Part shown: piece after piece, positions 1 to 64,000 of the stretch
Layout: each line of letters opens with the position of its first letter
Numbering within the stretch: the stretch's first letter is position 1
Position numbers and translations under genes: made by a program
The notes under the pieces: model-generated
What the model was told of the DNA's origin: nothing
The model's database searches: none
Seen by the model: the letters and a program-made list of their open reading frames with translations, nothing else
Source: Halogranum amylolyticum
GTDB taxonomy: Archaea > Halobacteriota > Halobacteria > Halobacteriales > Haloferacaceae
Length of the DNA stretch: 64,000 nt
Assembly: GCF_900110465.1 (NCBI RefSeq)
Contig: NZ_FODV01000005.1
Location: 248,001-312,000, forward strand
Direction of reading: 5' to 3'

Positions 1-67
1 CAGGACAGTCTTTCGGAACGGAGTTTCGACGGTCGAGAGAAGCGTCGGTGTCGTCGTCTACCGCCGT

Positions 68-1216
68 CTACTGTCGCTGGCGGTAGATGAGGTTGCGCTG
101 GACCGCGTTGGTCCCCTCGTAGATGACTGGGATACGCACGTCGCGGTAGACGCGGGCGATGCGGCGGTCCGTCAGGTTCGAGCGGCCGCCGTGGAGTTGC
201 ATCCCGCGTTCGGCACACTGGACGGCCGTCTCGGTCGATTTGGTCTTACAGAGCGCCGCCCAGTAGCCGGCGTTGTCGTGGCCTGCGACCTTCTCGGCGG
301 CCCGCCAGTTGAGCGCCCGGGCGGACTCGAACTCGATGAGCATGTCGGCGAGGTCGTGTTGGACCGCCTGGAACTCAGAGACGTCGCGACCGAAGGCGCT
401 GCGGTCGTGGACGAACGCCCACGCCTCCTCGATGGCGGCGGCGGCCATGCCGAGGCCGTGGCCGCCGACGACGACGCGACCGTGGTTGAAGAAGTCCGCG
501 AGCATGTAGAAGCCGCCGCCCTCGCTCCCGATGAGGTTCTCCTCCGGGACGGCACAGTCGTCGAAGACGATGTGAGCCTGTTTGGAGGCGCGCATCCCCA
601 TCTTCTCGGGGATGTGTTCGGCCTCGTATCCCTCGGTGTCGGTCTCGACGATGAACATCGAGTAGTTGGAGTAGCGGTCCTCCTTGTCGCCGGTCTTCGC
701 GTAGACGGTGACCCAGTCGGCCTCGACCCCGTTGCCGATCCAGTACTTCTCGCCGTTGAGCACCCACCCTTCGTCGGTCTTCTCGGCGGTCGTGGTCATC
801 CCGGCGAGGTCCGACCCCGTCTCGGGTTCCGACACGGCGAGACCGGAGATCTGCTCGTTCTCGGCGACGGGGCGGAGGTACTCCTCCTTCTGTTCCTCCG
901 ACCCGTACTGTTCGACGATCTCACAGCCGAAACTCGCGAGCTGGAGGGTCAGCGCGATGCCGGCGTCGGCCTTGTAGAACTCCTCGGCGATGGCGAGGAT
1001 CTGTTCGAGGTCGTACCCCTTCCCGCCGTACTCCTCGCTGATGTCTTGGGCGACGAGTCCGGCGTCCATCCCGGCCTCGAGGATCTCCCACGGGTACTCG
1101 CCCGTTCGGTAGTACTCCTCTGCGTTCGGTTCGATGTGCTCGGCCGCGAACTCGCGGGCTTGCTGTTTGACGTCACGGGCGTGTTCGGGGACGACGCTGT
1201 CGTCGAGAAGGTCCAT
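68..1216 (-). CDS. acyl-CoA dehydrogenase
   Basis: FAD enzyme that makes the alpha,beta double bond in an acyl-CoA during fatty acid or branched-chain acid oxidation, passing electrons to an electron-transfer flavoprotein. The 382 residues match the usual family length. Visible family marks are the substrate/FAD stretch GLAVSEPETGSDLAGM in the first half and YEGTNAVQRN near the C-terminus, whose Glu sits where the catalytic base lies in short-chain members. The ATG lies about 27 bases from an A/T-rich TATA-like box, which fits a leaderless mRNA. Chain-length specificity cannot be read from sequence. Confidence 0.93.
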   Translation of the reverse strand: MDLLDDSVVPEHARDVKQQAREFAAEHIEPNAEEYYRTGEYPWEILEAGMDAGLVAQDISEEYGGKGYDLEQILAIAEEFYKADAGIALTLQLASFGCEIVEQYGSEEQKEEYLRPVAENEQISGLAVSEPETGSDLAGMTTTAEKTDEGWVLNGEKYWIGNGVEADWVTVYAKTGDKEDRYSNYSMFIVETDTEGYEAEHIPEKMGMRASKQAHIVFDDCAVPEENLIGSEGGGFYMLADFFNHGRVVVGGHGLGMAAAAIEEAWAFVHDRSAFGRDVSEFQAVQHDLADMLIEFESARALNWRAAEKVAGHDNAGYWAALCKTKSTETAVQCAERGMQLHGGRSNLTDRRIARVYRDVRIPVIYEGTNAVQRNLIYRQRQ

Positions 1217-1237
1217 GCAACGTGGGTAGAACCCACA

Positions 1238-1248
1238 CGATTTAATAC
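1238..1248 (-). promoter_or_regulatory. TATA-like box of the acyl-CoA dehydrogenase gene
   Basis: On the minus strand an ATTAAAT-type stretch lies 25 to 31 bases before the ATG at 1216, in an otherwise G+C-rich context. This spacing is typical of haloarchaeal promoters that give leaderless transcripts. Confidence 0.5.
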
Positions 1249-1322
1249 CAAGTGAAATTCTGTGTCCAGGAAAACGAGTTTATTGTTCCAAGCTGTGAAA
1301 CTGCCGGAGTCGTCGAGTGTCG

Positions 1323-2228
1323 TTACTTCACGCCCGGGTTCGCGTCACCGTGCGTCCCGGACTCCGCACCCTCGTTCTCGGCGGTGACGTCGAACGACGT
1401 CGTACTGACACTCACGCCGGGGTTGTCGGGTGCGATGTTGCGGAGGCGCTGGTACGTATATCCGGCGTCGCCGCTGTAGGCCGGGTACTCGTCCTGCATA
1501 AGCGAGACGCTTTCGTACCCACCGTCTGAAGTTGGCTGCTCTTTGAGCAGCACCGTCGTCAGGCGCAGGTGAACGGTCGTCGACTTCGAGTTCCCGTCCG
1601 TCGCGGCGTCGAGTGCCGTCGTGTCACCGACAACGCCGTAGTTGCCGTTGGCGTAGCCCCCAGCGTCCGAACCGAGACTCGCGCCCGTCCAGTGAGCTTC
1701 GTCGGGGTAGGCCGATGCCTCGTCGTAGTAATCGTCCATTCCTTCCTTGTAGAGCACGACTTTCGGTGGCACCTGCTTCGACCCGTCGTTCGGATCGACG
1801 AAGTCGCCGTTACCGTTGATGTCGTAGAACGCCGAGTTTTTCGTCGCGAGCGGAACACGGCCAGTGTCGGGGTAGCGGTCAGACGTTCCGTACTCGGGGA
1901 TAGGACTGCCGTTCTCGTCGCGCTCCGAGAACAGCCACGGTGTCTCACGGTAGACTGGTTTGAATCCCTGGCCTTCGATACCCGCTTCGAGGATGTAGCG
2001 GACCTTTTCGGGTTTCTCGTCGAACCCTTCCCACTTCGTGTAGACGCGCGGGTTGACGAACACCTCGGTAACGTTCCCGTCGTCTGTCGTCACGGTTCCA
2101 GGGTTTCCGGCGTCGAGCGTACTGGTCATCTGTGCGGCAGCCGAGCCCGAGAGCGTCGCGAACCCGGTGCCACCAGCGACTGCGGTTCCGCCAATCAGCG
2201 AGAGTGCCTTTCGTCGAGTGAATTGCAT
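1323..2228 (-). CDS. Tat-exported protein of unknown function
   Basis: The reading frame extends further upstream, but the start at 2228 gives a clear twin-arginine signal, MQFTRRKALSLIGG followed by a small-residue hydrophobic stretch and SAAAQ, so this ATG is preferred; the product is 301 residues. The mature part is rich in Asp, Gly and Thr. It contains DINGNGDF, which resembles an EF-hand or dockerin-like calcium loop. No enzyme family is recognised. The protein is probably exported folded and is either cell-surface or secreted. Codon use and the flanking DNA look less G+C-rich than the neighbours, a weak hint of transfer. Confidence 0.7.
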   Translation of the reverse strand: MQFTRRKALSLIGGTAVAGGTGFATLSGSAAAQMTSTLDAGNPGTVTTDDGNVTEVFVNPRVYTKWEGFDEKPEKVRYILEAGIEGQGFKPVYRETPWLFSERDENGSPIPEYGTSDRYPDTGRVPLATKNSAFYDINGNGDFVDPNDGSKQVPPKVVLYKEGMDDYYDEASAYPDEAHWTGASLGSDAGGYANGNYGVVGDTTALDAATDGNSKSTTVHLRLTTVLLKEQPTSDGGYESVSLMQDEYPAYSGDAGYTYQRLRNIAPDNPGVSVSTTSFDVTAENEGAESGTHGDANPGVK

Positions 2229-2481
2229 TCGATCAGATCCCCTTGTGTTCGTGAACCTGGCATCGACACTATACCGGACCAGCGCACCACATCGCGCAGT
2301 GCGTCCGACTTGGTCTGGTTCGGCGTTCGCCGGGGTCGAACACACTCCACCACAAGAGATGGACGGCATTCAACAATTGCCGCCAGACAATCCACAGAGT
2401 GAGTAAAAACCCGAGTAACCGGCACTTATCGACCAGTCCGTCGCTTCGTGAGGAGACACGGTGTCTCCCCAGAGACCCGAT

Positions 2482-4164
2482 CTAGTCCTGTCCCGGTGCA
2501 GCTTCGTCCGGCGTCTTCCCCTCGACCAGCGACTCGTCGTCGTACTGGTCGCGCAGCACCTTCTTGTCGAACTTTCCAGTTGCCGTCTTCGGCACCTCGT
2601 CGATGAACACGACCTCGTCGGGCGTCCACCACTTCGGGAACTTCTCGGCGACGAGTTCCTGCAGGTCGGCCCTCAACCCCTCGTCGTCGACGCCTTCCTT
2701 CGGCACCACGCAGGCGACGGGCCGCTCCTGCCAGCGTTCGTGGGGGACGCCGATGACCGTCGCCTCCGCGACGTCGTCGTGGGCCATCAGCGCGTTCTCC
2801 AGTTCGACCGAGGAGATCCACTCGCCGCCGCTCTTGATGACGTCCTTCGCGCGGTCGACCAGTTCCATGTAGCCGTCGGGGTCGATGGTGACGACGTCAC
2901 CGGTCTTCAGCCACTTCCCGCCCGGGGCGTCCTCGAAGTCTTCCTCGTTGGCGTCGGGACGCTTGAAGTACTCCGTGACGACCCACGGTCCGCGGACCCA
3001 CAGCTCGCCGAAGTCCTCGCCGTTCTGCGGCACCTCCTCGCCGTCGTCGCCGATCACCTTGTACTCGAGACCGGGGACGAACAGCCCCTGTTTGGCCCGC
3101 TTTTCGTACTGTTCTTCCTTGCTCAACTCCTCCATGCCGGGTTTGAGATGCGAGACGGTGCCGATCGGCGACATCTCGCTCATCCCCCACGCGTGGAGGA
3201 CGTCGACGTCGTACTCCTCGTCGAACCGTCGGATGACCGACTGGGGTGCCGCGCTGCCGCCGATGACGATGCGCTCCAGCGACGAGAGGTCCGCGTCGTG
3301 CTCGTCGAGATAGTCGAGCAGCCCCAGCCAGACGGTTGGGACGCCGGCGGTGAGCGTCACGCCTTCCTCCTCGATGAGCTTCGCGAGGTCCTCGGAACTC
3401 GGGGCCGGCCCCGGGTAGACGTGTTTTGCTCCTGCTGCTGTCGCCGAGAACGGCATCCCCCACGCGTTGACGTGGAACATCGGGACGACGGGCATCACCA
3501 CGTCGTCCGCGCCGATGTCGAGTCCCGACTGCGGCAGCGACGCCATCGTGTGCGCCCAGAGCATCTGCTGGGTGTACTCGACGCCCTTCGGTTTCCCCGT
3601 CGTCCCCGAGGTGTAACACATCCCCGCGGGTTGCTCCTCGTCGACCTCGGGCCAGTCGTAGTCCGCCTCCCGACCGTCGACGAACGACTCGAAGTCGGTC
3701 ACCGGCGACAGCGACGTGTCGGGAACCGAACTGCCGACGACGACGAACTGGTCGACGGAGGCGAACGCCTCCTCGCCACCCTCGGCGGCGACGGCGGCCT
3801 CCAGTTTCTCGAGCAGCGACGGATCGACGAAGATCACCGAGTCGCTCGCGTTCTCGACGATGTACTGGATGTGGTGTGCCGGGAGTAGGGGGTTGATCGT
3901 GTGCAGCTGTGCGCCCATGTTCGGCACCGCGAAGTAGGTCTCGAAGTGCCAGTGGTGGTTCCACGAGAACGTCGCGACGCGGTCGCCCTCCGAGACGCCG
4001 GCGGCGGCGAGCGCGTCGGCGAGTTTACCGACGCGTCGTTCGTACTCCGCGTAGGTGTATCGCTGTACGCCTTCGTGTGTCCGCGAGACGATCTCTCGGT
4101 CGGGAAAGAGTCGACTCGCTCGCCACAGAAGCGGCCGCAGTGTCTGGTCTGTCGTGCCTGCCAT
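2482..4164 (-). CDS. long-chain fatty acid--CoA ligase (AMP-binding family)
   Basis: Activates a carboxylic acid to its acyl-CoA through an acyl-adenylate. The 560-residue product has the AMP-binding P-loop YTSGTTGKPKG, the GWGMSEMSP-type substrate region, the adenylate-binding stretch WLKTGDVVTIDPDGY and the C-terminal lysine motif PKTATGKFDKK. The frame is open for 19 codons upstream, but MAGTTDQTLRPLLWRAS at 4164 matches the usual N-terminus. It lies beside an acyl-CoA dehydrogenase gene on the same strand, so it may act in fatty acid degradation. The next upstream gene, menE, is a distant paralogue. The exact substrate is unknown. Confidence 0.88.
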   Translation of the reverse strand: MAGTTDQTLRPLLWRASRLFPDREIVSRTHEGVQRYTYAEYERRVGKLADALAAAGVSEGDRVATFSWNHHWHFETYFAVPNMGAQLHTINPLLPAHHIQYIVENASDSVIFVDPSLLEKLEAAVAAEGGEEAFASVDQFVVVGSSVPDTSLSPVTDFESFVDGREADYDWPEVDEEQPAGMCYTSGTTGKPKGVEYTQQMLWAHTMASLPQSGLDIGADDVVMPVVPMFHVNAWGMPFSATAAGAKHVYPGPAPSSEDLAKLIEEEGVTLTAGVPTVWLGLLDYLDEHDADLSSLERIVIGGSAAPQSVIRRFDEEYDVDVLHAWGMSEMSPIGTVSHLKPGMEELSKEEQYEKRAKQGLFVPGLEYKVIGDDGEEVPQNGEDFGELWVRGPWVVTEYFKRPDANEEDFEDAPGGKWLKTGDVVTIDPDGYMELVDRAKDVIKSGGEWISSVELENALMAHDDVAEATVIGVPHERWQERPVACVVPKEGVDDEGLRADLQELVAEKFPKWWTPDEVVFIDEVPKTATGKFDKKVLRDQYDDESLVEGKTPDEAAPGQD

Positions 4165-4198
4165 ACCCACACAAGCAACGCGTCTGTAATGATTTTTC

Positions 4199-5899
4199 CT
4201 ACTGCGATCCGCTGTCGCCACCCGATTCGTCGCTCGCGTTCGACGCCGGGTCGATGTCGCGGTCGCTCGTCGCGTCGGCGTCGCCCGTCGCGTCGGTCTC
4301 GTTTGTCGCCTCCGCTTCGGCGTCTGCGACGTCGACCCGGTCGGGCGCTGCGAGCAGGTCGCGGACGACGCTTCGTTCGACTGTCCCCGAAGCGGTTCGC
4401 GGGAGTTCGTCGGCGAACCGTACCAGCCGCGGGAGTTTGTAGCCGGCGAGTCGCTCCCGGCAGTGGGCTTCGACCTCGTCGGCGGTCACCTCGGCGTCCG
4501 AGGTGACGACCAGCGCGGCCACCCGCTCGCCCCACTCCTCGTCGGGGAGCCCGACGACCGCCGCCTCCTCGACGGCGGGATGTTCGCGCAGGGCGTCGAC
4601 GACCTCGCCGGGGTCGACGTTCTCGCCGCCGGTGATGATGCGGTCGTCCTTCCGGTTGAGCACGTACAGCCAGCCGTCCTCGTCGCGATACCCCACGTCG
4701 CCGGTGTGGAGGCCGCGCTCGCCGAACGCCGCGGCCGTCGCCTCGGGGTCGTCGTAGTAGCCCGGCGAGACGGTCGGCCCCGAGACGACGAACTCGCCGA
4801 GCTCACCCGTCTCGACCGGATCGCCGAGTTCGTCGACGACGGCGACGTCCGTCCCGAAGAGCGGACGGCCGACGCTGCCGAGACGGTCGACGGCCTCCTC
4901 GGGTCGGGCGGTCGCGATCTGCGAGGCGGTCTCGGTCATCCCGTAGGTCGGACAGACCGGGACGTGGTAGTCACGGCAACGAGTGACGAGTTCCTCGGAG
5001 GCGGGTGCGCCGCCCAGGAGCACGAACCGAAGCGAGTCCGAGAGCGTCCCGCGACTGTCGAGCATCCGCTTGAGCATCGTCGGCACCAGCGAGACGCCCG
5101 TCACGTCGTACGTACTGATGTCGTCGGCGGTCGCACCGGGGTCGAACTCGCCGCGGAGGACGACCGTCGTCCCGTACAGCGTCGACCGGTAGAGCGGTGC
5201 CAGCCCGCCCATGTGGTAGAGCGAGAGCGGGACGAGCCAGCGGTCGTCGGGGAGCACGCCGAGGTGGAACGCCGAGGCGACGGCGCTGGAGAAGACGTTG
5301 CCGTAGGTGAGTACGACCGCCTTCGGGTCGCCGGTCGTCCCCGAGGTGAAAAGCAGGACGAGCGTGTCGTCGTCGGCCCACTCGGCGGGCGAGACGTCGC
5401 CGGGGTTCGCCCCGTCGAGCGACGCGACGCGCTCCCACTGGGGGTCGTCGAGCGAGACGAGCGGGATCGAGTGGGTCGACTCGTCGGCGACGGTAGTGTC
5501 AGCCTCGGAGACGTCGTCGTCGTCGCCGCCGACGGCCGCCGCGACCGCCTCGACCGCCTCGACGGCGAGTCGTTCGGTCGACTCGCCGCAGACGACGGTC
5601 GTCAGGTCGGCGGTCTCCATCTGCTCGGCGAGTTCGCCGGGCGTCAGCCGGGTGTTGAGTGGGACGAGCGTCGCGCCGAGTCGCATCGCCGCGTGGACGA
5701 GGCTGACCGCCTCGACGCGGGTCGACAGCAGCATCCCGACGTGGTCGTCGGCTTCGACTCCGAGACCGGCCAGTCGCGCCGCGAGGCTCGCGACGTCGGC
5801 GTCGAGGTCGGCGTAGTCCCAGCGGTCGCCCGTCTCGGCCGAGACGAGTGCCGTCGCGTCGGGCGTGGCCCGCACGCGGTGGGAGAGCCAGTCGTTCAT
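4199..5899 (-). CDS. menE: o-succinylbenzoate--CoA ligase (MenE)
   Basis: Ligates o-succinylbenzoate to CoA in menaquinone synthesis. It has the AMP-binding motif FTSGTTGDPKAVV, the GLHTGDVGYRDEDGWLYV region, the hinge RKDDRIITGGENVDPGEV and the C-terminal PRTASGTVERS lysine region expected of the adenylate-forming superfamily, although the catalytic Lys of that last motif is not obvious here (GTVER). The C-terminal 45 or so residues are an acidic low-complexity tail rich in Asp, Ala, Thr and Ser that MenE does not need. The identity as MenE rests on the menD, menB, menA and menC genes nearby; menE itself is on the opposite strand. Confidence 0.82.
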   Translation of the reverse strand: MNDWLSHRVRATPDATALVSAETGDRWDYADLDADVASLAARLAGLGVEADDHVGMLLSTRVEAVSLVHAAMRLGATLVPLNTRLTPGELAEQMETADLTTVVCGESTERLAVEAVEAVAAAVGGDDDDVSEADTTVADESTHSIPLVSLDDPQWERVASLDGANPGDVSPAEWADDDTLVLLFTSGTTGDPKAVVLTYGNVFSSAVASAFHLGVLPDDRWLVPLSLYHMGGLAPLYRSTLYGTTVVLRGEFDPGATADDISTYDVTGVSLVPTMLKRMLDSRGTLSDSLRFVLLGGAPASEELVTRCRDYHVPVCPTYGMTETASQIATARPEEAVDRLGSVGRPLFGTDVAVVDELGDPVETGELGEFVVSGPTVSPGYYDDPEATAAAFGERGLHTGDVGYRDEDGWLYVLNRKDDRIITGGENVDPGEVVDALREHPAVEEAAVVGLPDEEWGERVAALVVTSDAEVTADEVEAHCRERLAGYKLPRLVRFADELPRTASGTVERSVVRDLLAAPDRVDVADAEAEATNETDATGDADATSDRDIDPASNASDESGGDSGSQ

Positions 5900-6001
5900 C
5901 GGTCGGAACTCTCGCCGGGGGAACTACTCTCTTTGCATCGCGAGAGCCCACGGTCGCCGCATCGGTAGCTTCTTTCACGCGCCTCGCCCAGCAACCGACA
6001 G

Positions 6002-7387
6002 ATGCCACCTCGCCGGCTTCGTTCCCTCCTCGACTCCCGCCGCCCTCTCCGCATCGCGTTCGCGCTCCTGGTCGTCGTCGCCGTCGGCGTCCTCGCCGTC
6101 TCGTACGTCACGGCACCACCGACGTTCCCCGAGCGCGTCGAGAGCGGCCAACCGGTCGCCGAACCCGCGAACGGCACGACCGTGGTCGCTACACAGGGAC
6201 TCGGCCGGCAGGGGTGGCACCACGCGTTCGTCGGCGACAGCCCAGGCGAACTCGTCGCCGTCGCCGCCGACGGCTCCGTCGCCTACTACGACGACACGTA
6301 CCAGAGCTACTGGGACGTCGACCCCGTCGAGGGGACCGAGTCGACCGTGCTGTACGTCGCCGCGGAGTACCTCTCGGCCGAGGAGTGCGAGGCTGCGACG
6401 AGCTGTTATCGGAACCGCGTGCTGGAGACGAACGTCTCGACCGGCGAGACCACCGAGGTGTACAGCTACCTCGTCCGCAACGAGCCGTCTATCCGCTGGC
6501 ACGACGTCGATCGATACGGAGAGGACAGCCTCGTCGTCGCCGACATCGCCGAGGACCGGGCGTTCGTCGTCGACACGACGACAGGCATCGTCGAGTGGCA
6601 GTGGGACGCTCAGAGCGACTTTCCCACCGGTTCCGGCGGCGAGTATCCGACCGACTGGACGCACATCAACGACGTCGAGGTGCTCGACGACGGTCGACTG
6701 ATGCTCAGTCTCCGCAACCAGGACAGAGTGGTCTTCGTCGACCCCGACGAAGGCGTCCAGCGGAACTGGACGCTCGGCGAGGAAGACAACTACAGTATCC
6801 TCTACGAGCAGCACAACCCCGACTACATTCCAGAGTCCCGTGGCGGCCCCGCCGTCGTCGTCGCCGACTCGCACAACAACCGGGTCGTCGAGTACCAGCG
6901 CGTCGACGGCGAGTGGGAGCAGTCCTGGCAGTACGGCGACGCCGTCCTCCAGTGGCCGCGCGACGGCGACCGACTCCCCGACGGCCACACGCTGATCACC
7001 GACTCCAACGGCGACCGCGTCGTCGAGGTCGACGAGTCGGGCGAGGTCGTCTGGACGCTGGATGTCAACCTTCCCTACGAGGCCGAACGCCTCGGAACAG
7101 GCGACGAGTCGACCGGTGGGCCGAGCGCGACGAGCGCCGACCTCCAGTCACACGAGGCCGACCAGAACGGTGGTGGTCTCTCGCTTCGCTCGATCGCCTA
7201 CGCCGTCGTCCCCGGTGAGATCATCCTCGGTCTCGGGTTCGTCCTCCCGTCGTGGATGGGGTTCACCGAGGCGCTGGTGCTGTTCGGACTGCTCGGCACT
7301 CTCGGCGTCTGGGCCCTTCTCGAACTCTACTGGCTGCCGTGGTCGGTGAGCATCCACAGGCCGCTTCGGATTCGACGGGAGGAGTGA
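6002..7387 (+). CDS. membrane-anchored arylsulfotransferase-like beta-propeller protein
   Basis: The 461-residue product has one N-terminal membrane segment (about residues 20-40), a large propeller-like domain and two C-terminal hydrophobic segments, so the propeller most likely faces outside. The domain pattern fits the arylsulfotransferase families (PF05935/PF14269): WHDVD, DWTHINDVEVLDDGR, an LRNQDRVVFVD stretch, a later EQHNPDY, and LPDGHTLITDSNGDRVVEV. These supply repeated conserved His residues, as in enzymes that form a sulfohistidine. A clear paralogue lies at 51639-53018. Arylsulfotransferases move sulfate between phenolic esters without PAPS, but whether this one does so is unproven. 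Its neighbours are menaquinone genes. Confidence 0.75.
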   Translation: MPPRRLRSLLDSRRPLRIAFALLVVVAVGVLAVSYVTAPPTFPERVESGQPVAEPANGTTVVATQGLGRQGWHHAFVGDSPGELVAVAADGSVAYYDDTYQSYWDVDPVEGTESTVLYVAAEYLSAEECEAATSCYRNRVLETNVSTGETTEVYSYLVRNEPSIRWHDVDRYGEDSLVVADIAEDRAFVVDTTTGIVEWQWDAQSDFPTGSGGEYPTDWTHINDVEVLDDGRLMLSLRNQDRVVFVDPDEGVQRNWTLGEEDNYSILYEQHNPDYIPESRGGPAVVVADSHNNRVVEYQRVDGEWEQSWQYGDAVLQWPRDGDRLPDGHTLITDSNGDRVVEVDESGEVVWTLDVNLPYEAERLGTGDESTGGPSATSADLQSHEADQNGGGLSLRSIAYAVVPGEIILGLGFVLPSWMGFTEALVLFGLLGTLGVWALLELYWLPWSVSIHRPLRIRREE

Positions 7388-7421
7388 GCGCCCTTCACGG
7401 CCCGACGCTCGAAACCGGCAG

Positions 7422-7805
7422 TCAGTGCTGGACGAACTCGACGAGCACGCCGCCGGTCGACTTCGGATGCAAGAAGGCGACGTCGTGGCCCCACGCGCCC
7501 GATCGGGGCTCCTCGTCGACGAGGTCGACGCCGAGGTCGCGAGCGGTGTCGAGTGCGGCCTCGATGTCGTCGGTCGCGAGGGCGACGTGGTGGAGACCGG
7601 GGCCGTTGCGGTCGAGGTACGTCGCGATGGCACCCTCGTCGTGCGGTTCGAGCAACTCGAAGTAGCCGCCGTCGAGTTCGAGGAAGACGACGGTCATCCC
7701 GTCGAACTCCTCCTCGTGGACGACGGGTGCGTCGAACAGGTCGTCGAACAGGTCGGCGAGTGCGGCGGCGTCGTCGGTGGCGACGCCGGCGTGGTCGAAC
7801 TGCAT
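7422..7805 (-). CDS. methylmalonyl-CoA epimerase-like VOC protein
   Basis: The 127-residue single VOC module begins MQFDHAGVATDD, and the frame has no better start. Metal-ligand positions are visible in the first strand (FDHAG), in GLHHVALATDD and in the final glutamate of GVLVEFVQH, as in methylmalonyl-CoA epimerase. That enzyme interconverts the R and S isomers on the route from propionyl-CoA to succinyl-CoA. No mutase or carboxylase gene lies next to it here, so the assignment rests on family likeness alone; a lactoylglutathione lyase-type enzyme is the main alternative. Confidence 0.75.
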   Translation of the reverse strand: MQFDHAGVATDDAAALADLFDDLFDAPVVHEEEFDGMTVVFLELDGGYFELLEPHDEGAIATYLDRNGPGLHHVALATDDIEAALDTARDLGVDLVDEEPRSGAWGHDVAFLHPKSTGGVLVEFVQH

Positions 7806-7917
7806 GACCGGGACGAGGTGCGTGGGACGTATAAACGTGACACATACGAGCGGGGGCGGTGCGCGGAGACGACGATGGCCATCAACTAGTTGCGTGAACG
7901 GACCCTGTTTCCCGAGG

Positions 7918-8871
7918 ATGCGTGTGCTCGTCACCGGTGCGACCGGGTTCGTGGGGAGTCGTCTCGTTCCGACGCTCGTCGACCGCGGTCACGAGGTCGT
8001 CGTGTTGACTCGCGACGCCGACTCCTACGACGGCGCGGCCGACGAGGTCTACGAGGGCGACGTCCTCGAGGCGGGGAGCTTCGAGCACGCACTCTCGGAC
8101 GTCGACGCCGCCTACTACCTCATCCACTCGATGGACGCCAGCGAGGACTTCGCCGAACAGGACCGCCGCGGCGCACGCCACTTCGAGCACGCGGCGAGCG
8201 AGGCTGGCGTCGATCGCGTGCTGTATCTCAGCGGACTCGGCGAGGACCGCGTCGACCTCTCGGATCACCTCGAGTCGCGGCGGGAGGTCGAACGGATACT
8301 CTCGGAGGGGTCGTTCGACCTGACGACGCTCCGGGCGGCGGTCGTCATCGGGAGCGGCAACACCAGTTTCGACATCGTCGAGCAGTTGGCGACACGCCTC
8401 CCGGTGATGGTGACGCCGCAGTGGGTCCGCGTCGACTGTCAGCCGATCGCCGTCGCCGACGTCGTCGCGTATCTCGTCGGGACACTGGAGACGCCCGAGA
8501 CGGCCGGAACGACGTACGACGTCGGCGGCGAGGCGGTGCTTACCTACGGCGACCTCCTCGGCAAGACCGCCGACGTCGCCGGGCGCAGTGCGGTTATCGT
8601 CCCCGTCCCGGTGTTGACGCCGCAACTCTCCGCCTACTGGGTCGGTCTCGTCACCGACGTCCCGAACTCGGTCGCCTACCCGCTCATCAAGGGGCTGAAG
8701 AACGAAGTCGTCGCCGACGACGACGCGGTCCGAACGGCGATCCCGATCGAGTTGACGCCGTACGACACGGCCATCGAGCGGGCGCTCGGCGACGAGACGA
8801 ACCCGGAGGACGACGCCGAACGCGCAGTCGAGAAACTCGCGCGTCTCGACCGCTCCGAGAGCGGCGACTGA
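7918..8871 (+). CDS. NAD(P)-binding atypical SDR / NmrA-like protein
   Basis: The 317-residue protein starts at MRVLVTGATGFVGSRLVP, a Rossmann dinucleotide-binding motif GATGFVG directly at the N-terminus, which decides the start. Residues around YLSGLGED and the lack of a clear YxxxK pair place it with extended atypical SDRs that sense or reduce without the standard catalytic triad. Related proteins include UbiA-neighbour and complex I assembly-like NDUFA9 homologues. It lies just upstream of menD on the same strand (123 bases apart), so a role tied to quinone metabolism is possible but only inferred. Confidence 0.8.
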   Translation: MRVLVTGATGFVGSRLVPTLVDRGHEVVVLTRDADSYDGAADEVYEGDVLEAGSFEHALSDVDAAYYLIHSMDASEDFAEQDRRGARHFEHAASEAGVDRVLYLSGLGEDRVDLSDHLESRREVERILSEGSFDLTTLRAAVVIGSGNTSFDIVEQLATRLPVMVTPQWVRVDCQPIAVADVVAYLVGTLETPETAGTTYDVGGEAVLTYGDLLGKTADVAGRSAVIVPVPVLTPQLSAYWVGLVTDVPNSVAYPLIKGLKNEVVADDDAVRTAIPIELTPYDTAIERALGDETNPEDDAERAVEKLARLDRSESGD

Positions 8872-8994
8872 ACCGAGCGCGTCGGCTGGCGGGTGACGGT
8901 GTCACGTCGGACGTCGATCGACCGCGTCGCACCTGACGTCGCTCGCGAGTCGAACCCGCAGGAGTATTCACCGCGCGTTCCCAACCGGCCACCA

Positions 8995-10752
8995 ATGAGT
9001 GCGCCGAACCGCAACGTCCTGTGGGCTCGCACCTTCGTCGACGAACTGGCGACGGCGGGCGTCTCGGCCGTCTGTATCACGCCCGGGAGTCGGTCGACGC
9101 CGCTGACGACGGCGTTCGACGAACACGACGACGTCCACGTCTTCTCGCATCTCGACGAGCGAGCGTCGGCCTTCTTCGCGCTCGGCCGCGCCCGTCGGAC
9201 GGGGAAAGTGACGCCGCTGGTCTGTACCTCGGGGACGGCCGCGGCGAACTTCCACCCCGCCGTCGTCGAGGCGTTCCAGTCGCGTGTCCCGCTACTGCTC
9301 CTGACGGCCGACCGACCACCGGAACTCCGCGACTCGGGTGCCAACCAGACCATCGACCAGGAGAAGCTCTACGGCGACGCCGTCCGATGGTACAAGGATA
9401 TGCCCGAACCGGAGGCGACGGAGCGGAAACTGCGGATGCTCCGGACCACCGCCGACCGGGCGCTCTCGGAGGCGACGGGCACGCCCTCGGGGCCGGTGCA
9501 TCTCAACTTCCCGTTCCGAAAACCGCTGGAACCGACGCCCGTCGCCGGCGACGTCCCGGCAGACCTCGACACGGAGGCCGTCCTCGGGCGGGAGGACGAC
9601 CGCGAGTACGTGAAGACGACGAGCGGCGTCCCCGAACTCGACGACGACCGTCTCCGACGGCTCGCCGAGGAACTCGAAGTCGAACGCGGTCTGATCGTCG
9701 CTGGTCCCGCGGACGCACCCGGCGTCGACCACGAGGCGATCACGGCGCTCGCCCACGCGACGGGGTTCCCCGTCGTCGCCGACCCGCTCTCGGGACTCCG
9801 TTTCGGCGGTCACAACCGCGTGACGACGGTGCTCGGCGGCTACGACGCCTACCTCGACGAGCGCGTGACCGACGAGTGGCCCGACCCGGAGGTCGTGTTC
9901 CGGTTCGGGGCGTCGCCGACCTCCAAGCCGCTCCGAAAGTATCTCGCCCGCAGCGACGCCCGCCAGTTGGTCGTCGACCCCGCCGGCGAGTGGCGGGAAG
10001 CCGAGTACGCCGCCACCGACCTCGTCGTCGCCGACCCCTCGCGACTCGCCGGGACGCTCTCGCGGATCGTCCGCGCCCCGAAGGACGCTTCGTGGACCGA
10101 ACGCTGGCAGGCCGCCGAGGAAGCTCATTGGAACGCCGTCGACGACGCGGTCGAGAACGGCGAGTCGTTCGAGGGTCGTGTGCTCGCAGACGTCGCCGCC
10201 GTCGCCCCCGAACCCTCCACCGTCTTCGTCTCGAACAGTATGCCCGTCCGCGACGTGGACCGCTTCGCCCGCCCCGCCGCGCGGAATCTGACTGTTCTCG
10301 GTAATCGCGGGGCCAGCGGCATCGACGGCATCACCTCGACGGCGCTCGGCGCCGGGAGCGCGACGACGGACGACCTGACGCTCGTCACGGGCGACATCGC
10401 GTACTACCACGACCTCTCTGGACTCCTGGCGGTCGGTCGATGCGACGTGGACGCCACCATCGTCGTCGTCAACAACGACGGCGGCGGCATCTTCCACATG
10501 CTCCCCATCGAGGACTACGACCCGCCGTTCACGGGGCAGTTCAAGACGCCACACGGGCTGGAGTTCGAACCGACGGGCGACCTCTTCGGGATGGCGTTCG
10601 CCCGCGTCGACGTCGAAGGGTTCCGCGACACCTACGCCGAGGCCGTCGCCAGCGAAGGGACGCACGTCGTCGAGGTGACGAGCGACGCCGAGGCGAGCCA
10701 CCGCGTGCGGGAGTCGCTGCAGGAGCAGGTCGTCGACGCGCTGACCGAGTAA
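8995..10752 (+). CDS. menD: 2-succinyl-5-enolpyruvyl-6-hydroxy-3-cyclohexene-1-carboxylate synthase (MenD)
   Basis: Thiamine-diphosphate enzyme that adds the succinyl-semialdehyde unit of 2-oxoglutarate to isochorismate, the first committed step of menaquinone synthesis. The 585 residues have the N-terminal pyrimidine-binding part with CITPGSRSTPLT and the conserved Glu of SHLDERASAFFALG, then the C-terminal PP domain with the GDIAYYHDLSGL and NNDGGGIFHMLP metal-binding region. The ATG at 8995 gives the usual N-terminus (NVLWARTFVDEL). The isochorismate synthase gene menF, often next to menD, is not here. Confidence 0.95.
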   Translation: MSAPNRNVLWARTFVDELATAGVSAVCITPGSRSTPLTTAFDEHDDVHVFSHLDERASAFFALGRARRTGKVTPLVCTSGTAAANFHPAVVEAFQSRVPLLLLTADRPPELRDSGANQTIDQEKLYGDAVRWYKDMPEPEATERKLRMLRTTADRALSEATGTPSGPVHLNFPFRKPLEPTPVAGDVPADLDTEAVLGREDDREYVKTTSGVPELDDDRLRRLAEELEVERGLIVAGPADAPGVDHEAITALAHATGFPVVADPLSGLRFGGHNRVTTVLGGYDAYLDERVTDEWPDPEVVFRFGASPTSKPLRKYLARSDARQLVVDPAGEWREAEYAATDLVVADPSRLAGTLSRIVRAPKDASWTERWQAAEEAHWNAVDDAVENGESFEGRVLADVAAVAPEPSTVFVSNSMPVRDVDRFARPAARNLTVLGNRGASGIDGITSTALGAGSATTDDLTLVTGDIAYYHDLSGLLAVGRCDVDATIVVVNNDGGGIFHMLPIEDYDPPFTGQFKTPHGLEFEPTGDLFGMAFARVDVEGFRDTYAEAVASEGTHVVEVTSDAEASHRVRESLQEQVVDALTE

Positions 10753-10809
10753 CGAGTCGAACGGTCGGGTTGCGAACAGTTTTGGCGGGCCACGCCGACG
10801 CTCCCGACG

Positions 10810-11304
10810 ATGCCCTCCACTGCCTGGAAAGTCGCCACCGGCACGGTGATAACGCTCGTCCTCGCGTACGCCGTCGTCGTCGCCGGACAGATACTGCTCG
10901 GGGTCGTTGCCGCGACGCTCGTCTTTCTGGTGTCGTGGCTCGTCGCGTACGCCCGTGAGTCCGACGCCATCCCACCGCTGGGAAATCGACGACTCGCACT
11001 GACGTCTGGACTGTCGGTCGTCGTACTCGCGTACTCGTTTCTCGTCGCCGGGCAGATACTGCTCGGTCTGTTGGCCGTCGTCGCAATCTTCGCAGTTGCC
11101 TACGGTCACTCGATACTCACACGCTACGGCTATCCTGCCTCGCTCGGCCGAACACGAACCATCGTCGTCGTCGTACTCTCCGTGCTCATTCTAGTGTATG
11201 CGCTCGTCGTCGCCGGACAGATTCTCCTCGGGTTCATCGCTGTGTTCCTGCTCTACGTGACGGCGTGGCTGACGAGTCCGACCGGGCCGCTGCTGAACGA
11301 GTGA
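10810..11304 (+). CDS. membrane protein made of three tandem 55-residue repeats
   Basis: The 164-residue protein consists almost wholly of three tandem units. The octapeptide VAGQILLG occurs at residues 24-31, 79-86 and 134-141, exactly 55 residues apart each time, inside long hydrophobic stretches. Each unit probably forms a membrane hairpin or two membrane segments joined by a short polar linker (ARESDA; HSILTRYGYPASLGRTR). The family is not recognised. It lies 57 bases after menD and 48 before another membrane protein, on the same strand as the men genes, so it may serve quinone synthesis or the membrane in which quinone is used. That is inference from position only. Confidence 0.8.
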   Translation: MPSTAWKVATGTVITLVLAYAVVVAGQILLGVVAATLVFLVSWLVAYARESDAIPPLGNRRLALTSGLSVVVLAYSFLVAGQILLGLLAVVAIFAVAYGHSILTRYGYPASLGRTRTIVVVVLSVLILVYALVVAGQILLGFIAVFLLYVTAWLTSPTGPLLNE

Positions 11305-11352
11305 CACGGCGAACGACGAGCGTTTATGTGCCAGAGGAGACAACGAGAGACC

Positions 11353-11835
11353 ATGCCGCCGAACCGCGGGACGGACCTCTCGACCGAACAGCGACAGCTC
11401 CGGCCGCGCAAGGAAGAAAGCAGCTTCAGCAAGTGGCTCCAAGACGTGTTCGACGCGACCGCCGAGGTGCTCGTATTCACGATTCCGATACTCGGCGTGG
11501 TGTTTCTCACCGGCGACGTCGAGGTGACGTTCATCCTGCTCGCTGCACTCTGCTCGCTGGTCTTGGGCGTCGCTATCCAGCGTCACCGCCCGCTCGGTCT
11601 TCCGTGGCCGGGGATGACGCCACTTCTCGTCCTCGTCCGACTCGTCGTCTACAACGTCGCACTCGCGGCCGGACTGGCGCTCGGCGGACTGCTGTTCGCC
11701 GACCCGATCGTCGGCTTCTCGTGGGTCGAACAGCCCATCCTCGGCCCGAGTCTCATCGCCGCCCTCGTCGGCGTCGTCGCCGTCGTCGGCTTCCCCTACC
11801 TCGCGCGTGCGCTGGGGCACGTCCGACACGGGTGA
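11353..11835 (+). CDS. small integral membrane protein, unknown
   Basis: The 160-residue protein begins MPPNRGTDLSTEQ, with a charged N-terminal 30 residues that include a KEESSFSKWLQDVFDATAEV helix. Four hydrophobic segments follow: LVFTIPILGVVFL, FILLAALCSLVLGVAI, LVLVRLVVYNVALAAGLALGGLLF and a C-terminal LIAALVGVVAVVGF. I do not recognise the family. It sits between the triple-repeat membrane protein and menB on the same strand, so the two may be part of the menaquinone transcription unit. The start at 11353 is chosen over an upstream ATG at 11326 because the preceding residues look non-coding. Confidence 0.68.
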   Translation: MPPNRGTDLSTEQRQLRPRKEESSFSKWLQDVFDATAEVLVFTIPILGVVFLTGDVEVTFILLAALCSLVLGVAIQRHRPLGLPWPGMTPLLVLVRLVVYNVALAAGLALGGLLFADPIVGFSWVEQPILGPSLIAALVGVVAVVGFPYLARALGHVRHG

Positions 11836-11935
11836 GTGTCCGTCTCCGAGGCCTCTCGCACCGTCGCCGCCGACGGCGGGGTTGCGGAACCGGCCGACGG
11901 GAATCTTTTTGCGCGCTCCGACCCCGCCTTCGAGC

Positions 11936-12850
11936 ATGGTTTCGGACCTCTTCGACCCCGACCGCTGGGAGGCGGTCGAGGCGTTCGACTTCGACGACGT
12001 CACCTACCACCGAGCGGTCGACACCGCGGCCGTTCGCATCGCCTTCGATCGCCCGGAGGTGCGCAACGCCTTCCGCCCGGGGACGGTCGACGAACTCTAC
12101 ACGGCGCTGGACCACGCCCGCAAGCAGGCGAACGTCGGCTGCGTGCTCCTCACCGGCAACGGCCCGTCCCCGAAAGACGACGGCTGGGCGTTCTGTTCCG
12201 GCGGCGACCAGTCCGTCCGTGGCGGGTCGGGCTACGAGTACCGCGACGACGACGAGGCGAGCGAAGACGACGACCCCGCGGTCCGCGAGGCCAAAGCGGG
12301 GCGTCTCCACATCCTCGAAGTCCAGCGCCTGATTCGGTTCATGCCGAAACCCGTCGTCGCCGTCGTCCCCGGGTGGGCCGTCGGCGGCGGCCACTCGCTG
12401 CACGTCGTCTGCGACCTGACGCTCGCCTCCGAGGAGCACGCGAAGTTCCTCCAGACCGACCCGGACGTCGCCTCCTTCGACGGCGGGTTCGGCTCTGCCT
12501 ACCTCGCCCGGCAGGTCGGCCAGAAGAAGGCCCGGGAGATCTTCTTCCGGGGGAAGACCTACTCTGCAGAGGAAGCAGTCGACATGGGGATGGCCAACGA
12601 GGCGATTCCGCACGAGGAGTTGGAGGAGGTCGCCCTGGAGTGGGCCGACGAGATGACCTCGAAGTCGCCGATGGCGATGCGGATGCTCAAGTACTCCTTC
12701 AACGCTATCGACGACGGGATGGTCGGCCAGCAGGTGTTCGCCGGCGAGGCGACGAGATTAGGATACATGACCGAGGAGGCTCAGGAGGGTCGAGACGCCT
12801 TCATGGAGAAGCGAGAGCCAGAGTTCGACAAGTTCCCCTGGCACTACTAA
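11936..12850 (+). CDS. menB: 1,4-dihydroxy-2-naphthoyl-CoA synthase (MenB)
   Basis: Crotonase-fold enzyme that closes the second ring of o-succinylbenzoyl-CoA to give dihydroxynaphthoyl-CoA. The 304-residue product has the MenB signatures WAFCSGGDQSVRGG, VVAVVPGWAVGGGHSLHVVCDLT (oxyanion hole), the FDGGFGSAYLARQVGQKKAREI stretch and a C-terminal FDKFPWHY that reaches the active site. An acidic insert DDDEASEDDD follows the GYEYR segment, as is common in halophiles. It is followed by a T-rich stretch and a hairpin that may end transcription before menA. Confidence 0.95.
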   Translation: MVSDLFDPDRWEAVEAFDFDDVTYHRAVDTAAVRIAFDRPEVRNAFRPGTVDELYTALDHARKQANVGCVLLTGNGPSPKDDGWAFCSGGDQSVRGGSGYEYRDDDEASEDDDPAVREAKAGRLHILEVQRLIRFMPKPVVAVVPGWAVGGGHSLHVVCDLTLASEEHAKFLQTDPDVASFDGGFGSAYLARQVGQKKAREIFFRGKTYSAEEAVDMGMANEAIPHEELEEVALEWADEMTSKSPMAMRMLKYSFNAIDDGMVGQQVFAGEATRLGYMTEEAQEGRDAFMEKREPEFDKFPWHY

Positions 12851-12856
12851 ACGACC

Positions 12857-12964
12857 TTTTTCTACGTCGGGTGTCCTCGCGCACCTTCGGTGCGCTGCGG
12901 GCACCACTCCTTGAAAAAGCTCGAGCAAAAAGACCGCCCCGCACCTCGTTGCACTCGGCGCGGT
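12857..12964. repeat. intergenic hairpin and T/A-run element after menB
   Basis: After the menB stop come CTTTTTC and then a perfect 7-bp stem GCGCACC-TTC-GGTGCGC at 12879-12895. A GAAAAAGCTCGAGCAAAAAG segment (AAAAAG on both sides of the palindrome GCTCGAGC) and a CACCTCGTTGCACTCGG segment follow. The layout suggests a transcription end region or a copy of a dispersed intergenic repeat. A genome-wide search for the same blocks would settle which. Confidence 0.4.
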
Positions 12965-12994
12965 ACAGCGTGCTGGAGGGCTACCGCAACCCAC

Positions 12995-13198
12995 TCACTC
13001 CTTCGGCCGCTTGAACACGAGCGCGCTCGTCCGACTCTTGGGTCGGCCGCCGAGTCCCGTCTCCGATCCCGTGAGCGACGCCGCCAACTCCCAGTCGTCC
13101 TCGCCGAGTCGATTCAGTAGTTCCTCGGACACGCCTTCGCTGGCACCGAACAGTCCGCCACGCTCCAGACTGACGATCTTGTACTCCCACTGTGGCAT
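12995..13198 (-). CDS. DUF4177 domain protein
   Basis: The 67-residue protein begins MPQWEYKIVSLERGG and ends with LVFKRPKE. The WEYK(I/V)V opening, a central DDWELA and a closing strand ending in FKRP are the pattern of DUF4177 (PF13783), a small beta-rich domain of unknown role. It lies antisense between menB and menA and is likely transcribed alone. A longer in-frame extension upstream is not credible, because it would run over the menA promoter and start. Confidence 0.75.
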   Translation of the reverse strand: MPQWEYKIVSLERGGLFGASEGVSEELLNRLGEDDWELAASLTGSETGLGGRPKSRTSALVFKRPKE

Positions 13199-13349
13199 AC
13201 GCGAGTGGTCGAACCGGCGACGCGAGTATCTTCCGGGGAACGGGACGAATCGGAATGGAACGGGTTCAGGGTAGACGCGACGAACGAGCGACAGTCGGCC
13301 CCGGCAGATAACCGAACCTTCACAGCGACGCCGCCCTGACTGTCGTGTA

Positions 13350-14285
13350 ATGAGTACGCAGGAGATCTCCCGGACGAAGGCGTGGGTGATGGCCGCCCGG
13401 CCGCAGACGTTGCCGGCGGCCGCCGCACCCGTCGTCGTCGGCGTCGGTCTCGCGCTGCACGACGACGTGTTCGCCTTCCTGCCGGCACTGGCGGCGTTCG
13501 TCGGCGCGGCGCTGATCCAGGTCGGCACGAACTTCGCGAACGACTACTACGACGCCGTACAGGGAGCCGACACCGAGGATCGACAGGGGTTCACCCGCGT
13601 CACCTCCTCGGGGCTCATCGAGGCGAGCGAGGTGAAGCAGGCGATGTATCTCACCTTCCTCGCGGCCATCGTCGTGGGGAGTTACTTGGTCTACGTCGGC
13701 GGCGTCCCCATCCTCGTGATCGGGCTACTGTCCGTCGCCAGCGGCATCGCCTACACCGGTGGCCCGTACCCGCTGGGCTACCACGGTCTCGGCGACCTGT
13801 TCGTCTTCGTCTTCTTCGGCGTCGTCGCCGTCGCCGGAACCTACTACGTGCAGGCCGCCTCGGTGCTCGCCGACCCGTTCCCGGTCGGCGTCCCGCCGGA
13901 GACGCTCCCGCTCGTCGCGGTCGTCGCCAGTCTCCCCGTCGCCGCGCTCTCCACGAACATCCTCGTCGTCAACAACGTCCGCGACAAGGAGGAGGACACC
14001 AAGACCGGCAAGCGCACGCTCGCGGTGCGCTTCGGATACACGTTCAGTCGCGTCCAATACGTGGGTCTGCTCGCGCTCGCCTACGCCGTCCCGCTGTACT
14101 TCTGGGTGAGCGACCAGTTCGACTGGACGGTGCTCCTCCCGTTCATGTCGCTGCCGCTCGCGGCGAAGGTCGCGAAGACGGTCGCCACCCGGACCGACGG
14201 CGAGGCGCTCAACCCCGCACTCGAACAGACCGGCCAACTGCTCGCGCTCCACGCGCTGCTGTTCGCCGTCGGGATGGGGGTCTGA
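13350..14285 (+). CDS. menA: 1,4-dihydroxy-2-naphthoate polyprenyltransferase (MenA)
   Basis: UbiA-family integral membrane prenyltransferase that attaches the polyprenyl chain to dihydroxynaphthoate. The 311 residues contain about eight membrane segments, the first Asp-rich site NFANDYYDAVQGAD and the second NNVRDKEEDTKTGKRTLAVRFG, both needed for magnesium-diphosphate binding. The N-terminus AWVMAARPQTLPAAAAPV is typical of MenA. The stop codon abuts the menC ATG, so the two are probably translated together. Confidence 0.95.
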   Translation: MSTQEISRTKAWVMAARPQTLPAAAAPVVVGVGLALHDDVFAFLPALAAFVGAALIQVGTNFANDYYDAVQGADTEDRQGFTRVTSSGLIEASEVKQAMYLTFLAAIVVGSYLVYVGGVPILVIGLLSVASGIAYTGGPYPLGYHGLGDLFVFVFFGVVAVAGTYYVQAASVLADPFPVGVPPETLPLVAVVASLPVAALSTNILVVNNVRDKEEDTKTGKRTLAVRFGYTFSRVQYVGLLALAYAVPLYFWVSDQFDWTVLLPFMSLPLAAKVAKTVATRTDGEALNPALEQTGQLLALHALLFAVGMGV

Positions 14286-15398
14286 ATGGACGCACTCGAC
14301 CTCCGGGAGTTCGCACTCGACCTCCGGACACCGCTCGGAACCGCGAAGGGCGAGATCACCGAGCGTCGCGGCCTGCTCGTCGGCGTCGAACGCGAGCGCG
14401 CCGACGGCAGCCGTGTCCGTGGCGTCGGCGAGGCTGCGCCGCTCACACCGTGGACCGAGTCCTACGACGACTGTGCCGCATCGCTCCGAGCGCTGTCCGA
14501 GGAGGAGGATAGAGACGAAGGCGGTGACGGGGACGAAGACCACACGGGCGACAGCGGCGGCCTGCTCGACGGTCTCGGCCCGGCCGCCCGCCACGGCGTC
14601 ACGCTCGCGGCGACCGACGCGGCGGCACGGGCGGCCGACGTCCCGCTGGCCGAGTACCTCGCGACTCCGGCCGCAACGGACGACCCGGCCGAGATCGTCC
14701 CCGTCAACGGGACCGTCGGTGACGGGTCGGTCGAGGAGACCGTCACGGCCGCCGAAGCCGCGGTCACCGACGGCTTCGACTGTCTCAAACTGAAGGTCGG
14801 CGCGCGCGACGTCGACGCCGACCTCGACCGACTCCGCGCCGTCCGCGAGGCCGTCGGCGACGAGGTGACGCTCCGGGCCGACGCGAACGGGGCGTGGACG
14901 CGCGAGGAGGCCGACCGAGTCGTCGACGTGCTGGCGACGCTCGACTTCGCGTACGTCGAACAGCCGCTCGCGGCCGACGATCTCGCGGGCCACGCCGACC
15001 TCCGCGGCCGCGGCGTCGACGTCGCCCTCGACGAGTCGATCAACGGGGCGAGCGAGAGCGAGTGGCCCCGTCCCATCGCCGACTACGCCGACGTAATCGT
15101 CCTCAAACCGATGGCCCAGGGCGGGCCGCGGGCGACGGTCGAGCTCGCCCGACACCTCCGGTCGCAGGGCGTCACCCCCGTCGTCACTACGACCGTCGAC
15201 GCCGTCGTCGCCCGTACCGCCGCGGTTCACGTCGCCGCCGCAGTGCCGGACGTCCCTGCGTGTGGGCTAGCGACGGCCGACCTGCTCGCCGACGACCTCG
15301 CGGACGACCCCTGCCCCGTCGTCGACGGCTCCGTCTCGGTTCCGCAGGGGCCCGGACTCGCGGGCGACGCGTTCGACTCGCTGCTCCGACGGGAGTGA
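14286..15398 (+). CDS. menC: o-succinylbenzoate synthase (MenC)
   Basis: Enolase-superfamily dehydratase that aromatises the MenD/MenH product to o-succinylbenzoate. Key residues of the 370-residue protein are the KLKVG lysine motif (CLKLKVGARD), the metal ligands in LRADANGAW, YVEQPL and ALDESI, and the second lysine in VLKPMAQGG. An acidic, Gly-rich insert (EEEDRDEGGDGDEDHTGDSGG) lies in the N-terminal capping domain. It begins directly after the menA stop. Another enolase-superfamily member (18971-20212) in this window is a sugar acid dehydratase and not a second MenC. Confidence 0.92.
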   Translation: MDALDLREFALDLRTPLGTAKGEITERRGLLVGVERERADGSRVRGVGEAAPLTPWTESYDDCAASLRALSEEEDRDEGGDGDEDHTGDSGGLLDGLGPAARHGVTLAATDAAARAADVPLAEYLATPAATDDPAEIVPVNGTVGDGSVEETVTAAEAAVTDGFDCLKLKVGARDVDADLDRLRAVREAVGDEVTLRADANGAWTREEADRVVDVLATLDFAYVEQPLAADDLAGHADLRGRGVDVALDESINGASESEWPRPIADYADVIVLKPMAQGGPRATVELARHLRSQGVTPVVTTTVDAVVARTAAVHVAAAVPDVPACGLATADLLADDLADDPCPVVDGSVSVPQGPGLAGDAFDSLLRRE

Positions 15399-15420
15399 GT
15401 CGCCACAAATTGCGCTCCCC

Positions 15421-15437
15421 GTCGGGTTTATCCCGAC
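15421..15437 (+). promoter_or_regulatory. TATA-like element inside an inverted repeat, HAD gene promoter
   Basis: GTCGGG and CCCGAC flank TTTAT, which lies 25 to 29 bases before the ATG at 15456 where a TATA box is expected. An inverted repeat around the box could bind a dimeric repressor; it could also form a hairpin ending the menC transcript. Sequence alone cannot decide. Confidence 0.45.
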
Positions 15438-15455
15438 GCACCGTCCTTCTCGGCT

Positions 15456-16712
15456 ATGGAGCGGTACGACCTTCTCTACCGACTGTACGACGAGTTCGAC
15501 ACCCAGACACTCCGGGAGTATCAGGACTTCGTCGACGTGTTCCCGCCGGTCGACTCGCGGGTCGCACTCGAACACTGGCAGGACGCGAGCGACGAGCTGG
15601 AAGAACGGAAAGACGAGATCCGAGAGGGGTTCGCGACGGGCGGCACCTTCGCCGAGGTAGCCGCGCGAGCCAACCGCGAACAGGCGTTCAGGGCACAGGA
15701 CCTCTACTCGAAGTACGGCTGCGCGGTCAACGCGCTCGTCCTCGACGTTGACGAGACTCTCCGGTCAGCCGGGAGCACCGACAACGAGATCCCCCGAGAG
15801 ACGCTGCACGTGCTCACCGAGTTCCACGAACGCGGCGTCCCCATCGTCATCTGTACCGGGCAGACGCTGGAGAACGTCAAGGGGTTCGCCATCCAGGGGC
15901 TCGGCAACGAACTGGTTCATTCCGGCGACGTGAGCATCGTCTACGAGGCCGGGACGGGCGTGTTTACGCCCGGACACGGCTCGCAGACCAAGCAGTTGCT
16001 CTACGAGGGGCTGGACGTCGAGATCCGCGACGTGTTCGACGAGATCCGCTCGCGAGTGTTATCCGACGCTTCAGACGACCTGCGACGAGGGGTTCACCTC
16101 CAGGGCAACGAGTTCAACATCACGCTCAAGCCCAACTTCGACATCGGCTCCTCGAAGGCCGAGACGGTCATCGACGAGGGACTCGTCTACCTCATCGACC
16201 TCCTCGCGGAGGCGATCGCCGACGTCGAAACCGCCAACGGCGACGTCGCCGTCGACGACGCTCGGGAGTGGGTGCGGGCGTACTACGCCGACGCCGACCC
16301 GGAGATCCGCGAGGTGCTCGAGTCGGAGGGTGAGGTCGCCGAAGCCGACGTCGCGGACGTCCCACACGAGGTCCGCGCACTGTTCGACCGCATCGACGTC
16401 GCCTACTACCACGCCGACGCGGCCGAGATCGGGTCGCTCGAACTCAACAAGGTCGCCGGCGTCGAGGCCGCACTTGACGTTCTCGACGTCGAGGACCCGT
16501 TCGTCGTGGTTATGGGCGACAGCAAGTCCGACCTGCGGGTGATGGAGTGGGCCGCCGAACACGACTACGGCATCGCCGCCGCTCCGGACCACGCCTCACG
16601 GGACGTGCTCGACCACGTGATGGACACCGACGAACTCGTCTTCGACCGCGGGAAGTCCGCCGAGATGCTCCGGACGATCTACGTGCTCAACCTGCTCGCG
16701 AAACTCGGCTGA
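15456..16712 (+). CDS. HAD-superfamily phosphatase-like protein with N-terminal helical extension
   Basis: The 418-residue protein carries an approximately 95-residue helical N-terminal part followed by a HAD hydrolase domain. Motif I is VLDVDETLRSAG (nucleophile DxDET), motif II is IVICTGQT, the conserved lysine lies in the LELNKVAGVEAAL region and motif IV is VVMGDSKSDLRVMEW. It therefore most likely dephosphorylates a small substrate, as Cof/SPP-type enzymes do. The substrate is not known. It follows menC by 57 bases on the same strand but has its own promoter-like element, so it need not belong to the quinone pathway. Confidence 0.82.
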   Translation: MERYDLLYRLYDEFDTQTLREYQDFVDVFPPVDSRVALEHWQDASDELEERKDEIREGFATGGTFAEVAARANREQAFRAQDLYSKYGCAVNALVLDVDETLRSAGSTDNEIPRETLHVLTEFHERGVPIVICTGQTLENVKGFAIQGLGNELVHSGDVSIVYEAGTGVFTPGHGSQTKQLLYEGLDVEIRDVFDEIRSRVLSDASDDLRRGVHLQGNEFNITLKPNFDIGSSKAETVIDEGLVYLIDLLAEAIADVETANGDVAVDDAREWVRAYYADADPEIREVLESEGEVAEADVADVPHEVRALFDRIDVAYYHADAAEIGSLELNKVAGVEAALDVLDVEDPFVVVMGDSKSDLRVMEWAAEHDYGIAAAPDHASRDVLDHVMDTDELVFDRGKSAEMLRTIYVLNLLAKLG

Positions 16713-16819
16713 GCGTCGAGACAACGGACGGATCTCCGCGACGCCCAAGGAGAGGGATACAACGGAGTCGTTGGACGTCTTACTCAGTCGTCGTCGCTGC
16801 TGGTCTCTATTCGGACTCG

Positions 16820-17146
16820 ATGCCGAGGGAACAGCCCGTGCTCGGGACCACGTCTCGGGTGACGGTCGCCTCGAACCCGCCGGAGACACTCGATCGTCCG
16901 CGTGCGGAGGCCGAGTCGCTCTCCGATCTCGTCGACTTCGCGATCGACGCCAACACCGGAGTCGTCGAGTCGCCGGCCGGAGACTCCTTTTTCGTCGTCA
17001 CCGACGAGTGCCTGGTCACCTACGAACCGCCGAGCGTTCCAGGCGGCGTCCGAGCGGACGAGCGTCCGGCGTCGACGGGAGACGTGACGAGCGGGTCGAC
17101 GAACGGCGGATCGACGGCGGAGCAGGCCGACCCAGGCGACGACTGA
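16820..17146 (+). CDS. small acidic protein, unknown
   Basis: The 108-residue protein starts MPREQPVLGTTSRVTV. Its first 80 residues look like a folded domain (LSDLVDFAIDANTGVVES; DSFFVVTDECLVTYEPP) and its last 30 are a disordered Ser/Thr/Gly/Asp tail. I do not recognise the family. The frame is open far upstream, but the residues before this ATG are Arg-rich in the manner of a shadow frame, so 16820 is chosen. It lies between a HAD gene and a luciferase-domain gene on the same strand, with no overlap. Confidence 0.55.
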   Translation: MPREQPVLGTTSRVTVASNPPETLDRPRAEAESLSDLVDFAIDANTGVVESPAGDSFFVVTDECLVTYEPPSVPGGVRADERPASTGDVTSGSTNGGSTAEQADPGDD

Positions 17147-17259
17147 TCGGACCGACCCGAGCGTGAGCGTCCGACGGTCGTGATCCGAGGTAGCATACGA
17201 CACGATTATCGTGTTCACGCGCGTATCCTCTACGAACGGAGAGGGAGGACAGAAGGAAG

Positions 17260-17745
17260 ATGTTCAGTGCGAAGGTCGCAGAGTTCCCCGAGTACATCGT
17301 TCGCCGAGTCGATGACTGGCCGGATGTCCAGACGATCAACTCCGAGGACAGTGTCGAACTGCGAGTCGCGGGTTCGACGCTCGGTGTCGTCCACGAGGTC
17401 GGCGTCGTCGACCTCGCGTTCAGCCCTGCGATCCGCGATCAACTGTTGACCGAGGGACGCGCCGACCGCCACCGCACCGACCCCCGTTCGTCGTGGGTCT
17501 CCGTACGGGTCCGTACCGGCGAGGACGTCGCCGACGCCCTCTGGCTGCTTCGGTTCGCGTATCTGTGTCGGCTGAGCGAGTGTTCCGACTCCGACGAGCA
17601 CGCCGCGACGTCCGCAGTCGACGTCGACGACGAGTTCGCGCGACTCGGACTGTCGACGAGTCTGTGGGCGTTGACACGGGAGCGAACGCCAGCGGCAGAG
17701 CATCCGACGCGGAGCGTCGATGTCGTCGAAAGCGAAACCGTCTGA
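17260..17745 (+). CDS. luciferase-domain protein (DUF5519-like)
   Basis: The 161-residue protein has the compact pattern of the so-called luciferase family or DUF5519 (PF17648): a short N-terminal helix, a VELRVAGSTLGVVHEVGVVDLAF strand pair with a conserved His, AIRDQLLTEGRADRH, then SSWVSVRVRTGEDVADALWLLRFAY. The role of the domain outside plant and bacterial reports is unclear, and the name does not imply light emission. The C-terminal 45 residues are an acidic extension. It converges on the camelysin-like gene that follows. Confidence 0.7.
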   Translation: MFSAKVAEFPEYIVRRVDDWPDVQTINSEDSVELRVAGSTLGVVHEVGVVDLAFSPAIRDQLLTEGRADRHRTDPRSSWVSVRVRTGEDVADALWLLRFAYLCRLSECSDSDEHAATSAVDVDDEFARLGLSTSLWALTRERTPAAEHPTRSVDVVESETV

Positions 17746-17754
17746 CTTCCGTCG

Positions 17755-18549
17755 CTACCGTTGAACGAGAGAGAACTCGAACTCCAACCGGACGCTGTCG
17801 CTCTGTATCTCGTTGCCTGCCCCGGCGGGGAGACACCACTCGACGAGCAGCTCGCGGTGCTCGCGACTCGACAGCGAGACGGTCGTCTCCGAGCCGTCGC
17901 CGACGTCCGCCGGGGCGACGTAGTCGTCCGCACTCCCGAGGAGGTACGTCCGACCCTCGTCGTCGTCGGGAACCGACACGCGGAGTTCGAGCCACTCGCC
18001 GAGTTCACCCCGGTCGGGACTGGCGTCGACGCGTCGCTCGGGGTCCGTCAAGCCGTTCTCCGCTTGGTCGACCACGCTGACCGACGCGGCCAGTCGACCG
18101 TCCAGTGATCCGGCGTTGCGAACGGAGACGACACTCTCGCCTGTCTGACCGGGGACGGCGTTCTCGACGCCGAGGATCGTCTGCCCGCTCTGCAGGCCGA
18201 GCCGAAGATCTAGCGTCCGACCGTCGCTCCCACGGTTGCCGCGGTTACCGCCGCTGTTGGCGGCCGATTGGTCGTCGGCATCGTTCGCTCCACCGTCGGT
18301 TCGAGAGTCGGTCGGCGTCGGAGTCGAGACCGGAGTCGACTCCCCGGCGGGCGTCCCCTCCGACTCGTCGTCTCCGACACTGTCGGTCCGGGGGTTGTCT
18401 GCCGTTCCCGTACCATCGGTCGACGGCGGCGACGCTACTCTCTCTGTCGACGGTCCGTCGTCCGTCGGAGCGAGAAATCCGAATCCGGCCCCGAGGAGGA
18501 CGGTCGACGCGACGAGCAGCGCGAGCAGCCCCTGTTTCGTCTGTGCCAA
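17755..18549 (-). CDS. exported TasA/camelysin-like protein with Ser/Thr/Asp linker
   Basis: The 264-residue protein has an N-terminal hydrophobic signal (LLALLVASTVLLGAGFGFL), a 90-residue Ser/Thr/Asp/Gly-rich linker and a beta-rich domain with ENAVPGQTGESVVSVRNAGSLDGRLAASVSVVDQAENGL. That resembles CalY/TasA-type extracellular proteins, in which the added-mass phrase about gaps and sums is replaced by VPGxT...VRNxGxL. The only available start is TTG at 18549, since a stop lies six codons upstream. The GTG start of the divergent gene overlaps it by seven bases. Confidence 0.6.
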   Translation of the reverse strand: MAQTKQGLLALLVASTVLLGAGFGFLAPTDDGPSTERVASPPSTDGTGTADNPRTDSVGDDESEGTPAGESTPVSTPTPTDSRTDGGANDADDQSAANSGGNRGNRGSDGRTLDLRLGLQSGQTILGVENAVPGQTGESVVSVRNAGSLDGRLAASVSVVDQAENGLTDPERRVDASPDRGELGEWLELRVSVPDDDEGRTYLLGSADDYVAPADVGDGSETTVSLSSREHRELLVEWCLPAGAGNEIQSDSVRLEFEFSLVQR

Positions 18550-18902
18550 CGCGAGGAGTCTCTCTCACTCTGGCGGAGACGCCGTTCGAAGAACGCGAGT
18601 TCACCCGACTGTGGTTCGCCGCAACCGCGACCTACGGCGTCGGCGACGTCGTCACCACTATCGCCATCATCCAGTTCGGTACGCGCGTCGCGGAGGGCAA
18701 CGCGTTGTTGGCGTCCGTCGTCGACGTCTACGGACAGGCGGGACTCGTCGGACTGAAGCTCGTCGCCTTCTTCGTCTGCATCGGCGTCAGCCTCCTCGGT
18801 GCGGACGACGCCGACCGACTGCTGTACTATCTCCCGCCGGTACTGTTAACGTTCGTCGGGGCGTTCTTCACCGTGTACAACCTCCGACTCTTGCTGGGGT
18901 GA
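18543..18902 (+). CDS. small membrane protein (DUF5658-like)
   Basis: The product is about 119 residues with a conserved-looking core FEEREFTRLWFAATATYGVGDVVTT, then AEGNALLASVVDVYGQAGLVGLKLVAFFVCIGVSLL and a C-terminal membrane segment PPVLLTFVGAFFTVYNLRLL. Three or four membrane spans are likely. It resembles DUF5658-type proteins in which NPLL...G is followed by a lysine-containing helix, but I hold that assignment loosely. No ATG exists; GTG at 18543 is the only in-frame start near the domain and overlaps the divergent TTG start. Confidence 0.62.
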   Translation: MPTRGVSLTLAETPFEEREFTRLWFAATATYGVGDVVTTIAIIQFGTRVAEGNALLASVVDVYGQAGLVGLKLVAFFVCIGVSLLGADDADRLLYYLPPVLLTFVGAFFTVYNLRLLLG

Positions 18903-18937
18903 GCTTCGGGCGGCAACGCCCGACTCGCCCGTCTCCA

Positions 18938-18950
18938 AAGTTTTACTTTG
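18938..18950 (+). promoter_or_regulatory. TATA-like box of the dehydratase gene
   Basis: AGTTTTACTTTG lies about 22-33 bases before the ATG at 18971, which suits a leaderless or nearly leaderless transcript. A small hairpin (CGGGCG-GCAA-CGCCCG, 18908-18923) just upstream may end the preceding gene. Confidence 0.45.
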
Positions 18951-18970
18951 CGTCGAGTAAATTAGCGCAT

Positions 18971-20212
18971 ATGAGCCGCAACTACGCAGAGCTCCACGAT
19001 CCGAACGCGGAGTATACGATGCGAGAACTCTCGTCGGAGACGATGGGCGTCGCCGCGAAGCGCAGCGGCGGTCGCGACGTCGAGATCACAGACGTTCAGA
19101 CGACGATGGTCGACGGGAACTTCCCGTGGACGCTCGTCCGGATCTACACCGACGCCGGTGTCGTCGGCACCGGCGAGGCCTACTGGGGAGCCGGCGTCCC
19201 GGAGCTCATCGAGCGGATGAAGCCGTTCCTGATCGGCGAGAACCCGCTGGACATCGACCGCCTGTTCGAGCATCTCGTCCAGAAGATGTCCGGCGAGGGC
19301 TCGCTGCAGGGCGTCACCGTCACCGCCATCTCGGGTATCGAGGTCGCGCTGCACGACACCGCGGGGAAGATCCTCGACGTCCCCGCCTACCAGCTGCTCG
19401 GTGGGAAGTACCGCGACAAGGTGCGCGTCTACTGTGACTGTCACACTGCAGACGAGGCCGACCCGCAGGCCTGCGCCGACGAGGCCGAGCGCGTCGTCGA
19501 CGAACTCGGTTACGACGCCCTGAAGTTCGACCTCGACGTCCCCTCGGGCCACGAGAAGGACCGCGCGAACCGCCACCTCCGAGACTCCGAGATCCGCCAC
19601 AAGGCCGAGATCGTCGAGGCCGTCACCGAGCGCGTGAAGGACAAGGCCGACGTCGCCTTCGACTGCCACTGGACGTTCTCCGGCGGCAGCGCGAAGCGAC
19701 TCTCCGCCGCCATCGCCGACTACGACGTCTGGTGGCTCGAGGACCCCGTCCCGCCGGAGAACCACGACGTCCAGCGCGAGGTCACCCAGTCGGTACCCAC
19801 CACACCGATCGCCGCCGGTGAGAACGTCTACCGCAAACACGGTCACCGTCGTCTCCTCGAAGAGCAGGCGGTCGACATTATCGCGCCCGACATGCCGAAG
19901 GTCGGCGGGATGCGCGAGACGCGGAAGATCGCCGACATGGCCGACACTTACTACGTTCCTGTCGCCATGCACAACGTCGCCTCGCCGGTCGCGACGATGG
20001 CGAGCGCCCACGTCGGGACGGCCATCCCGAACTCGCTGGCCGTCGAGTACCACAGCTACCAGCTCGGCTGGTGGGAGGACCTGGTCGAGGAGGACGTCAT
20101 CGAGGACGGTTACATCGAGGTGCCGGAGAAGCCCGGCCTCGGTGTGACCGTCGATATGGACGTCCTCGAAGAGAACATGGTCGACGGCGAGACGTTGTTT
20201 GACGAGGCGTAA
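18971..20212 (+). CDS. gnaD: gluconate/xylonate-type sugar acid dehydratase (enolase superfamily)
   Basis: Removes water from a sugar acid such as D-gluconate to give the 2-keto-3-deoxy acid for the semi-phosphorylated Entner-Doudoroff route, or from D-xylonate in pentose degradation. The 413 residues have the capping domain (VDGNFPWTLVRIYTDAGVVGTGEAYWG), the barrel lysine/aspartate sites (ALKFDLDVPSGHEKDR), metal ligands in DVAFDCHW, WLEDPVPPEN and AAGENVYRK, and a catalytic His in VAMHNVASP. The symbol gnaD is favoured because, from memory, gnaD lies between the men genes and the PTS/leu genes in Haloferax volcanii; the close paralogue XacD is the alternative. Confidence 0.78.
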   Translation: MSRNYAELHDPNAEYTMRELSSETMGVAAKRSGGRDVEITDVQTTMVDGNFPWTLVRIYTDAGVVGTGEAYWGAGVPELIERMKPFLIGENPLDIDRLFEHLVQKMSGEGSLQGVTVTAISGIEVALHDTAGKILDVPAYQLLGGKYRDKVRVYCDCHTADEADPQACADEAERVVDELGYDALKFDLDVPSGHEKDRANRHLRDSEIRHKAEIVEAVTERVKDKADVAFDCHWTFSGGSAKRLSAAIADYDVWWLEDPVPPENHDVQREVTQSVPTTPIAAGENVYRKHGHRRLLEEQAVDIIAPDMPKVGGMRETRKIADMADTYYVPVAMHNVASPVATMASAHVGTAIPNSLAVEYHSYQLGWWEDLVEEDVIEDGYIEVPEKPGLGVTVDMDVLEENMVDGETLFDEA

Positions 20213-20324
20213 GCCGACGTCAAACTTGCTGAGCTTTGCTCAGCATTGTTCGACGAACGTAACTTCCTCACGCCCGCAGCACGGAGTGCTGCGCCGTTCG
20301 ACGAGGCGTAAGCCGACGTCGAAC
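20197..20324 (+). repeat. duplicated stem-loop element at the dehydratase 3' end
   Basis: A 29-base element occurs at 20197-20225, spanning the stop codon of the dehydratase, and again at 20296-20324. Both can fold as an 8-bp outer stem with an inner GGC-GTAA-GCC stem. The copies differ only at two positions, which face each other in the outer stem (GTTTGACG/CGTCAAAC versus GTTCGACG/CGTCGAAC), so pairing is kept. Two more hairpins lie between them (GCTGAG-CTTTG-CTCAGC, 20228-20244; GCAGCAC-GGA-GTGCTGC, 20276-20292), and a shorter GTTCGACGAAC occurs at 20248-20258. Confidence 0.75.
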
Positions 20325-20414
20325 CGGCGAGTTTCTCTTCGATCCCCTCGTATCGGAGCGCAGACTTCCGCCACCTTCGATTTTTTATTTTGGCACGTCG
20401 TGGGTTGCTATCGC

Positions 20415-21371
20415 ATGTCACAGGAGTACACCGTCGACTACGAACTCGGCGACGACGACGAGAACGTCCACCACGTCTGGGACAACAGCCTCGACCCGCT
20501 CGTGACGGTCGAACCCGGCGAGGTCGTCCGCTTCGAGTGTCGCGACGCGCTCGACGGACAGGTCGGTCCCGACTCGACGGCCGAGGACCTCGCGAACGCG
20601 AGTTTCGACCCGGTTCACCCGTTGACCGGCCCCGTCGCCGTCGAGGGTGCCGAACCGGGCGACGTCCTCGCCGTCGAGCTGCTCGACTTCGAGCACAAGG
20701 GCTGGGGCTTTACGGGATATATGCCCGGAGACATGGGTCTCGGTCTCCTCCCGGAGGACTTCGAGGAGGCCGGCCTCCACATCTGGGATCTCGACGACGA
20801 CGTCGGCCACTTCGTCGACGGTATCGAGGTGCCGCTGGATATGTTCCCCGGCATCATCGGCGTCGCACCCGGCGAAGACGGCGAACACGACACCCTCCCG
20901 CCGAGAGACACCGGCGGCAACATGGACGTCAAACACATGACGAAGGAGTCGACGGTCTACCTCCCGGTCGAGACCGAGGGCGCGCTGTTCTCGACGGCCG
21001 ACTGCCACGCCGCGCAGGGCGACGGCGAGGTCTGCGTCACCGGGGTCGAGGCCCCCATGTTCGTCACCGCCCGCTTCGACGTGCGGAAAGACATGGAGAT
21101 CGAGCAGCCACAACTGGAGACGACGGGACCGTTCACCCCCACTGGACGGGACGAACCGATGTATGCGACGACCGGCATCGCCGACGACCTGATGGAGGCG
21201 ACGAAGAAGGCCGTCCGCCACATGATCGACCACCTCGAATCCGAACGCGACCTGACCCGCGGCGAGGCGTACATCCTCTGTTCGGCGGCGGTCGACCTGA
21301 AGATCAGCGAGGTCGTCGACGCGCCCAACTGGACGGTCACCGCCTACCTGCCGGAGAGCATCTTCCCGTAG
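20415..21371 (+). CDS. acetamidase/formamidase family protein
   Basis: The 318-residue protein matches the FmdA_AmdA family: HHVWDNSLDPLVTVEPGEVVRFECRDA, TGPVAVEGAEPGDVLAVE, PRDTGGNMDVKHMTKESTVYLPVETEGALFSTADCHAAQGDGEVCVTG and a C-terminal GEAYILCSAAVDLKISEVVD. These enzymes hydrolyse formamide or short amides to ammonia and the acid. Start at 20415 gives the family N-terminus; the in-frame open stretch upstream is the repeat region and not coding. It stands alone, between the repeat element and a broken membrane protein gene. Confidence 0.88.
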   Translation: MSQEYTVDYELGDDDENVHHVWDNSLDPLVTVEPGEVVRFECRDALDGQVGPDSTAEDLANASFDPVHPLTGPVAVEGAEPGDVLAVELLDFEHKGWGFTGYMPGDMGLGLLPEDFEEAGLHIWDLDDDVGHFVDGIEVPLDMFPGIIGVAPGEDGEHDTLPPRDTGGNMDVKHMTKESTVYLPVETEGALFSTADCHAAQGDGEVCVTGVEAPMFVTARFDVRKDMEIEQPQLETTGPFTPTGRDEPMYATTGIADDLMEATKKAVRHMIDHLESERDLTRGEAYILCSAAVDLKISEVVDAPNWTVTAYLPESIFP

Positions 21372-21383
21372 TCGGGGGCCACG

Positions 21384-21780
21384 TCACGCCGTCTGCTCTC
21401 CTCGTTCTCTCTCGCGTGCGACCCACTGTGCGCCTCTGTGGTCGAACCACCAGAGACCGACGGCGACGGCGACGACCCACGAGACGACCGAGACGCCGAC
21501 GTGTTCCCACGGGAAGCCGACGTACCAGCCTACTGCTCGTCCGAGGAGGAGGCCACAGAAGACGAACACGCCGAGACGAAAGACCGTGCTGGAGTTGAGG
21601 TCGGGTTCGACGGCGAGCAGCGCGTACGTCACCAGAAGCGACAGCACCGCGTTCGCGAGAACCGCGTCACTGCTGTCGAGGAGTCGGGAGAGAGCGGAGA
21701 TTCCCCCCCGGGGCGAGAACCATCGTGAGCACGAACCACAGGTCGAACACACGGAACGGCGTGGCGTCGCGGGAGGGAAT
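21384..21780 (-). pseudogene. frameshifted small membrane protein
   Basis: Two frames join into one plausible protein. The 5' part reads SRDATPFRVFDLWFVLTMVLAPGG and the 3' part, in the next frame, reads ISALSRLLDSSDAVLANAVL through to WWFDHRGAQWVARERERGEQ. The switch lies at a run of seven C on the plus strand (21703-21709); with six, the frame would be continuous and give about 130 residues with four membrane segments. The codon where an ATG would be expected (before PSRDATPF) reads ATT; a GTG at 21750 is another possible start. Either a decayed gene or a run-length sequencing error. Family not recognised. Confidence 0.6.
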
Positions 21781-21816
21781 CGTCGAATTGACTCGGTCCG
21801 ACGCGAAAACGCTTCC

Positions 21817-22335
21817 TCACTCCTCGCGCAACCGCTCGGCGATAGACCGGCCGACGTCCCGTGGCGCTTCCTCGACGACCTCGATCTCGTCACCGACGCG
21901 TACCGCTCCCCCAGTCACGACGTCCGCACAGATGCCGCCGCGTCGGTCTTTCAGCGCCCGCATCACCCTTTCCTCGTCGGCCACCTCCTCGACGTGTGCA
22001 CAGGGCGGTCGTGGACGCGTCCCTCTGAACGTCGCGTCGCCGACGCGGAACGTCGTCTCCAGCAGGTCGTAGAGGTCGACGCCGCGAGTGACGACGTTGC
22101 GGCGGTGCCGCCCGTCGGTCAGGTCGATGTCGAACTCCTCGCGGATCTCCTCGATCGCCTCGGCCGCCACGAGCGTCACCTCGCAGACGTCGAACGGCGA
22201 GTAGTAGCCCTCTCCGGTCTGGTAGCGGTCGCCAGCGAGTCCGCCCTCGACGGCCTCCACCGACTCCAACTCCTCCATCGGGGCCGACCCCTCGGGTGCG
22301 ACGAAGACGGTCTCGACGCGTCCTGTCCGTGGCAT
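21817..22335 (-). CDS. MOSC domain protein
   Basis: The 172-residue MOSC domain protein starts MPRTGRVETVFVAPEG. The MOSC pattern is visible: GLAGDRYQTGEGYYSP (substrate loop), LTDGRHRRNVVTRGVDLYDLL (with the RN(I/V)V motif), VGDATFRGTRPRPPCAHVEEV with the conserved Cys, and a final GDEIEVVEE. MOSC domains occur in molybdenum cofactor sulfurases and in metal-sulfur transfer proteins, often as stand-alone proteins; the substrate here is unknown. A longer start upstream is possible in frame but gives an unconserved-looking N-terminus. Confidence 0.85.
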   Translation of the reverse strand: MPRTGRVETVFVAPEGSAPMEELESVEAVEGGLAGDRYQTGEGYYSPFDVCEVTLVAAEAIEEIREEFDIDLTDGRHRRNVVTRGVDLYDLLETTFRVGDATFRGTRPRPPCAHVEEVADEERVMRALKDRRGGICADVVTGGAVRVGDEIEVVEEAPRDVGRSIAERLREE

Positions 22336-22452
22336 AGCCTCCAATAGCAGTGGAAGCGGGAAAGGAGTTGGTACAGACGGCGTCGTGCGGTTGCTGGCCC
22401 GTCCACGGTGGGTCGGGGTATTCGCCTCGCTGTCCAATATAAAGGGGGTGGG

Positions 22453-23088
22453 CTAGCAGACCGGCTTCGGATCGAGTCCCATCCCACGCAGCGAGTCGGC
22501 GTAGTCGTCGTAGGCGAGTTGGATCACGTACTCGGCGACCATCTGTGCGCGGTCCCAGTCGTCGTCGGTCTCACACAGTTCGTCCAACAGCGCCAGTCCG
22601 AGGTCGATCTCCTCCTGCGTCTCCCGTTTGAGGTCGCGAAACAGGTTGGCGCGCGTCTCGTCGGCTTCGTTGACGAAGAAGCTGACAATCTGGGTGTGCG
22701 AGCGGACGCTGACCAGTCCGCGGCCGACGAGACCGGCGGCGAGGCGTTCGACCGTGTCCCCGCGGCCGCGGAGGTAGGTGTGCATCGCGCCGCCGTCGGC
22801 GGGATCGAACTCGGGGTCGTCGAGTTCGGCGACGACACGGTCGTAGTGGTCGTCCTCCTGTGCGGCGACGCGCTCGAACGCCTCGCGAGCGTCGACGTCG
22901 CGCTCGCTGTCGGCCCACTCGTGGAACGTGTTGCGCGCGGCGTTCTCGCTGTCGGCGGCGACCCTGAGCACCACCGGCGTCTCCAGTTCGGCGTCGGTCA
23001 GCGCGACGAGGAGGTTGTTCGACCCAAGTCGGGAGAGCTGTGTCGCCTTCGACTGCTCCAGCGAGTCGAGGAAACTGTCTGCGTCCAT
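22453..23088 (-). CDS. rubrerythrin/ferritin-like helical protein
   Basis: The 211-residue, mostly helical protein starts MDADSFLDSLEQSKATQLSRLGSN. Glu and His pairs spaced as in ferritin-like four-helix bundles occur at SENAARNTFHEWADSE, FERVAAQEDDHYDRVV and ETQEEIDLGLALLDEL, so a di-iron site is possible, as in rubrerythrin-like proteins of haloarchaea. No rubredoxin ribbon is present. The assignment to this superfamily is from pattern only. It ends with VC, a terminal Cys. It diverges from the rhodanese-MBL gene, with 123 bases between the starts. Confidence 0.62.
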   Translation of the reverse strand: MDADSFLDSLEQSKATQLSRLGSNNLLVALTDAELETPVVLRVAADSENAARNTFHEWADSERDVDAREAFERVAAQEDDHYDRVVAELDDPEFDPADGGAMHTYLRGRGDTVERLAAGLVGRGLVSVRSHTQIVSFFVNEADETRANLFRDLKRETQEEIDLGLALLDELCETDDDWDRAQMVAEYVIQLAYDDYADSLRGMGLDPKPVC

Positions 23089-23211
23089 ACGGGAAGAACG
23101 GTCGCGACGGATTTCAACGTTCCCGCGGGAGCGTCGGAGCGCGGGATCGCCTGCGGGACGCCGCGACCGGCCGCGACTCGGGTTTTTACTCGTCGAACGC
23201 GTAGACGTTCC

Positions 23212-24381
23212 ATGACCGACGCTCCCGACTCCGACAGGCAGGTTCCGTCGCTGTCGCCGACGGTCCTCCGTCGACGGCTCCGAGAGGGCGACCCCCTCGC
23301 CGTGCTCGACGTCCGCGACCGCGAGGAGTTCGAGGCGTGGCACGTCGACGGCGAGCACGTCGAGGCGACGCAGATTCCCTACGCGAAGTTCATGGCCGCG
23401 AAAGTGAAGGGGACCGCCGCCGACCTCGTCGCCGACCTCGCCGAGCCGATCCTCGTCGTCTGCGGCGAGGGGAAGGCGAGCGCCTTCGTCGCCGAGACGC
23501 TGCTCGACGCGGGCGTCGAGGCGATGAACCTCGAAGAGGGGATGGATGGGTGGGCGCGCGTCTACGAGACCGTCGAACTGCCGCACGACGAGGCGACGGT
23601 CCTCCAGTACCAGCGTCCCTCCAGCGGCTGTCTCGCCTACCTCGTCGTCGGCGACGGCGAGGCGGTCGTCGTCGATCCACTTCGCGCCTTCGCCGACCGG
23701 TTCGTCGCGGACGCACGCGAGCGGGGCGCCGAACTCGTCGCCGCCGTCGACACACACGTCCACGCCGACCACGTCTCCGGCGTCCGCGACGTCGCCCGCG
23801 AGACCGGGTGTGACGTCGTGTTGCCATCGGGCTCCCGAGACCGAGGACTCGCCTTCGACGCTCGCCTCCTCGACGACGGCGAGTCCGTCGCCGTCGGCGA
23901 CGTCGAACTGACCGCGTTGGCGACGCCCGGCCACACGACGGAGGCGACGTCGCTCCGCCTCGGCGACCTGCTCTTCTGCGGCGACACGGTGTTCCTCGAC
24001 GGGGTCGCCCGACCGGACCTCGAAGTCGGAGAGGCGGGGGCCGAGGAGATGGCGCGGACGCTCTACCGAACGGTTCACGACCGATTCTTCGCGCTCCCCC
24101 CGACGACGCGCGTCGCTCCGGGACATTTCGGCGACGCGACGACGCCCGACGAGCACGGCGCGTACGTCGCGACGCTGGCGGACCTCCGCGAGCGACTCGC
24201 CGCGCTGTCGATGGACGAAGACGAGTTCGTCGAGTTCTCCGTCTCCCACATGCCCCCGCAACCCGCGAACTACGAGACCATCGTCGAGACGAACCTCGGT
24301 CGACATGAAGCCGACGAGGAGGAGGCGTTCGAACTCGAACTCGGTCCGAACAACTGCGCCGTCGCGGGGGCAGCGAACTGA
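23212..24381 (+). CDS. rhodanese-MBL fusion hydrolase (persulfide dioxygenase-like)
   Basis: The 389-residue protein has an N-terminal rhodanese domain (residues about 20-115; active loop CGEGKAS after ILVVC, so the catalytic Cys is present) and a C-terminal metallo-beta-lactamase domain with the HxHxDH motif THVHADHVSG, TPGHTTEATS and APGHFGD ligands. Such enzymes handle sulfur in persulfides or sulfane form; the MBL part is related to ETHE1-type persulfide dioxygenases and glyoxalase II. Most known fusions place the rhodanese after the MBL domain, so the order here is the reverse. The start at 23212 gives MTDAPDSD and is followed by a clean domain. Confidence 0.82.
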   Translation: MTDAPDSDRQVPSLSPTVLRRRLREGDPLAVLDVRDREEFEAWHVDGEHVEATQIPYAKFMAAKVKGTAADLVADLAEPILVVCGEGKASAFVAETLLDAGVEAMNLEEGMDGWARVYETVELPHDEATVLQYQRPSSGCLAYLVVGDGEAVVVDPLRAFADRFVADARERGAELVAAVDTHVHADHVSGVRDVARETGCDVVLPSGSRDRGLAFDARLLDDGESVAVGDVELTALATPGHTTEATSLRLGDLLFCGDTVFLDGVARPDLEVGEAGAEEMARTLYRTVHDRFFALPPTTRVAPGHFGDATTPDEHGAYVATLADLRERLAALSMDEDEFVEFSVSHMPPQPANYETIVETNLGRHEADEEEAFELELGPNNCAVAGAAN

Positions 24382-24475
24382 GACGGGAGCCGTAGGCGAC
24401 TGCCGCTCGTCTGAATCACGTGGGTCACACACATACTCCCGGGACACTGAAACCACCGCCCGCTGAAGCGCAGGT

Positions 24476-25318
24476 ATGACCGACGACCCGAACGACGGCG
24501 ACGAGCGCGAGGGGCACCGTCGACTCATGGAGATGGTCGACGAACCGGTGACGACAGACTCTCTCGTCGCCGATCTCCGCGGACTCGGCGTCGAGCGCGG
24601 CGAGACTCTCCTCGTTCACTCCTCGCTCTCCTCGTTGGGGTGGGTCAGCGGCGGTGCTCCCGCTGCCACCGACGCGTTGCTCGAGGCCGTCGGTGAGGAG
24701 GGGACGCTCGTGACTCCGACGCACACTCCGCAGTGTTCGGACCCGGACGAGTGGGAGAACCCACCGGTTCCCGACGGATGGGTCGAGACCCTGAGAGAGA
24801 CGATGACTCCGTACCGGTCCGAGATCACGCCGACGTGGGCGATGGGTGCGATTCCGGAGTGCTTCCGTGACTACCCGGAGACGAGGCGCTCCAATCATCC
24901 GACTTACTCCTTCGCAGCGCAGGGACCGACAGCCGCCGACGTGATCGAGGACCATCCCATCGACGATTCCCTGGGTGAGAACTCCCCGCTCGGGCGGCTG
25001 TACGACCTCGACGCGCAGGTCCTCATGCTCGGCACCGGCCACGAGACGAACACCTCGCTCCACCTCGCCGAGTACCGCGCGGAGTACGCGAAAGAGTACC
25101 GGACGAAGGGCGCTCCGGCCCTCGTCGATGGCGAGCGACGCTGGCTGACGTACGAAGACCTCGAAATCGACTCGGAGGACTTCCCCGAGATCGGCGAGGC
25201 GTTCGAGGCAGCGGTAGGGCTGGTCGAAGGCGAGGTCGGCACCGCGACCGCAAAGCTGGTCGACCAGCGGTCGCTCGTCGACTTCGGTGTCGAGTGGATG
25301 GCGGAGAACCGGCAGTGA
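24476..25318 (+). CDS. AAC(3)-family N-acetyltransferase
   Basis: The 280-residue protein fits the antibiotic_NAT fold: GETLLVHSSLSSLGWVSGGAPAATDALLEAVGEEGTLVTPT, WAMGAIPECFRDYPETRRSNHPTYSFAA (catalytic His region) and LGTGHETNTSLHLAEYRA with the conserved asparagine and histidine. The family includes aminoglycoside 3-N-acetyltransferases. In an archaeon the natural substrate may be another amine, since the name implies only family. It stands alone on the plus strand before the convergent ferredoxin gene. Confidence 0.85.
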   Translation: MTDDPNDGDEREGHRRLMEMVDEPVTTDSLVADLRGLGVERGETLLVHSSLSSLGWVSGGAPAATDALLEAVGEEGTLVTPTHTPQCSDPDEWENPPVPDGWVETLRETMTPYRSEITPTWAMGAIPECFRDYPETRRSNHPTYSFAAQGPTAADVIEDHPIDDSLGENSPLGRLYDLDAQVLMLGTGHETNTSLHLAEYRAEYAKEYRTKGAPALVDGERRWLTYEDLEIDSEDFPEIGEAFEAAVGLVEGEVGTATAKLVDQRSLVDFGVEWMAENRQ

Positions 25319-25402
25319 ACCGCCTCGGGGGACCGTCGCTCTCGGAAACTGCAACGTAGACAGCGCGTCGAGAGCCGACGAGGCGGCCCTCTCGCGTCGC
25401 AC

Positions 25403-25732
25403 TCAGTCGTCGGCGGCGGCGGAGTCGGCAGTGGCTTCGACGTCGTTCTCGATGCTCGGGGGGTACTTCCCGCGGTCGAGTTTCAGATCGGACTGCGGCC
25501 GGGCCATGCAGGTGAGCGCGTAGTGCTCGCGCTCCTCGTCGGTGAACCCGCGGGCGGCGGGTTGGACGACCTCGCCCTCGACGATCTCCGCGGAGCAGGC
25601 GAGACACATCCCGACGCGGCAGGAGTACTCCTGTGCGATGCCTTCCTCGATGCAGGCTTTCAGGATCGTCTGTTTGTCCGACACCTGGATGGTCTCGCCC
25701 GTGCCGACGAACTCGACGGTGTACTCGGTCAT
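25403..25732 (-). CDS. 2Fe-2S ferredoxin
   Basis: The 109-residue plant-type ferredoxin has the cluster motif SCRVGMCLACSAEIVEG (C-x4-C-x2-C) and the fourth Cys in LTCMARPQSDL, and begins MTEYTVEFVGTGETI. It carries electrons in the cytoplasm. The C-terminus is acidic, as is normal for halophilic ferredoxins, though the family's N-terminal acidic insert is missing. The start at 25732 is preferred over an in-frame upstream ATG at 25759. It diverges from the YciF-like gene. Confidence 0.9.
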   Translation of the reverse strand: MTEYTVEFVGTGETIQVSDKQTILKACIEEGIAQEYSCRVGMCLACSAEIVEGEVVQPAARGFTDEEREHYALTCMARPQSDLKLDRGKYPPSIENDVEATADSAAADD

Positions 25733-25854
25733 ACCCCGGGCTACGGAGGACCTCGGCAAAACTCTTTATCCCTCCCGGTCACCGCCGACTGGCCTGATAA
25801 TACAGCCAGGCCGCTCATACGATGTCCGGGCAAACGAACAGGTGGACACGAACC

Positions 25855-26343
25855 ATGACCACCGACTCGACACAACAGCTCTTGATTGAAGGACTGCAGG
25901 AGATGTACTACGCCGAGAAACAGCTCGTCGACGCACTGGAGACGCTCGCCGACCAGACGAGCGACGAGACGCTGAGCGAGGGGTTCTCGGAGCACCGCGA
26001 GGAGACTCGGACGCACGTCGACCGCCTAGAGCAAGTGTTCGACGAGATCGGTGAGGAAGCCCAGACGCGCGAGGACCGCGTGGTGAAGGCGCTCATCGAG
26101 GAACACGAGGCGTTCGCCGAGGACAACGACGGCGACATCCTCGACCGATACAACGGCGCGGTCGGACAGAAGACCGAACACTACGAGATCGCCGCCTACG
26201 GCAACCTCACCTCGCTGGCCGGCAAACTCGGCCACGACGAGGCCGCCGACCTGCTGGAGGAGACGCTCCGCGAAGAGGAGGCAGCGCTCGACGAGGTCAC
26301 CGAGGCCAGCGAGCAGTTCGACCAGCAAGCAGTCGGTCAGTAG
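25855..26343 (+). CDS. YciF-type ferritin-like protein (DUF892)
   Basis: The 162-residue all-helical protein begins MTTDSTQQLLIEGLQEMYYAEKQLVDALETLADQ. Conserved Glu and His positions for a di-iron site lie in YYAEKQ, EHREETRTHVDRLEQ, KTEHYEIAAYGNL and REEEAALDEV, as in YciE/YciF proteins. The family is linked to stress, and its members bind iron and may act as ferroxidases. An upstream ATG at 25822 is also in frame. A perfect 9-bp hairpin follows the stop. Confidence 0.85.
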   Translation: MTTDSTQQLLIEGLQEMYYAEKQLVDALETLADQTSDETLSEGFSEHREETRTHVDRLEQVFDEIGEEAQTREDRVVKALIEEHEAFAEDNDGDILDRYNGAVGQKTEHYEIAAYGNLTSLAGKLGHDEAADLLEETLREEEAALDEVTEASEQFDQQAVGQ

Positions 26344-26380
26344 ACACTCAGTCCAGTTCAGTTCGACCGCACGCGTCACG

Positions 26381-26405
26381 GAGTCGACCCGCCGACGGTC
26401 GACTC
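26381..26405 (+). terminator. strong hairpin after the YciF-type gene
   Basis: GAGTCGACC and GGTCGACTC form a perfect 9-bp stem with a 7-base loop, 37 bases after the stop at 26343. There is no U-run directly after it, but archaeal ends do not require one. It could also be a binding site. Confidence 0.45.
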
Positions 26406-26503
26406 GGGGGCTGTCCGTCGAACGACTGTTTCTCTCCGACGCCGTGCCGTCGTAGTCACGGGGCAACAAAACCCTGATACACCTACTCACCGAAGGTGTG
26501 CGC

Positions 26504-26974
26504 ATGGCTGACTGGACCGACAGCATCGTCGGCGACCGGATGACGGTCGACCGAGAGTTCAACGACCGCGTACAGGCCTCGCAGTTCTCCGGACAGGAGT
26601 GGGGGCTCATCATGACGGCGACGGAGTTCGAGATAGAGAACGCCGAAGACGAAGAACGGGCACGGATCGTCGCCGACACCGAGAAGCTTCCGCAGATCAT
26701 GCCCGAGCTCGAGAACATCCGCTCGCAGATGGGAGCGATGGGCGGTGCACCGAAGGAGCCGAGCGGCGGTGGCGGTAGCGGAGCCACCGGCAGTGGTGGA
26801 CTGTTCGGGTCGATAAAGCGTGCGTTCGGACTCGGCGGCGGTGGTGGCAGCGGCGGCGACGCCGAACGACTGGAGGCAGCCGAGCGACTCACACAGGAGT
26901 ACGCCGACGCGCTCCAACAGCATCTGGAGTCGAACGGGAAGTGGAACCAGGTCCGAATTGCCTACCAGGAGTGA
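26504..26974 (+). CDS. DUF5799-like haloarchaeal protein
   Basis: The 156-residue protein starts MADWTDSIVGDRMTVDREFNDRVQ and includes SGQEWGLIMTATEFEIE, a long Gly/Ser-rich linker and a C-terminal helix ending QVRIAYQE. The opening matches what I recall of the DUF5799 family of haloarchaeal proteins, which has no known role. Membership is likely, but the name is from memory. A GTG at 26498 would add two residues. Confidence 0.65.
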   Translation: MADWTDSIVGDRMTVDREFNDRVQASQFSGQEWGLIMTATEFEIENAEDEERARIVADTEKLPQIMPELENIRSQMGAMGGAPKEPSGGGGSGATGSGGLFGSIKRAFGLGGGGGSGGDAERLEAAERLTQEYADALQQHLESNGKWNQVRIAYQE

Positions 26975-26996
26975 CTCGGCCGTCGAGATCCGACTG

Positions 26997-27146
26997 TCAG
27001 ATCTCGTCGCCCGAGTGGAACAGCGTCATCTCGTTGGCCTCGTAGATGTTGATGAGTTCGTTGACGATCTCGTCGTAGTCCTCGTCGTCCTGTCGGAGGC
27101 TGTCGAGTCGTGCGACCGTCTCCTCGTCGAGGTGGATCTGGGGCAT
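26997..27146 (-). CDS. small acidic protein with antitoxin-like N-terminus
   Basis: The 49-residue protein is MPQIHLDEETVARLDSLRQ, then DDEDYDEIVNELINIYEANE. The pattern of a beta strand (IHL), an ETVARLDSL helix and DEIVNELI resembles the small ribbon-helix-helix-like or DUF7557-type proteins found in haloarchaea that can bind DNA, though with only one strand I would not insist. It lies antisense to the 3' end of the preceding gene with a 22-base gap. Confidence 0.6.
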   Translation of the reverse strand: MPQIHLDEETVARLDSLRQDDEDYDEIVNELINIYEANEMTLFHSGDEI

Positions 27147-27257
27147 ACTCCTCCTTTCGCCTGCCGTCGCCTTAACCTCACGCCAAAAAGATGAAACCCG
27201 TCCGTCCATTCGAGACCGGGGCCGTCGGACTGCGGGACAGTCCCCGCGGCCGCTCGC

Positions 27258-27539
27258 TCACGCCTCTTCGAGTTCCGCCTCCGGCGTCGTCAGCACCTCC
27301 TCGAGTGCGTCGAGTGCGGCCTCGGCGTCGTCTCCCTCCGCGATGAGTCGGACCTGTTCGCCGTCGCGGACGCCGAGACTGGTGATCCCGATCATGCTCC
27401 CCGCGGCGACGATGTCATCCGAGTTCGCCCGGGAAATGCGTATCTCCGAGTCGAACCGCTCGACGGTCTCGACGAAGACGTCCGCGGGGCGGGCGTGGAG
27501 ACCGGCCTCCGTCGAGACCGTGACGACACGCTCCCTCAT
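27258..27539 (-). CDS. ptsH: phosphocarrier protein HPr
   Basis: The 93-residue HPr has the active-site TEAGLHARPADVFVE with His at residue 15, phosphorylated by enzyme I. GSMIGITSLGVRDGEQVRLIAEGDDAEAALDALEEVL matches the usual C-terminal half; the regulatory Ser-46 region (MIGITSLGV) contains Ser at 48 or so. No enzyme I, IIA, IIB or IIC gene is in the window, so its partners are encoded elsewhere or it acts in regulation. An upstream small ORF stops over its ATG (ATGA). Confidence 0.92.
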   Translation of the reverse strand: MRERVVTVSTEAGLHARPADVFVETVERFDSEIRISRANSDDIVAAGSMIGITSLGVRDGEQVRLIAEGDDAEAALDALEEVLTTPEAELEEA

Positions 27540-27622
27540 CGACTCGCCTCCGCGGTTGTGATCTGCCGTCGGCGGTGGAGACGACCGTGTGCTCGACCGA
27601 TGTCGCGAATCATGTGTGTCAT
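27536..27622 (-). CDS. putative 28-codon upstream ORF overlapping ptsH
   Basis: A short frame begins ATG at 27622 (second ATG at 27613) and ends TGA over the ptsH ATG (ATGA). The peptide MTHMIRDIGRAHGRLHRRRQ, eight more residues to the end, is basic and rich in Arg and His, unlike most halophilic proteins. A TACGTAAG stretch about 20-25 bases upstream could be its TATA-like box, which would make the transcript leaderless from this ATG. If real, its termination would feed ribosomes to ptsH. Chance is not excluded. Confidence 0.35.
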   Translation of the reverse strand: MTHMIRDIGRAHGRLHRRRQITTAEASR

Positions 27623-27750
27623 ATACTCTCGCAACCAGGCTACGTAAGTTGTCTGGTCGACCGAGTCCCGTCTCAGACCGGGTCGACCGACGCCGCGTCG
27701 ATGGCGTACTCGTCGGAGATGCACCGTGACCGACCAGGCGACACCGCCAG

Positions 27751-28722
27751 TCAGTTCAGTCGCGAGACGACGGCCTCGGTCACGTCCTCGGTCGACGCGT
27801 CGCCGCCGAGGTCCGCCGTCCGCGGCCCCTCTTCGAGGACGCCTTCGACCGCCGACCGGACGGCCTCGGCCTCCTCGTCGTAGCCGAGATGGTCGAGCAG
27901 CATCGCCGCCGAGAGGATCGTCGCCGACGGGTTGGCGACGCCCTCGCCCGCGATGTCGGGTGCGGTGCCGTGGACCGGTTCGAACAGACCACGTTCCGGA
28001 CCGAGGTTGGCCGAGGGGAGCAGTCCGAGCCCGCCGACGAGTCCGGCGGCGAGGTCCGAGAGTACATCGCCCGCGAGGTTCGGGCAGACGACGACGTCGA
28101 ACTGCGTCGGGTTCAGACAGACCTTGGTCGCGAAGGCGTCCATCAGCACCTCCTCGGTCTCGACGCCGTTCTCCTCTGCCACCGAGACGACCGCGTCGCG
28201 GAACCGACCGTCGGTCTCGCGCATCACGTTCGCCTTGTGTGCGATCTGGAACGAACTGTCGTCCACGTAGTCGCAGGCGAACTCCGCGAGTCGCTCGGAG
28301 GCGGAGGTGGTTACCACGCGCGTCAGCGTCGAGAGGTCCTCCGAGAGGCGGTCCTCGTGACCCGAGTAGACGCCCTCAGTGTTCTCCCGGAGGAAGACGA
28401 GATCCGTCTCCGGGCGGAGCGCGTCGACGCCGGGGTACGCCTTCGCAGGACGGACGTTGACGAACGAGTCGACGGCCTCTCGGAGCGGGAGGATGACGTC
28501 CGCCGCCGTCTCGCCTGCAGCCCCGAAGAGGGTCGCGTCCGCGTTCGCGACGAGGTCGTAGGTCTCCTGCGGGAGCGCCTCGCCCGTCTCCTCCTTCACG
28601 GCGTCGCCCGCGTCGGCCTCGACGTACTCGAAGTCGCCGACGGCGTCGAGTACTTTCTGGGCCGCCGGGACGACCTCCTGCCCGATGCCGTCGCCGGGGA
28701 TGACGACGATCTCCTCAGTCAT
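27751..28722 (-). CDS. leuB: 3-isopropylmalate dehydrogenase (LeuB)
   Basis: Oxidises and decarboxylates 3-isopropylmalate to 2-oxoisocaproate in leucine synthesis. The 323-residue isocitrate/isopropylmalate dehydrogenase begins [19 protein letters not shown], then [13 protein letters not shown], the [30 protein letters not shown] metal site, and [29 protein letters not shown]. It is the last gene of the operon, and its ATG overlaps the leuD stop by eight bases (ATGACTGA). Confidence 0.95.
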
Positions 28723-29335
28723 CGAGACTCACGTAGGGTAGTGACTCGGCTTTCTCGCGGACGGCACCCGCGTTCGACTTCATCAGTGCGGTGGTGTCCC
28801 AGACGCCGTCGACGAGCGCCCGCCGTTGGGCGTCGTCGACCGTGACGTCGACCGTCCGGTCGCCGTAGGCGACCGTCTCGGCTTCGACGTCGACGTCGAT
28901 CTCGCCGTCGGGGTTCTCCTCGACCCACGCCTGCAGTTCGGTGATCGTCTCTTGGTCTGCCGTGACCGTCGGAATCCCGAGTGCGAGGCAGTTACCGGCG
29001 AAGATCTCGGCGAACGACTCGCCGACGAGCGCGTCGATCCCCCAGCGCATCAGCGCCTGCGGGGCGTGCTCCCGGGAGGAACCACAGCCGAAGTTGCCGT
29101 TGACGACCATCACGGAAGCGTCCTGGAAGTGCTCCTCGTTCATCGGGTGGTCCTTCTGCTCGTCGTCGTCGTCGAACCGCTGGTCGAAGAACGCGAACTG
29201 ACCGAGCCCGTCGAAGGTGACGACCTTCATGAACCGCGCCGGGATGATCTGGTCGGTGTCGATGTCGTTGCCCCGGATGGGCACACCAGTACCGGAGACG
29301 TGAGTGACTTCGGGGATCTCGTCGGTTCCACTCAC
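28715..29335 (-). CDS. leuD: 3-isopropylmalate dehydratase small subunit (LeuD)
   Basis: Small subunit of the LeuCD isomerase that converts 2- to 3-isopropylmalate. The 206-residue protein has [30 protein letters not shown] and [11 protein letters not shown], all as in LeuD. The start is GTG at 29335 (the frame has no ATG near the domain), overlapping the leuC stop as GTGA, so translation is coupled to leuC. The last residues overlap the leuB start. Confidence 0.92.
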
Positions 29336-30753
29336 GCTAAGTTCACCTCCTTCAGGTCGCGCACGTCTGTGACGTGGCCTTCGATGGCCGCCGCGGCGAC
29401 CATCCGCGGGTTCATCAAGACGGTGCGGCCGTCCTTCGATCCCTGTCGACCGACGAAGTTCCGGTTCGACGAGGACGCACAGGCCTCGTCGCCCTCCAGT
29501 TGGTCCTCGTTCATGCCGAGACACATCGAACAGCCGGCGTTGCGCCACGTGAAGCCGGCTTCCTCGAAGATGTCCTTCAGTCCTTCTTCTTCGGCCTGCT
29601 TCTGGACGCGCTGGCTGCCGGGAACGACCATCGCGCGGACGTCCTCGTCGACCTGTCGGCCCTTCACGAGACGGGCCGCACGCCGCAGGTCGGCGAGTCG
29701 GGCGTTGGTACAGGAGCCGAGGAAGGCGACGTCGACGTCGTAGCCTTCCATCGTCTCGCCGGGCGTGACGCGCATATGTTTCTGTGCACGCCGGGCGGTG
29801 TCCTGCTTGTCCTCGGGCAGGTCCTCGGGGGCCGGGATGGGCTGGGTGATGCCGACGCCCTGTCCGGGCGTGGTCCCCCAGGTGACGACCGGCTCCAACT
29901 CGTCGCCGTCGATGGTGACGACGTCGTCGTACTCGGCGTCCTCGTCCGAGCGGATGGACTCCCAGTACGGCTTGAGCTTCTCGAACTTCTCGGGGTCGTC
30001 TTCGAATTCGTCGGTCTCTGCGAGCCACTCGTAGGTGGTCTCGTCGGGGTTGATGTAGCCCGCGCGAGCGCCGCCCTCGATGGACATGTTGCAGATGCTC
30101 ATGCGACCTTCCATATCGAGGTTCTCGATGGCTTCGCCGGCGTACTCGTAGACGTAGCCGACGCCGCCATCAGTTCCTAAGCGGCGGATGATCTCGAGGA
30201 TGACGTCTTTCGCCTCCACGCCGTCACCGAGTTCACCGGTGACCTCGATCTTTCTGACTTTCTGCTTCTCGAAGGCGATACAGCCGGTGGCGAGCACGTC
30301 GCGGATCTGGCTCGTCCCGATACCGAACGCGAGGGCACCGAACGCCCCGTGCGTCGAGGTGTGGCTGTCGCCGCAGACGATGGTCTTGCCGGGTTGGGTG
30401 ATCCCCTGCTCTGGCCCGATGACGTGGACGATTCCCTGATCTCCGGTCGTCGGGTCCGAGAAGTTGATCCCCGCCTCGCGGACGTTCTCCTCCAACTCGG
30501 CCATCATCTCTTCGGCGGCGTCGTCGCCGTAGGGGCGGGACTGGTCCGCCGTGGGAACGATGTGGTCGACCGTCGCGTGCGTGAGCTCGGGGTAGGCGAC
30601 CTCCATGTCGCGCTCCCGGAGCATCCCGAACGCCTGCGGACTCGTCACCTCGTGGATGAGGTGGAGACCGACGAACAGCTGGGTCTGCCCCGTCGGCAGC
30701 TCCGTCACGGTGTGTTCGTCCCACACCTTGTCGTAGAGCGTTCCCTCACTCAT
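29332..30753 (-). CDS. leuC: 3-isopropylmalate dehydratase large subunit (LeuC)
   Basis: Iron-sulfur large subunit of LeuCD. The 473 residues include the start [56 protein letters not shown], the cluster cysteines in [14 protein letters not shown] and GCSMCLGMN, and the final [20 protein letters not shown]. It overlaps the previous small gene by eight bases (ATGAGTGA) and leuD by four. Confidence 0.95.
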
Positions 30754-30988
30754 CTACGTCGTCCTCCCCGGCCGATACGCCGCGGGTCCACACCTCGTTC
30801 GCACTCTCGCCGTGCGGCGGGGTGTGGTCGATGTCCTTCATCTTCGTGCTCTTTGCGGCCGTGTCGTCCGAACGTCCGCCGTCGGCGACGGCGGGGCCGC
30901 GTCGGTAGACGTAGCCGAACGTTTCGCCCGTCTCCGGGTTGGTGTGGCTCACCGCCTTCATCGGCTGTCGGTCGTTGTCGTCAGTCAT
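30746..30988 (-). CDS. small acidic protein between ilvC and leuC
   Basis: The 80-residue protein starts [34 protein letters not shown] and continues with a low-complexity acidic region ([16 protein letters not shown]). No family is recognised. It is flanked by ATGACTGA and ATGAGTGA eight-base overlaps with ilvC and leuC, so it is translated in line with the pathway enzymes. The short N-terminal stretch [11 protein letters not shown] could be a small folded unit. A conserved role in the operon, for instance regulation or assembly, is likely but unproven. Confidence 0.78.
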
Positions 30989-32030
30989 CTGCTGTCACCT
31001 CGGCTTTCTCGTCCGTCTCTTCTTCCTCTTCGTCGGCCCACGCGAACAGGTTACGGAGGCGCGCGCCGACCTCCTCGATCTCGTGGTTGCGCTCGGCCTC
31101 GTGGAGCTGGTTGTACTGCGGGCGACCCGCCTGGTTCTCGACAATCCACTGGCGAGCGAAGGTGCCGTTCTGAACCTCTTCGAGCACTTCTTCCATGTTC
31201 TCGCGGGCGTGCTCGTCGACGATGCGCGGACCGCGCGTCAGCCCACCGTACTCCGCGGTGTCGGAGACGGAGTGCCACATCGCGCCGATGCCGCCCTCGT
31301 ACATCAGGTCGACGATGAGCTTCATCTCGTTGAGACACTCGAAGTACGCCATCTCCTCGCTGTAGCCGGCGTCGACGAGCGTCTCGTACCCCTGTTTGAT
31401 GAGTTCGGCGATGCCGCCACAGAGGACGGCCTGTTCGCCGAACAGGTCGGTCTCGGTCTCCTCGCGGAACGACGTCTCGACGACGCCCGCGCGGGTGCAA
31501 CCGAGCGCCTTCGCGTATGCGAGTGCTTCGTCTTTCGCCTCGCCGGTCGTGTCCTGGTAGACGGCGAGCAGCGCGGGCGTCCCCGAGTTCTCGACGTAGT
31601 TGCGGCGGAGGATGTGCCCCGGCGTCTTCGGAGCGATCATCGTCACGTCGACGTCCTCCGGCGGCTCGATCTGGTTGTAGTGGATGTTGAACCCGTGGGC
31701 GAACTGGAGCGTGTTACCCGCTTCCAGTTCGTCCTCGATGGCCTCGAAGACGGCCGGCTGGACCGTGTCGGGGACGAGGACGCTCACGACGTCGGCCTCG
31801 GCGGCCGCGTCGTCCGGCGTCGCCACGCGGAGGCCGTCGTCTTCGGCCTGCTCCCACGAGGAGGAGTCCTCGCGGAGGCCGACGACGACGTCGACGCCGC
31901 TCTCGTGGAGGTTCTGGGCGTGGGCGTGGCCCTGACTTCCGTAGCCGAGTACGGCAACCGTCTTGTCCGTGATGTGCGCTGCGTCTGCGTCGTCGTCGTA
32001 GTAGACTTCGGTAGTGAATTCGTCAGTCAT
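30981..32030 (-). CDS. ilvC: ketol-acid reductoisomerase (IlvC)
   Basis: NAD(P)H-dependent enzyme that isomerises and reduces acetolactate or acetohydroxybutyrate. The 349-residue protein has the Rossmann motif [15 protein letters not shown], the metal ligands in [30 protein letters not shown] and the class I C-terminal domain, plus an acidic C-terminal tail. It is preceded by ilvN with an ATGACTGA overlap. The cofactor loop LRED(S/T)S after VGL suggests NADPH or mixed use, not further resolvable here. Confidence 0.95.
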
Positions 32031-32691
32031 CGTAGTTGAGTGTCTGATTGTCGTCTGTCGCTGTTGCGGACTCCGCGGGCGACTCGCCCGGCGTCGTCGG
32101 TGTGTCGCCGCGGGCGAGCGCGGTCTGACCGGTTCGGGCGATCTCGATGATGCCGAACTGCCGGAACGCGTCGACCGCGTCGTCGATCTTCTGCTGGTCG
32201 CCGGTGATCTGGACCGTGATCGTTCTGGGTCCGGCGTCGAGGGTCTGTCCCTCGTACATCTGGGTGATGGCGTGGACCTTGTCCGGTTCCTCGCCTCTGA
32301 CTTTCAGGAGGACGAGTTCCGCCCGGACGGCGTCGGTCCCCAGCTCGCCCACCGCGATGGCGGGTTTGAGCTTCTTCAACTGCTTCTTCGCCTGGTCGAT
32401 GCCGGCGTCGGTCTCCTCGACCACAAGTGTGATACGCGCGTGGCCGTCGACCGTCGTCGGGCCGACCGTCAGGCTCTCGATGTTGAACTGCCGGCGGCTG
32501 AACAGCCCCGACACGCGCGAGAGCACGCCCGGTTCGTGTTCCACGAGCGCGGAGATGACCGCGGTTCGCGGCTGCTGTTCGGCCTCGACTTCGGGGTCGA
32601 TGCGTTCCCCGTGGGCGTTCCGTCGTCCCGTAGGGTGCGGTCGGTCGTCGGGAGCGGGACCCTGCAGCCCCTGCTGTGTGTCCTGCGTCAT
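32023..32691 (-). CDS. ilvN: acetolactate synthase small (regulatory) subunit (IlvN)
   Basis: The ACT-domain regulatory subunit binds valine or related feedback inhibitors and activates IlvB. The 222-residue protein has the typical [38 protein letters not shown] stretch (ACT domain with GxLxRVxGLFSRRxFNI), then a second ACT-like region ([35 protein letters not shown]). The acidic first 40 residues and final 25 are extensions. The start at 32691 overlaps the ilvB stop (ATGA). Confidence 0.93.
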
Positions 32692-34445
32692 AGCTGGTCC
32701 TCCGAGAGAGCGAACTTGCCGTTTGCACCGCCCGAGGGCACCATCGGGTAGACGTTCGCCGCCGGATCGATGTGGAAGTCGATGACCGATGGGCCGTCGT
32801 AGGCGAGCGCTTCCTCGATCGCGGGTGCGACGTCGTCGTACTCCTCGACCGCCCAGCCGCGGGCGCCGAACGCCTCGGCCAGTTTGTCGAACTCGGGACA
32901 CCAGTCGTAGCCGGCGGCCATCCGCCGACCCTCGAAGAAGGCGTCCTGCCACTGCCGGACCATCCCGATGTACTCGTTGTTCAGGACGGCGACGGTGATG
33001 TCGAGGTTCTCGCGGACGGCCACGGAGAGCTCCTGGATCGTCATCAGGAACGAACCATCGCCGTCGACGCAGACGATCTCCTGATCGTCGTCGGCGGCGA
33101 GGCGAGCGCCGATGGCCGCCGGCAGTCCGTACCCCATCGTCCCGAGACCGTGCGAGGAGACCCACGTCCGTGGCTGCTCGAACCGCCAGTACTGGGCGGC
33201 CCACATCTGGTGTTGCCCGACGCCGGTGGTGACGATGGCGCGGTCGGAGGTCGCCTCGTCCAGTGCCTCGACGACGAACTGCGGTTTGAGCGGTTCGTCG
33301 TCGGGGGCGGCGTAGTCCATCGGGTACTCGTCTTTCCAGGTCTGGCACTGCGCGCGCCACTCGCGTGCGTCGGGCGCGCGGTCCAGTTCCTCGGTCAGCT
33401 GGTCGAGGACGGTGCCGGCGTCGCCGACGAGCGGGTAGTCCGCGTAGACGTTCTTGGAGATCTCCGCGGGGTCGATGTCCACGTGGACGACCTCCGCCTC
33501 GGGGGCGAAGCTGTCGACGCCGCCGGTCAGGCGGTCGTCGAATCGACAGCCGACAGCGATCAAGAGATCCGTGTGGGTGACCGCCATGTTGGCGTAGCCG
33601 GTGCCGTGCATGCCGGCCCACTCCAGACAGAGCTCGTGGTCGTCCGGCATCGTCCCGATGGCGGGCATCGTCTCGGCGACGGGGATGCCGTTGTCGATGG
33701 CGAACGCGCGGGCCGTCTCCGTCGCGTTAGCCTTGATGACGCCGCCACCGAAGAGAAGCAGCGGCTTCTCTGCCCGTTCGATGGCGCGGGCCGCCTCCTC
33801 GACGGCCTCGGAGTCGGCTTCGGTCTGGTGGGCGTGCGTCTCGGGCGTCTTCGCCGGACCGGGTTCGCGGTCCGTCTCGCCCAGCGTGGTGTCCTTCGGG
33901 AGGTCGACCAGCGTCGGCCCCGGTCGACCCGTGCCGGCGAGCGCGAACGCCTCGCCGACGGTGTCGCCGACCGTGTCGGAGTCGCTCGCGAAGTAGTTGT
34001 GTTTCGTGATCGGCATCGTGACGCCCGTCGTGTCCGTCTCCTGGAAGGCGTCCGAGCCGACCATCGCCGAGGGAACCTGTCCCGTCAGCGCGACCATCGC
34101 GTCCGAGTCCATGTTGGCGTCGGCGATGCCGGTGACGAGGTTGGTCGCGCCCGGACCGGACGTCGCGAAGCAGACGCCAGGGTCGCCCTTGACGACGCCG
34201 TAGGCGTCGGCTGCGTGGGCGGCGCCCTGTTCGTGAGCCATCGTCACGTGCTGGATCGACGAGTCGTAGAGCGCGTCGTAGACGGGCATGATGGCCCCAC
34301 CCTGGACGCCGAACACCGTCTCGACGCCCACGTTCTCGAGGGCGCGGACGGCGGACTGGGCGCCGTTGGTGACTTGTCTCTCGGTCGATTCCTCTGCTGT
34401 CTCCGCGTCAGTGTCGGTCTGTGTCGCAGGTTCGGGTTCGCTCAT
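32688..34445 (-). CDS. ilvB: acetolactate synthase large (catalytic) subunit (IlvB)
   Basis: Thiamine-diphosphate enzyme that condenses two pyruvates, or pyruvate and 2-oxobutyrate. The 585-residue protein has the catalytic Glu in VTMAHEQGAAHAADAY, FATSGPGATNLVTGIADA, the FAD-linked region and the PP-binding GDGSFLMTIQELSVAVRENLDITVAVLNN. It is the first long gene of the operon; a 13-residue upstream ORF ends over its ATG. The N-terminal 35 residues are an acidic extension. Confidence 0.95.
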   Translation of the reverse strand: MSEPEPATQTDTDAETAEESTERQVTNGAQSAVRALENVGVETVFGVQGGAIMPVYDALYDSSIQHVTMAHEQGAAHAADAYGVVKGDPGVCFATSGPGATNLVTGIADANMDSDAMVALTGQVPSAMVGSDAFQETDTTGVTMPITKHNYFASDSDTVGDTVGEAFALAGTGRPGPTLVDLPKDTTLGETDREPGPAKTPETHAHQTEADSEAVEEAARAIERAEKPLLLFGGGVIKANATETARAFAIDNGIPVAETMPAIGTMPDDHELCLEWAGMHGTGYANMAVTHTDLLIAVGCRFDDRLTGGVDSFAPEAEVVHVDIDPAEISKNVYADYPLVGDAGTVLDQLTEELDRAPDAREWRAQCQTWKDEYPMDYAAPDDEPLKPQFVVEALDEATSDRAIVTTGVGQHQMWAAQYWRFEQPRTWVSSHGLGTMGYGLPAAIGARLAADDDQEIVCVDGDGSFLMTIQELSVAVRENLDITVAVLNNEYIGMVRQWQDAFFEGRRMAAGYDWCPEFDKLAEAFGARGWAVEEYDDVAPAIEEALAYDGPSVIDFHIDPAANVYPMVPSGGANGKFALSEDQL

Positions 34446-34483
34446 TGGGTACCACCGTGTCGATGGCTCTGTGTTTGGTTCAT
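34442..34483 (-). CDS. putative 13-residue leader ORF before ilvB
   Basis: An ATG at 34483 opens the frame MNQTQSHRHGGTQ, whose TGA overlaps the ilvB start as ATGA. The peptide contains no Leu, Ile or Val, so it is not a classical branched-chain attenuator that reads charged tRNA; it may instead deliver ribosomes to ilvB or respond in other ways. A stem-loop AGGGGC-TAGGCG-GCCCCT (34543-34560) lies 60 bases upstream and could matter for expression. Confidence 0.45.
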   Translation of the reverse strand: MNQTQSHRHGGTQ

Positions 34484-34542
34484 TGTGCGCGTGGCTTGGT
34501 GTCTAGAGACGATGCAAACGCCGGGTCAGAAGAGGTGGTGTG

Positions 34543-34560
34543 AGGGGCTAGGCGGCCCCT
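34543..34560. promoter_or_regulatory. inverted repeat upstream of ilvB
   Basis: AGGGGC and GCCCCT flank a 6-base loop. The position, between leuA and the ilvB leader ORF and in non-coding DNA, allows it to end leuA transcription, to be an operator of the ilv operon, or to have no role. Confidence 0.35.
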
Positions 34561-34756
34561 ACAATAATGAGCGACCGAACGACAGCAGCGCTGGCGGTGG
34601 CGGCGGACCCACGTGCCGTGGCTGACTGCGTCATCGTATTCGGTCGATTCGGCCGGACTGTGATAACCTTTTCGCGAGGCGCAACGGTTGCGCGAACTGT
34701 CCGGCGCGTTCGCTATCCGCTCGTCGACCGGTGAAGCGGACGGCGACCGGGACATC

Positions 34757-35981
34757 CTACGCCCGGACCTCCTCCGTCTGCGTGACGCCCTCTTCGCGGG
34801 CGAACCGTTTGAGCTCGGACATGGTGACGCGCTGCTTCTCGGCGCCGTAGTCCTTCACGCGGCGGGTGACCGCGCGGACCTCGTCGTCGGTCGGCTCGAA
34901 GCCGGCGTCCTCGAGTCGCTTGCGGACCGAGTGGGTGCCGGTGTGCTTGCCCAGCACGAACTCGCGGGTCGCTCCGACCATCTCCGGCGTCATGACGCCC
35001 GGCTCGAAGGTGTCGGTGTTCTCCAGCACGCCCGCGGCGTGGATGCCGCTCTCGTGGGAGAAGGCGTTGCGACCGACGACCGGTTTGTTGGCGGGGATGG
35101 GGATGTCCGAAGCCGACTCGACGAGGCGAGCCAGTTCGGTGATGCGCGTGGTGTCGACGCCAGTCTCGACGCCGTAGAGCGATTCTGCGGCCATGACGAC
35201 CTCCTCGTAGGCGGCGTTGCCGGCGCGTTCGCCGATGCCGTTGACCGAGACCTGTGCCTGGTGCGCACCGGCCTCGAAGCCTGCCATCGCGTTGGCGCTG
35301 GCGAGGCCGAAGTCGTCGTGGGCGTGAACGTCGATCTGGGCGTCCGTGTGCTCGCGAACCTTCCGGACCAGCGTGGCCATCCGAGTCGGCGTGCAGACGC
35401 CGCAGGTGTCCGGGATGTTGATCCAGTCGACGCCGGCGTCGTCGACGGCTTCGACGATGTCGACGAGGAACGACTCCTCGGTCCGGGTGGCGTCCATCGG
35501 CGAGAACATCGCGTCGACGCCGGCCTCTTTGACGCGTTCGACGGAGGCGACGGCGCGTTCGACCGCCTCTTCGCGGCTCGCGTGCATCGAATCCTGCAGC
35601 TGGACGTCGCTCGTCGAGACGAAGACGTGGACGAGGTCCACACCCGAGTCGAGTGCGGCCTCCACGTCCTTGTCGACGACGCGGGCCAGCCCGCAGGTAG
35701 TCACGTCAGTCGACGCTGCGATGTCACTGACGGCTTCGAACTCCGCGTCGGAGTTGACGGGGAACCCGGCCTCGATGACGTGGGTACCCATCTCGTCCAG
35801 TACGGCGGCGATGTCACGCTTCTCCTCGTAGCTGAACGAGGTGCGTGGCGACTGCTCGCCGTCGCGGAGCGTCGTGTCGAAAATACGTACTTCCTCTATC
35901 TCAGAAGTGTGTTCCAGTGTGCCCTGGAAGAACTCGACCCGCCGGACTGGTGTCCGACGTGTCCATGTTGTCGTTGGACAT
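34757..35981 (-). CDS. leuA: 2-isopropylmalate/citramalate synthase (LeuA family), 5' frameshift in this sequence
   Basis: Condenses acetyl-CoA with a 2-oxo acid, the entry to leucine (or, for citramalate synthases, isoleucine) synthesis. The main frame holds the catalytic FDTTLRDGEQSPRTSF, the ligands HVHAHDDFGLASANA, NGIGERAGNAAYEEV and SHESGIHAAG. It has no ATG, GTG or TTG before ATG 35791, which lies after the FDTTLRDGEQSP motif. The natural start, ATG 35981 (MSNDNMDTSD), lies 30 bases from a perfect TATATAA box but is in another frame that ends after 26 codons; the shift would fall near 35935-35943. The C-terminal leucine-binding domain is missing; length would be about 405. Confidence 0.75.
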
Positions 35982-36309
35982 TGTACTCGATGTCACGGCA
36001 GTAGCGGTATATAAGCTTGTCCCTCAGACAGTCCGCACCCCGGTGGGTATGCCAGTTGACACCACGGGTGACTCGAAGAACCGCACGACTTAATCGACTA
36101 CTGTCTCTTGTGAACACCTTATATCTAATAATATCACTTGGATGCTGAGTCACCGAGAAACAATCGTTGAATAGTATATTTTCAACTCAAAATATTTGAA
36201 TTAACTTCCGGTAGTCTCGCGCGCGCCGTCGACTGGACGAGCGTGGACTTCCGGGACGGTCGCGGGCGGTGACCGAACGCTTTTGCCACCCCCATACAAG
36301 GGAGACGGT
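35982..36309. other. non-coding, partly A+T-rich spacer between leuA and DUF5779
   Basis: This 328-base spacer holds the leuA promoter at its left end. The stretch 36090-36215 is far more A+T-rich than its surroundings, with TTATATCTAATAATATC, TAGTATATTTT and AAAATATTTGAATTAA, and a loose GTTGAA...TTCAAC stem. I see no gene in it. It could hold promoters, a regulator site or remnant foreign DNA. A TTTTG box near 36280 may serve the DUF5779 gene. Confidence 0.5.
36008..36014 (-). promoter_or_regulatory. TATA box of leuA
   Basis: TATATAA lies 27-33 bases upstream of the ATG at 35981 on the minus strand, the ideal distance for an archaeal TATA box and a leaderless mRNA. It supports 35981 as the intended leuA start. 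Confidence 0.7.
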
Positions 36310-36612
36310 ATGAGCGACTTCGACCTCGACCTGCGGGGCGCAGAGGGAGAGCTCGACGAGGACGAGATACAGGGCGACGTCGTCTTGGGCGTCCTCGACG
36401 GGAGCACCGAACCCAGCGTATGGATTCAGAGCGTCGAGCAGGGGAACGTGCTCGTGCTCGCCATCGAGGGCGACCTGAACACGCTCGCCGCGGGCTTCGC
36501 GCGTGAGGTGAAAGACATGGGTGGAGAACTGATGCACTTCCGGAAGTTCCTGGTCGTCGCACCCGAGAACGTCGACATCGACACCGACCGTCTCGCGGGC
36601 GGGTCGAACTAG
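36310..36612 (+). CDS. DUF5779 family protein
   Basis: The 100-residue protein starts MSDFDLDLRGAEGELDEDEIQGDVVLGVLDGSTEPS and has LVLAIEGDLNTLAAGFAREVKDMGGELMHFRKFLVVAPENVDID. The pattern fits the haloarchaeal DUF5779 family, for which I know no function. The compact alpha/beta sequence with a DL...GELMHFRKFLVV stretch suggests a small stable domain. Its stop overlaps that of the convergent cupin gene by three bases. Confidence 0.75.
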   Translation: MSDFDLDLRGAEGELDEDEIQGDVVLGVLDGSTEPSVWIQSVEQGNVLVLAIEGDLNTLAAGFAREVKDMGGELMHFRKFLVVAPENVDIDTDRLAGGSN

Positions 36613-37088
36613 TCGAACCGGTCTGTCTCCGCACCGCACCGAGCACACCGCAGCACGTACGTCGTGTCGCCGTCCGTCTCGGTCTCGTACGTCCGATCAG
36701 TCACGCCGCCACAGACGGGACACTCCTCCGCGATAGTCGCCTCGTCGCTGTCTTTCGGCGCTCCGACGGCGATCACTTCGATCGACTCGTCGCCGACGGC
36801 ACGAGCGCAGTTCGGGTGGTCCGGTGGGACGAAGAACGCCTCGCCCGCCTCGACGTGGTACTCTCTCTCCGGTGTCTCGACCGCGAGTTCACCGGCGACG
36901 ACGTAGAACAACTCCTCTTGTTCCGGGTGGCTGTGGTATCCCCACGGGAGTCGCTCCCCAGGGTCGGCACGGAAGACGTTGAAGCCGAACGCCGCCGCGC
37001 CGACGGCTTCGTCGACCTCCCGCTTCTCGCGGGTCGGGTTGGGTGTGTTCGGCAGGTCGTCGACGGTGACCTTTCGGTAGCCGGTCAT
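36609..37088 (-). CDS. cupin protein with C-terminal zinc ribbon
   Basis: The 159-residue protein has a single cupin barrel, with motif 1 at GYHSHPEQEELFYVVAGELAVE (metal-binding HxH and Glu) and motif 2 at PPDHPNCARAV. After it comes a four-cysteine zinc ribbon, ECPVCGGV and LRCARCGAE. The fusion suggests a small regulator or enzyme with a metal-dependent structure. Start at 37088 gives MTGYRKVTVDDLPNTP. The substrate or ligand is unknown. Confidence 0.85.
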   Translation of the reverse strand: MTGYRKVTVDDLPNTPNPTREKREVDEAVGAAAFGFNVFRADPGERLPWGYHSHPEQEELFYVVAGELAVETPEREYHVEAGEAFFVPPDHPNCARAVGDESIEVIAVGAPKDSDEATIAEECPVCGGVTDRTYETETDGDTTYVLRCARCGAETDRFD

Positions 37089-37122
37089 GGGGGGACCGTT
37101 CACGCGCGAGCGGGAAAACGGC

Positions 37123-37869
37123 TCACCTCCCGGTGAACGTGAGGAGGTGACAGTCCGGGTCTCGGACGCGGAGGCGACGGACGCCGTCGTCGCTGTCGAC
37201 GACGACGGGGTCCGAAACCCACTCGTCGACCGCCTCGACGGCCACATCCGGGTCGGCGACGGCGAGTTCGAGGTCGAGGTGGACGCCCCCGCGTGCGTCC
37301 GCGAGTCCCAACTGCGGCTCCCACAGTTCGAGGTCGAACGGGCCGCGGAGTCGAACCCGCCGCCGTTCGTCGCCACGGTCGACGACGTCGAAGCCGAGTG
37401 CGAGATAGAACGCCTCCGCGCGTGCGAGTTCTTCGACCTCGAGGACGACCTCGAAGATACCGGTGAGACCGGACCCGTCGACTCCGTTCGCACCCTCGGT
37501 CCCGTTCGCGTCCGCGTTGCCGCCGTCGGCGTCGTCGATACCGCCGATCTCGACGCAGTGGTCGTCGGGATCGTCGACGTACAGCGATCGGTAGGTGCCG
37601 AACGTGTACTCCTCCGGGTCGAGATCCGCGAAGTCGGCCAGCCAGTCGTCGTACTCGTCGGCGGGCGTGGTGAACGCGAAGTGCGTGTGGAGACCGCCAC
37701 GCGGGACGCCCGACGGTCGACGGAGCACGAGGCTCGTCTCTCCGACGGTGTACGTGACGGCCGTTTCCGAGACGTCGACGGGGTCGAGTCCGAGTCGGTC
37801 CTCGTAGAACGCGCGCGCTCGGTCGAGATACTTGACCTCGAGCCCGAGCCGGTCGAGCGCAGTGAGCAT
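37123..37869 (-). CDS. two-domain VOC family protein
   Basis: The 248-residue protein holds two VOC modules: the first begins LDRLGLEVKYLDRARAFYEDRLGL and ends at CVEIGGIDD, the second begins GIFEVVLEVEELARAEAFYLALGF and ends at CHLLTFTGR. A Gly/Asn/Ala-rich linker joins them. Such tandem proteins include extradiol dioxygenases and glyoxalase-type enzymes, or bleomycin-type binding proteins; the substrate is unknown. Metal ligands are incomplete or unclear in the second module. Confidence 0.8.
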   Translation of the reverse strand: MLTALDRLGLEVKYLDRARAFYEDRLGLDPVDVSETAVTYTVGETSLVLRRPSGVPRGGLHTHFAFTTPADEYDDWLADFADLDPEEYTFGTYRSLYVDDPDDHCVEIGGIDDADGGNADANGTEGANGVDGSGLTGIFEVVLEVEELARAEAFYLALGFDVVDRGDERRRVRLRGPFDLELWEPQLGLADARGGVHLDLELAVADPDVAVEAVDEWVSDPVVVDSDDGVRRLRVRDPDCHLLTFTGR

Positions 37870-37998
37870 AGTGGGGGTACGGGGCGGCCGACGTAAAGCC
37901 CGTGTGTGGCGTCGACGTAACCGTCGGTGAGCGCCCTAGACCCGGAGGGATACACCGGGAGACCGCCTTTTAAGCGAACTCCGCCCCTACGAACGGTC

Positions 37999-38688
37999 AT
38001 GCCGATGAAAGGCTCGGGTCAGAGCGAACTGCGCGAGATCGACCGCTGGGAGGACGGCGTCGGCTGGATCGCCTACCCCGACGAGGAGATGCAGCGGGCG
38101 AGTCACGCGTTCGTCGCTGACGACGGTAGTGTGTGGGTGGTCGACCCGGTCGACGCCGACGGGGTCGACGACCTGCTCGCGGAGTTCGGCGACGTCGCCG
38201 GCGTCGTCGTGATGCTCGACCGGCACAAGCGCGACGCGGCCGACGTCGCGAACCGTCACGACGTCTCGGTGTACGTCCCCGACTGGATGGCGGACGTCGC
38301 CTCCGAGATTGAGGCACCGGTCGAGCGGTTCGGCCGTGAACTCGCCGACACCGGCTATCAAGCCCTTACCGTCCGTGACTCGGTGGTCCCGCCGTGGCAG
38401 GAGGTCGGGCTCTACCACGAGGAGAGTGGGACGCTCGTCGTCCCCGAGTCGGTCGGGACGGCGGACTACTTCCTCGCGCCAGGCGAGCGTCTCGGCGTCC
38501 ACCCCATGCTCCGACTGTTTCCGCCGGAGCGCCAGCTGGGACGACTCTCACCGGAGCGCATCCTCGTCGGACACGGCGAGGGTGTGACCGAAGACGCGAC
38601 GTCGGCGCTCCGGGACGCACTCGACGGTGCACGCCGGCGAACGCCCGCGCTGTACGGTAAGACGCTCCGAACGTTCATTTCGGGATAG
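37999..38688 (+). CDS. MBL-fold-like protein lacking the usual metal motif
   Basis: The 229-residue protein starts MPMKGSGQSELREIDRWEDGVGWIAYPDE. A metallo-beta-lactamase outline is visible (HAFVADDGSVWVVDPVDADGVDDLLAEFGDVAGVVVMLDRHKRDAADVANRHDVSVYVP, then YHEESGTLVVPESVGTADYF and ILVGHGEGV). The HxHxDH metal site is replaced by LDRHKRDA. It may bind but not hydrolyse, or use a single metal. Other descriptions are possible; the resemblance is by eye. Confidence 0.7.
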   Translation: MPMKGSGQSELREIDRWEDGVGWIAYPDEEMQRASHAFVADDGSVWVVDPVDADGVDDLLAEFGDVAGVVVMLDRHKRDAADVANRHDVSVYVPDWMADVASEIEAPVERFGRELADTGYQALTVRDSVVPPWQEVGLYHEESGTLVVPESVGTADYFLAPGERLGVHPMLRLFPPERQLGRLSPERILVGHGEGVTEDATSALRDALDGARRRTPALYGKTLRTFISG

Positions 38689-38737
38689 TTTCATTCGTCG
38701 GAACATTTTTGTGAAGCGAGTGGAAACAGTTGGTCAT

Positions 38738-38788
38738 ATGAACACTGTGTCGGTCGACGCCGGACGCGACGGAGGTGCGGAACGGTGA
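38738..38788 (+). CDS. putative 16-codon ORF upstream of the CHAT gene
   Basis: The ATG at 38738 opens MNTVSVDAGRDGGAER and ends at a TGA that overlaps the GTG start of the CHAT gene (GTGA). A TTTTTGTGAAGCG stretch about 25-35 bases upstream, in an A+T-rich patch, may be the promoter, in which case this small ORF is the first thing translated. It has no Cys or membrane segment. It may only couple translation, or it may encode a real micropeptide. Confidence 0.45.
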   Translation: MNTVSVDAGRDGGAER

Positions 38789-40851
38789 CAGTCTCCATCG
38801 CGACACGAGAGACCGACACGGGACTCGCGGTGTCCGACGCCGTCGAACGCCGCCAGTTCGTGCTCGAGACGGAGACGGAACTGAACCCGGTCGCGGTCGA
38901 CACCGACCGGTTCTGGTTCCCCGTCGACGAGGCGGTCGGCGTCGAGACGACGTCGCTCACACTCCCGAGCGTCGTCGCCACCTACGTCCGCACGGGCGAC
39001 GGCGAGATGCTCGCGGAGGTCGATCACTTCGACAGCCACGACTTCCCGGTCGGCGAGTACAGCGTCGAACTCTGCGCGCCGATCAAGCTCTACGTCTACA
39101 CGGATGGACCGTTGACCGTCGAGTCGATGGCCGACCGGATGGAACTGCGCTTCGACGACGACGCGGAGGTGCTCGTCGGCGCGCGATCCCACCACAAGCG
39201 CCCCGAGGCGACGATCACGACGACGGCGGACCCCCGTGATCAGATGGCCGCCGTCTCGGCGCTGTCGTCGGCGCTGAAGACGACGACCTGCGAGCGCTCC
39301 TATCCGACGCTCCGGGGACATCCGCCGACGATCGAACTCGGCGACGAACTCGACGTCCCCGACGAACTGTCGTCGCCCGACACCGGCGTCCGTATCGAGA
39401 TTCCGCCGACGCGCCGCTACCTCTATCCGGTGGCACCGCTGGCGTACTATCTCGGTGCGACTGTCGAGGTCGGTCCGACCCCACGGATCGTCACGGACAG
39501 CGGGTTCGAACATCCGCTGGACTCGCCGCGCGGTTACGAGCAGGAGGTCGAGCGTGTCCTGAAACAGACGTTCTTCTTCGACTGTGTGACGCGGACGGAG
39601 GGCTACTACAAGGTCGATCTCCACGAGCGGGCCGCAGTCGAGGAGTTCGTCGCGCTCGATTTCGCCGACCTCTACGACCGCTCGCTGGCGGAGCAGCTGG
39701 AGGCGTACCTCGACGTCCCCTACGCCGTCGTCGAGGACCACGTCCCCGAGTGGAAGCTGACGACGCACGTCGACCCGACGCCCGAGAACGCCGAACTGCT
39801 CCCGTTCCTCGTCAACGACCTGGCGGTCGTCCGCCTGCCGCAGGGGCAGTCGGTGTCGCCCTCGGAGGCGCAGATGGCTGCCATCGACGACTTCACGCGC
39901 GACGACTTCACCCGAAGTGCGACGGACGGCGGCACCGGCGCACCGGCGCTCGTCCAACCCGAGCAGACCGACTCGCTCGAACAGGCGTGGGCCGGCGAGG
40001 ACGCGCCGGTCGGCGCGAGCAAGGCGTCGGTGCAGGCGTTCCGCAACCGCCTCGACCGCACCGCCTCCGACGGCGACATCGACATCACCGTCGTCTGCAA
40101 CGACGACGCGATGGGCGAGGAGGGGAACCTCGCCGAGGAGGTGTACGGTTCGCGCGAGGATCTCCCGTTCGACGTCACCATCTACCGGAACCTCTCGACG
40201 GTCGCCCTCCAGGCAGTGCTGGAGACGGAGATGGACTTCCTGCACTACATCGGTCACATCGACGACGAGGGGTTCGACTGCACCGACGGGAAACTCGACG
40301 TCGACGACCTCGACACCGTCGGCGTCGACGCGTTCCTCCTGAACGCCTGCCGCTCCTACGACCAGGGGATGGCGCTCATCGAACGCGGTGCCATCGGCGG
40401 CGTCGTCACGCTCACCGACGTCATCAACAGCGGCGCGGTGCGCGTCGGCAAGACGATGGTCCGGCTATTGAACCAGGGGTTCCCGCTGCGAGGTGCACTC
40501 AATCTCGCTAAGCAACAGTCGATCGTCGGCGGGCAGTACATCGTCGTCGGCGACGGGAACGTCGATGTGGTTCAAGCAGATGGAGGGACGCCAGCCCATT
40601 TTGATATTGAACGGCTCGACTGTGGATTTGAAGTCGCTGTTCATAGCTATCCCGCAGGTAACTGGCAGATGGGAAGTATCACTAACCTCGGTATCAGCGA
40701 CGTCGATACGAGTTACATTGCATCTGGCGAGCTCGACACATTCGAGATGTCTACCGCAGAATTAAGCGAATTTCTCGAGATGGGCAGTGCGCCAGTTCTC
40801 GTTGATGGTCAGTTCGTTTGGTCAGATGATCTAGACCTTTTGGAAGTCTAA
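38785..40851 (+). CDS. CHAT-domain (caspase-like) protein with unknown N-terminal region
   Basis: The 688-residue protein has a C-terminal CHAT-like cysteine-protease region with the probable catalytic His in DFLHYIGHIDDEGF and Cys in AFLLNACRSYDQGMALIERGAIGG, then VVTLTDVINSGAVRVGKTMVRLLNQGFPLRGALNLAKQQ. About 400 residues before it are not recognised. The start is GTG 38785, which overlaps the stop of a 16-codon ORF. The last 290 bases (from about 40560) have near 50% G+C by my count over 120 bases, far below the upstream part. Substrate and trigger are unknown. Confidence 0.75.
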   Translation: MTVSIATRETDTGLAVSDAVERRQFVLETETELNPVAVDTDRFWFPVDEAVGVETTSLTLPSVVATYVRTGDGEMLAEVDHFDSHDFPVGEYSVELCAPIKLYVYTDGPLTVESMADRMELRFDDDAEVLVGARSHHKRPEATITTTADPRDQMAAVSALSSALKTTTCERSYPTLRGHPPTIELGDELDVPDELSSPDTGVRIEIPPTRRYLYPVAPLAYYLGATVEVGPTPRIVTDSGFEHPLDSPRGYEQEVERVLKQTFFFDCVTRTEGYYKVDLHERAAVEEFVALDFADLYDRSLAEQLEAYLDVPYAVVEDHVPEWKLTTHVDPTPENAELLPFLVNDLAVVRLPQGQSVSPSEAQMAAIDDFTRDDFTRSATDGGTGAPALVQPEQTDSLEQAWAGEDAPVGASKASVQAFRNRLDRTASDGDIDITVVCNDDAMGEEGNLAEEVYGSREDLPFDVTIYRNLSTVALQAVLETEMDFLHYIGHIDDEGFDCTDGKLDVDDLDTVGVDAFLLNACRSYDQGMALIERGAIGGVVTLTDVINSGAVRVGKTMVRLLNQGFPLRGALNLAKQQSIVGGQYIVVGDGNVDVVQADGGTPAHFDIERLDCGFEVAVHSYPAGNWQMGSITNLGISDVDTSYIASGELDTFEMSTAELSEFLEMGSAPVLVDGQFVWSDDLDLLEV

Positions 40852-40853
40852 GT

Positions 40854-40988
40854 TCACGGGCCGCTGCAAGACGCAAGATGGCCTGCTGCTGCGTTCCCTG
40901 CCTGCGACAGCAGCAGCATCATCGTGAACAGCGCGCCGATCATTCGTGGGTTCTCCGCCAGGTACGCTTTGAGCATTGCGTCGGACAT
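40854..40988 (-). CDS. small membrane protein (DUF7503-like)
   Basis: The 44-residue protein begins MSDAMLKAYLAENPRMIGALF and has one membrane segment (TMMLLLSQAGNAAAGHLA). The opening and length match small haloarchaeal proteins I recall as DUF7503. A TTTATA box lies about 30 bases upstream (41016-41021 on the plus strand). Its stop codon nearly touches the CHAT stop. Confidence 0.62.
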   Translation of the reverse strand: MSDAMLKAYLAENPRMIGALFTMMLLLSQAGNAAAGHLASCSGP

Positions 40989-41015
40989 TACAACTGGTAC
41001 GATGCACCCCGATAC

Positions 41016-41021
41016 TATAAA
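41016..41021 (-). promoter_or_regulatory. TATA box of the DUF7503-like gene
   Basis: TTTATA on the minus strand lies 28-33 bases before the ATG at 40988, the expected spacing. Confidence 0.55.
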
Positions 41022-41041
41022 ATTTCCTACACTTTTCTGAC

Positions 41042-41062
41042 AGTATAAAGTAGAATTATACT
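41042..41062. promoter_or_regulatory. perfect A+T-rich inverted repeat in a divergent spacer
   Basis: AGTATAA and TTATACT are perfect complements with a 7-base spacer (AGTAGAA). Each arm contains a TATA-like core. The repeat lies between divergent genes, about 54 bases from one start and 130 from the other, so it may be a regulator site that serves both directions. Confidence 0.5.
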
Positions 41063-41191
41063 CGACCAGGTCGGGAGACACAGGGGTTCCACCTAAGTAA
41101 GAAGCGCTTACGGGGGGTTCAGGCGAGGTAAGATCCGCAGAATCGCCGACGGGGTTATGCGGGAGAGTCCCGTAGCTGTGGTGTGGTTTAC

Positions 41192-41596
41192 GTGACACGC
41201 GGTCTGCTCGACGTGCTCCTCGACCTCGCTGAGGACGCAGAGCCGAAGGAGTTGGACGTCACGCTCTCGTCGACGCCGGCCGAGAAGTTCGACACCGACC
41301 TCGGACTCGACCCCGAGACGCCAGTGCTGACGCACTTCGTCCTCCCCGAGGCGGGGTGGCCCGTCTCCGCGGTGTTCGGGATGGACATCGGCACGCCGGC
41401 GGGTCGCGGCCGGGCGCGATTCGTCACTCACCCGCAGGGTCGACTCGAAGTCACCCAGCGAGACCATCTCGCGGCCGTGGTGCTCGTGGCGGTGCCGCCG
41501 TGGGACGAGCGGTCCTACGCCGCCTTCGACCGTTCGGGACGACAGCTGGAGCTCGTCGTCCTCGACGTCGAACCGCCACAAGAGTCGTTGGCGTAG
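41192..41596 (+). CDS. small protein of unknown function
   Basis: The 134-residue protein starts from GTG 41192 (TRGLLDVLLDLAEDAEPKELDVTLSSTPAEKF); a GTG at 41183 is also in frame. A beta-rich part follows (LTHFVLPEAGWPVSAVFGMDIGTPAGRGRARFVTHPQGR; LAAVVLVAVPPWDERSYAAFDRSGRQLELVVLDVEPP). Its motif of a conserved THPQGR and a PPW could suggest an MPN-like fold, though I do not trust that. It converges on the ribbon-helix-helix gene. Confidence 0.62.
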   Translation: MTRGLLDVLLDLAEDAEPKELDVTLSSTPAEKFDTDLGLDPETPVLTHFVLPEAGWPVSAVFGMDIGTPAGRGRARFVTHPQGRLEVTQRDHLAAVVLVAVPPWDERSYAAFDRSGRQLELVVLDVEPPQESLA

Positions 41597-41624
41597 GAGT
41601 CGTCTCGGCGACGCTCCTGCTCGG

Positions 41625-41834
41625 TTACTCCAGGTAGCCGAGGTCGGTCAGCTGGTCTGCGATCTCCTCGAACTCCGCTTCGGTGAGCCGACCGGACCGC
41701 TGATGCTGGATGACGATGCTCCGGAGGAGAAAGCGGACGAGATCGCTCGTGCTGGAGAAGCTCGTCCCCTCGATCGTGTCTTCGACGCGTTCGGCGAGCT
41801 CCTTCGGGATCGAGACCGTGGTGTACTCGGTCAT
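41625..41834 (-). CDS. ribbon-helix-helix (CopG-like) DNA-binding protein
   Basis: The 69-residue protein begins MTEYTTVSIPKELAERVEDTIEGT, with a strand (TTVSIP) for major-groove contact, and continues with FSSTSDLVRFLLRSIVIQHQRSGRLTEAEFEEIADQL. The length and pattern are typical of CopG/MetJ-type dimeric repressors. It may control the neighbouring genes or itself; no partner toxin is obvious next to it. Confidence 0.8.
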   Translation of the reverse strand: MTEYTTVSIPKELAERVEDTIEGTSFSSTSDLVRFLLRSIVIQHQRSGRLTEAEFEEIADQLTDLGYLE

Positions 41835-41920
41835 AGTCGGCCGGAAGGTGTCGTGCGGGATAAGTCCTGCTTCCGGCGGTCACAGGGGGTTTTTGTCGGT
41901 CGAGTTCATACCCGGGAGCG

Positions 41921-42250
41921 ATGGGAGTCAGGCCGCCACAAGGAGGGGACGACTCAGCCCCCGACACGATCGAGTTCGGTATCGCCGCCGTGAACGCACG
42001 CCTCGACGAGACGCAGCTCACGTTCCCTGCGACACGTGAGGAGATAGTTCGGGCCGTCGACGACACTGCCGTCCCGTGTGACGCTTCCGGCAACACCCTC
42101 GATCTCGCGAAGGCGCTTGACGAACTCCCGAACGACCGGTTCGACACGGAGACGGAGCTCCTCAATCAGCTCCATCCGGTGTTCGAGGAGCACCGCACGA
42201 CGACTTCGACGAGCGTGGTCGGTCGACTCCGCGGGATGCTCCCGTTCTAA
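41921..42250 (+). CDS. DUF2795-like small protein
   Basis: The 109-residue protein starts MGVRPPQGGDDSAPDTIEFGIAAVNARL. The section LTFPATREEIVRAVDDTAVPCDASGNTLDLAKALDELPNDRFDTETELLNQLHPVF resembles the DUF2795 pattern (PATKxELVxxA...LExLPDRxYDS...V). Such small domains have no known activity. It converges on aglJ (both stops within four bases). Confidence 0.6.
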   Translation: MGVRPPQGGDDSAPDTIEFGIAAVNARLDETQLTFPATREEIVRAVDDTAVPCDASGNTLDLAKALDELPNDRFDTETELLNQLHPVFEEHRTTTSTSVVGRLRGMLPF

Positions 42251-43248
42251 CGCTCGTCGTCGGAGAACGTCCCACTTCTCTCGGCCGGCTGTCGCGCTTC
42301 GATTTTCTCGAGTCGGTCGACCTGTTCGCGGTGAAGACTGAGTATCATATCCGAGAGCACGCCGAACATCAACAGCTGGACGCCGAACAGCACCGCGGCG
42401 GCCGAGACGACGGCGAGCACCTCGTGTGAGACGCGCGGCACGCGGACGAACCACTCGTAGCCGACGTAGCCCGCCAGTACGAGTCCGACGAGCGTCGACG
42501 CGAGGCCGACGCTCCCGAAGTAGAAGAGCGGGTTGTTCGTCTTCGCTCGGCGGTAGAGTTCCAGAAAGATGATGCCGCCGTCCCGGATGGGGTGGAGGTT
42601 CGTGTCCGACCCGTCGGGTCGGGGACGGTAGGTGATGGGGACGACCGCCGTCCGGACGTCGTGTTTCGCGCACTCGACGGCCATCTGCGTCTCGATGCCG
42701 AACCCGTCTGCGGTGAGGTTCAGTCGCTCGAACGACTCACGGGTGAACGCCCGGTAGCCGCTCAGGATGTCGCCGTAGTCGTCGCCGTGGATGAGCGAGA
42801 ACGCCCGATTGGTGAAGCCGTTGCCGACCTTGTTCAGCCGCGTCATCGCGCCCGTCTCCATGTCCGCGAAGCGGTCGCCGATGACGTGTTCGTACCCCTC
42901 CGCCAGCGGTTCGAGCATCCGGGTGGCGTCCTCCGGTCGGTACGTCCCGTCGCCGTCGACCATCAACACGTACTCGAGATCGACGTGGGCCATCGCCTCG
43001 CGGACCGCCTGTCCTTTCCCCTCCCCCGACTGGACGACGACGTGTGCGCCGTGGTCACGGGCGATGTCGCGCGTCCCGTCCGTCGATCCGCCGTCGACGA
43101 CGAGAACGTTCGAGAACCCCTCGCGGCGGAAGCCGGCGACGACGCCGCCGATCGTCTCGGCCTCGTCGTAGGTGGGGACGAGGACGCACACCTCGTTGGG
43201 AGAGATGCTCGTCGCTTCGGCCGCGACCACTGTCTCGACGGGGTCCAT
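42247..43248 (-). CDS. aglJ: AglJ-like dolichyl-phosphate glycosyltransferase
   Basis: Family 2 glycosyltransferase that in Haloferax volcanii adds the first hexose (glucose) to dolichol phosphate for N-glycosylation. The 333-residue protein has VCVLVPTYDEAETIGGVVAGF, LVVDGGSTDGTRDIARDHG, the DxD region LMVDGDGTYRPED, and GYRAFTRESFERLNL, followed by two C-terminal membrane segments and a polar tail. The ATG at 43248 leaves a 93-base divergent spacer to the next gene. The identification with AglJ rests on the TNNPLFYFGSVG stretch and on position. Confidence 0.85.
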   Translation of the reverse strand: MDPVETVVAAEATSISPNEVCVLVPTYDEAETIGGVVAGFRREGFSNVLVVDGGSTDGTRDIARDHGAHVVVQSGEGKGQAVREAMAHVDLEYVLMVDGDGTYRPEDATRMLEPLAEGYEHVIGDRFADMETGAMTRLNKVGNGFTNRAFSLIHGDDYGDILSGYRAFTRESFERLNLTADGFGIETQMAVECAKHDVRTAVVPITYRPRPDGSDTNLHPIRDGGIIFLELYRRAKTNNPLFYFGSVGLASTLVGLVLAGYVGYEWFVRVPRVSHEVLAVVSAAAVLFGVQLLMFGVLSDMILSLHREQVDRLEKIEARQPAERSGTFSDDER

Positions 43249-43271
43249 TGGCGGCAACTGGACGCGGCGAC

Positions 43272-43280
43272 GGTAAAAGG
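43272..43280 (-). promoter_or_regulatory. TATA-like box of aglJ
   Basis: CCTTTTACC on the minus strand lies 24-32 bases before the aglJ ATG. Together with 43311-43317 it makes a divergent promoter pair in a 93-base spacer. Confidence 0.5.
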
Positions 43281-43310
43281 GCTTCTGAACCGCGTGAAAC
43301 ATTCCACGGC

Positions 43311-43317
43311 CTTTATC
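43311..43317 (+). promoter_or_regulatory. TATA-like box of the glycosyltransferase gene
   Basis: CTTTATC lies 25-31 bases before the ATG at 43342 on the plus strand, the expected distance. Confidence 0.55.
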
Positions 43318-43341
43318 GCCCGGTGTAATACACTCACCCGC

Positions 43342-44484
43342 ATGAACGCACTCGTCGCCGTCGCGGTACTGTCCGTCGGCGTGACGGCGCTGCCGTATCT
43401 GGGGTACGTCGCCCTCTACGCTCTGGTTCGTCCCTCCGGTTCGCCGGCGACGAAACGCGCCTGCGAACCGACCGTCAGCATCGTCCTCCCGACGTACAAC
43501 GAGGCGGCCATCGTCGAACGGAAACTCGACGACCTCCTCGCGCTCGACTACCCCGCCTCGAAGCTCGAACTCGTCCTCGCGGACGCGAGCGACGACGGCA
43601 CCGCCGGCGTCGTCCGGTCGTACCTCGCCGACCGCGACGGTCCCTCGCTCACAGTTCTCCACGACGACGAACGCCGCGGCGTCGCGCCGGCGTTGAACGA
43701 CGCCTTCCAGCAGGCGACCGGCGACGTCGTCTTCCGCACCGACGCCGACTCCGCGCTCGCGCCCGACGTGCTCCGGGAGGCCGTCGCTAACCTCGCTGAC
43801 GCCGACGTCGGTGCCGTCACGGGCCAACAGACCGAGGTGCTCGGCGACAGCGAGGTCGAAGCTGACTACCGGGGGATACTCGCGAAACTCCAGAGTCTCG
43901 AGTCACATCTCGACTCGACGTTCATCTTCCACGGCCCCTGTTTCGCCTTCCGCCGCGAGGCGTTCGTCCCCATCGACCCGGAGTCGCTGGCCGACGACAC
44001 CGAGGTCGCACTCCGTATCCGCCGCGGCGGGTGTCGCGTCGTCATGGACCCGGCGCTGCAGTTCACCGAGTCCGGCGTCTCGGAGTTCCGGAAACGTCGC
44101 CAGCGGAAAGACCGCCGGGCGATGGGGCTGCTGAAACTGCTCGTCCAGCACCGCGACATGCTCGGGCGGTACGGCCCGTACGGTCGCGTCGTCCTCCCGT
44201 TCAACTGGTGGTTTATGATCGTCTCGCCGTGGCTGTTCGTCCTCGACGTGCTCCTCGTCACGGCGGCGGCCGTCTCGCTCGTCGGCCCGTTCGGACTGCT
44301 CGTCCCGCTGGCCGTCCTCGGCTTCGGCTACCTCGGCCAGCGCGACGGGCTCGGCCCGCTCCAACCGCTCTACGCCGTCGTCGACTCGCAGGTGTCGCTG
44401 CTCGTCGCGAGCGTGAAACTGCTCCGCGGCGAGGGCAGCGGCGTCTGGGAGATCGACCGCGAGTCGCGGGAAGCCTTCGAATGA
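43342..44484 (+). CDS. family 2 membrane glycosyltransferase
   Basis: The 380-residue protein has one N-terminal membrane segment, a GT-A domain with SIVLPTYNEAAIVERKLDDLL, LADASDDGTAGVV, the DxD site RTDADSALAPDVL and the acceptor region DDTEVALRIRRGG, then three C-terminal membrane segments. It has the layout of an integral membrane GT2 that acts on lipid-linked sugar. It is divergent from aglJ and its stop overlaps the next GT4 gene by four bases (ATGA), so the two act together. Donor and acceptor are unknown. Confidence 0.88.
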   Translation: MNALVAVAVLSVGVTALPYLGYVALYALVRPSGSPATKRACEPTVSIVLPTYNEAAIVERKLDDLLALDYPASKLELVLADASDDGTAGVVRSYLADRDGPSLTVLHDDERRGVAPALNDAFQQATGDVVFRTDADSALAPDVLREAVANLADADVGAVTGQQTEVLGDSEVEADYRGILAKLQSLESHLDSTFIFHGPCFAFRREAFVPIDPESLADDTEVALRIRRGGCRVVMDPALQFTESGVSEFRKRRQRKDRRAMGLLKLLVQHRDMLGRYGPYGRVVLPFNWWFMIVSPWLFVLDVLLVTAAAVSLVGPFGLLVPLAVLGFGYLGQRDGLGPLQPLYAVVDSQVSLLVASVKLLRGEGSGVWEIDRESREAFE

Positions 44485-45578
44485 GGGTCCTCCAGGTCAC
44501 GACGCGGTATCCGCCCCACACCGGTGGCGTCGAGACGCACGTCGCCGAACTCGCCGAGCGCCTCGTCGCCCGCGGCCACGAGGTGACCGTCCTCACCGCC
44601 GACGCCCGGTCCGCGGACGCCCCGCGTCGCCAACGACGGAACGGCGTCCGCGTCGTGCGCCACCGCGGCGTCGCCCCCGGCGGCGCGTTCCACGTCGCGC
44701 CCGGCGTCGTCCGGTCGGTCCGGGACAGTGACGCCGACGTCGTCCACGCGCACAACTACCACTCGCTGCCGCTGCTGTTCGCCGCCGTCGGCGACGAACT
44801 CGGGACGAACCGACGACGCGGCGACGGCGACCGCCCGCTCGTCGCGACGCCCCACTACCACGGGGCGAGCGCCTCGGACCGCCGCGACCGACTGCTCTCG
44901 CTCTACCGACCGCTCGGCGGGTGGGCACTGCGTCGGGCCGACGCCGTCGTCGCGGTCAGCGACTGGGAGCGACGGGCGTTACGACGCGATTTCGGCGTCG
45001 ACGCCCGGGTGATCCCGAACGGTCTCGACGTCGAGCGGTTCGCCGACGCGACCCCGGCCGACAGTGAACGACCGTACCTCCTCTCGGTCGGTCGACTGGA
45101 GACGTACAAGGGCGTCCAGCACGCGATTCGCACACTCACGGAACTCCCCGACTACGACCTCGTCGTCGCCGGAAGCGGTCCCGACGCGGACGAGCTACGG
45201 CGTGTCGCCCGCGAGGCCGGCGTCGCCGACCGGGTCGAGTTCCTCGGCTACGTCGCCGACGCCGACCTGCCGGGACTGTACGCCGGTGCGTCCGCGTTCG
45301 TCACGCTGTCGGGGTTCGAGGCGTACGGGATGACCGTCGCCGAGGCGCTGGCCGCGGGCACGCCCTGCGTCGTCCGCGAGGCCGGTGCGCTCGTCGACTG
45401 GGTCGAGCGAGCGGACGTCGTCAGCATCGCCGACGGAGACCAGACGAACCCCCGGACCGTCGCCGACGCCGTCGAAGCGGCCGTCCTGCTCGACGCACCG
45501 AGCGAGCCGCTGCCGACGTGGGAGGACGTGGTCGCGGAGACGGAAGGGGTGTACGAGTCGGTGGTCGCATCGCAGTAG
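44481..45578 (+). CDS. family 4 glycosyltransferase
   Basis: The 365-residue GT-B protein begins RVLQVTTRYPPHTGGVETHVAELAERL and has the nucleotide-binding stretch PYLLSVGRLETYKGVQHAIRTL and SGFEAYGMTVAEALAAGTPCVVREAG with the two conserved Glu residues of the EX7E motif. It transfers a sugar, most likely to a growing lipid-linked glycan. The start overlaps the preceding GT2 stop. Confidence 0.9.
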   Translation: MRVLQVTTRYPPHTGGVETHVAELAERLVARGHEVTVLTADARSADAPRRQRRNGVRVVRHRGVAPGGAFHVAPGVVRSVRDSDADVVHAHNYHSLPLLFAAVGDELGTNRRRGDGDRPLVATPHYHGASASDRRDRLLSLYRPLGGWALRRADAVVAVSDWERRALRRDFGVDARVIPNGLDVERFADATPADSERPYLLSVGRLETYKGVQHAIRTLTELPDYDLVVAGSGPDADELRRVAREAGVADRVEFLGYVADADLPGLYAGASAFVTLSGFEAYGMTVAEALAAGTPCVVREAGALVDWVERADVVSIADGDQTNPRTVADAVEAAVLLDAPSEPLPTWEDVVAETEGVYESVVASQ

Positions 45579-45591
45579 AGCTCCGAGACCG

Positions 45592-47037
45592 TCAGGACTC
45601 GACCGGTTCCAGCATCGGCAACGTGTGTCGGAGCGTCTCGCGGAAGTGCGGACTGACGGCGAGCAGCGTGAGGAAGTAGACCGCCGCCCCGAGGCCGACG
45701 TCGACGAGGAGCAGCGGCCACCCCGTGACCGGGAGCAGCGTGCGTTCGACGCCGAAGACGACCAGACACATCAGTACCCCCGCCGCGAGCTGGTCGGCGA
45801 TGGGACGGGTGACGACGACGCCGCCGTAGTCGGTGCGGGCGACGTACTGGTAGGCGACGAGACGGAGCGCCTCGGCGACGACGGTCGAGGCGATGACGCC
45901 GACCAGTTGGTACTCGAGACCGAGGACGATCGCCAGCGGGAGGTGGACGAGCACCGTCCCGACGTTGACGCGGAAGACGACCGCCGGTCGATCGGTCCCC
46001 TCGAGCGTCGCCTCGAACGGGAGCCGATAGACGTTGAACAGCTGGTAGAGCGTCAGGCCGACGAGCGCCGGCGCGGCCCCTCTGAACGACCCCGAGAGCA
46101 GCGTGACGACGATCTCGGTCGGCATCGCGAGCGAGCCGAAGAAGAGTGGGACGGCGATCAGCCCCGCGTAGGAGACGGAGTTCGCGAGGTCCGCACGGAC
46201 GCCTTCGCCGACGGAACTCAGCCCGCTCGATTTGACCGTCAGGGCGTCGCGGATGCTCCCGGCGAACATCGCCGCGGGCATCGCCAACTGCGCGCCGGCG
46301 CTGTAGAAGCCGACGGCGGTGCTGCCGGCGACCCACTGGACGATGAGCACGTCGGCGCTATCGTAGAGGTTCTTCAAGAGGGAGTTGGGGACGCTGAACC
46401 GAGCGAAGCCGTAGACGCGCTTCGCCGAGCGGACGGTCGGCATCGACGGCGTCACCTTCGCGAGAACGGCGGAGAAGACGCCCGTCAGCAGCGTCGCCGA
46501 CGCGAGGCCGATCGTGAGCCCGAACGCGCTCAGGTTCAGGAGGACGAACCCGAGTTGGAACAGAAAGGTGAGGACGCTCCGCGCGCCGTCGACCCACGAG
46601 GCTCTGGCGGGGTAGCCGATACCGGCGTAGAAGCGGTTGGTGATGTCGAACAGGCCGAGAGTGACGCCGATGGCGACGACGCCGGCGGCGAGTTCGAGCG
46701 TTCCGAAGTAGTCGGCGGCGAACGGCCGCAGGAGGACGAACCCGGCGACGACGAGCGCAGTGAACCCGAGGTGGACGAGTAGCCCGACGCCGAGATACCC
46801 CGAGGGGTCTGAGTCGACCTCGCTGACGCGCTTGCGGAGCGCGAGGCCGACGCCCGCAGGGATCTGGACGAGGACGAACGCCGCGGCGACGACGGTCTTG
46901 TAGTCGCCCCACACCTCCGGCCCGAGCCAGTTGGCGAAGAGGAGGAAGCCGCCGAAGCCGACAGCCGCCATGATCGCCTTCGACCCGACCGACAGCAGCG
47001 TCTCTCGACCGATGCTCAGCGACTGGGTCTCCTTCAT
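45592..47037 (-). CDS. Wzx-like oligosaccharide flippase
   Basis: The 481-residue integral membrane protein with about 14 hydrophobic segments belongs to the MATE/Wzx group (MOP superfamily), as seen in the start SIGRETLLSVGSKAIMAAVGFGGFLLFANWLGPEVWGDYKTV. It probably flips lipid-linked glycan or is needed for it, in the position that AglR holds in Haloferax volcanii. Similarity to AglR is at family level only. It lies antisense between the GT4 gene and a sulfatase-like gene. Confidence 0.85.
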   Translation of the reverse strand: MKETQSLSIGRETLLSVGSKAIMAAVGFGGFLLFANWLGPEVWGDYKTVVAAAFVLVQIPAGVGLALRKRVSEVDSDPSGYLGVGLLVHLGFTALVVAGFVLLRPFAADYFGTLELAAGVVAIGVTLGLFDITNRFYAGIGYPARASWVDGARSVLTFLFQLGFVLLNLSAFGLTIGLASATLLTGVFSAVLAKVTPSMPTVRSAKRVYGFARFSVPNSLLKNLYDSADVLIVQWVAGSTAVGFYSAGAQLAMPAAMFAGSIRDALTVKSSGLSSVGEGVRADLANSVSYAGLIAVPLFFGSLAMPTEIVVTLLSGSFRGAAPALVGLTLYQLFNVYRLPFEATLEGTDRPAVVFRVNVGTVLVHLPLAIVLGLEYQLVGVIASTVVAEALRLVAYQYVARTDYGGVVVTRPIADQLAAGVLMCLVVFGVERTLLPVTGWPLLLVDVGLGAAVYFLTLLAVSPHFRETLRHTLPMLEPVES

Positions 47038-47040
47038 CGC

Positions 47041-48474
47041 TCAGAGGTAGCCGAGGTCCTGCAGTCGGTCCTGCGTAGCCTCGTCGATGTCCGGACCTTT
47101 CCCTTCGGCTTCCTCACCCCGCTCCGCCCGGCGCTTGTACGCGGCGATCTCCTCGTCGAAGAACGTCGCGTCGAGGTCGGCGTAGGGGACGCCCTCCTCG
47201 ACACGCTGTTGCCAGCACGGCCGGTCGTGGTCGAGTTCGTAGCGGTCGCTGTCGCCCAGCGAATCCCACTCGATCTTCTCTTCGGGGTCGTCGACGCCGT
47301 AGACGCAGCGGAGCATCCGGTTCCAGTACTCGGGGTTCTCCGGCGGGCTAGCGATGCTGCTACCGATCAACTCGGCTGGTATCTGCTCGTCGAACACGTC
47401 CGGCGTCTCCCCGTCGGCGAGGCCGACGATCAGTTCGCCGAGGCGGAGCTGCGAGAAGTAGCCGTGTTCCTCGGCGTCGTAGTCGCAGTCTTCGGGCGGG
47501 TTGACGAGATACATCGGGACGTGTTGGAGCCCCTCCGAGAGACTGGAGTCGTGGCCGAACAGGTAGTCTTCGGCCTCGTAACCGAGGTTCTCGCCGTGGT
47601 CGGCGGTGATCACGAACGTCGTCTCCTCGTCGGTGGCGGCCTGCACGTCGTCGACGAACTGGACGACCTTCCTGTCGAGATAGTCGATGGCTGCGGCGTA
47701 GAGCCCACGGTGGGTCTGGACGTCGGCCATGTTTCGCTCCAGCCCCTCCTTGCCGTTGAGGTTCAGGTCCCACTTGTCGTAGTCGCCGGAGGACCACGTG
47801 TTCGAGGCGTTGTGCAGCGAGCGGTCGTAGCCTCGGACGTGTCGCAGCGGCGCGTGGGCGTCCATGAAGTTCGTGAACAGGAAGAGCGGTTCGGGACTCG
47901 TGGAGACGGTCTTGACTCCCTCGCGGGCGATGATGCTCGCGCCCTCGTCGAGCAGCTTGGGGACCGGGAGTTTCGCGAGCGCCTTGTCGAGTTCGACGGC
48001 CGCGCCGTTGGCGAGGCTCTTCAGCGGGTGGTCGTGTTCGAGACAGGCCTTCGCGAACGAGACGAACTTCCTTGCGCCCTCACCTTTGTGTTCGTAGCCA
48101 AACCGCCCGACGTGAATCCCCTCGGGGAACCGCCGATCCGGCGAGACGTCGCAGAAGTCGTCGAACATGCGGTCGAAACCAAAGCCAGACGAGGCGTAGA
48201 CGTTCGCGGAGACGCCGGTGGCGAAGTGGTCCGGCAACCGCGCGAGGAACGTGTCTTCCTTGGCGATGCCGGAGAAGTCGCGGTTGTGGTCGTGGACGCC
48301 GTGCTGGTGGGGGAGTTCCCCGGTCATCATGCTGGCGTGACTCGGGATGGACCACGAACTCGCGGCGCGGCACTGCTCGAAGGAGACGTCGGCACGCGCC
48401 TGGAGGCGGGGGGCGTACTCGTCGAAGAAGTCCTTGCGGACCGTATCGAGACAGATGAGGACGACGTTACGCAT
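47041..48474 (-). CDS. sulfatase-like alkaline-phosphatase-superfamily protein
   Basis: The 477-residue protein begins MRNVVLICLDTVRKDFFDEYAPRLQ (metal-ligand Asp in CLDTVRKD) and carries SSWSIPSHASMMTGELPHQHGV, where the modified Cys of canonical sulfatases would stand but Ser is present and R is His. TFVITADHGENLGYE and FGHDSSLSEGLQHVPMYLVNP supply the second metal site. There is no signal peptide. It ends with LQDLGYL. It may hydrolyse or transfer sulfate or phosphate groups in the cytoplasm. Confidence 0.85.
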   Translation of the reverse strand: MRNVVLICLDTVRKDFFDEYAPRLQARADVSFEQCRAASSWSIPSHASMMTGELPHQHGVHDHNRDFSGIAKEDTFLARLPDHFATGVSANVYASSGFGFDRMFDDFCDVSPDRRFPEGIHVGRFGYEHKGEGARKFVSFAKACLEHDHPLKSLANGAAVELDKALAKLPVPKLLDEGASIIAREGVKTVSTSPEPLFLFTNFMDAHAPLRHVRGYDRSLHNASNTWSSGDYDKWDLNLNGKEGLERNMADVQTHRGLYAAAIDYLDRKVVQFVDDVQAATDEETTFVITADHGENLGYEAEDYLFGHDSSLSEGLQHVPMYLVNPPEDCDYDAEEHGYFSQLRLGELIVGLADGETPDVFDEQIPAELIGSSIASPPENPEYWNRMLRCVYGVDDPEEKIEWDSLGDSDRYELDHDRPCWQQRVEEGVPYADLDATFFDEEIAAYKRRAERGEEAEGKGPDIDEATQDRLQDLGYL

Positions 48475-48611
48475 TACGCGGAGGGTCGGCAGTCGGGCGT
48501 ATAAATCGCTTGGACCGCGGGTCGGCGTCGACGTTCGGCGGACAGCGTCGCCCGCCACACGCCTCAAGGGGGAGACGGCCGTAGACGTCGGCCGACAAGA
48601 GAACTCCAGAA

Positions 48612-49631
48612 ATGTCAGGACGCGAACTATCCGGGTCTGACGATCCGATACAACAGCATTGGAAAGCGGTCACGGGACTCGCGACCACCGCGTTCGTCCT
48701 CCTCGTCGCGCTGGTGATGCTGTTCGACGTCGCGGTCCCGCAGCGTGGCCTCGGTCTGTTCCGGGCGGTCTCGGTACAACTCGGGAGCGTGCTGACGGTC
48801 GCCGGGGGGGTCACACAGTTCGGAGATCCGTGGTTCCTCCTGTTGGCCGCCACGCTCGTCTACCTCGCCGGTGTCGACCGCTCGCTCGTGGAGGGGCTTC
48901 GCGGCGGCGCGTTCGTCCTCGGCGTGACGTTCAGTGCGTTCTCGCTGACGGACCTGCTCAAGAACTTCTTCGTCGCTCCACGTCCCCCCGGTGCGAGCAC
49001 TGCCACCGTCCCGGAGTGGCTCCCCGGTGGCTTCGGTGGCGTGTTCAGGAGTATCACGACCGGCACCGGGTACGCGTTCCCGAGCGGGCACGCAATCGGG
49101 ACGACGGCCGTCGTCGCGGCGTTGGCGTACACACTGAACGTCGGGTCGCGAGCCAGCCGGTGGGCCGTGGGAGCCGTCGTCGTCGCGTCCGTCACGGCGT
49201 CCCGCGTCGTCCTCGGCGTCCACTTCCTCGTCGACGTCGTCGCCGGTGTCCTCGCGGGGTTGAGTCTCTTCGCCGTCGCCGCTGCCGTCGGCACCAGAGA
49301 GCCGTCCCGTGTGTTCGCCCTCGGGATCGGAGTCGGCCTCCTGGCGGTGGTCGCGAGTGCGACCTCGCCGGCCGGTGAACTCTGGAAAGCGGGTCAGTGG
49401 CTCGGTGCCTCGCTCGGGGCGGGGGCTGCGTGGTACGTCGCGCGCCCGTCTCTCACGCTCGACTTCCGCGGCACGGTGGTCGCCGGCGTCCCCATCGCCG
49501 CGCTCTGGATCGGGATCTACGTGACGGAACCGCCGCTCGTCGTGACGGTCGTCGGGACCGCACTCGCGGCCGCGACGACGATCGCAGCGCCGACGCTCGT
49601 CGGTCGACTTCGGGGTTCGACGACCGCTTGA
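48612..49631 (+). CDS. PAP2-family membrane phosphatase
   Basis: The 339-residue protein with about eight to nine hydrophobic segments has the PAP2 catalytic triad motifs KNFFVAPRPP, AFPSGHAIGTTAVV and SRVVLGVHFLVDVVAG (KxxxxxxRP, PSGH, SRxxxxxHxxxD). Such enzymes remove phosphate from lipid phosphates or diphosphates. In an N-glycosylation locus it may act on dolichyl diphosphate or phosphate. Start at 48612 gives MSGRELSGSDD. Confidence 0.85.
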   Translation: MSGRELSGSDDPIQQHWKAVTGLATTAFVLLVALVMLFDVAVPQRGLGLFRAVSVQLGSVLTVAGGVTQFGDPWFLLLAATLVYLAGVDRSLVEGLRGGAFVLGVTFSAFSLTDLLKNFFVAPRPPGASTATVPEWLPGGFGGVFRSITTGTGYAFPSGHAIGTTAVVAALAYTLNVGSRASRWAVGAVVVASVTASRVVLGVHFLVDVVAGVLAGLSLFAVAAAVGTREPSRVFALGIGVGLLAVVASATSPAGELWKAGQWLGASLGAGAAWYVARPSLTLDFRGTVVAGVPIAALWIGIYVTEPPLVVTVVGTALAAATTIAAPTLVGRLRGSTTA

Positions 49632-49686
49632 ACGTCAGGCGCGAGCTCCGGCGATCCGAAGTCGTCGGTGTCCGCTTCTCACCGGT

Positions 49687-49695
49687 GTTTAACAT
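49687..49695 (+). promoter_or_regulatory. TATA-like box of the SDR gene
   Basis: GTTTAACAT lies 24-32 bases before the ATG at 49719, the usual spacing for a haloarchaeal promoter. Confidence 0.5.
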
Positions 49696-49718
49696 CTGCC
49701 CCGTGAGACGGGCAGACG

Positions 49719-50567
49719 ATGCAACAGGTCGTCCTCGTCACCGGCTGTGACTCCGGTATCGGCTACGCGACGGCCGAGCGGTTCGCACGCGCCGGCTGGA
49801 CCGTCTACGCGACCGGACTCGACAGCGACGCGATGGCCCCGCTGACCGACCTCGGCTGTCGGACGTACGAACTCGACGTCACCGCCCCCGGACGGGCGGA
49901 GCGCGTCGTCGCCGACGTCGTCGCGGAGGCGGGACAGATCGACTGCCTCGTCAACAACGCCGGCGTCGGCGTGACGGGGGCGCTCGAACACGTGCCACCG
50001 AAAGACGTCGAGGCGGGACTGAACGTCAACGTCGCCGGCGTCCACCGACTCGTCCGAGCGGTGCTCCCGGTGATGCGCGAACAGGAGACAGGGAGAGTGA
50101 TCACCGTCGGCAGCGTCGTCGCCTACTGGCCGCTGCCGGGGATGGGCGCGTACACCGCCAGCAAGTACGCCGCCGCGGGGCTGATGGACGCGCTCCGTAT
50201 CGAGCTTCGCCCTCACAACATCGACGCCGTCCTCGTCGAACCCGGCGTCACCCGGACCGGGTTCATGGAGACGGCGATGACGACGGTCGACGCGTGTCGC
50301 GAGATCGGTCGCGAGTACGACGACCTCTACCGGATGCTCGGCTTCTGGCTGCCGTTACTGACGCGAACCGGCAGCACGCCCGAGGCGGTCGCAGACTGCG
50401 TCCACGAGGCCGCGACGGACGACGCGCCGAACTGGCGATATCCGGTCGGCTGGCAGGGACGACTGTTCGCGGCGTTCGGGCGACTCCCGGCGTCGGTTCG
50501 AGACCGGCTCTGGTCGGTCGCGGGCGGCGTGGCACGAGTGGCCGAACGTCTGCCCGGCGGCCGGTGA
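49719..50567 (+). CDS. short-chain dehydrogenase/reductase
   Basis: Classical SDR of 282 residues: VLVTGCDSGIGYATAERFA (TGxxxGIG), NNAGVGVTG, and YTASKYAAAG with the catalytic YxxxK. NAD(P)H-dependent reduction of a carbonyl is likely. The locus suggests a sugar or lipid substrate, though the family also covers many other compounds. Confidence 0.88.
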   Translation: MQQVVLVTGCDSGIGYATAERFARAGWTVYATGLDSDAMAPLTDLGCRTYELDVTAPGRAERVVADVVAEAGQIDCLVNNAGVGVTGALEHVPPKDVEAGLNVNVAGVHRLVRAVLPVMREQETGRVITVGSVVAYWPLPGMGAYTASKYAAAGLMDALRIELRPHNIDAVLVEPGVTRTGFMETAMTTVDACREIGREYDDLYRMLGFWLPLLTRTGSTPEAVADCVHEAATDDAPNWRYPVGWQGRLFAAFGRLPASVRDRLWSVAGGVARVAERLPGGR

Positions 50568-50576
50568 GAGGGGCGG

Positions 50577-51482
50577 TTACTCCATGTAGCCGAGGTCTCT
50601 CAGGTGCTGGACCGGTGTGTCGGAGGAGGCGGCGGTGTCGTCGGCGTCGGTCGCGCCCGTGTCGTCGAACTGCGCCTCGAGCCACTCGCGGACGTCGTAC
50701 ACCGACTCCGGGAGGGGACCGTCGACGCCCTCGGCGGCGACGAGCGCCTCGAAACTGTGGGTTCCTGGGTTCTCGTCGTCGAGCCAGCCGACCTGCATCC
50801 CGTGGTCCGAGAGGACGACCAGTCGGTCGACGCGCTCGCGGAGGAACCCGACTTCCCTGTCGATCCACTCGTACGTCTCGCGCAGACGCTTCTCGCGCTC
50901 GGCGTAGGTGTGGCCCATGATGTCGACGACGTGGGAGTGGACGCCGGCGACGGGGACGTCCCACTCGCTGGCGACGGCCAGCCAGCCGAGTTCCTCGCCC
51001 GCGAAGCCGACCAGTTCGCGTCGGAGTCGCTCCTCGGTGATATCGCCGCCGCTGGCCATCGCCATCAGTCGCCACGCCTCGCGGACGTGGTCGGCAGGGG
51101 TGATCCCCGGCCAGTAGCGGACGACACCCGACTCGAAGAGGTGACTCGCGTCGGTCTGCGCCATCGAGCGTTCCTGCCCGGCGCGTTGGAACGGTCGGCC
51201 CAGCGTCGAACGTACCTCGCGCGGGAGATACTGCGTCAGCTTGCTCGCGGCGCGGAGCGCCGGATGCTCCCACTCGTTGGCGTCGCCGACGACGCCGTGG
51301 TCGTCGGGACCGAGGCCGGTGGCGACGGTGGGCCAGACCTCCATCGTCCGCGGGAACTCGAGCGTGTGAGCGTAGCTCTCCAACTTCGCGTGGTCGTCGA
51401 GCAGGAGGTTCGCACAGTCCCACTCGCGGGCGAGACGCACGTCGGCCGCGTCGAGCGCGAGGACCGCGATGGTGTCGGTCAT
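50577..51482 (-). CDS. type I phosphodiesterase-like (alkaline phosphatase superfamily) protein
   Basis: The 301-residue protein begins MTDTIAVLALDAADVRLAREWDC (metal Asp in LALDAAD). It has a Thr nucleophile candidate in TMEVWPTVATGLGPDDHGVVG, a zinc-binding HVVDIMGHTYAE region and VLSDHGMQVGW. It lacks a signal peptide and ends LRDLGYME. The arrangement is that of nucleotide pyrophosphatase/phosphodiesterases, so a phosphodiester substrate, perhaps a sugar nucleotide or lipid-linked sugar phosphate, is likely. It lies antisense between the SDR and the arylsulfotransferase-like gene. Confidence 0.82.
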   Translation of the reverse strand: MTDTIAVLALDAADVRLAREWDCANLLLDDHAKLESYAHTLEFPRTMEVWPTVATGLGPDDHGVVGDANEWEHPALRAASKLTQYLPREVRSTLGRPFQRAGQERSMAQTDASHLFESGVVRYWPGITPADHVREAWRLMAMASGGDITEERLRRELVGFAGEELGWLAVASEWDVPVAGVHSHVVDIMGHTYAEREKRLRETYEWIDREVGFLRERVDRLVVLSDHGMQVGWLDDENPGTHSFEALVAAEGVDGPLPESVYDVREWLEAQFDDTGATDADDTAASSDTPVQHLRDLGYME

Positions 51483-51638
51483 TGCTCGGGATTCGCCCGC
51501 CTGCGGTGTTATATCGTTCGCTCGTCCTCGCCGACCCGAGTCCGTCGCTGCGACCAGCCCTCTGGAGGGGAACGCTCGTTCCGACAGACAGAATATCAAT
51601 CACAACCTACAATTGTCGGTAGCAGAACTTGCAGGACG

Positions 51639-53018
51639 ATGCCCTCCAGACGCACGTACCGACTCGTCTTCTTGGCTCTCCTCGTCGTCTCCTCAGGGTT
51701 CCTGCTCAACGGTTATCTCACCTCGACCGCACGGGGCGGCGAGGCCGAACTCGCCCGGCAGGCGACGTTACCGGCCGACGAGCGGACACAGGTCGCCGCC
51801 GAACGCGAGGGGATGACCGTCGTCACAACCTCCTCGCGCCCCGGGAGCCAGGCGGAACTGGTCGCGTTCAACCCGAACGGCACCGTCGCCTACTACAACA
51901 GTTCCTTCCGGAAGTTCTTCGACGTCGACCCGGTCCCCGGAACCGACCGAACCGTCGAGTACGTCGCCTCGCGGAACCTGCCGAACGACCAGTGTCCCAT
52001 CGAGGCCAACCGCGAGGAGTGCATTCTCAACGCCGTCGTCCGCGTGAACGTCTCGACAGGTGAGACGAGTCACGTCTACGAGCGAGTGACGCACAAAGAC
52101 TGGCACGACGTCGACCGTCTCGGCCCTCATCGACTGCTCGTCGCCGACATCGCCGAGGACCGCGTCTTCGTCGTCAACACCACCACTGGGATGCAGGACC
52201 TCGCGTGGGACGCACAGGCCGACTACCCGATTCAGGGCGGCGGCTTCTACCCCGACGACTGGACCCACATGAACGACGTCGAACGGTTGGACGACGGCCG
52301 AATCATGGTCGGTCTCCGCAACCAGGATCAGGTCGCCTTCGTCCACCCCGAACGGGGACTGCAGGAGAACTGGACGCTCGGCAGCGAGGACGACCACTCG
52401 GTGCTCTACGAACAACACAACCCCGACTACATCCCCGAGACGCAGGGTGGTCCCGCCGTCCTCGTCGCCGACTCGGAGAACGGCCGGGTCCTCGAGTACC
52501 AGCGCTCGGACGGAGAGTGGAACACGTCGTGGGCGTGGGCCGACAGCGAACTCCAGTGGCCCCGTGACGCCGACCGCCTGCCGAACGGCCACACGCTCGT
52601 CACGGACTCCAACGGGAACCGCGTCGTCGAGGTCGACCGCGCGGGCGACGTCGTCTGGAGCGTCGCCGTCGACACCCCCTACGAGGCCGAGCGGTTGAGC
52701 ACGCCCGACGAGAGCGGAGGCGGCGAGAGCGCCCAGCGGCTCGGTCTCGACTCTCGCGGCGACACGGGCGCGGTCGAGTCCACAGACGAGGACGAGCAGC
52801 GCCACGCCAACCTCTCGCGACAGCTGTGGAACCTCATCCAGGGACTCGTTCCGAGTCTCCTCGTCAACGGCGTCGTCTTCGTCATGCCCGCGTGGGTCGG
52901 CTTCCGCGACGTGCTGACCGTCGTCGGGATGGGAGCCATCGCGTTCGTCTGGGCGGTCGCCGAGTTCCGGTGGTCGGCGTGGGAGCTTCGATCGCCGCTC
53001 CGGCGTCGGAAGCGCTGA
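51639..53018 (+). CDS. membrane-anchored arylsulfotransferase-like protein
   Basis: The 459-residue paralogue of the protein at 6002-7387 has the same plan: an N-terminal membrane segment (LVFLALLVVSSGFLL), a propeller domain with KDWHDVDRLG, DDWTHMNDVERLDDGR, YEQHNPDYIPET and LPNGHTLVTDSNGNRVVEVD, then two C-terminal membrane segments (LVPSLLVNGVVFVMPAW; VLTVVGMGAIAFVWAVAEF). The several conserved His residues fit sulfohistidine-type arylsulfotransferases. Set beside four phosphatase-superfamily genes and aglB, it may place sulfate on the surface glycan from outside the membrane. This is inference. Confidence 0.78.
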   Translation: MPSRRTYRLVFLALLVVSSGFLLNGYLTSTARGGEAELARQATLPADERTQVAAEREGMTVVTTSSRPGSQAELVAFNPNGTVAYYNSSFRKFFDVDPVPGTDRTVEYVASRNLPNDQCPIEANREECILNAVVRVNVSTGETSHVYERVTHKDWHDVDRLGPHRLLVADIAEDRVFVVNTTTGMQDLAWDAQADYPIQGGGFYPDDWTHMNDVERLDDGRIMVGLRNQDQVAFVHPERGLQENWTLGSEDDHSVLYEQHNPDYIPETQGGPAVLVADSENGRVLEYQRSDGEWNTSWAWADSELQWPRDADRLPNGHTLVTDSNGNRVVEVDRAGDVVWSVAVDTPYEAERLSTPDESGGGESAQRLGLDSRGDTGAVESTDEDEQRHANLSRQLWNLIQGLVPSLLVNGVVFVMPAWVGFRDVLTVVGMGAIAFVWAVAEFRWSAWELRSPLRRRKR

Positions 53019-53072
53019 GATAGAAGGCTTTTATCCTCCCGTCGTGGCCTGTAGAACAATGAGAGGGTCTCG

Positions 53073-54059
53073 ATGGGTCTGACAGACACCGCCTCCTACG
53101 TCCTCGACGGCCTGCGCGAGAGCTACGACGACCCGTTCTGGTGGCGAGAGCGCGTCTTCGAGTTCCTCGTCGGCCCGTTCCACACGAACGTCTACCCGAC
53201 CCGGAAGGGGTCGGTCAGCGTCATGGACGAAGACTGGGACACGCTCGTCCTCCTCGACGCCTGCCGGGCGGACTTGTTCGCCGAGCGAGCGCGACTAGCC
53301 GACTACGACGACTACCGGACCGTCACCAGTCGCGGCAGCACCACCCGCGAGTGGGTGCGACAGAACTTCGCCGGCGGCGACTTCGGCGACACGGTGTACG
53401 TCACCTCGAACCCCTACGTCTCGCGGGAAGCGGGCGACGCCTTCCACAGACTCGTCGAGTGCTGGATCGACGAGTTCGACGACGAACGCAAAACTGTCCC
53501 GCCGGAGGCCGTCGTCGAGGCGGCCAAGCGCGCCCACGAGGAGTACCCCGACAAGCGCGTGATCGTCCACTTCATGCAGCCACACCACCCCTTCGTCGGC
53601 GAGCACGAACTTTCGTTCGCCGGGTGGCAGATCGAGGGCGAGACGCACGGCGACGAGAGCGACGGCATCGAACCGGACCACCCGACCGACCGGAAGCGTC
53701 CCTACACGCCGTGGGACGCCCTCTGGATGGGTCACGTGTCGAGAGACGATCTCTGGCGGGCCTACGGCGACAACCTGTCGCTCGCGCTCGACGCCGTCGA
53801 CGACCTGCTGGCTGACGTCGAGGGTCGCGTCGTCGTCACCAGCGACCACGGCAACATGCTCGGCGAGCGGACGTTCCCGCTCCCGCTTCGGGTGTACGGC
53901 CACCCGAAGGGGGTCAGAAACCGCGAACTCGTCGAGGTGCCGTGGGCCGTGAGAGACGTCGGCGAGCGCCGGACGGTCCGGGCCGGCGAGACGCGTTCCG
54001 TCACCGACTCGGACGCCGACGACCTCGAAGACCGACTCGCCGACCTCGGCTACGTCTGA
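53073..54059 (+). CDS. alkaline-phosphatase-superfamily protein
   Basis: The 328-residue protein begins MGLTDTASYVLDGLRESYDD and has a LVLLDACRADLFAERAR metal site, RGSTTREWVRQNF (Ser/Thr nucleophile area), VIVHFMQPHHPFVG and VVVTSDHGNMLGERTFPLPL. No signal peptide is seen. It ends LADLGYV. It starts 55 bases after the arylsulfotransferase gene and ends one base before the next sulfatase-like ATG, so all three are probably one unit. The substrate is unknown. Confidence 0.8.
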   Translation: MGLTDTASYVLDGLRESYDDPFWWRERVFEFLVGPFHTNVYPTRKGSVSVMDEDWDTLVLLDACRADLFAERARLADYDDYRTVTSRGSTTREWVRQNFAGGDFGDTVYVTSNPYVSREAGDAFHRLVECWIDEFDDERKTVPPEAVVEAAKRAHEEYPDKRVIVHFMQPHHPFVGEHELSFAGWQIEGETHGDESDGIEPDHPTDRKRPYTPWDALWMGHVSRDDLWRAYGDNLSLALDAVDDLLADVEGRVVVTSDHGNMLGERTFPLPLRVYGHPKGVRNRELVEVPWAVRDVGERRTVRAGETRSVTDSDADDLEDRLADLGYV

Positions 54060-54060
54060 G

Positions 54061-55557
54061 ATGAGCCGGAACGACTCACGTCGCCAGACGCGACCGAACG
54101 TCCTGCTCGTCGTCCTCGACAGCGTCCGCGCCGGCAACACCTCGCTGCACGGCCACGCCAACGAGACGACGCCGTTCCTCGACGAGTTCGCGACCTCGGC
54201 GACGCGGTACGACCAGGCGCGGTCGCCGGGGTCGTGGAGCCTCCCGAGTCACACGAGCGTCTTCACCGGGCTCCACGTCGCCGAACACGGGGTGACGGAG
54301 CCGACGCACCGGCTGGCGGCCGGCAACACGATCTTCGAGGAGCTGCGGAGCGACGGCTACGAGACGGCCGTCTTCTCGGAGAATCCGTGGCTCACCGTCA
54401 TGGACGTCGGGCTGGACGCCGGGTTCGAGACGGTCTCCGGCGCACAGAACGTCCTCTTCCCGGAGGCGGCGAACCCGACGGAGTTCACGGCCGCCGAGGG
54501 ACAGGGTCAGTACGTGGCGTATCTCAAGCGCTGTCTCGACGACGACCACCCGATCAAGTCGCTGCTCAACGGGGTGGGGACGAAACTCGCGTGGGACCAC
54601 CCGGAGCTCGTCCCCGACTGGCTGGTGGCGTCGGCTCCGGCGAGCGCCTACGTCGACCGGTTCGTCGACTGGCACGGCGACCGTGAGGGATCGTGGGCGG
54701 CCTGCATCAACCTCATGGACGGCCACGCCCCCTACGAACCCGCACCGGAGCACGACCTGTGGGGCGGCGAACGGTTGAGAAAGCTCCAGGCCGACCTCGG
54801 GAAGCACGTCTGGTCGTTCCACGGCGGCGACGCGCCATGGTGGCAGTGCCGGGCGTTCGAGGCGCTCTACGACGGCGCGATCCACCAGATGGACGCGCAA
54901 CTGCGACGCATCGTCGAGACGTTGAAGCAGCGCGACGAGTTGGACGACACGCTGCTCGTGGTCACGTCGGACCACGGCGAGGCGTTCGGTGAACTGTCTC
55001 GACTGAAGGGGACGAAGCTGGTGGGACACGTCGAGGGGGTCCACGAGTCGCAGCTACACGTCCCGCTCGTGGTGAAGCGTCCGGGGCAGGAGACGGGCGA
55101 GCGGGTGTCGGCTCCGGCTTCGTTGACCAACTTCCCAGCCGTCGTCCGTGCGGTGCTGGACGGCGACGACGAGCGGGCGGAAAGCGGGTTCGCCGAGGGG
55201 CCGGTGGTGGCGTCGTCTGCGGGGTTGACCGAACCGAACACGAAGCTCGCACGGGAGTACTGCGACGCCGACGACCTCTGGCAGTTCCGCGGCGAGATGC
55301 GGGCGGTGTTCGAGGACGACGCGAACGACGACGTCGACGGCGCGGTGCTGAAGTACGCCGACTGGGCGGACGAGGCCGTCGACGTTCGCGTGGTCGAAGC
55401 GCACGCCTCGTACGTGCGCGGACGGGACGACAGCGGTCGGGTCGAAAGGGTGTTCGACGGGTTCTCGGACGCCGGGGTTCGCGAGACCGGAACCGACGTC
55501 GACGACGTCGACGACGCGACGCGCCAACGGTTGCGGGATCTCGGGTACGCCGAGTGA
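54061..55557 (+). CDS. sulfatase-like alkaline-phosphatase-superfamily protein
   Basis: The 498-residue protein has VLLVVLDSVRAGNTSLHGHANETTPFLDEFA and SWSLPSHTSVFTGLHVAEHGVTEP, the sulfatase site with Ser in place of the Cys that is oxidised to formylglycine and His in place of Arg. NLMDGHAPYEP and VTSDHGEAFGELSRLKGTKLVGHVEGVHESQLHVPLVV give the rest of the metal site. No signal peptide is seen, and it ends LRDLGYAE. It begins right after the previous stop. Confidence 0.87.
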   Translation: MSRNDSRRQTRPNVLLVVLDSVRAGNTSLHGHANETTPFLDEFATSATRYDQARSPGSWSLPSHTSVFTGLHVAEHGVTEPTHRLAAGNTIFEELRSDGYETAVFSENPWLTVMDVGLDAGFETVSGAQNVLFPEAANPTEFTAAEGQGQYVAYLKRCLDDDHPIKSLLNGVGTKLAWDHPELVPDWLVASAPASAYVDRFVDWHGDREGSWAACINLMDGHAPYEPAPEHDLWGGERLRKLQADLGKHVWSFHGGDAPWWQCRAFEALYDGAIHQMDAQLRRIVETLKQRDELDDTLLVVTSDHGEAFGELSRLKGTKLVGHVEGVHESQLHVPLVVKRPGQETGERVSAPASLTNFPAVVRAVLDGDDERAESGFAEGPVVASSAGLTEPNTKLAREYCDADDLWQFRGEMRAVFEDDANDDVDGAVLKYADWADEAVDVRVVEAHASYVRGRDDSGRVERVFDGFSDAGVRETGTDVDDVDDATRQRLRDLGYAE

Positions 55558-55634
55558 ACGGGCGACGACAGCGTCGACCGCCGTTGTTTGTCTCGGGCGA
55601 CGGGACTAAACGAACGACGTGCGAACGGAGAGAC

Positions 55635-56312
55635 ATGTCGGAGAGTACGTCCGGCGAGCCCGACATCGAGGCCCTGCGAGCTGCGCGAGAGGAGGCACGA
55701 GAGACGCTCGACGGCCAGCTGTCGACGCTCGACGACATCGACGCGAAGGCGCTGTCGGTGTTCCGGTTGAACGTCGCGCTCGTCGGCGTCCTGCTCTCGG
55801 CGCTGTCGGTGGCGGCGACGGACGACCTCACGACGACGGCGGCGTTCGTCAACCCGGCTGTCGGGACGAGCGTCGCGCTGTTCGTCCTCTCCGCAGCGAC
55901 GGCCGGGTTGACGTACACGACCGCCGGTCGACAGGTCGGTGCCGGACCGGCGGGGCTGGAGGACGCCCCCAACCGCTCGGAGCGAGCGTTCCTCGTCTGG
56001 CTCGTCGACGGCTACGCCGACTGGATCCGATACAACGAGCGGGCGAACGTCCGGAAGGCGCTGCTGGCCACGCTCGCGGTACTGGGGACCGTCGCGGGCG
56101 TGCTCGCGTTCGGCGTCGGCGTCCTGGCCGCGGTCACGGGCGAACTCCTCCTTCCGGGGCTGGCCGCCGTCGTCGTCCTCGCCGTCCTGGGGGCGTTCGC
56201 GAACGTCCCGGGACAGCTGCGACGGCTGGCCAGCGAGCGGGTGACGCGGCAGTCACACGACCTGACGACGACGGGCCAGCGGACGTTCAAGGGCGGCGAC
56301 CACGAGCGGTAG
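55635..56312 (+). CDS. four-pass membrane protein, unknown
   Basis: The 225-residue protein has an N-terminal helix IEALRAAREEARETLDGQLSTLDDIDAKALSVFRLN, two membrane segments, a 45-residue loop and two more membrane segments, then a basic tail. The DIDAKALSVFRLN hydrophobic-start phrase is seen in several small membrane effector families (SLATT-like and PycTM-like), but the rest is not diagnostic. The ATG at 55635 opens the clean N-terminus MSESTSGEPD. It lies between a sulfatase-like and a glycosyltransferase gene on the same strand. Confidence 0.68.
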   Translation: MSESTSGEPDIEALRAAREEARETLDGQLSTLDDIDAKALSVFRLNVALVGVLLSALSVAATDDLTTTAAFVNPAVGTSVALFVLSAATAGLTYTTAGRQVGAGPAGLEDAPNRSERAFLVWLVDGYADWIRYNERANVRKALLATLAVLGTVAGVLAFGVGVLAAVTGELLLPGLAAVVVLAVLGAFANVPGQLRRLASERVTRQSHDLTTTGQRTFKGGDHER

Positions 56313-56421
56313 ACACGTTCGAGGGCGGCGACTCGACCCGGACCGACTCGGTCCGTCTCGCACCGTCCGTTTCGCCCCGGTTCCGTCCCGTTTATCAGGC
56401 CGCCACGACTCACGACGAGTA

Positions 56422-57342
56422 ATGCCGCGGTACAGCGTCGCCGTCTGTAGTTACAACATGGCCGAGACGGTCCGGCCTTCCCTCCGGAGTATGCTCGAGC
56501 AGGTGGGCGACGACTTCGAGTTCGTCGTCGTCGACGGCGGGTCGACCGACGGCACCGTCGAGCGACTCCGCGAACTCGAGGCCGAGGACGACCGCGTTCG
56601 CGTCGTCGCGCTCGACCCCGACCCCGATCGTCGCCTCGGTGCCGACCGTCAGCGCTCCATCGAGGAGTGCGACGGCGAGTACGTCCTCACGCAGTTGGAC
56701 GTCGACGACGTCTACGAACCCGTCGTCGAGGACTTCGTCTCTATCTACCACGACCTCGAGGCGGGCGTCGACCGCGAGTTTCTCCTCTCGGGGACTGGTA
56801 TCAACATGGCCCCGAAGTCGCTGTATCTGGAGCTCCCCTACCGCAACCTCGCCAGCTCCGAGGACCGGGACCTGTGGCGACGGCTGTTCGCCGCCGACGC
56901 CATGCTGTGGCTCGAGCACGCACAGATCCGCGAACAGATCGGCTACGAGAAGTCGCTCTCGGACCGCCTCCGCCGCGACTGGAGCGGGAAGGTCGCCGAC
57001 GCACAGGTCGGCATCGACTTTCTGTCGTGTCTGCGCTGGAGCGTGAGCCACCCGCGCTACTACATCCTCGAGGAGCGGCGCGGCCCGCTCGGGCGAGTCG
57101 CCAAGAGCCTCTACGACCTCGTGACCTACCCGCTGGCCTACTACGCCGCGCGGGAGCTCCCGCGGTTCGAGACGCCGCCCGGACTGGAACGACGCGGGAC
57201 GCTCGAACGCCTCGTCGCCGAGGCGCGAAAGTCGCTCTCGGAGTTGGAAGCCGAGTACGAGGTGTCGGTCGACCGCGAGGCCCTCTCGGCACGCGGTCGG
57301 CAGTTGTTCTGTCTCGACGAGCCCCCTCGGGCCGACGGGTAG
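56422..57342 (+). CDS. family 2 glycosyltransferase
   Basis: The 306-residue GT-A enzyme begins YSVAVCSYNMAETVRPSLRSML and has VVVDGGSTDGTVERLREL and the DxD-like TQLDVDDVYEP. The C-terminal half is not recognised in detail (YYILEERRGPLGRVAKSLYDLVTYPLAYYAA). It most likely adds a sugar to the lipid-linked glycan. It is next to aglB, where such enzymes often lie. Confidence 0.82.
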   Translation: MPRYSVAVCSYNMAETVRPSLRSMLEQVGDDFEFVVVDGGSTDGTVERLRELEAEDDRVRVVALDPDPDRRLGADRQRSIEECDGEYVLTQLDVDDVYEPVVEDFVSIYHDLEAGVDREFLLSGTGINMAPKSLYLELPYRNLASSEDRDLWRRLFAADAMLWLEHAQIREQIGYEKSLSDRLRRDWSGKVADAQVGIDFLSCLRWSVSHPRYYILEERRGPLGRVAKSLYDLVTYPLAYYAARELPRFETPPGLERRGTLERLVAEARKSLSELEAEYEVSVDREALSARGRQLFCLDEPPRADG

Positions 57343-57434
57343 TTCTTCCCGCGAGAACGCCGTCCGCAACGAGGCCAGAGATGGGCCAGAGAACGTCAGA
57401 CGCCCGAAATCGGCCCCAGCACGGTTTCACAAGG

Positions 57435-57440
57435 CTTATG
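57435..57440 (+). promoter_or_regulatory. TATA-like box of aglB
   Basis: CTTATG lies 26-31 bases before the aglB ATG, followed by a run of T. The spacing suits a leaderless transcript. Confidence 0.5.
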
Positions 57441-57465
57441 GAGTTTTTTCGAGTCTGTCCGCCCA

Positions 57466-60400
57466 ATGAGTGAGCGTAGCGAGAGTGCCGACGAACGCTC
57501 CGTCCTGAGCACGGACGGGTCGTTCGTCGACGTTCTTCGAGAGAAGTATCACGTCCCCGCCCTCCTCGCCGTGGTGGCGGTCATGTTGTACGTGCGTCTG
57601 ATCCCCTATGGGAAGTTCATCGTCGACGGCGAGGTGCTCTTCTCGGGGAACGACGCCTGGTATCACCTCCGCGAAGTGCAGTACACCGTCCGGAACTGGC
57701 CGAGCACCATCCCGTTCGACCCGTGGACCTACTTCCCGTTCGGGACGAGCACCGGCCAGTTCGGGACGCTGTACGACCAGATCGTCGCGACGGTCGCGCT
57801 GATTCTCGGACTCGGCAGCCCCAGTGAGCAACTAGTCGCACAGACCCTGCTCGTCGCACCGGCCGTCTTCGGCGCGCTGACCGCGATTCCGGTCTACCTC
57901 GTCGGCAAGCGACTCGGCGGGCGGTTCGCCGGTGTCGTCGGAGCGGTCGTCCTGATGCTCCTCCCCGGAACGTTCCTCCAGCGGACGCTCGTCGGCGTCG
58001 CCGACCACAACGGGGTCGAACCGCTGTTCCAGGCGTTCGCCGTCTTCGCCCTCCTCGTCGCCTTCGGCGTCGCAGAGCGCGAGAAGCCCGTCTGGGAACT
58101 CGTCGCCGACCGCGATCTCGACGGGCTTCGAACGCCGCTGCTCTGGGGCGTCCTCGCCGGCGTCGCCACGGCTCTCTACATGTGGGTGTGGCCGCCGGGT
58201 GTGCTTCTCGTCGGCGTCGTCGGCGGGTTCGTCGTCCTCAAGCAGGTGAGCGACACCGTCAACGGCGGCAGTCCCGAGCCCGTCGCCTTCGCGGGCGCGG
58301 TCTCGATGACCGTCACCGGACTGCTGATGCTCCTGCAGGTCGACACGATCGGCTTCACGGCGACGCGCTTCTCGCTCATCCAGCCGGGGCTCGCCTTCGC
58401 CGTCGCCGCCGGCAGCGTCTTCGTCGCGTTCCTCGCCCGCCAGTGGGAACGGCGTGACGTCGACCTCCGGACCTTCCCCGTCGCGGTCTTCGGTCTCATC
58501 CTCGTCGGCCTCGGCGCCCTCGCCGTCGTCGCGCCCGACGCGTTCGGTACGATCCGGACGAACCTCCTGCGGACCGTCGGATTCAACGCCGGCGCGCAGA
58601 CGCGGACCATCGCGGAGGCCCGCCCGTTCCTCGACCCGCAACTGCTCGGGAACTCGTCGCCGGCCCAGCAGATCATCGGCGAGTACGGACTGACGCTGTT
58701 CGTCGCCGTCGTCGCCGCCGGCTCTATCCTCGTCCGACCGCTGCTCCGGAAGGGAGAGACGCGCGAGTACGCCTACGTCGGCGTCAGTCTCGCCGTCGTC
58801 TCGCTCGTCTTCCTCGCGCCGGGCATCCTCCGCGCCCTCGCCGAACCGCTCGACGGCACGTTCGCCAACATCCCGGTGACGTCGCAACTGCTTGGGCTGG
58901 TCGTCGTCGTCGGGCTCATCGTCGGAGCGACGCTGTTGACGCGCTACGACGCCGAACAGCTGTTCGTCGTCGTCTGGGCGGCGTTCATCACCGCCGCGGC
59001 GTTCACGCAGATCCGCTTCAACTACTATCTCGCCATCGTCGTCGCTGTCCTGACCGGCTACCTCGTCGCGGAGGCCGTCGGCCTGCTCGACCTGCGGTCC
59101 GTGACGACCGACCGGTCGGCCATCGGCGGCTGGCAAGTGATGATCCTCGCCGTCATCGCCCTCCTCATCTTCGCGCCGCTGGCCGGTCTCGGTGCCGCGA
59201 GCGGTGCCGCGTGGGAACGTTCCGAGCGCCACAACCCCGGTTCCATCACGCAGTGGGACGACAGCCTCGCGTGGATGCAAAACGAGACGCCCGCCGAGGG
59301 CAACTACGGCGGCGCAGGAAACGAAGCGGAGATGGACTACTACGGGAGCTACGAGGAGGGCCAAGGCAACCACGACTACCCGGAAGGTGCCTACGGCGTC
59401 ATGTCTTGGTGGGACTACGGTCACTGGATCACGGTCCAAGGTGAACGCGTCCCGACCGCCAACCCGTTCCAGCAGGGGGCGACGACCGCCGCCAACTTCC
59501 TGCTCGCACCGAGCGAGAGCGACGCACAGAGCGTCCTCGGCGGGCTGGACGACCAGCACGTCGACGAGGGGAACCAGACCCGCTACGTGATGGTCGACTA
59601 CCAGATGGCGACGCCGGGACAGAAGTTCGGCGCACCCATCGTCTTCTACGACGCCGACAACGTGAGCCAGCAGGACTTCTACTACTCGCTGTACCAAGGC
59701 GACCGACAGCAGGGGTTCCGGCCGGCCGCGACCGTCAACCAACAGCGCTACTACGAGAGCATGATGGTCCGGCTGTACCAGTACCACGGGAGTTCCGTGA
59801 CCCCCCAGCCGGTCGTCCTCGACTACGAGATGCAGACGGTGACGAACCCGAACACCGGCGAGTCGTTCAACATCCGGACGTTCCCCTCGGGCAACGAGAG
59901 CGCCCTCAAGCAGTTCGACAACATGAGCGCCGCCCGTGACTTCGTCGCAGAGGAGGGGACCGCACAGATCGGTGGGGTCGGTAACATCCCCTCCGAGCGC
60001 GTGCCGGCGCTCGAACACTACCGCCTGGTGAAGGCCAGCGACTCCAGCGCTCGCACCCAGCAGGGGTCCAGCCCCGCGTGGGTGAAGACGTTCGAGCGCG
60101 TCGACGGAGCCACCGTCGAGGGAAGCGGCGCACCCGCCAACGCGACGGTGACCGCCAGCGTCGAGATGCAGGTCCCGTCACAGGACTCCACGTTCGTCTA
60201 CACCCAGCGAGCGCAGACCGACGAGAACGGCGAGTTCGAGATGACGCTGCCGTACTCCACGACGGGGTACGACGAGTACGGCCCCGAGAACGGCCACACC
60301 AACGTCAGCGTCCGCGCGAACGGCTCCTACACCTTCAGCACCGGGCTGACCGCCGAAGACGACGGCTCCGTCGTCGCCTACCGCGGGTCGGCCGACGTCT

Positions 60401-60678
60401 CGGAGGGACAGGTGATCGGCGAGGACGACTCGCCGACGCAGGTCGAACTCGACTCTCAGGAGTTCGGTAACCAGAGCGCCGGCGAGACAACGGCCGACAA
60501 CGAAACTGCAACCGACAACGAAACCGCAACCGACAACGCCACCACCACCACCGGCGAAGAGAACACTACCGTGACCGACGACACGACGAACGAGTCGACC
60601 GAATCGCTGTCAGCACCGGCGGCCGTCGGTGCCGACACCACAGCCATCGCCGAACCTGCGGCCACCATCCACCAGTGA
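57466..60678 (+). CDS. aglB: AglB (STT3) oligosaccharyltransferase
   Basis: The 1070-residue integral membrane enzyme moves the glycan from dolichol carrier to Asn of exported proteins. It has about 13 membrane segments in the first 590 residues, the early DAWYHLREVQY acidic site, VADHNGVEPLFQAFAVFALL, and the catalytic WWDYG at residues 648-652 (SWWDYGHWITVQGERVPTANPF). The C-terminal part is extracellular. It ends with a low-complexity tail, and residues 1002-1044 hold six N-X-S/T sequons (NQS, NET, NET, NAT, NTT, NES). Its stop overlaps the next ATG. Confidence 0.96.
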   Translation: MSERSESADERSVLSTDGSFVDVLREKYHVPALLAVVAVMLYVRLIPYGKFIVDGEVLFSGNDAWYHLREVQYTVRNWPSTIPFDPWTYFPFGTSTGQFGTLYDQIVATVALILGLGSPSEQLVAQTLLVAPAVFGALTAIPVYLVGKRLGGRFAGVVGAVVLMLLPGTFLQRTLVGVADHNGVEPLFQAFAVFALLVAFGVAEREKPVWELVADRDLDGLRTPLLWGVLAGVATALYMWVWPPGVLLVGVVGGFVVLKQVSDTVNGGSPEPVAFAGAVSMTVTGLLMLLQVDTIGFTATRFSLIQPGLAFAVAAGSVFVAFLARQWERRDVDLRTFPVAVFGLILVGLGALAVVAPDAFGTIRTNLLRTVGFNAGAQTRTIAEARPFLDPQLLGNSSPAQQIIGEYGLTLFVAVVAAGSILVRPLLRKGETREYAYVGVSLAVVSLVFLAPGILRALAEPLDGTFANIPVTSQLLGLVVVVGLIVGATLLTRYDAEQLFVVVWAAFITAAAFTQIRFNYYLAIVVAVLTGYLVAEAVGLLDLRSVTTDRSAIGGWQVMILAVIALLIFAPLAGLGAASGAAWERSERHNPGSITQWDDSLAWMQNETPAEGNYGGAGNEAEMDYYGSYEEGQGNHDYPEGAYGVMSWWDYGHWITVQGERVPTANPFQQGATTAANFLLAPSESDAQSVLGGLDDQHVDEGNQTRYVMVDYQMATPGQKFGAPIVFYDADNVSQQDFYYSLYQGDRQQGFRPAATVNQQRYYESMMVRLYQYHGSSVTPQPVVLDYEMQTVTNPNTGESFNIRTFPSGNESALKQFDNMSAARDFVAEEGTAQIGGVGNIPSERVPALEHYRLVKASDSSARTQQGSSPAWVKTFERVDGATVEGSGAPANATVTASVEMQVPSQDSTFVYTQRAQTDENGEFEMTLPYSTTGYDEYGPENGHTNVSVRANGSYTFSTGLTAEDDGSVVAYRGSADVSEGQVIGEDDSPTQVELDSQEFGNQSAGETTADNETATDNETATDNATTTTGEENTTVTDDTTNESTESLSAPAAVGADTTAIAEPAATIHQ

Positions 60679-61646
60679 TGACAACCGACCTCCGCTCGTG
60701 GCTGTCCGTCTACCTCAAGGGGCTCTGTATGGGCTCTGCCGACGCCGTCCCCGGTGTCTCCGGTGGCACCATCGCCCTCATCACGGGTATCTACGAGCGA
60801 CTCATCGGTGCGGTCACCGGCATCGACGTCGACCGCATCCTGACCATCCTCGGCGGCCTCCGGCCGGGCCACCAGCGCGAGGCCTACGACGCGTTCATGG
60901 AGATGGACGGCGTGTTCCTGCTCGTCCTCGGAGCGGGTATCGCGTCGGCCGTCGTCGCGGTGACGCGTCTCCTCGAGTGGGCCATCGAAGAGATCCCCGT
61001 CCTCACCTTCGGGTTCTTCTTCGGCCTCATCCTCGCGTCGGCGATCGTCCTCTACACCGAGGTCGAACTCGACACGCCGGGACGCGTCGCCGCGGCCGTC
61101 GCCGGGTTCGTCGCCGCCTTCGTCGTCTCGGGGTCGGCCTCGGCGGCGTTGGACGACAGCCTCGTCTTCGTCGTTCTCGCTGGCGCGGTCGCCGTGAGCG
61201 CGATGATCCTCCCGGGCATCTCGGGGTCGCTACTGCTCCTCATCCTCGGGAAGTACGAGTTCATGGTGACGACGCTCAAGGAGTTCACCGACGGCCTGCT
61301 CGACGTCGCGCTCGGTCAGGCGTCGGCGTCGTCGCTCGTCGCCGACGGCACCGTCGTCGTCGCGTTCGTCGGCGGCGCGCTCGTCGGCCTGTTCACCATC
61401 GCCCACGCCGTCAACTGGGCGCTCGAACACTATCGCGAGGCGACGCTCGCGTTCCTCGTCAGCCTCATCCTCGGCGCGCTCCGCGCGCCGGTCGGCGAGG
61501 CGACGCGACAGCTCGGGACCGGCGAGACGGTCGACTACGGCGTGTGGACGACCGAACTCGTCGGCGCCTTCCTCGTCACGGCCGTCGTCGGCGCCGTGTT
61601 CGTCCTCGCCGTCGACCGCTACACTGCCGCCGACATCAACTACTGA
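60678..61646 (+). CDS. DUF368 family protein (polyprenyl-phosphate transporter family)
   Basis: The 322-residue membrane protein has the DUF368 signature SADAVPGVSGGTIALITGIYERLI in its first third and ILPGISGSLLLLILGKYEFMV in the second, the inverted-repeat layout of the family (PF04018), with about eight membrane segments. Bacterial DUF368 proteins were shown to return undecaprenyl phosphate across the membrane. Here the ATG overlaps the aglB stop by one base, so a role in recycling dolichyl phosphate freed by AglB is a strong hypothesis. A GTG one codon earlier (60675) is also possible. Confidence 0.9.
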   Translation: MTTDLRSWLSVYLKGLCMGSADAVPGVSGGTIALITGIYERLIGAVTGIDVDRILTILGGLRPGHQREAYDAFMEMDGVFLLVLGAGIASAVVAVTRLLEWAIEEIPVLTFGFFFGLILASAIVLYTEVELDTPGRVAAAVAGFVAAFVVSGSASAALDDSLVFVVLAGAVAVSAMILPGISGSLLLLILGKYEFMVTTLKEFTDGLLDVALGQASASSLVADGTVVVAFVGGALVGLFTIAHAVNWALEHYREATLAFLVSLILGALRAPVGEATRQLGTGETVDYGVWTTELVGAFLVTAVVGAVFVLAVDRYTAADINY

Positions 61647-61681
61647 CGACGACGCGACGGACGACTTCTTCTCTCTCGACG

Positions 61682-61837
61682 TCACTCGCGGGCGACGCCG
61701 ATGTTGTGGACTTCCCCGTCGCACTCCGGACAGGTCGCCACGTGAGTCGGACTCGTGGTTCGGTGACCGCACGACCGACACTCGTAGTACCGCCGCTCCG
61801 GAGTGTACGGGTCGAGCGCCGTGTTGTGTAGTACCAT
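61682..61837 (-). CDS. small rubrerythrin-like zinc ribbon protein
   Basis: The 51-residue protein begins MVLHNTALDPYTPERRYYECRS and carries two Cys pairs, YECRSCGHR and ATCPECDGE, that should bind zinc or iron. It ends with VHNIGVARE. Short proteins of this type are common in haloarchaea and are labelled rubrerythrin-like. It is too short to be found by most ORF length cut-offs. A CTTATC element 27-34 bases upstream on the minus strand fits a promoter. Confidence 0.75.
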   Translation of the reverse strand: MVLHNTALDPYTPERRYYECRSCGHRTTSPTHVATCPECDGEVHNIGVARE

Positions 61838-61989
61838 GGTGAAATTTGACGAGTCGGGTCTGATAAGCGTTCGGCTGGAACACCTTACAGAGATACTAGC
61901 ACATAAGACCCGATAGTGGCGTGACTGCCTACAGTTTTGAACGTGCGTCTAAATCTTAGAGTCGGTCGGCCGTCGAGTCGACCGTTCTG

Positions 61990-62550
61990 TCACTCGCTCC
62001 GCCGAGCGACGCAGACGAACGTCTCGCGACGCGTCTCGGCGTGCGTGACCGTGAACCCGGCGTCGCCGAGCGTCGAGACGGCGTCGCCGAGCGAGAACCG
62101 CTCCGCGCGGGGCGGGCCGTCTTCGCCCTCGCCGTCGGCGCTCCAGTCGACCGTCACGAGTCGGCCGCCGGGGCGGAGCACGCGGTGGAGTTCGGCGAGT
62201 GACTCGTCGCTGGCGTACTCGTGGTAGGTCATCGTCGAGAAGGCGGCGTCGAGCGCTCCGTCGTCGAGCGGAAGGTCGTCGACGTTCGCCGTCACCGTCT
62301 CGACGTTCTCCGGAAGCCCCTTCTCGCGGTACAGGTCGTGCATCTCCGACTGGACGTCGACCGCGTAGCAGGTGTCGACGTAGGGAGCCACGTCGTCGGT
62401 ATAGAACCCCGTCCCGCTCCCCAGGTCGGCGACGACCGTCGAGGAGTCGAGAGCCAAGAGGGAGAGCAGTTCCTCGCGGGAACAGAAACGGTAGCGACTC
62501 GGGTCTTCGAGGTCGGCGGCGCGGTCGACGTCGAACGTGTGAAACCCCAT
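61990..62550 (-). CDS. class I SAM-dependent methyltransferase
   Basis: The 186-residue Rossmann methyltransferase has VVADLGSGTGFYTDDVAPYV (motif I), CYAVDVQSEMHDLY, TANVDDLPLDDGALDAAFSTMTYHEY (post-I and II) and ELHRVLRPGGRLVTVDW. The start at 62550 begins MGFHTFDVDRAADLEDPSRYRF. The longer open frame upstream overlaps the divergent GNAT gene's promoter and is not coding. Acceptor unknown. Confidence 0.86.
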   Translation of the reverse strand: MGFHTFDVDRAADLEDPSRYRFCSREELLSLLALDSSTVVADLGSGTGFYTDDVAPYVDTCYAVDVQSEMHDLYREKGLPENVETVTANVDDLPLDDGALDAAFSTMTYHEYASDESLAELHRVLRPGGRLVTVDWSADGEGEDGPPRAERFSLGDAVSTLGDAGFTVTHAETRRETFVCVARRSE

Positions 62551-62700
62551 AGGGTCGCTTGGGTCCCACGAGACAAAAGCGTCCACCTCTCGGTACGTTC
62601 GACCGGAGGTTCCGGCACGTTCCGACACACTTCGATGCTGGACCGACACGCTCCGACGCGACGACACCATCGTTTTGTCCGTCGCGGGCGACGGTCGGCT

Positions 62701-63207
62701 ATGCATCTCCGTCCCGCCCGCCCGGCCGACGCCGAGGCCGTCGCCGCCGTCGCCCGCGAGTCGTGGCACGCCGCCTACGGCGAGTTCCTCTCGACAGTCG
62801 CCGTCGACGAGACGGTCGACGCCTGGTACGACCCGGCCGACCTCCGCGAACAGATCAACGAGGGGGCGTTCGTCGTCGCCGTCGACGACGACGAACTCGT
62901 CGCCTTCGCGCACGCCGTCGTGGCCGGCGACGGTACTCGGCCGACGCTCACCCGCATCTACGCCCGGGAGGCGTACTGGGGGACCGGCGTCGGGACGGCG
63001 TTGCTGAACCGCGCGGTCGCCGAACTCGAGACGGATCCCGACCACGAGTACCTCTCGGTGCTCGTCTTCGCGAACAACGCAGTCGGGCGGGCGTTCTACG
63101 AGTCACACGGCTTCGAGGTGGTCGGTCGCCGGACCGAGGAGTTCGAAGGGAACGACCACGAGGAGCTGATCCTCCGCGCTCCGCTCGAGCGGTTCCCGGT
63201 CGACTGA
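62701..63207 (+). CDS. GNAT family N-acetyltransferase
   Basis: The 168-residue acetyltransferase begins MHLRPARPADAEAVAAVARESWHAAYGEFLSTV and has the acetyl-CoA loop IYAREAYWGTGVGTALLNRAVAEL (R/Q-x-x-G-x-G/A) and LSVLVFANNAVGRAFYESHGFEVVGRRTEEFEG. It probably acetylates a small molecule or a protein N-terminus. It is divergent from the methyltransferase gene. Confidence 0.88.
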   Translation: MHLRPARPADAEAVAAVARESWHAAYGEFLSTVAVDETVDAWYDPADLREQINEGAFVVAVDDDELVAFAHAVVAGDGTRPTLTRIYAREAYWGTGVGTALLNRAVAELETDPDHEYLSVLVFANNAVGRAFYESHGFEVVGRRTEEFEGNDHEELILRAPLERFPVD

Positions 63208-63257
63208 AATCGGCCGGTGGAGTCACCGTTAAATCCCTCGGGTGCACCCACACGAGT

Positions 63258-63464
63258 ATGACCGACGTACGAATCCGCAAACCGACCGAGCGAACCTGCG
63301 AACGGTGCGGTCGACAGGAGGTTTGGACGGACGACAGTTGGCGCGTCGCCGAAGTCGACGGCGAGCGTGCCACCGGTAGCACCCACTGTATCCACGAGTG
63401 GGACATCGACGGCGCGTTCCTCCCGTTCGAACTGACCGGCGAGAACGGAGAGGCCGACGCCTGA
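63258..63464 (+). CDS. HEWD family zinc-binding protein
   Basis: The 68-residue protein begins MTDVRIRKPTERTCERCGRQEVWTDD and ends its core with GSTHCIHEWDIDG, the motif that names the family. Two Cys in TCERCGR and others (HCIHEW) may bind metal. It is known only in haloarchaea, and its role is not established. Confidence 0.85.
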   Translation: MTDVRIRKPTERTCERCGRQEVWTDDSWRVAEVDGERATGSTHCIHEWDIDGAFLPFELTGENGEADA

Positions 63465-63658
63465 ACGCGGGGTCCCGCTCCGGTCGGGTGCGCCGACGAC
63501 CCTCCTCTTCTCGCTGACCGTCCAGCCGAGCGACGAACACAGACCGGTACGTCGTGCGTGCTATCTCTAGACAGATATCCAAATAGCTATCCATATATTC
63601 AGGGACGAACGCTCCAGACCGCCGAAACGGCCAACCGCGCTCGGCGCGAGCGACGGAC

Positions 63659-63964
63659 ATGGTCACCGCGTACGTCACCGCACCGCCGGACGAGGCAGAG
63701 CGCATCGCACGGACGCTGGTCGAGGAACGACTCGCCGCGTGCGTCAACCGGGTCGCCTGCGAGTCGGTCTATCGCTGGGAGGGAGAGATCCACGACGACG
63801 AGGAGACGCTGTTGCTCGCGAAGACGACCGACGAGCGGTACGACGACCTGAAGCGGCGCGTCGTCGAACTCCACCCCTACGACGTCCCCTGCGTCGAGCG
63901 GTTCGAAGAGCGCGACGTCCACGAACCGTTCGCGACGTGGCGCGACGAGGCGGTCGGCGAGTAG
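63659..63964 (+). CDS. cutA: CutA1-type divalent ion tolerance protein
   Basis: The 101-residue protein has the CutA1 pattern: AYVTAPPDEAERIARTLVEERLAACVNRVACESVYRWEGEIHDDEETLLLAKTTDERYDDLKRRVVELHPYDVPCVERFE. CutA1 is a stable trimer linked to metal tolerance in some bacteria, though its actual task is unclear. The family WxGxI and YDVPxI marks are present. Confidence 0.92.
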   Translation: MVTAYVTAPPDEAERIARTLVEERLAACVNRVACESVYRWEGEIHDDEETLLLAKTTDERYDDLKRRVVELHPYDVPCVERFEERDVHEPFATWRDEAVGE

Positions 63965-63974
63965 CCGGTCGAAG

Positions 63975-64000
63975 CTACTTGCCGGTGTAGCGCGTAGGAC
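63975..64000 (-). CDS. possible 3' end of a gene running off the window
   Basis: On the minus strand the last bases before 63975 could read PTRYTGK and a TAG stop (63975-63977). It is only eight codons, so this is a hint that the next gene ends here and not a firm call. Confidence 0.25.

Follow-up and report, generated by a model that had tools for sequence, protein, structure and literature searches.

Gene context of P0001

The window, which is the whole 64,000-nucleotide stretch of Halogranum amylolyticum DNA analysed here, contains a menaquinone (men) locus with the order menD-X-ORF169-menB-menA-menC on the + strand, where X encodes the 164-residue protein P0001 (10810 to 11304). MenD (8893 to 10752; TIGR00173, 485 bits, cut-off 244) is located directly upstream, with a gap of 57 bp, and menB (11936 to 12850; TIGR01929, 399 bits, cut-off 343) and menA (13350 to 14285; NF004751, 395 bits, cut-off 264) lie further downstream. 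With menD, menB and menA all above their NCBIfam cut-offs, the placement of P0001 in a men locus by the first-pass annotation, a reading of the letters and open reading frames by a model, is confirmed. The last gene of the locus (14286 to 15398) encodes a menC-like protein of the enolase superfamily (PF13378, 142.7 bits). Against o-succinylbenzoate synthase models it scores below cut-off, and its name rests on superfamily and context (PMC8305020).

Between P0001 and menB is a second unnamed small membrane protein, ORF169 (P0003; 11326 to 11835 on the + strand, with a true start possibly at 11353), for which family-model searches returned no known family. Its homologues are found in the same locus, and in several genera the protein (RGTDxSTEQRQLRPREE...) is again encoded between menD and menB. 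ORF169 relatives are also present at loci that lack the gene related to P0001 (L080, L095 and L096). For the Haloferax genes that separate menD from menB, HVO_1466-1468, no literature was found.

P0001 itself scores above cut-off against nothing in Pfam, NCBIfam, PHROGs or PADLOC, which rules out a known family from these collections as its explanation, and no PDB chain matched it. The first-pass statement that no described family has this form thus holds for the four collections. The closest approach is a weak two-helix match to SLATT_5 (NF033631 / PF18160), a SMODS- and SLOG-associating two-TM effector, over residues 87-137 or 92-137 (19 bits, E 8e-4 in NCBIfam). However, this falls well below the SLATT_5 cut-offs (19 bits against 60 in NCBIfam, 6.1 against 29.5 in Pfam), and none of the SLATT_5 partners (SMODS, SLOG or reverse transcriptase) is found beside P0001, whose neighbours are men genes and housekeeping-type enzymes. 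Two enzymes of haloarchaeal menaquinone synthesis, EC 4.2.99.20 and 3.1.2.28, are missing (PMC8305020). P0001 does not look like either of them because it has no soluble domain, and it was rejected on that ground as a candidate for the missing MenH or DHNA-CoA thioesterase.

The internal repeat

The octapeptide VAGQILLG occurs at residues 24, 79 and 134 of P0001 (10879 to 10902, 11044 to 11067 and 11209 to 11232), a spacing of exactly 55, and translation of the 164-residue frame bears out this part of the first-pass description. A degenerate DNA pattern for the octapeptide, the search for which had been proposed at the same time, matches three times in the whole genome, each time inside P0001. 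The cores of the three units, placed by a PSSM scan, span residues 11-47 (10840 to 10950, with the first octapeptide as its turn at residues 24-31), 66-102 (11005 to 11115) and 121-157 (11170 to 11280). In a MAFFT alignment the block of unit 2 corresponds to a gap in two-unit relatives and is thus the extra unit, while unit 3 is the C-terminal unit common to the two-unit homologues. The protein ends in a conserved cap, AWLTSPTGPLL (residues 152-162; 11263 to 11295), of which A152, W153, T155, P157 and P160 are invariant or near-invariant in an alignment of 12 homologues.

A lag of 55 gives the single outstanding self-match of P0001 (36 of 109 residues identical), with a mean BLOSUM score of 1.14; the highest value was 0.39 among 5000 plain shuffles and 0.51 among another 5000 in which the hydrophobic/polar pattern was kept. 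A 7-residue word appears three times in one of the 5000 pattern-keeping shuffles and an 8-residue word in none, and chance origin of the repeat is thereby ruled out. The description of three exact 55-residue repeats survives only in part: the octapeptide and the spacing are exact, but whole units share just 16, 17 and 20 of 54-55 residues pairwise (29-37%), the octapeptide being the best-kept part. Since the units are this divergent, and only 72-82 of 162-165 bases (44-51%) are identical in their DNA, the duplication is old. A recent duplication is excluded by the same DNA divergence and by the three-unit layout that orthologues have in common. The repeat in P0001 is genuine, old and intragenic. 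In a tree of the units (37 columns) the only visible grouping is that of the N-terminal units, with a support of 72, and the tree as a whole is too weakly supported to date or order the duplications.

Relatives and unit number

Relatives were gathered by an order-wide protein search of 295 genomes and from menD-menB intervals chosen by menD alone. Orthologues of P0001 occupy the same place in two other Halogranum: that of Halogranum rubrum is 65% identical with the same gene order, and that of another genome placed in the genus is 52% identical at the same locus position. Between P0001 and the H. rubrum orthologue, pN (0.21) is about half of pS (0.43), which indicates purifying selection. No copies of P0001 were found on plasmids.

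The one- and two-repeat relatives that the first-pass annotation had proposed to seek both exist among haloarchaeal homologues, and the men-locus relatives of P0001 mostly have two units or one. Three-unit relatives occur in Halogranum and genus g7. The two-unit form is spread over several genera of the same family and is also present in families f12 and f4, and one-unit relatives occur in f4 and others. The one-unit forms include uncharacterised small haloarchaeal proteins (MPST...YSLIIVQQILLG...LERIATALE) that carry the same kind of unit as P0001 and are often encoded between menD and menB, but differ from P0001 in consisting of a single unit followed by an amphipathic C-terminal helix (LERIATALE). 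In f4 (L127, L128, L131, L158, L159, L194 and L197) the gene is found between menD and menB, in the opposite orientation to menB, and so is not co-transcribed with it. In genus g2 (L201, L202, L203 and G259:C146) one-unit relatives are located far from menD. At L069 (G150:C1, about 1538724-1539047) an in-frame TGA divides a two-unit gene into frames of 50 and 70 residues, which may mark a pseudogene or a sequencing error.

Conservation of the motif is uneven. In the third Halogranum the octapeptide has degraded to IAGNILLG, FGQTIWVG and IVGQLLIG, and genus g7 (L061, L062, L068, L079 and L091) has kept three units in the men locus while replacing AGQILLG, for example with YEPLAG or QRPLMG. The possibility raised against the original reading, that homologues might reveal a recent and unpreserved repeat, is therefore borne out only for the octapeptide; the repeat itself is old.

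By our own tally of non-LonB family matches in the 295 genomes, about 27 of 42 lie within about 2 kb of menD or menB, 3 lie within about 5 kb and about 12 are elsewhere, where chance would give such closeness in roughly 0.3%. The unit profile found such a gene in 13 of the 80 intervals that had been selected on menD only. The family is defined here by one to three units with a polar turn and by a gene between menD and menB, and P0001 has both features. The gene is not essential to the menaquinone pathway, since in many haloarchaea (for example at L085, L087 and L093) menD and menB occur with no such gene between them. P0001 may have no role specific to the men pathway and be a small membrane protein of general function, present in the men operon only as a passenger, for instance one connected with membrane stress or co-expression. 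The many men loci without the gene, the dozen or so members away from menD and menB, the fast drift of the motif and the variable unit number are all consistent with this. However, linkage to menD and menB has been kept across several families despite inversions and rearrangements, and P0001 is under purifying selection; such a passenger is possible, but on the unlikely side.

Probable hairpin topology of the unit

Column statistics were taken from 55 units aligned without gaps, including a subset of 50 well-aligned units. The units were placed by a profile seeded on AGQILLG, so conservation at those columns is partly built in, but the polar substitutions at the turn (E, R, N, H and Pro) are not. 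Column 17, the Gln of the motif, is polar in 84% of the 55 units (Q in 29, N in 6, E in 5 and R in 3), 40% have a polar residue at column 16, and Pro is found at column 18 in 8 of 55, while the remaining columns from 1 to 35 are polar in at most 7%. Gly is found at column 21 in 48 of 55 units and Tyr at column 10 in 42; a small-xxx-small pair (G21/A25) is present in 32 of the 50 well-aligned units. The turn sits between two uncharged stretches of about 17 residues, within an uncharged stretch of about 40 residues overall, and tolerates an occasional charged E or R. A polar centre that accepts proline and charge in such a stretch points to a turn between two helices. The unit commonly has K or R on either side of it, which under the positive-inside rule fits an even number of membrane crossings per unit.

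The first-pass annotation had proposed that each unit is a hairpin. The profile with its polar turn, the pattern of charges and the independent two-helix parallel in LonB described below make a hairpin of two helices per unit very probable. The structure prediction that had also been proposed came out differently: AlphaFold2, run on a two-sequence alignment, drew one helix of about 45 residues per unit and no hairpin, at low confidence (pLDDT 65, pTM 0.33). This model is given little weight, and it was too poor for a fold search.

The accompanying suggestion of a trimeric pseudo-symmetry fared worse. Three units of equal length could form a small channel with threefold pseudo-symmetry, but the variation in unit number disfavours this, relatives with one or two units being the more common in the men locus, and no conserved polar residues line the helices. 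Such a channel is extremely unlikely.

Relation to LonB

Archaeal LonB is described as having two transmembrane helices in its AAA domain (PMC4864567), and it carries a segment that matches the P0001 unit: GYSLIIAGQILLGILAAGIIYL. The LonB hairpin (TIGR00764, lon_rel) resembles a unit of P0001 in its 36-residue uncharged stretch, central [IV]AGQILLG turn and flanking Arg, and is 44-52% identical to unit 1 over about 44 residues. Both ends of the LonB insert join the cytoplasmic AAA domain, and P0001, with the same sequence pattern, shares the central GQ turn within a predicted two-helix hairpin. Outside Halobacteria, the GQ turn appears as QGQWLMG in one LonB that was read. In LonB the hairpin is single and forms part of a protease, whereas P0001 lacks both AAA and protease domains; neither Pfam nor NCBIfam matches it to LonB, and the true LonB of the genome scores 895 bits.

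The unit profile matches LonB hairpins with E about 1e-5, and among the 8281 ORFs of the fetched DNA only family members and LonB fall below E=1. Of the first 55 loci, 29 were verified as LonB. The 30 loci with an AGQxLLG-type DNA match are mostly LonB, with some family members and a few unrelated frames, and the only four matches outside the order but within the phylum are all LonB genes. When the DNA pattern for the turn was relaxed, its matches were no commoner than those of the reversed control, so DNA patterns alone are not informative. A second LonB-like ORF, L003 (G000:C35:182290-182415), was found in addition to one on C25; this second copy may be foreign, the assembly being flagged as 10.8% contaminated.

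The likeness extends over 37-44 hydrophobic residues and could reflect either shared origin or convergence. One reading is that P0001 is a partner or mimic of the LonB membrane ring, its hairpins intercalating with those of LonB so as to recruit or regulate the protease. Across the order LonB is the only protein outside the family to match the unit, and the [AG]GQxLLG-type matches of the source genome are three in P0001 and one in LonB. The genes are not neighbours, however, and so short a hydrophobic match could be convergent, which leaves a partnership very improbable. Less probable still, with very little to commend it, is that the unit derives from the LonB membrane anchor, freed, multiplied and put into the men operon, where it would link LonB at the membrane with men enzymes or with their turnover.

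LonB also bears on whether P0001 might bind or shuttle menaquinone or a prenylated intermediate, with a lipid-facing groove formed by the hairpin bundle and polar contacts provided by the conserved Tyr and Gln. The men locus would suit such a role, as would the presence of the Tyr in 41 of 50 units and of some polar residue in the Gln column in 46 of them, and the seven-residue spacing of Y20 and Q27, which puts them on one helix face. But this Tyr and Gln are also present in the hairpins of LonB, for which no quinone role is known. E, R, N and H are all accepted at the Gln position, as would be expected of a turn, and genus g7 has kept the gene while losing the motif. Quinone binding is accordingly improbable, though less so than the LonB readings.

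Possible role in menaquinone synthesis

P0001 is most likely, if speculatively, a membrane anchor or scaffold with an accessory part in menaquinone synthesis. Three two-helix hairpins in tandem would give this integral membrane protein six short transmembrane helices, with the AGQ turns at the outer face and both ends and the Arg-bearing linkers on the cytoplasmic side. It belongs to a haloarchaeal family whose members have one to three units, P0001 having three, and whose genes mostly lie in the menaquinone locus. It would probably be a non-catalytic accessory that the hairpins hold in the membrane. The cytoplasmic linkers and the conserved C-terminal LTSPTGPL cap could then dock soluble MenD and MenB near membrane-bound MenA. 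Gene neighbourhood is what suggests docking, which is conceivable but rather doubtful; the explanation as a whole, a three-hairpin membrane protein acting as a docking accessory, is put forward tentatively, at somewhat short of even chances.

P0001 is probably a real but modest accessory protein. It is not a new class of channel, and its interest lies in the family and in the tie to the men locus. The analysis defines an unnamed family of haloarchaeal membrane proteins tied to menaquinone synthesis, and provides a natural series of one, two and three hairpins for the study of unit duplication in membranes.
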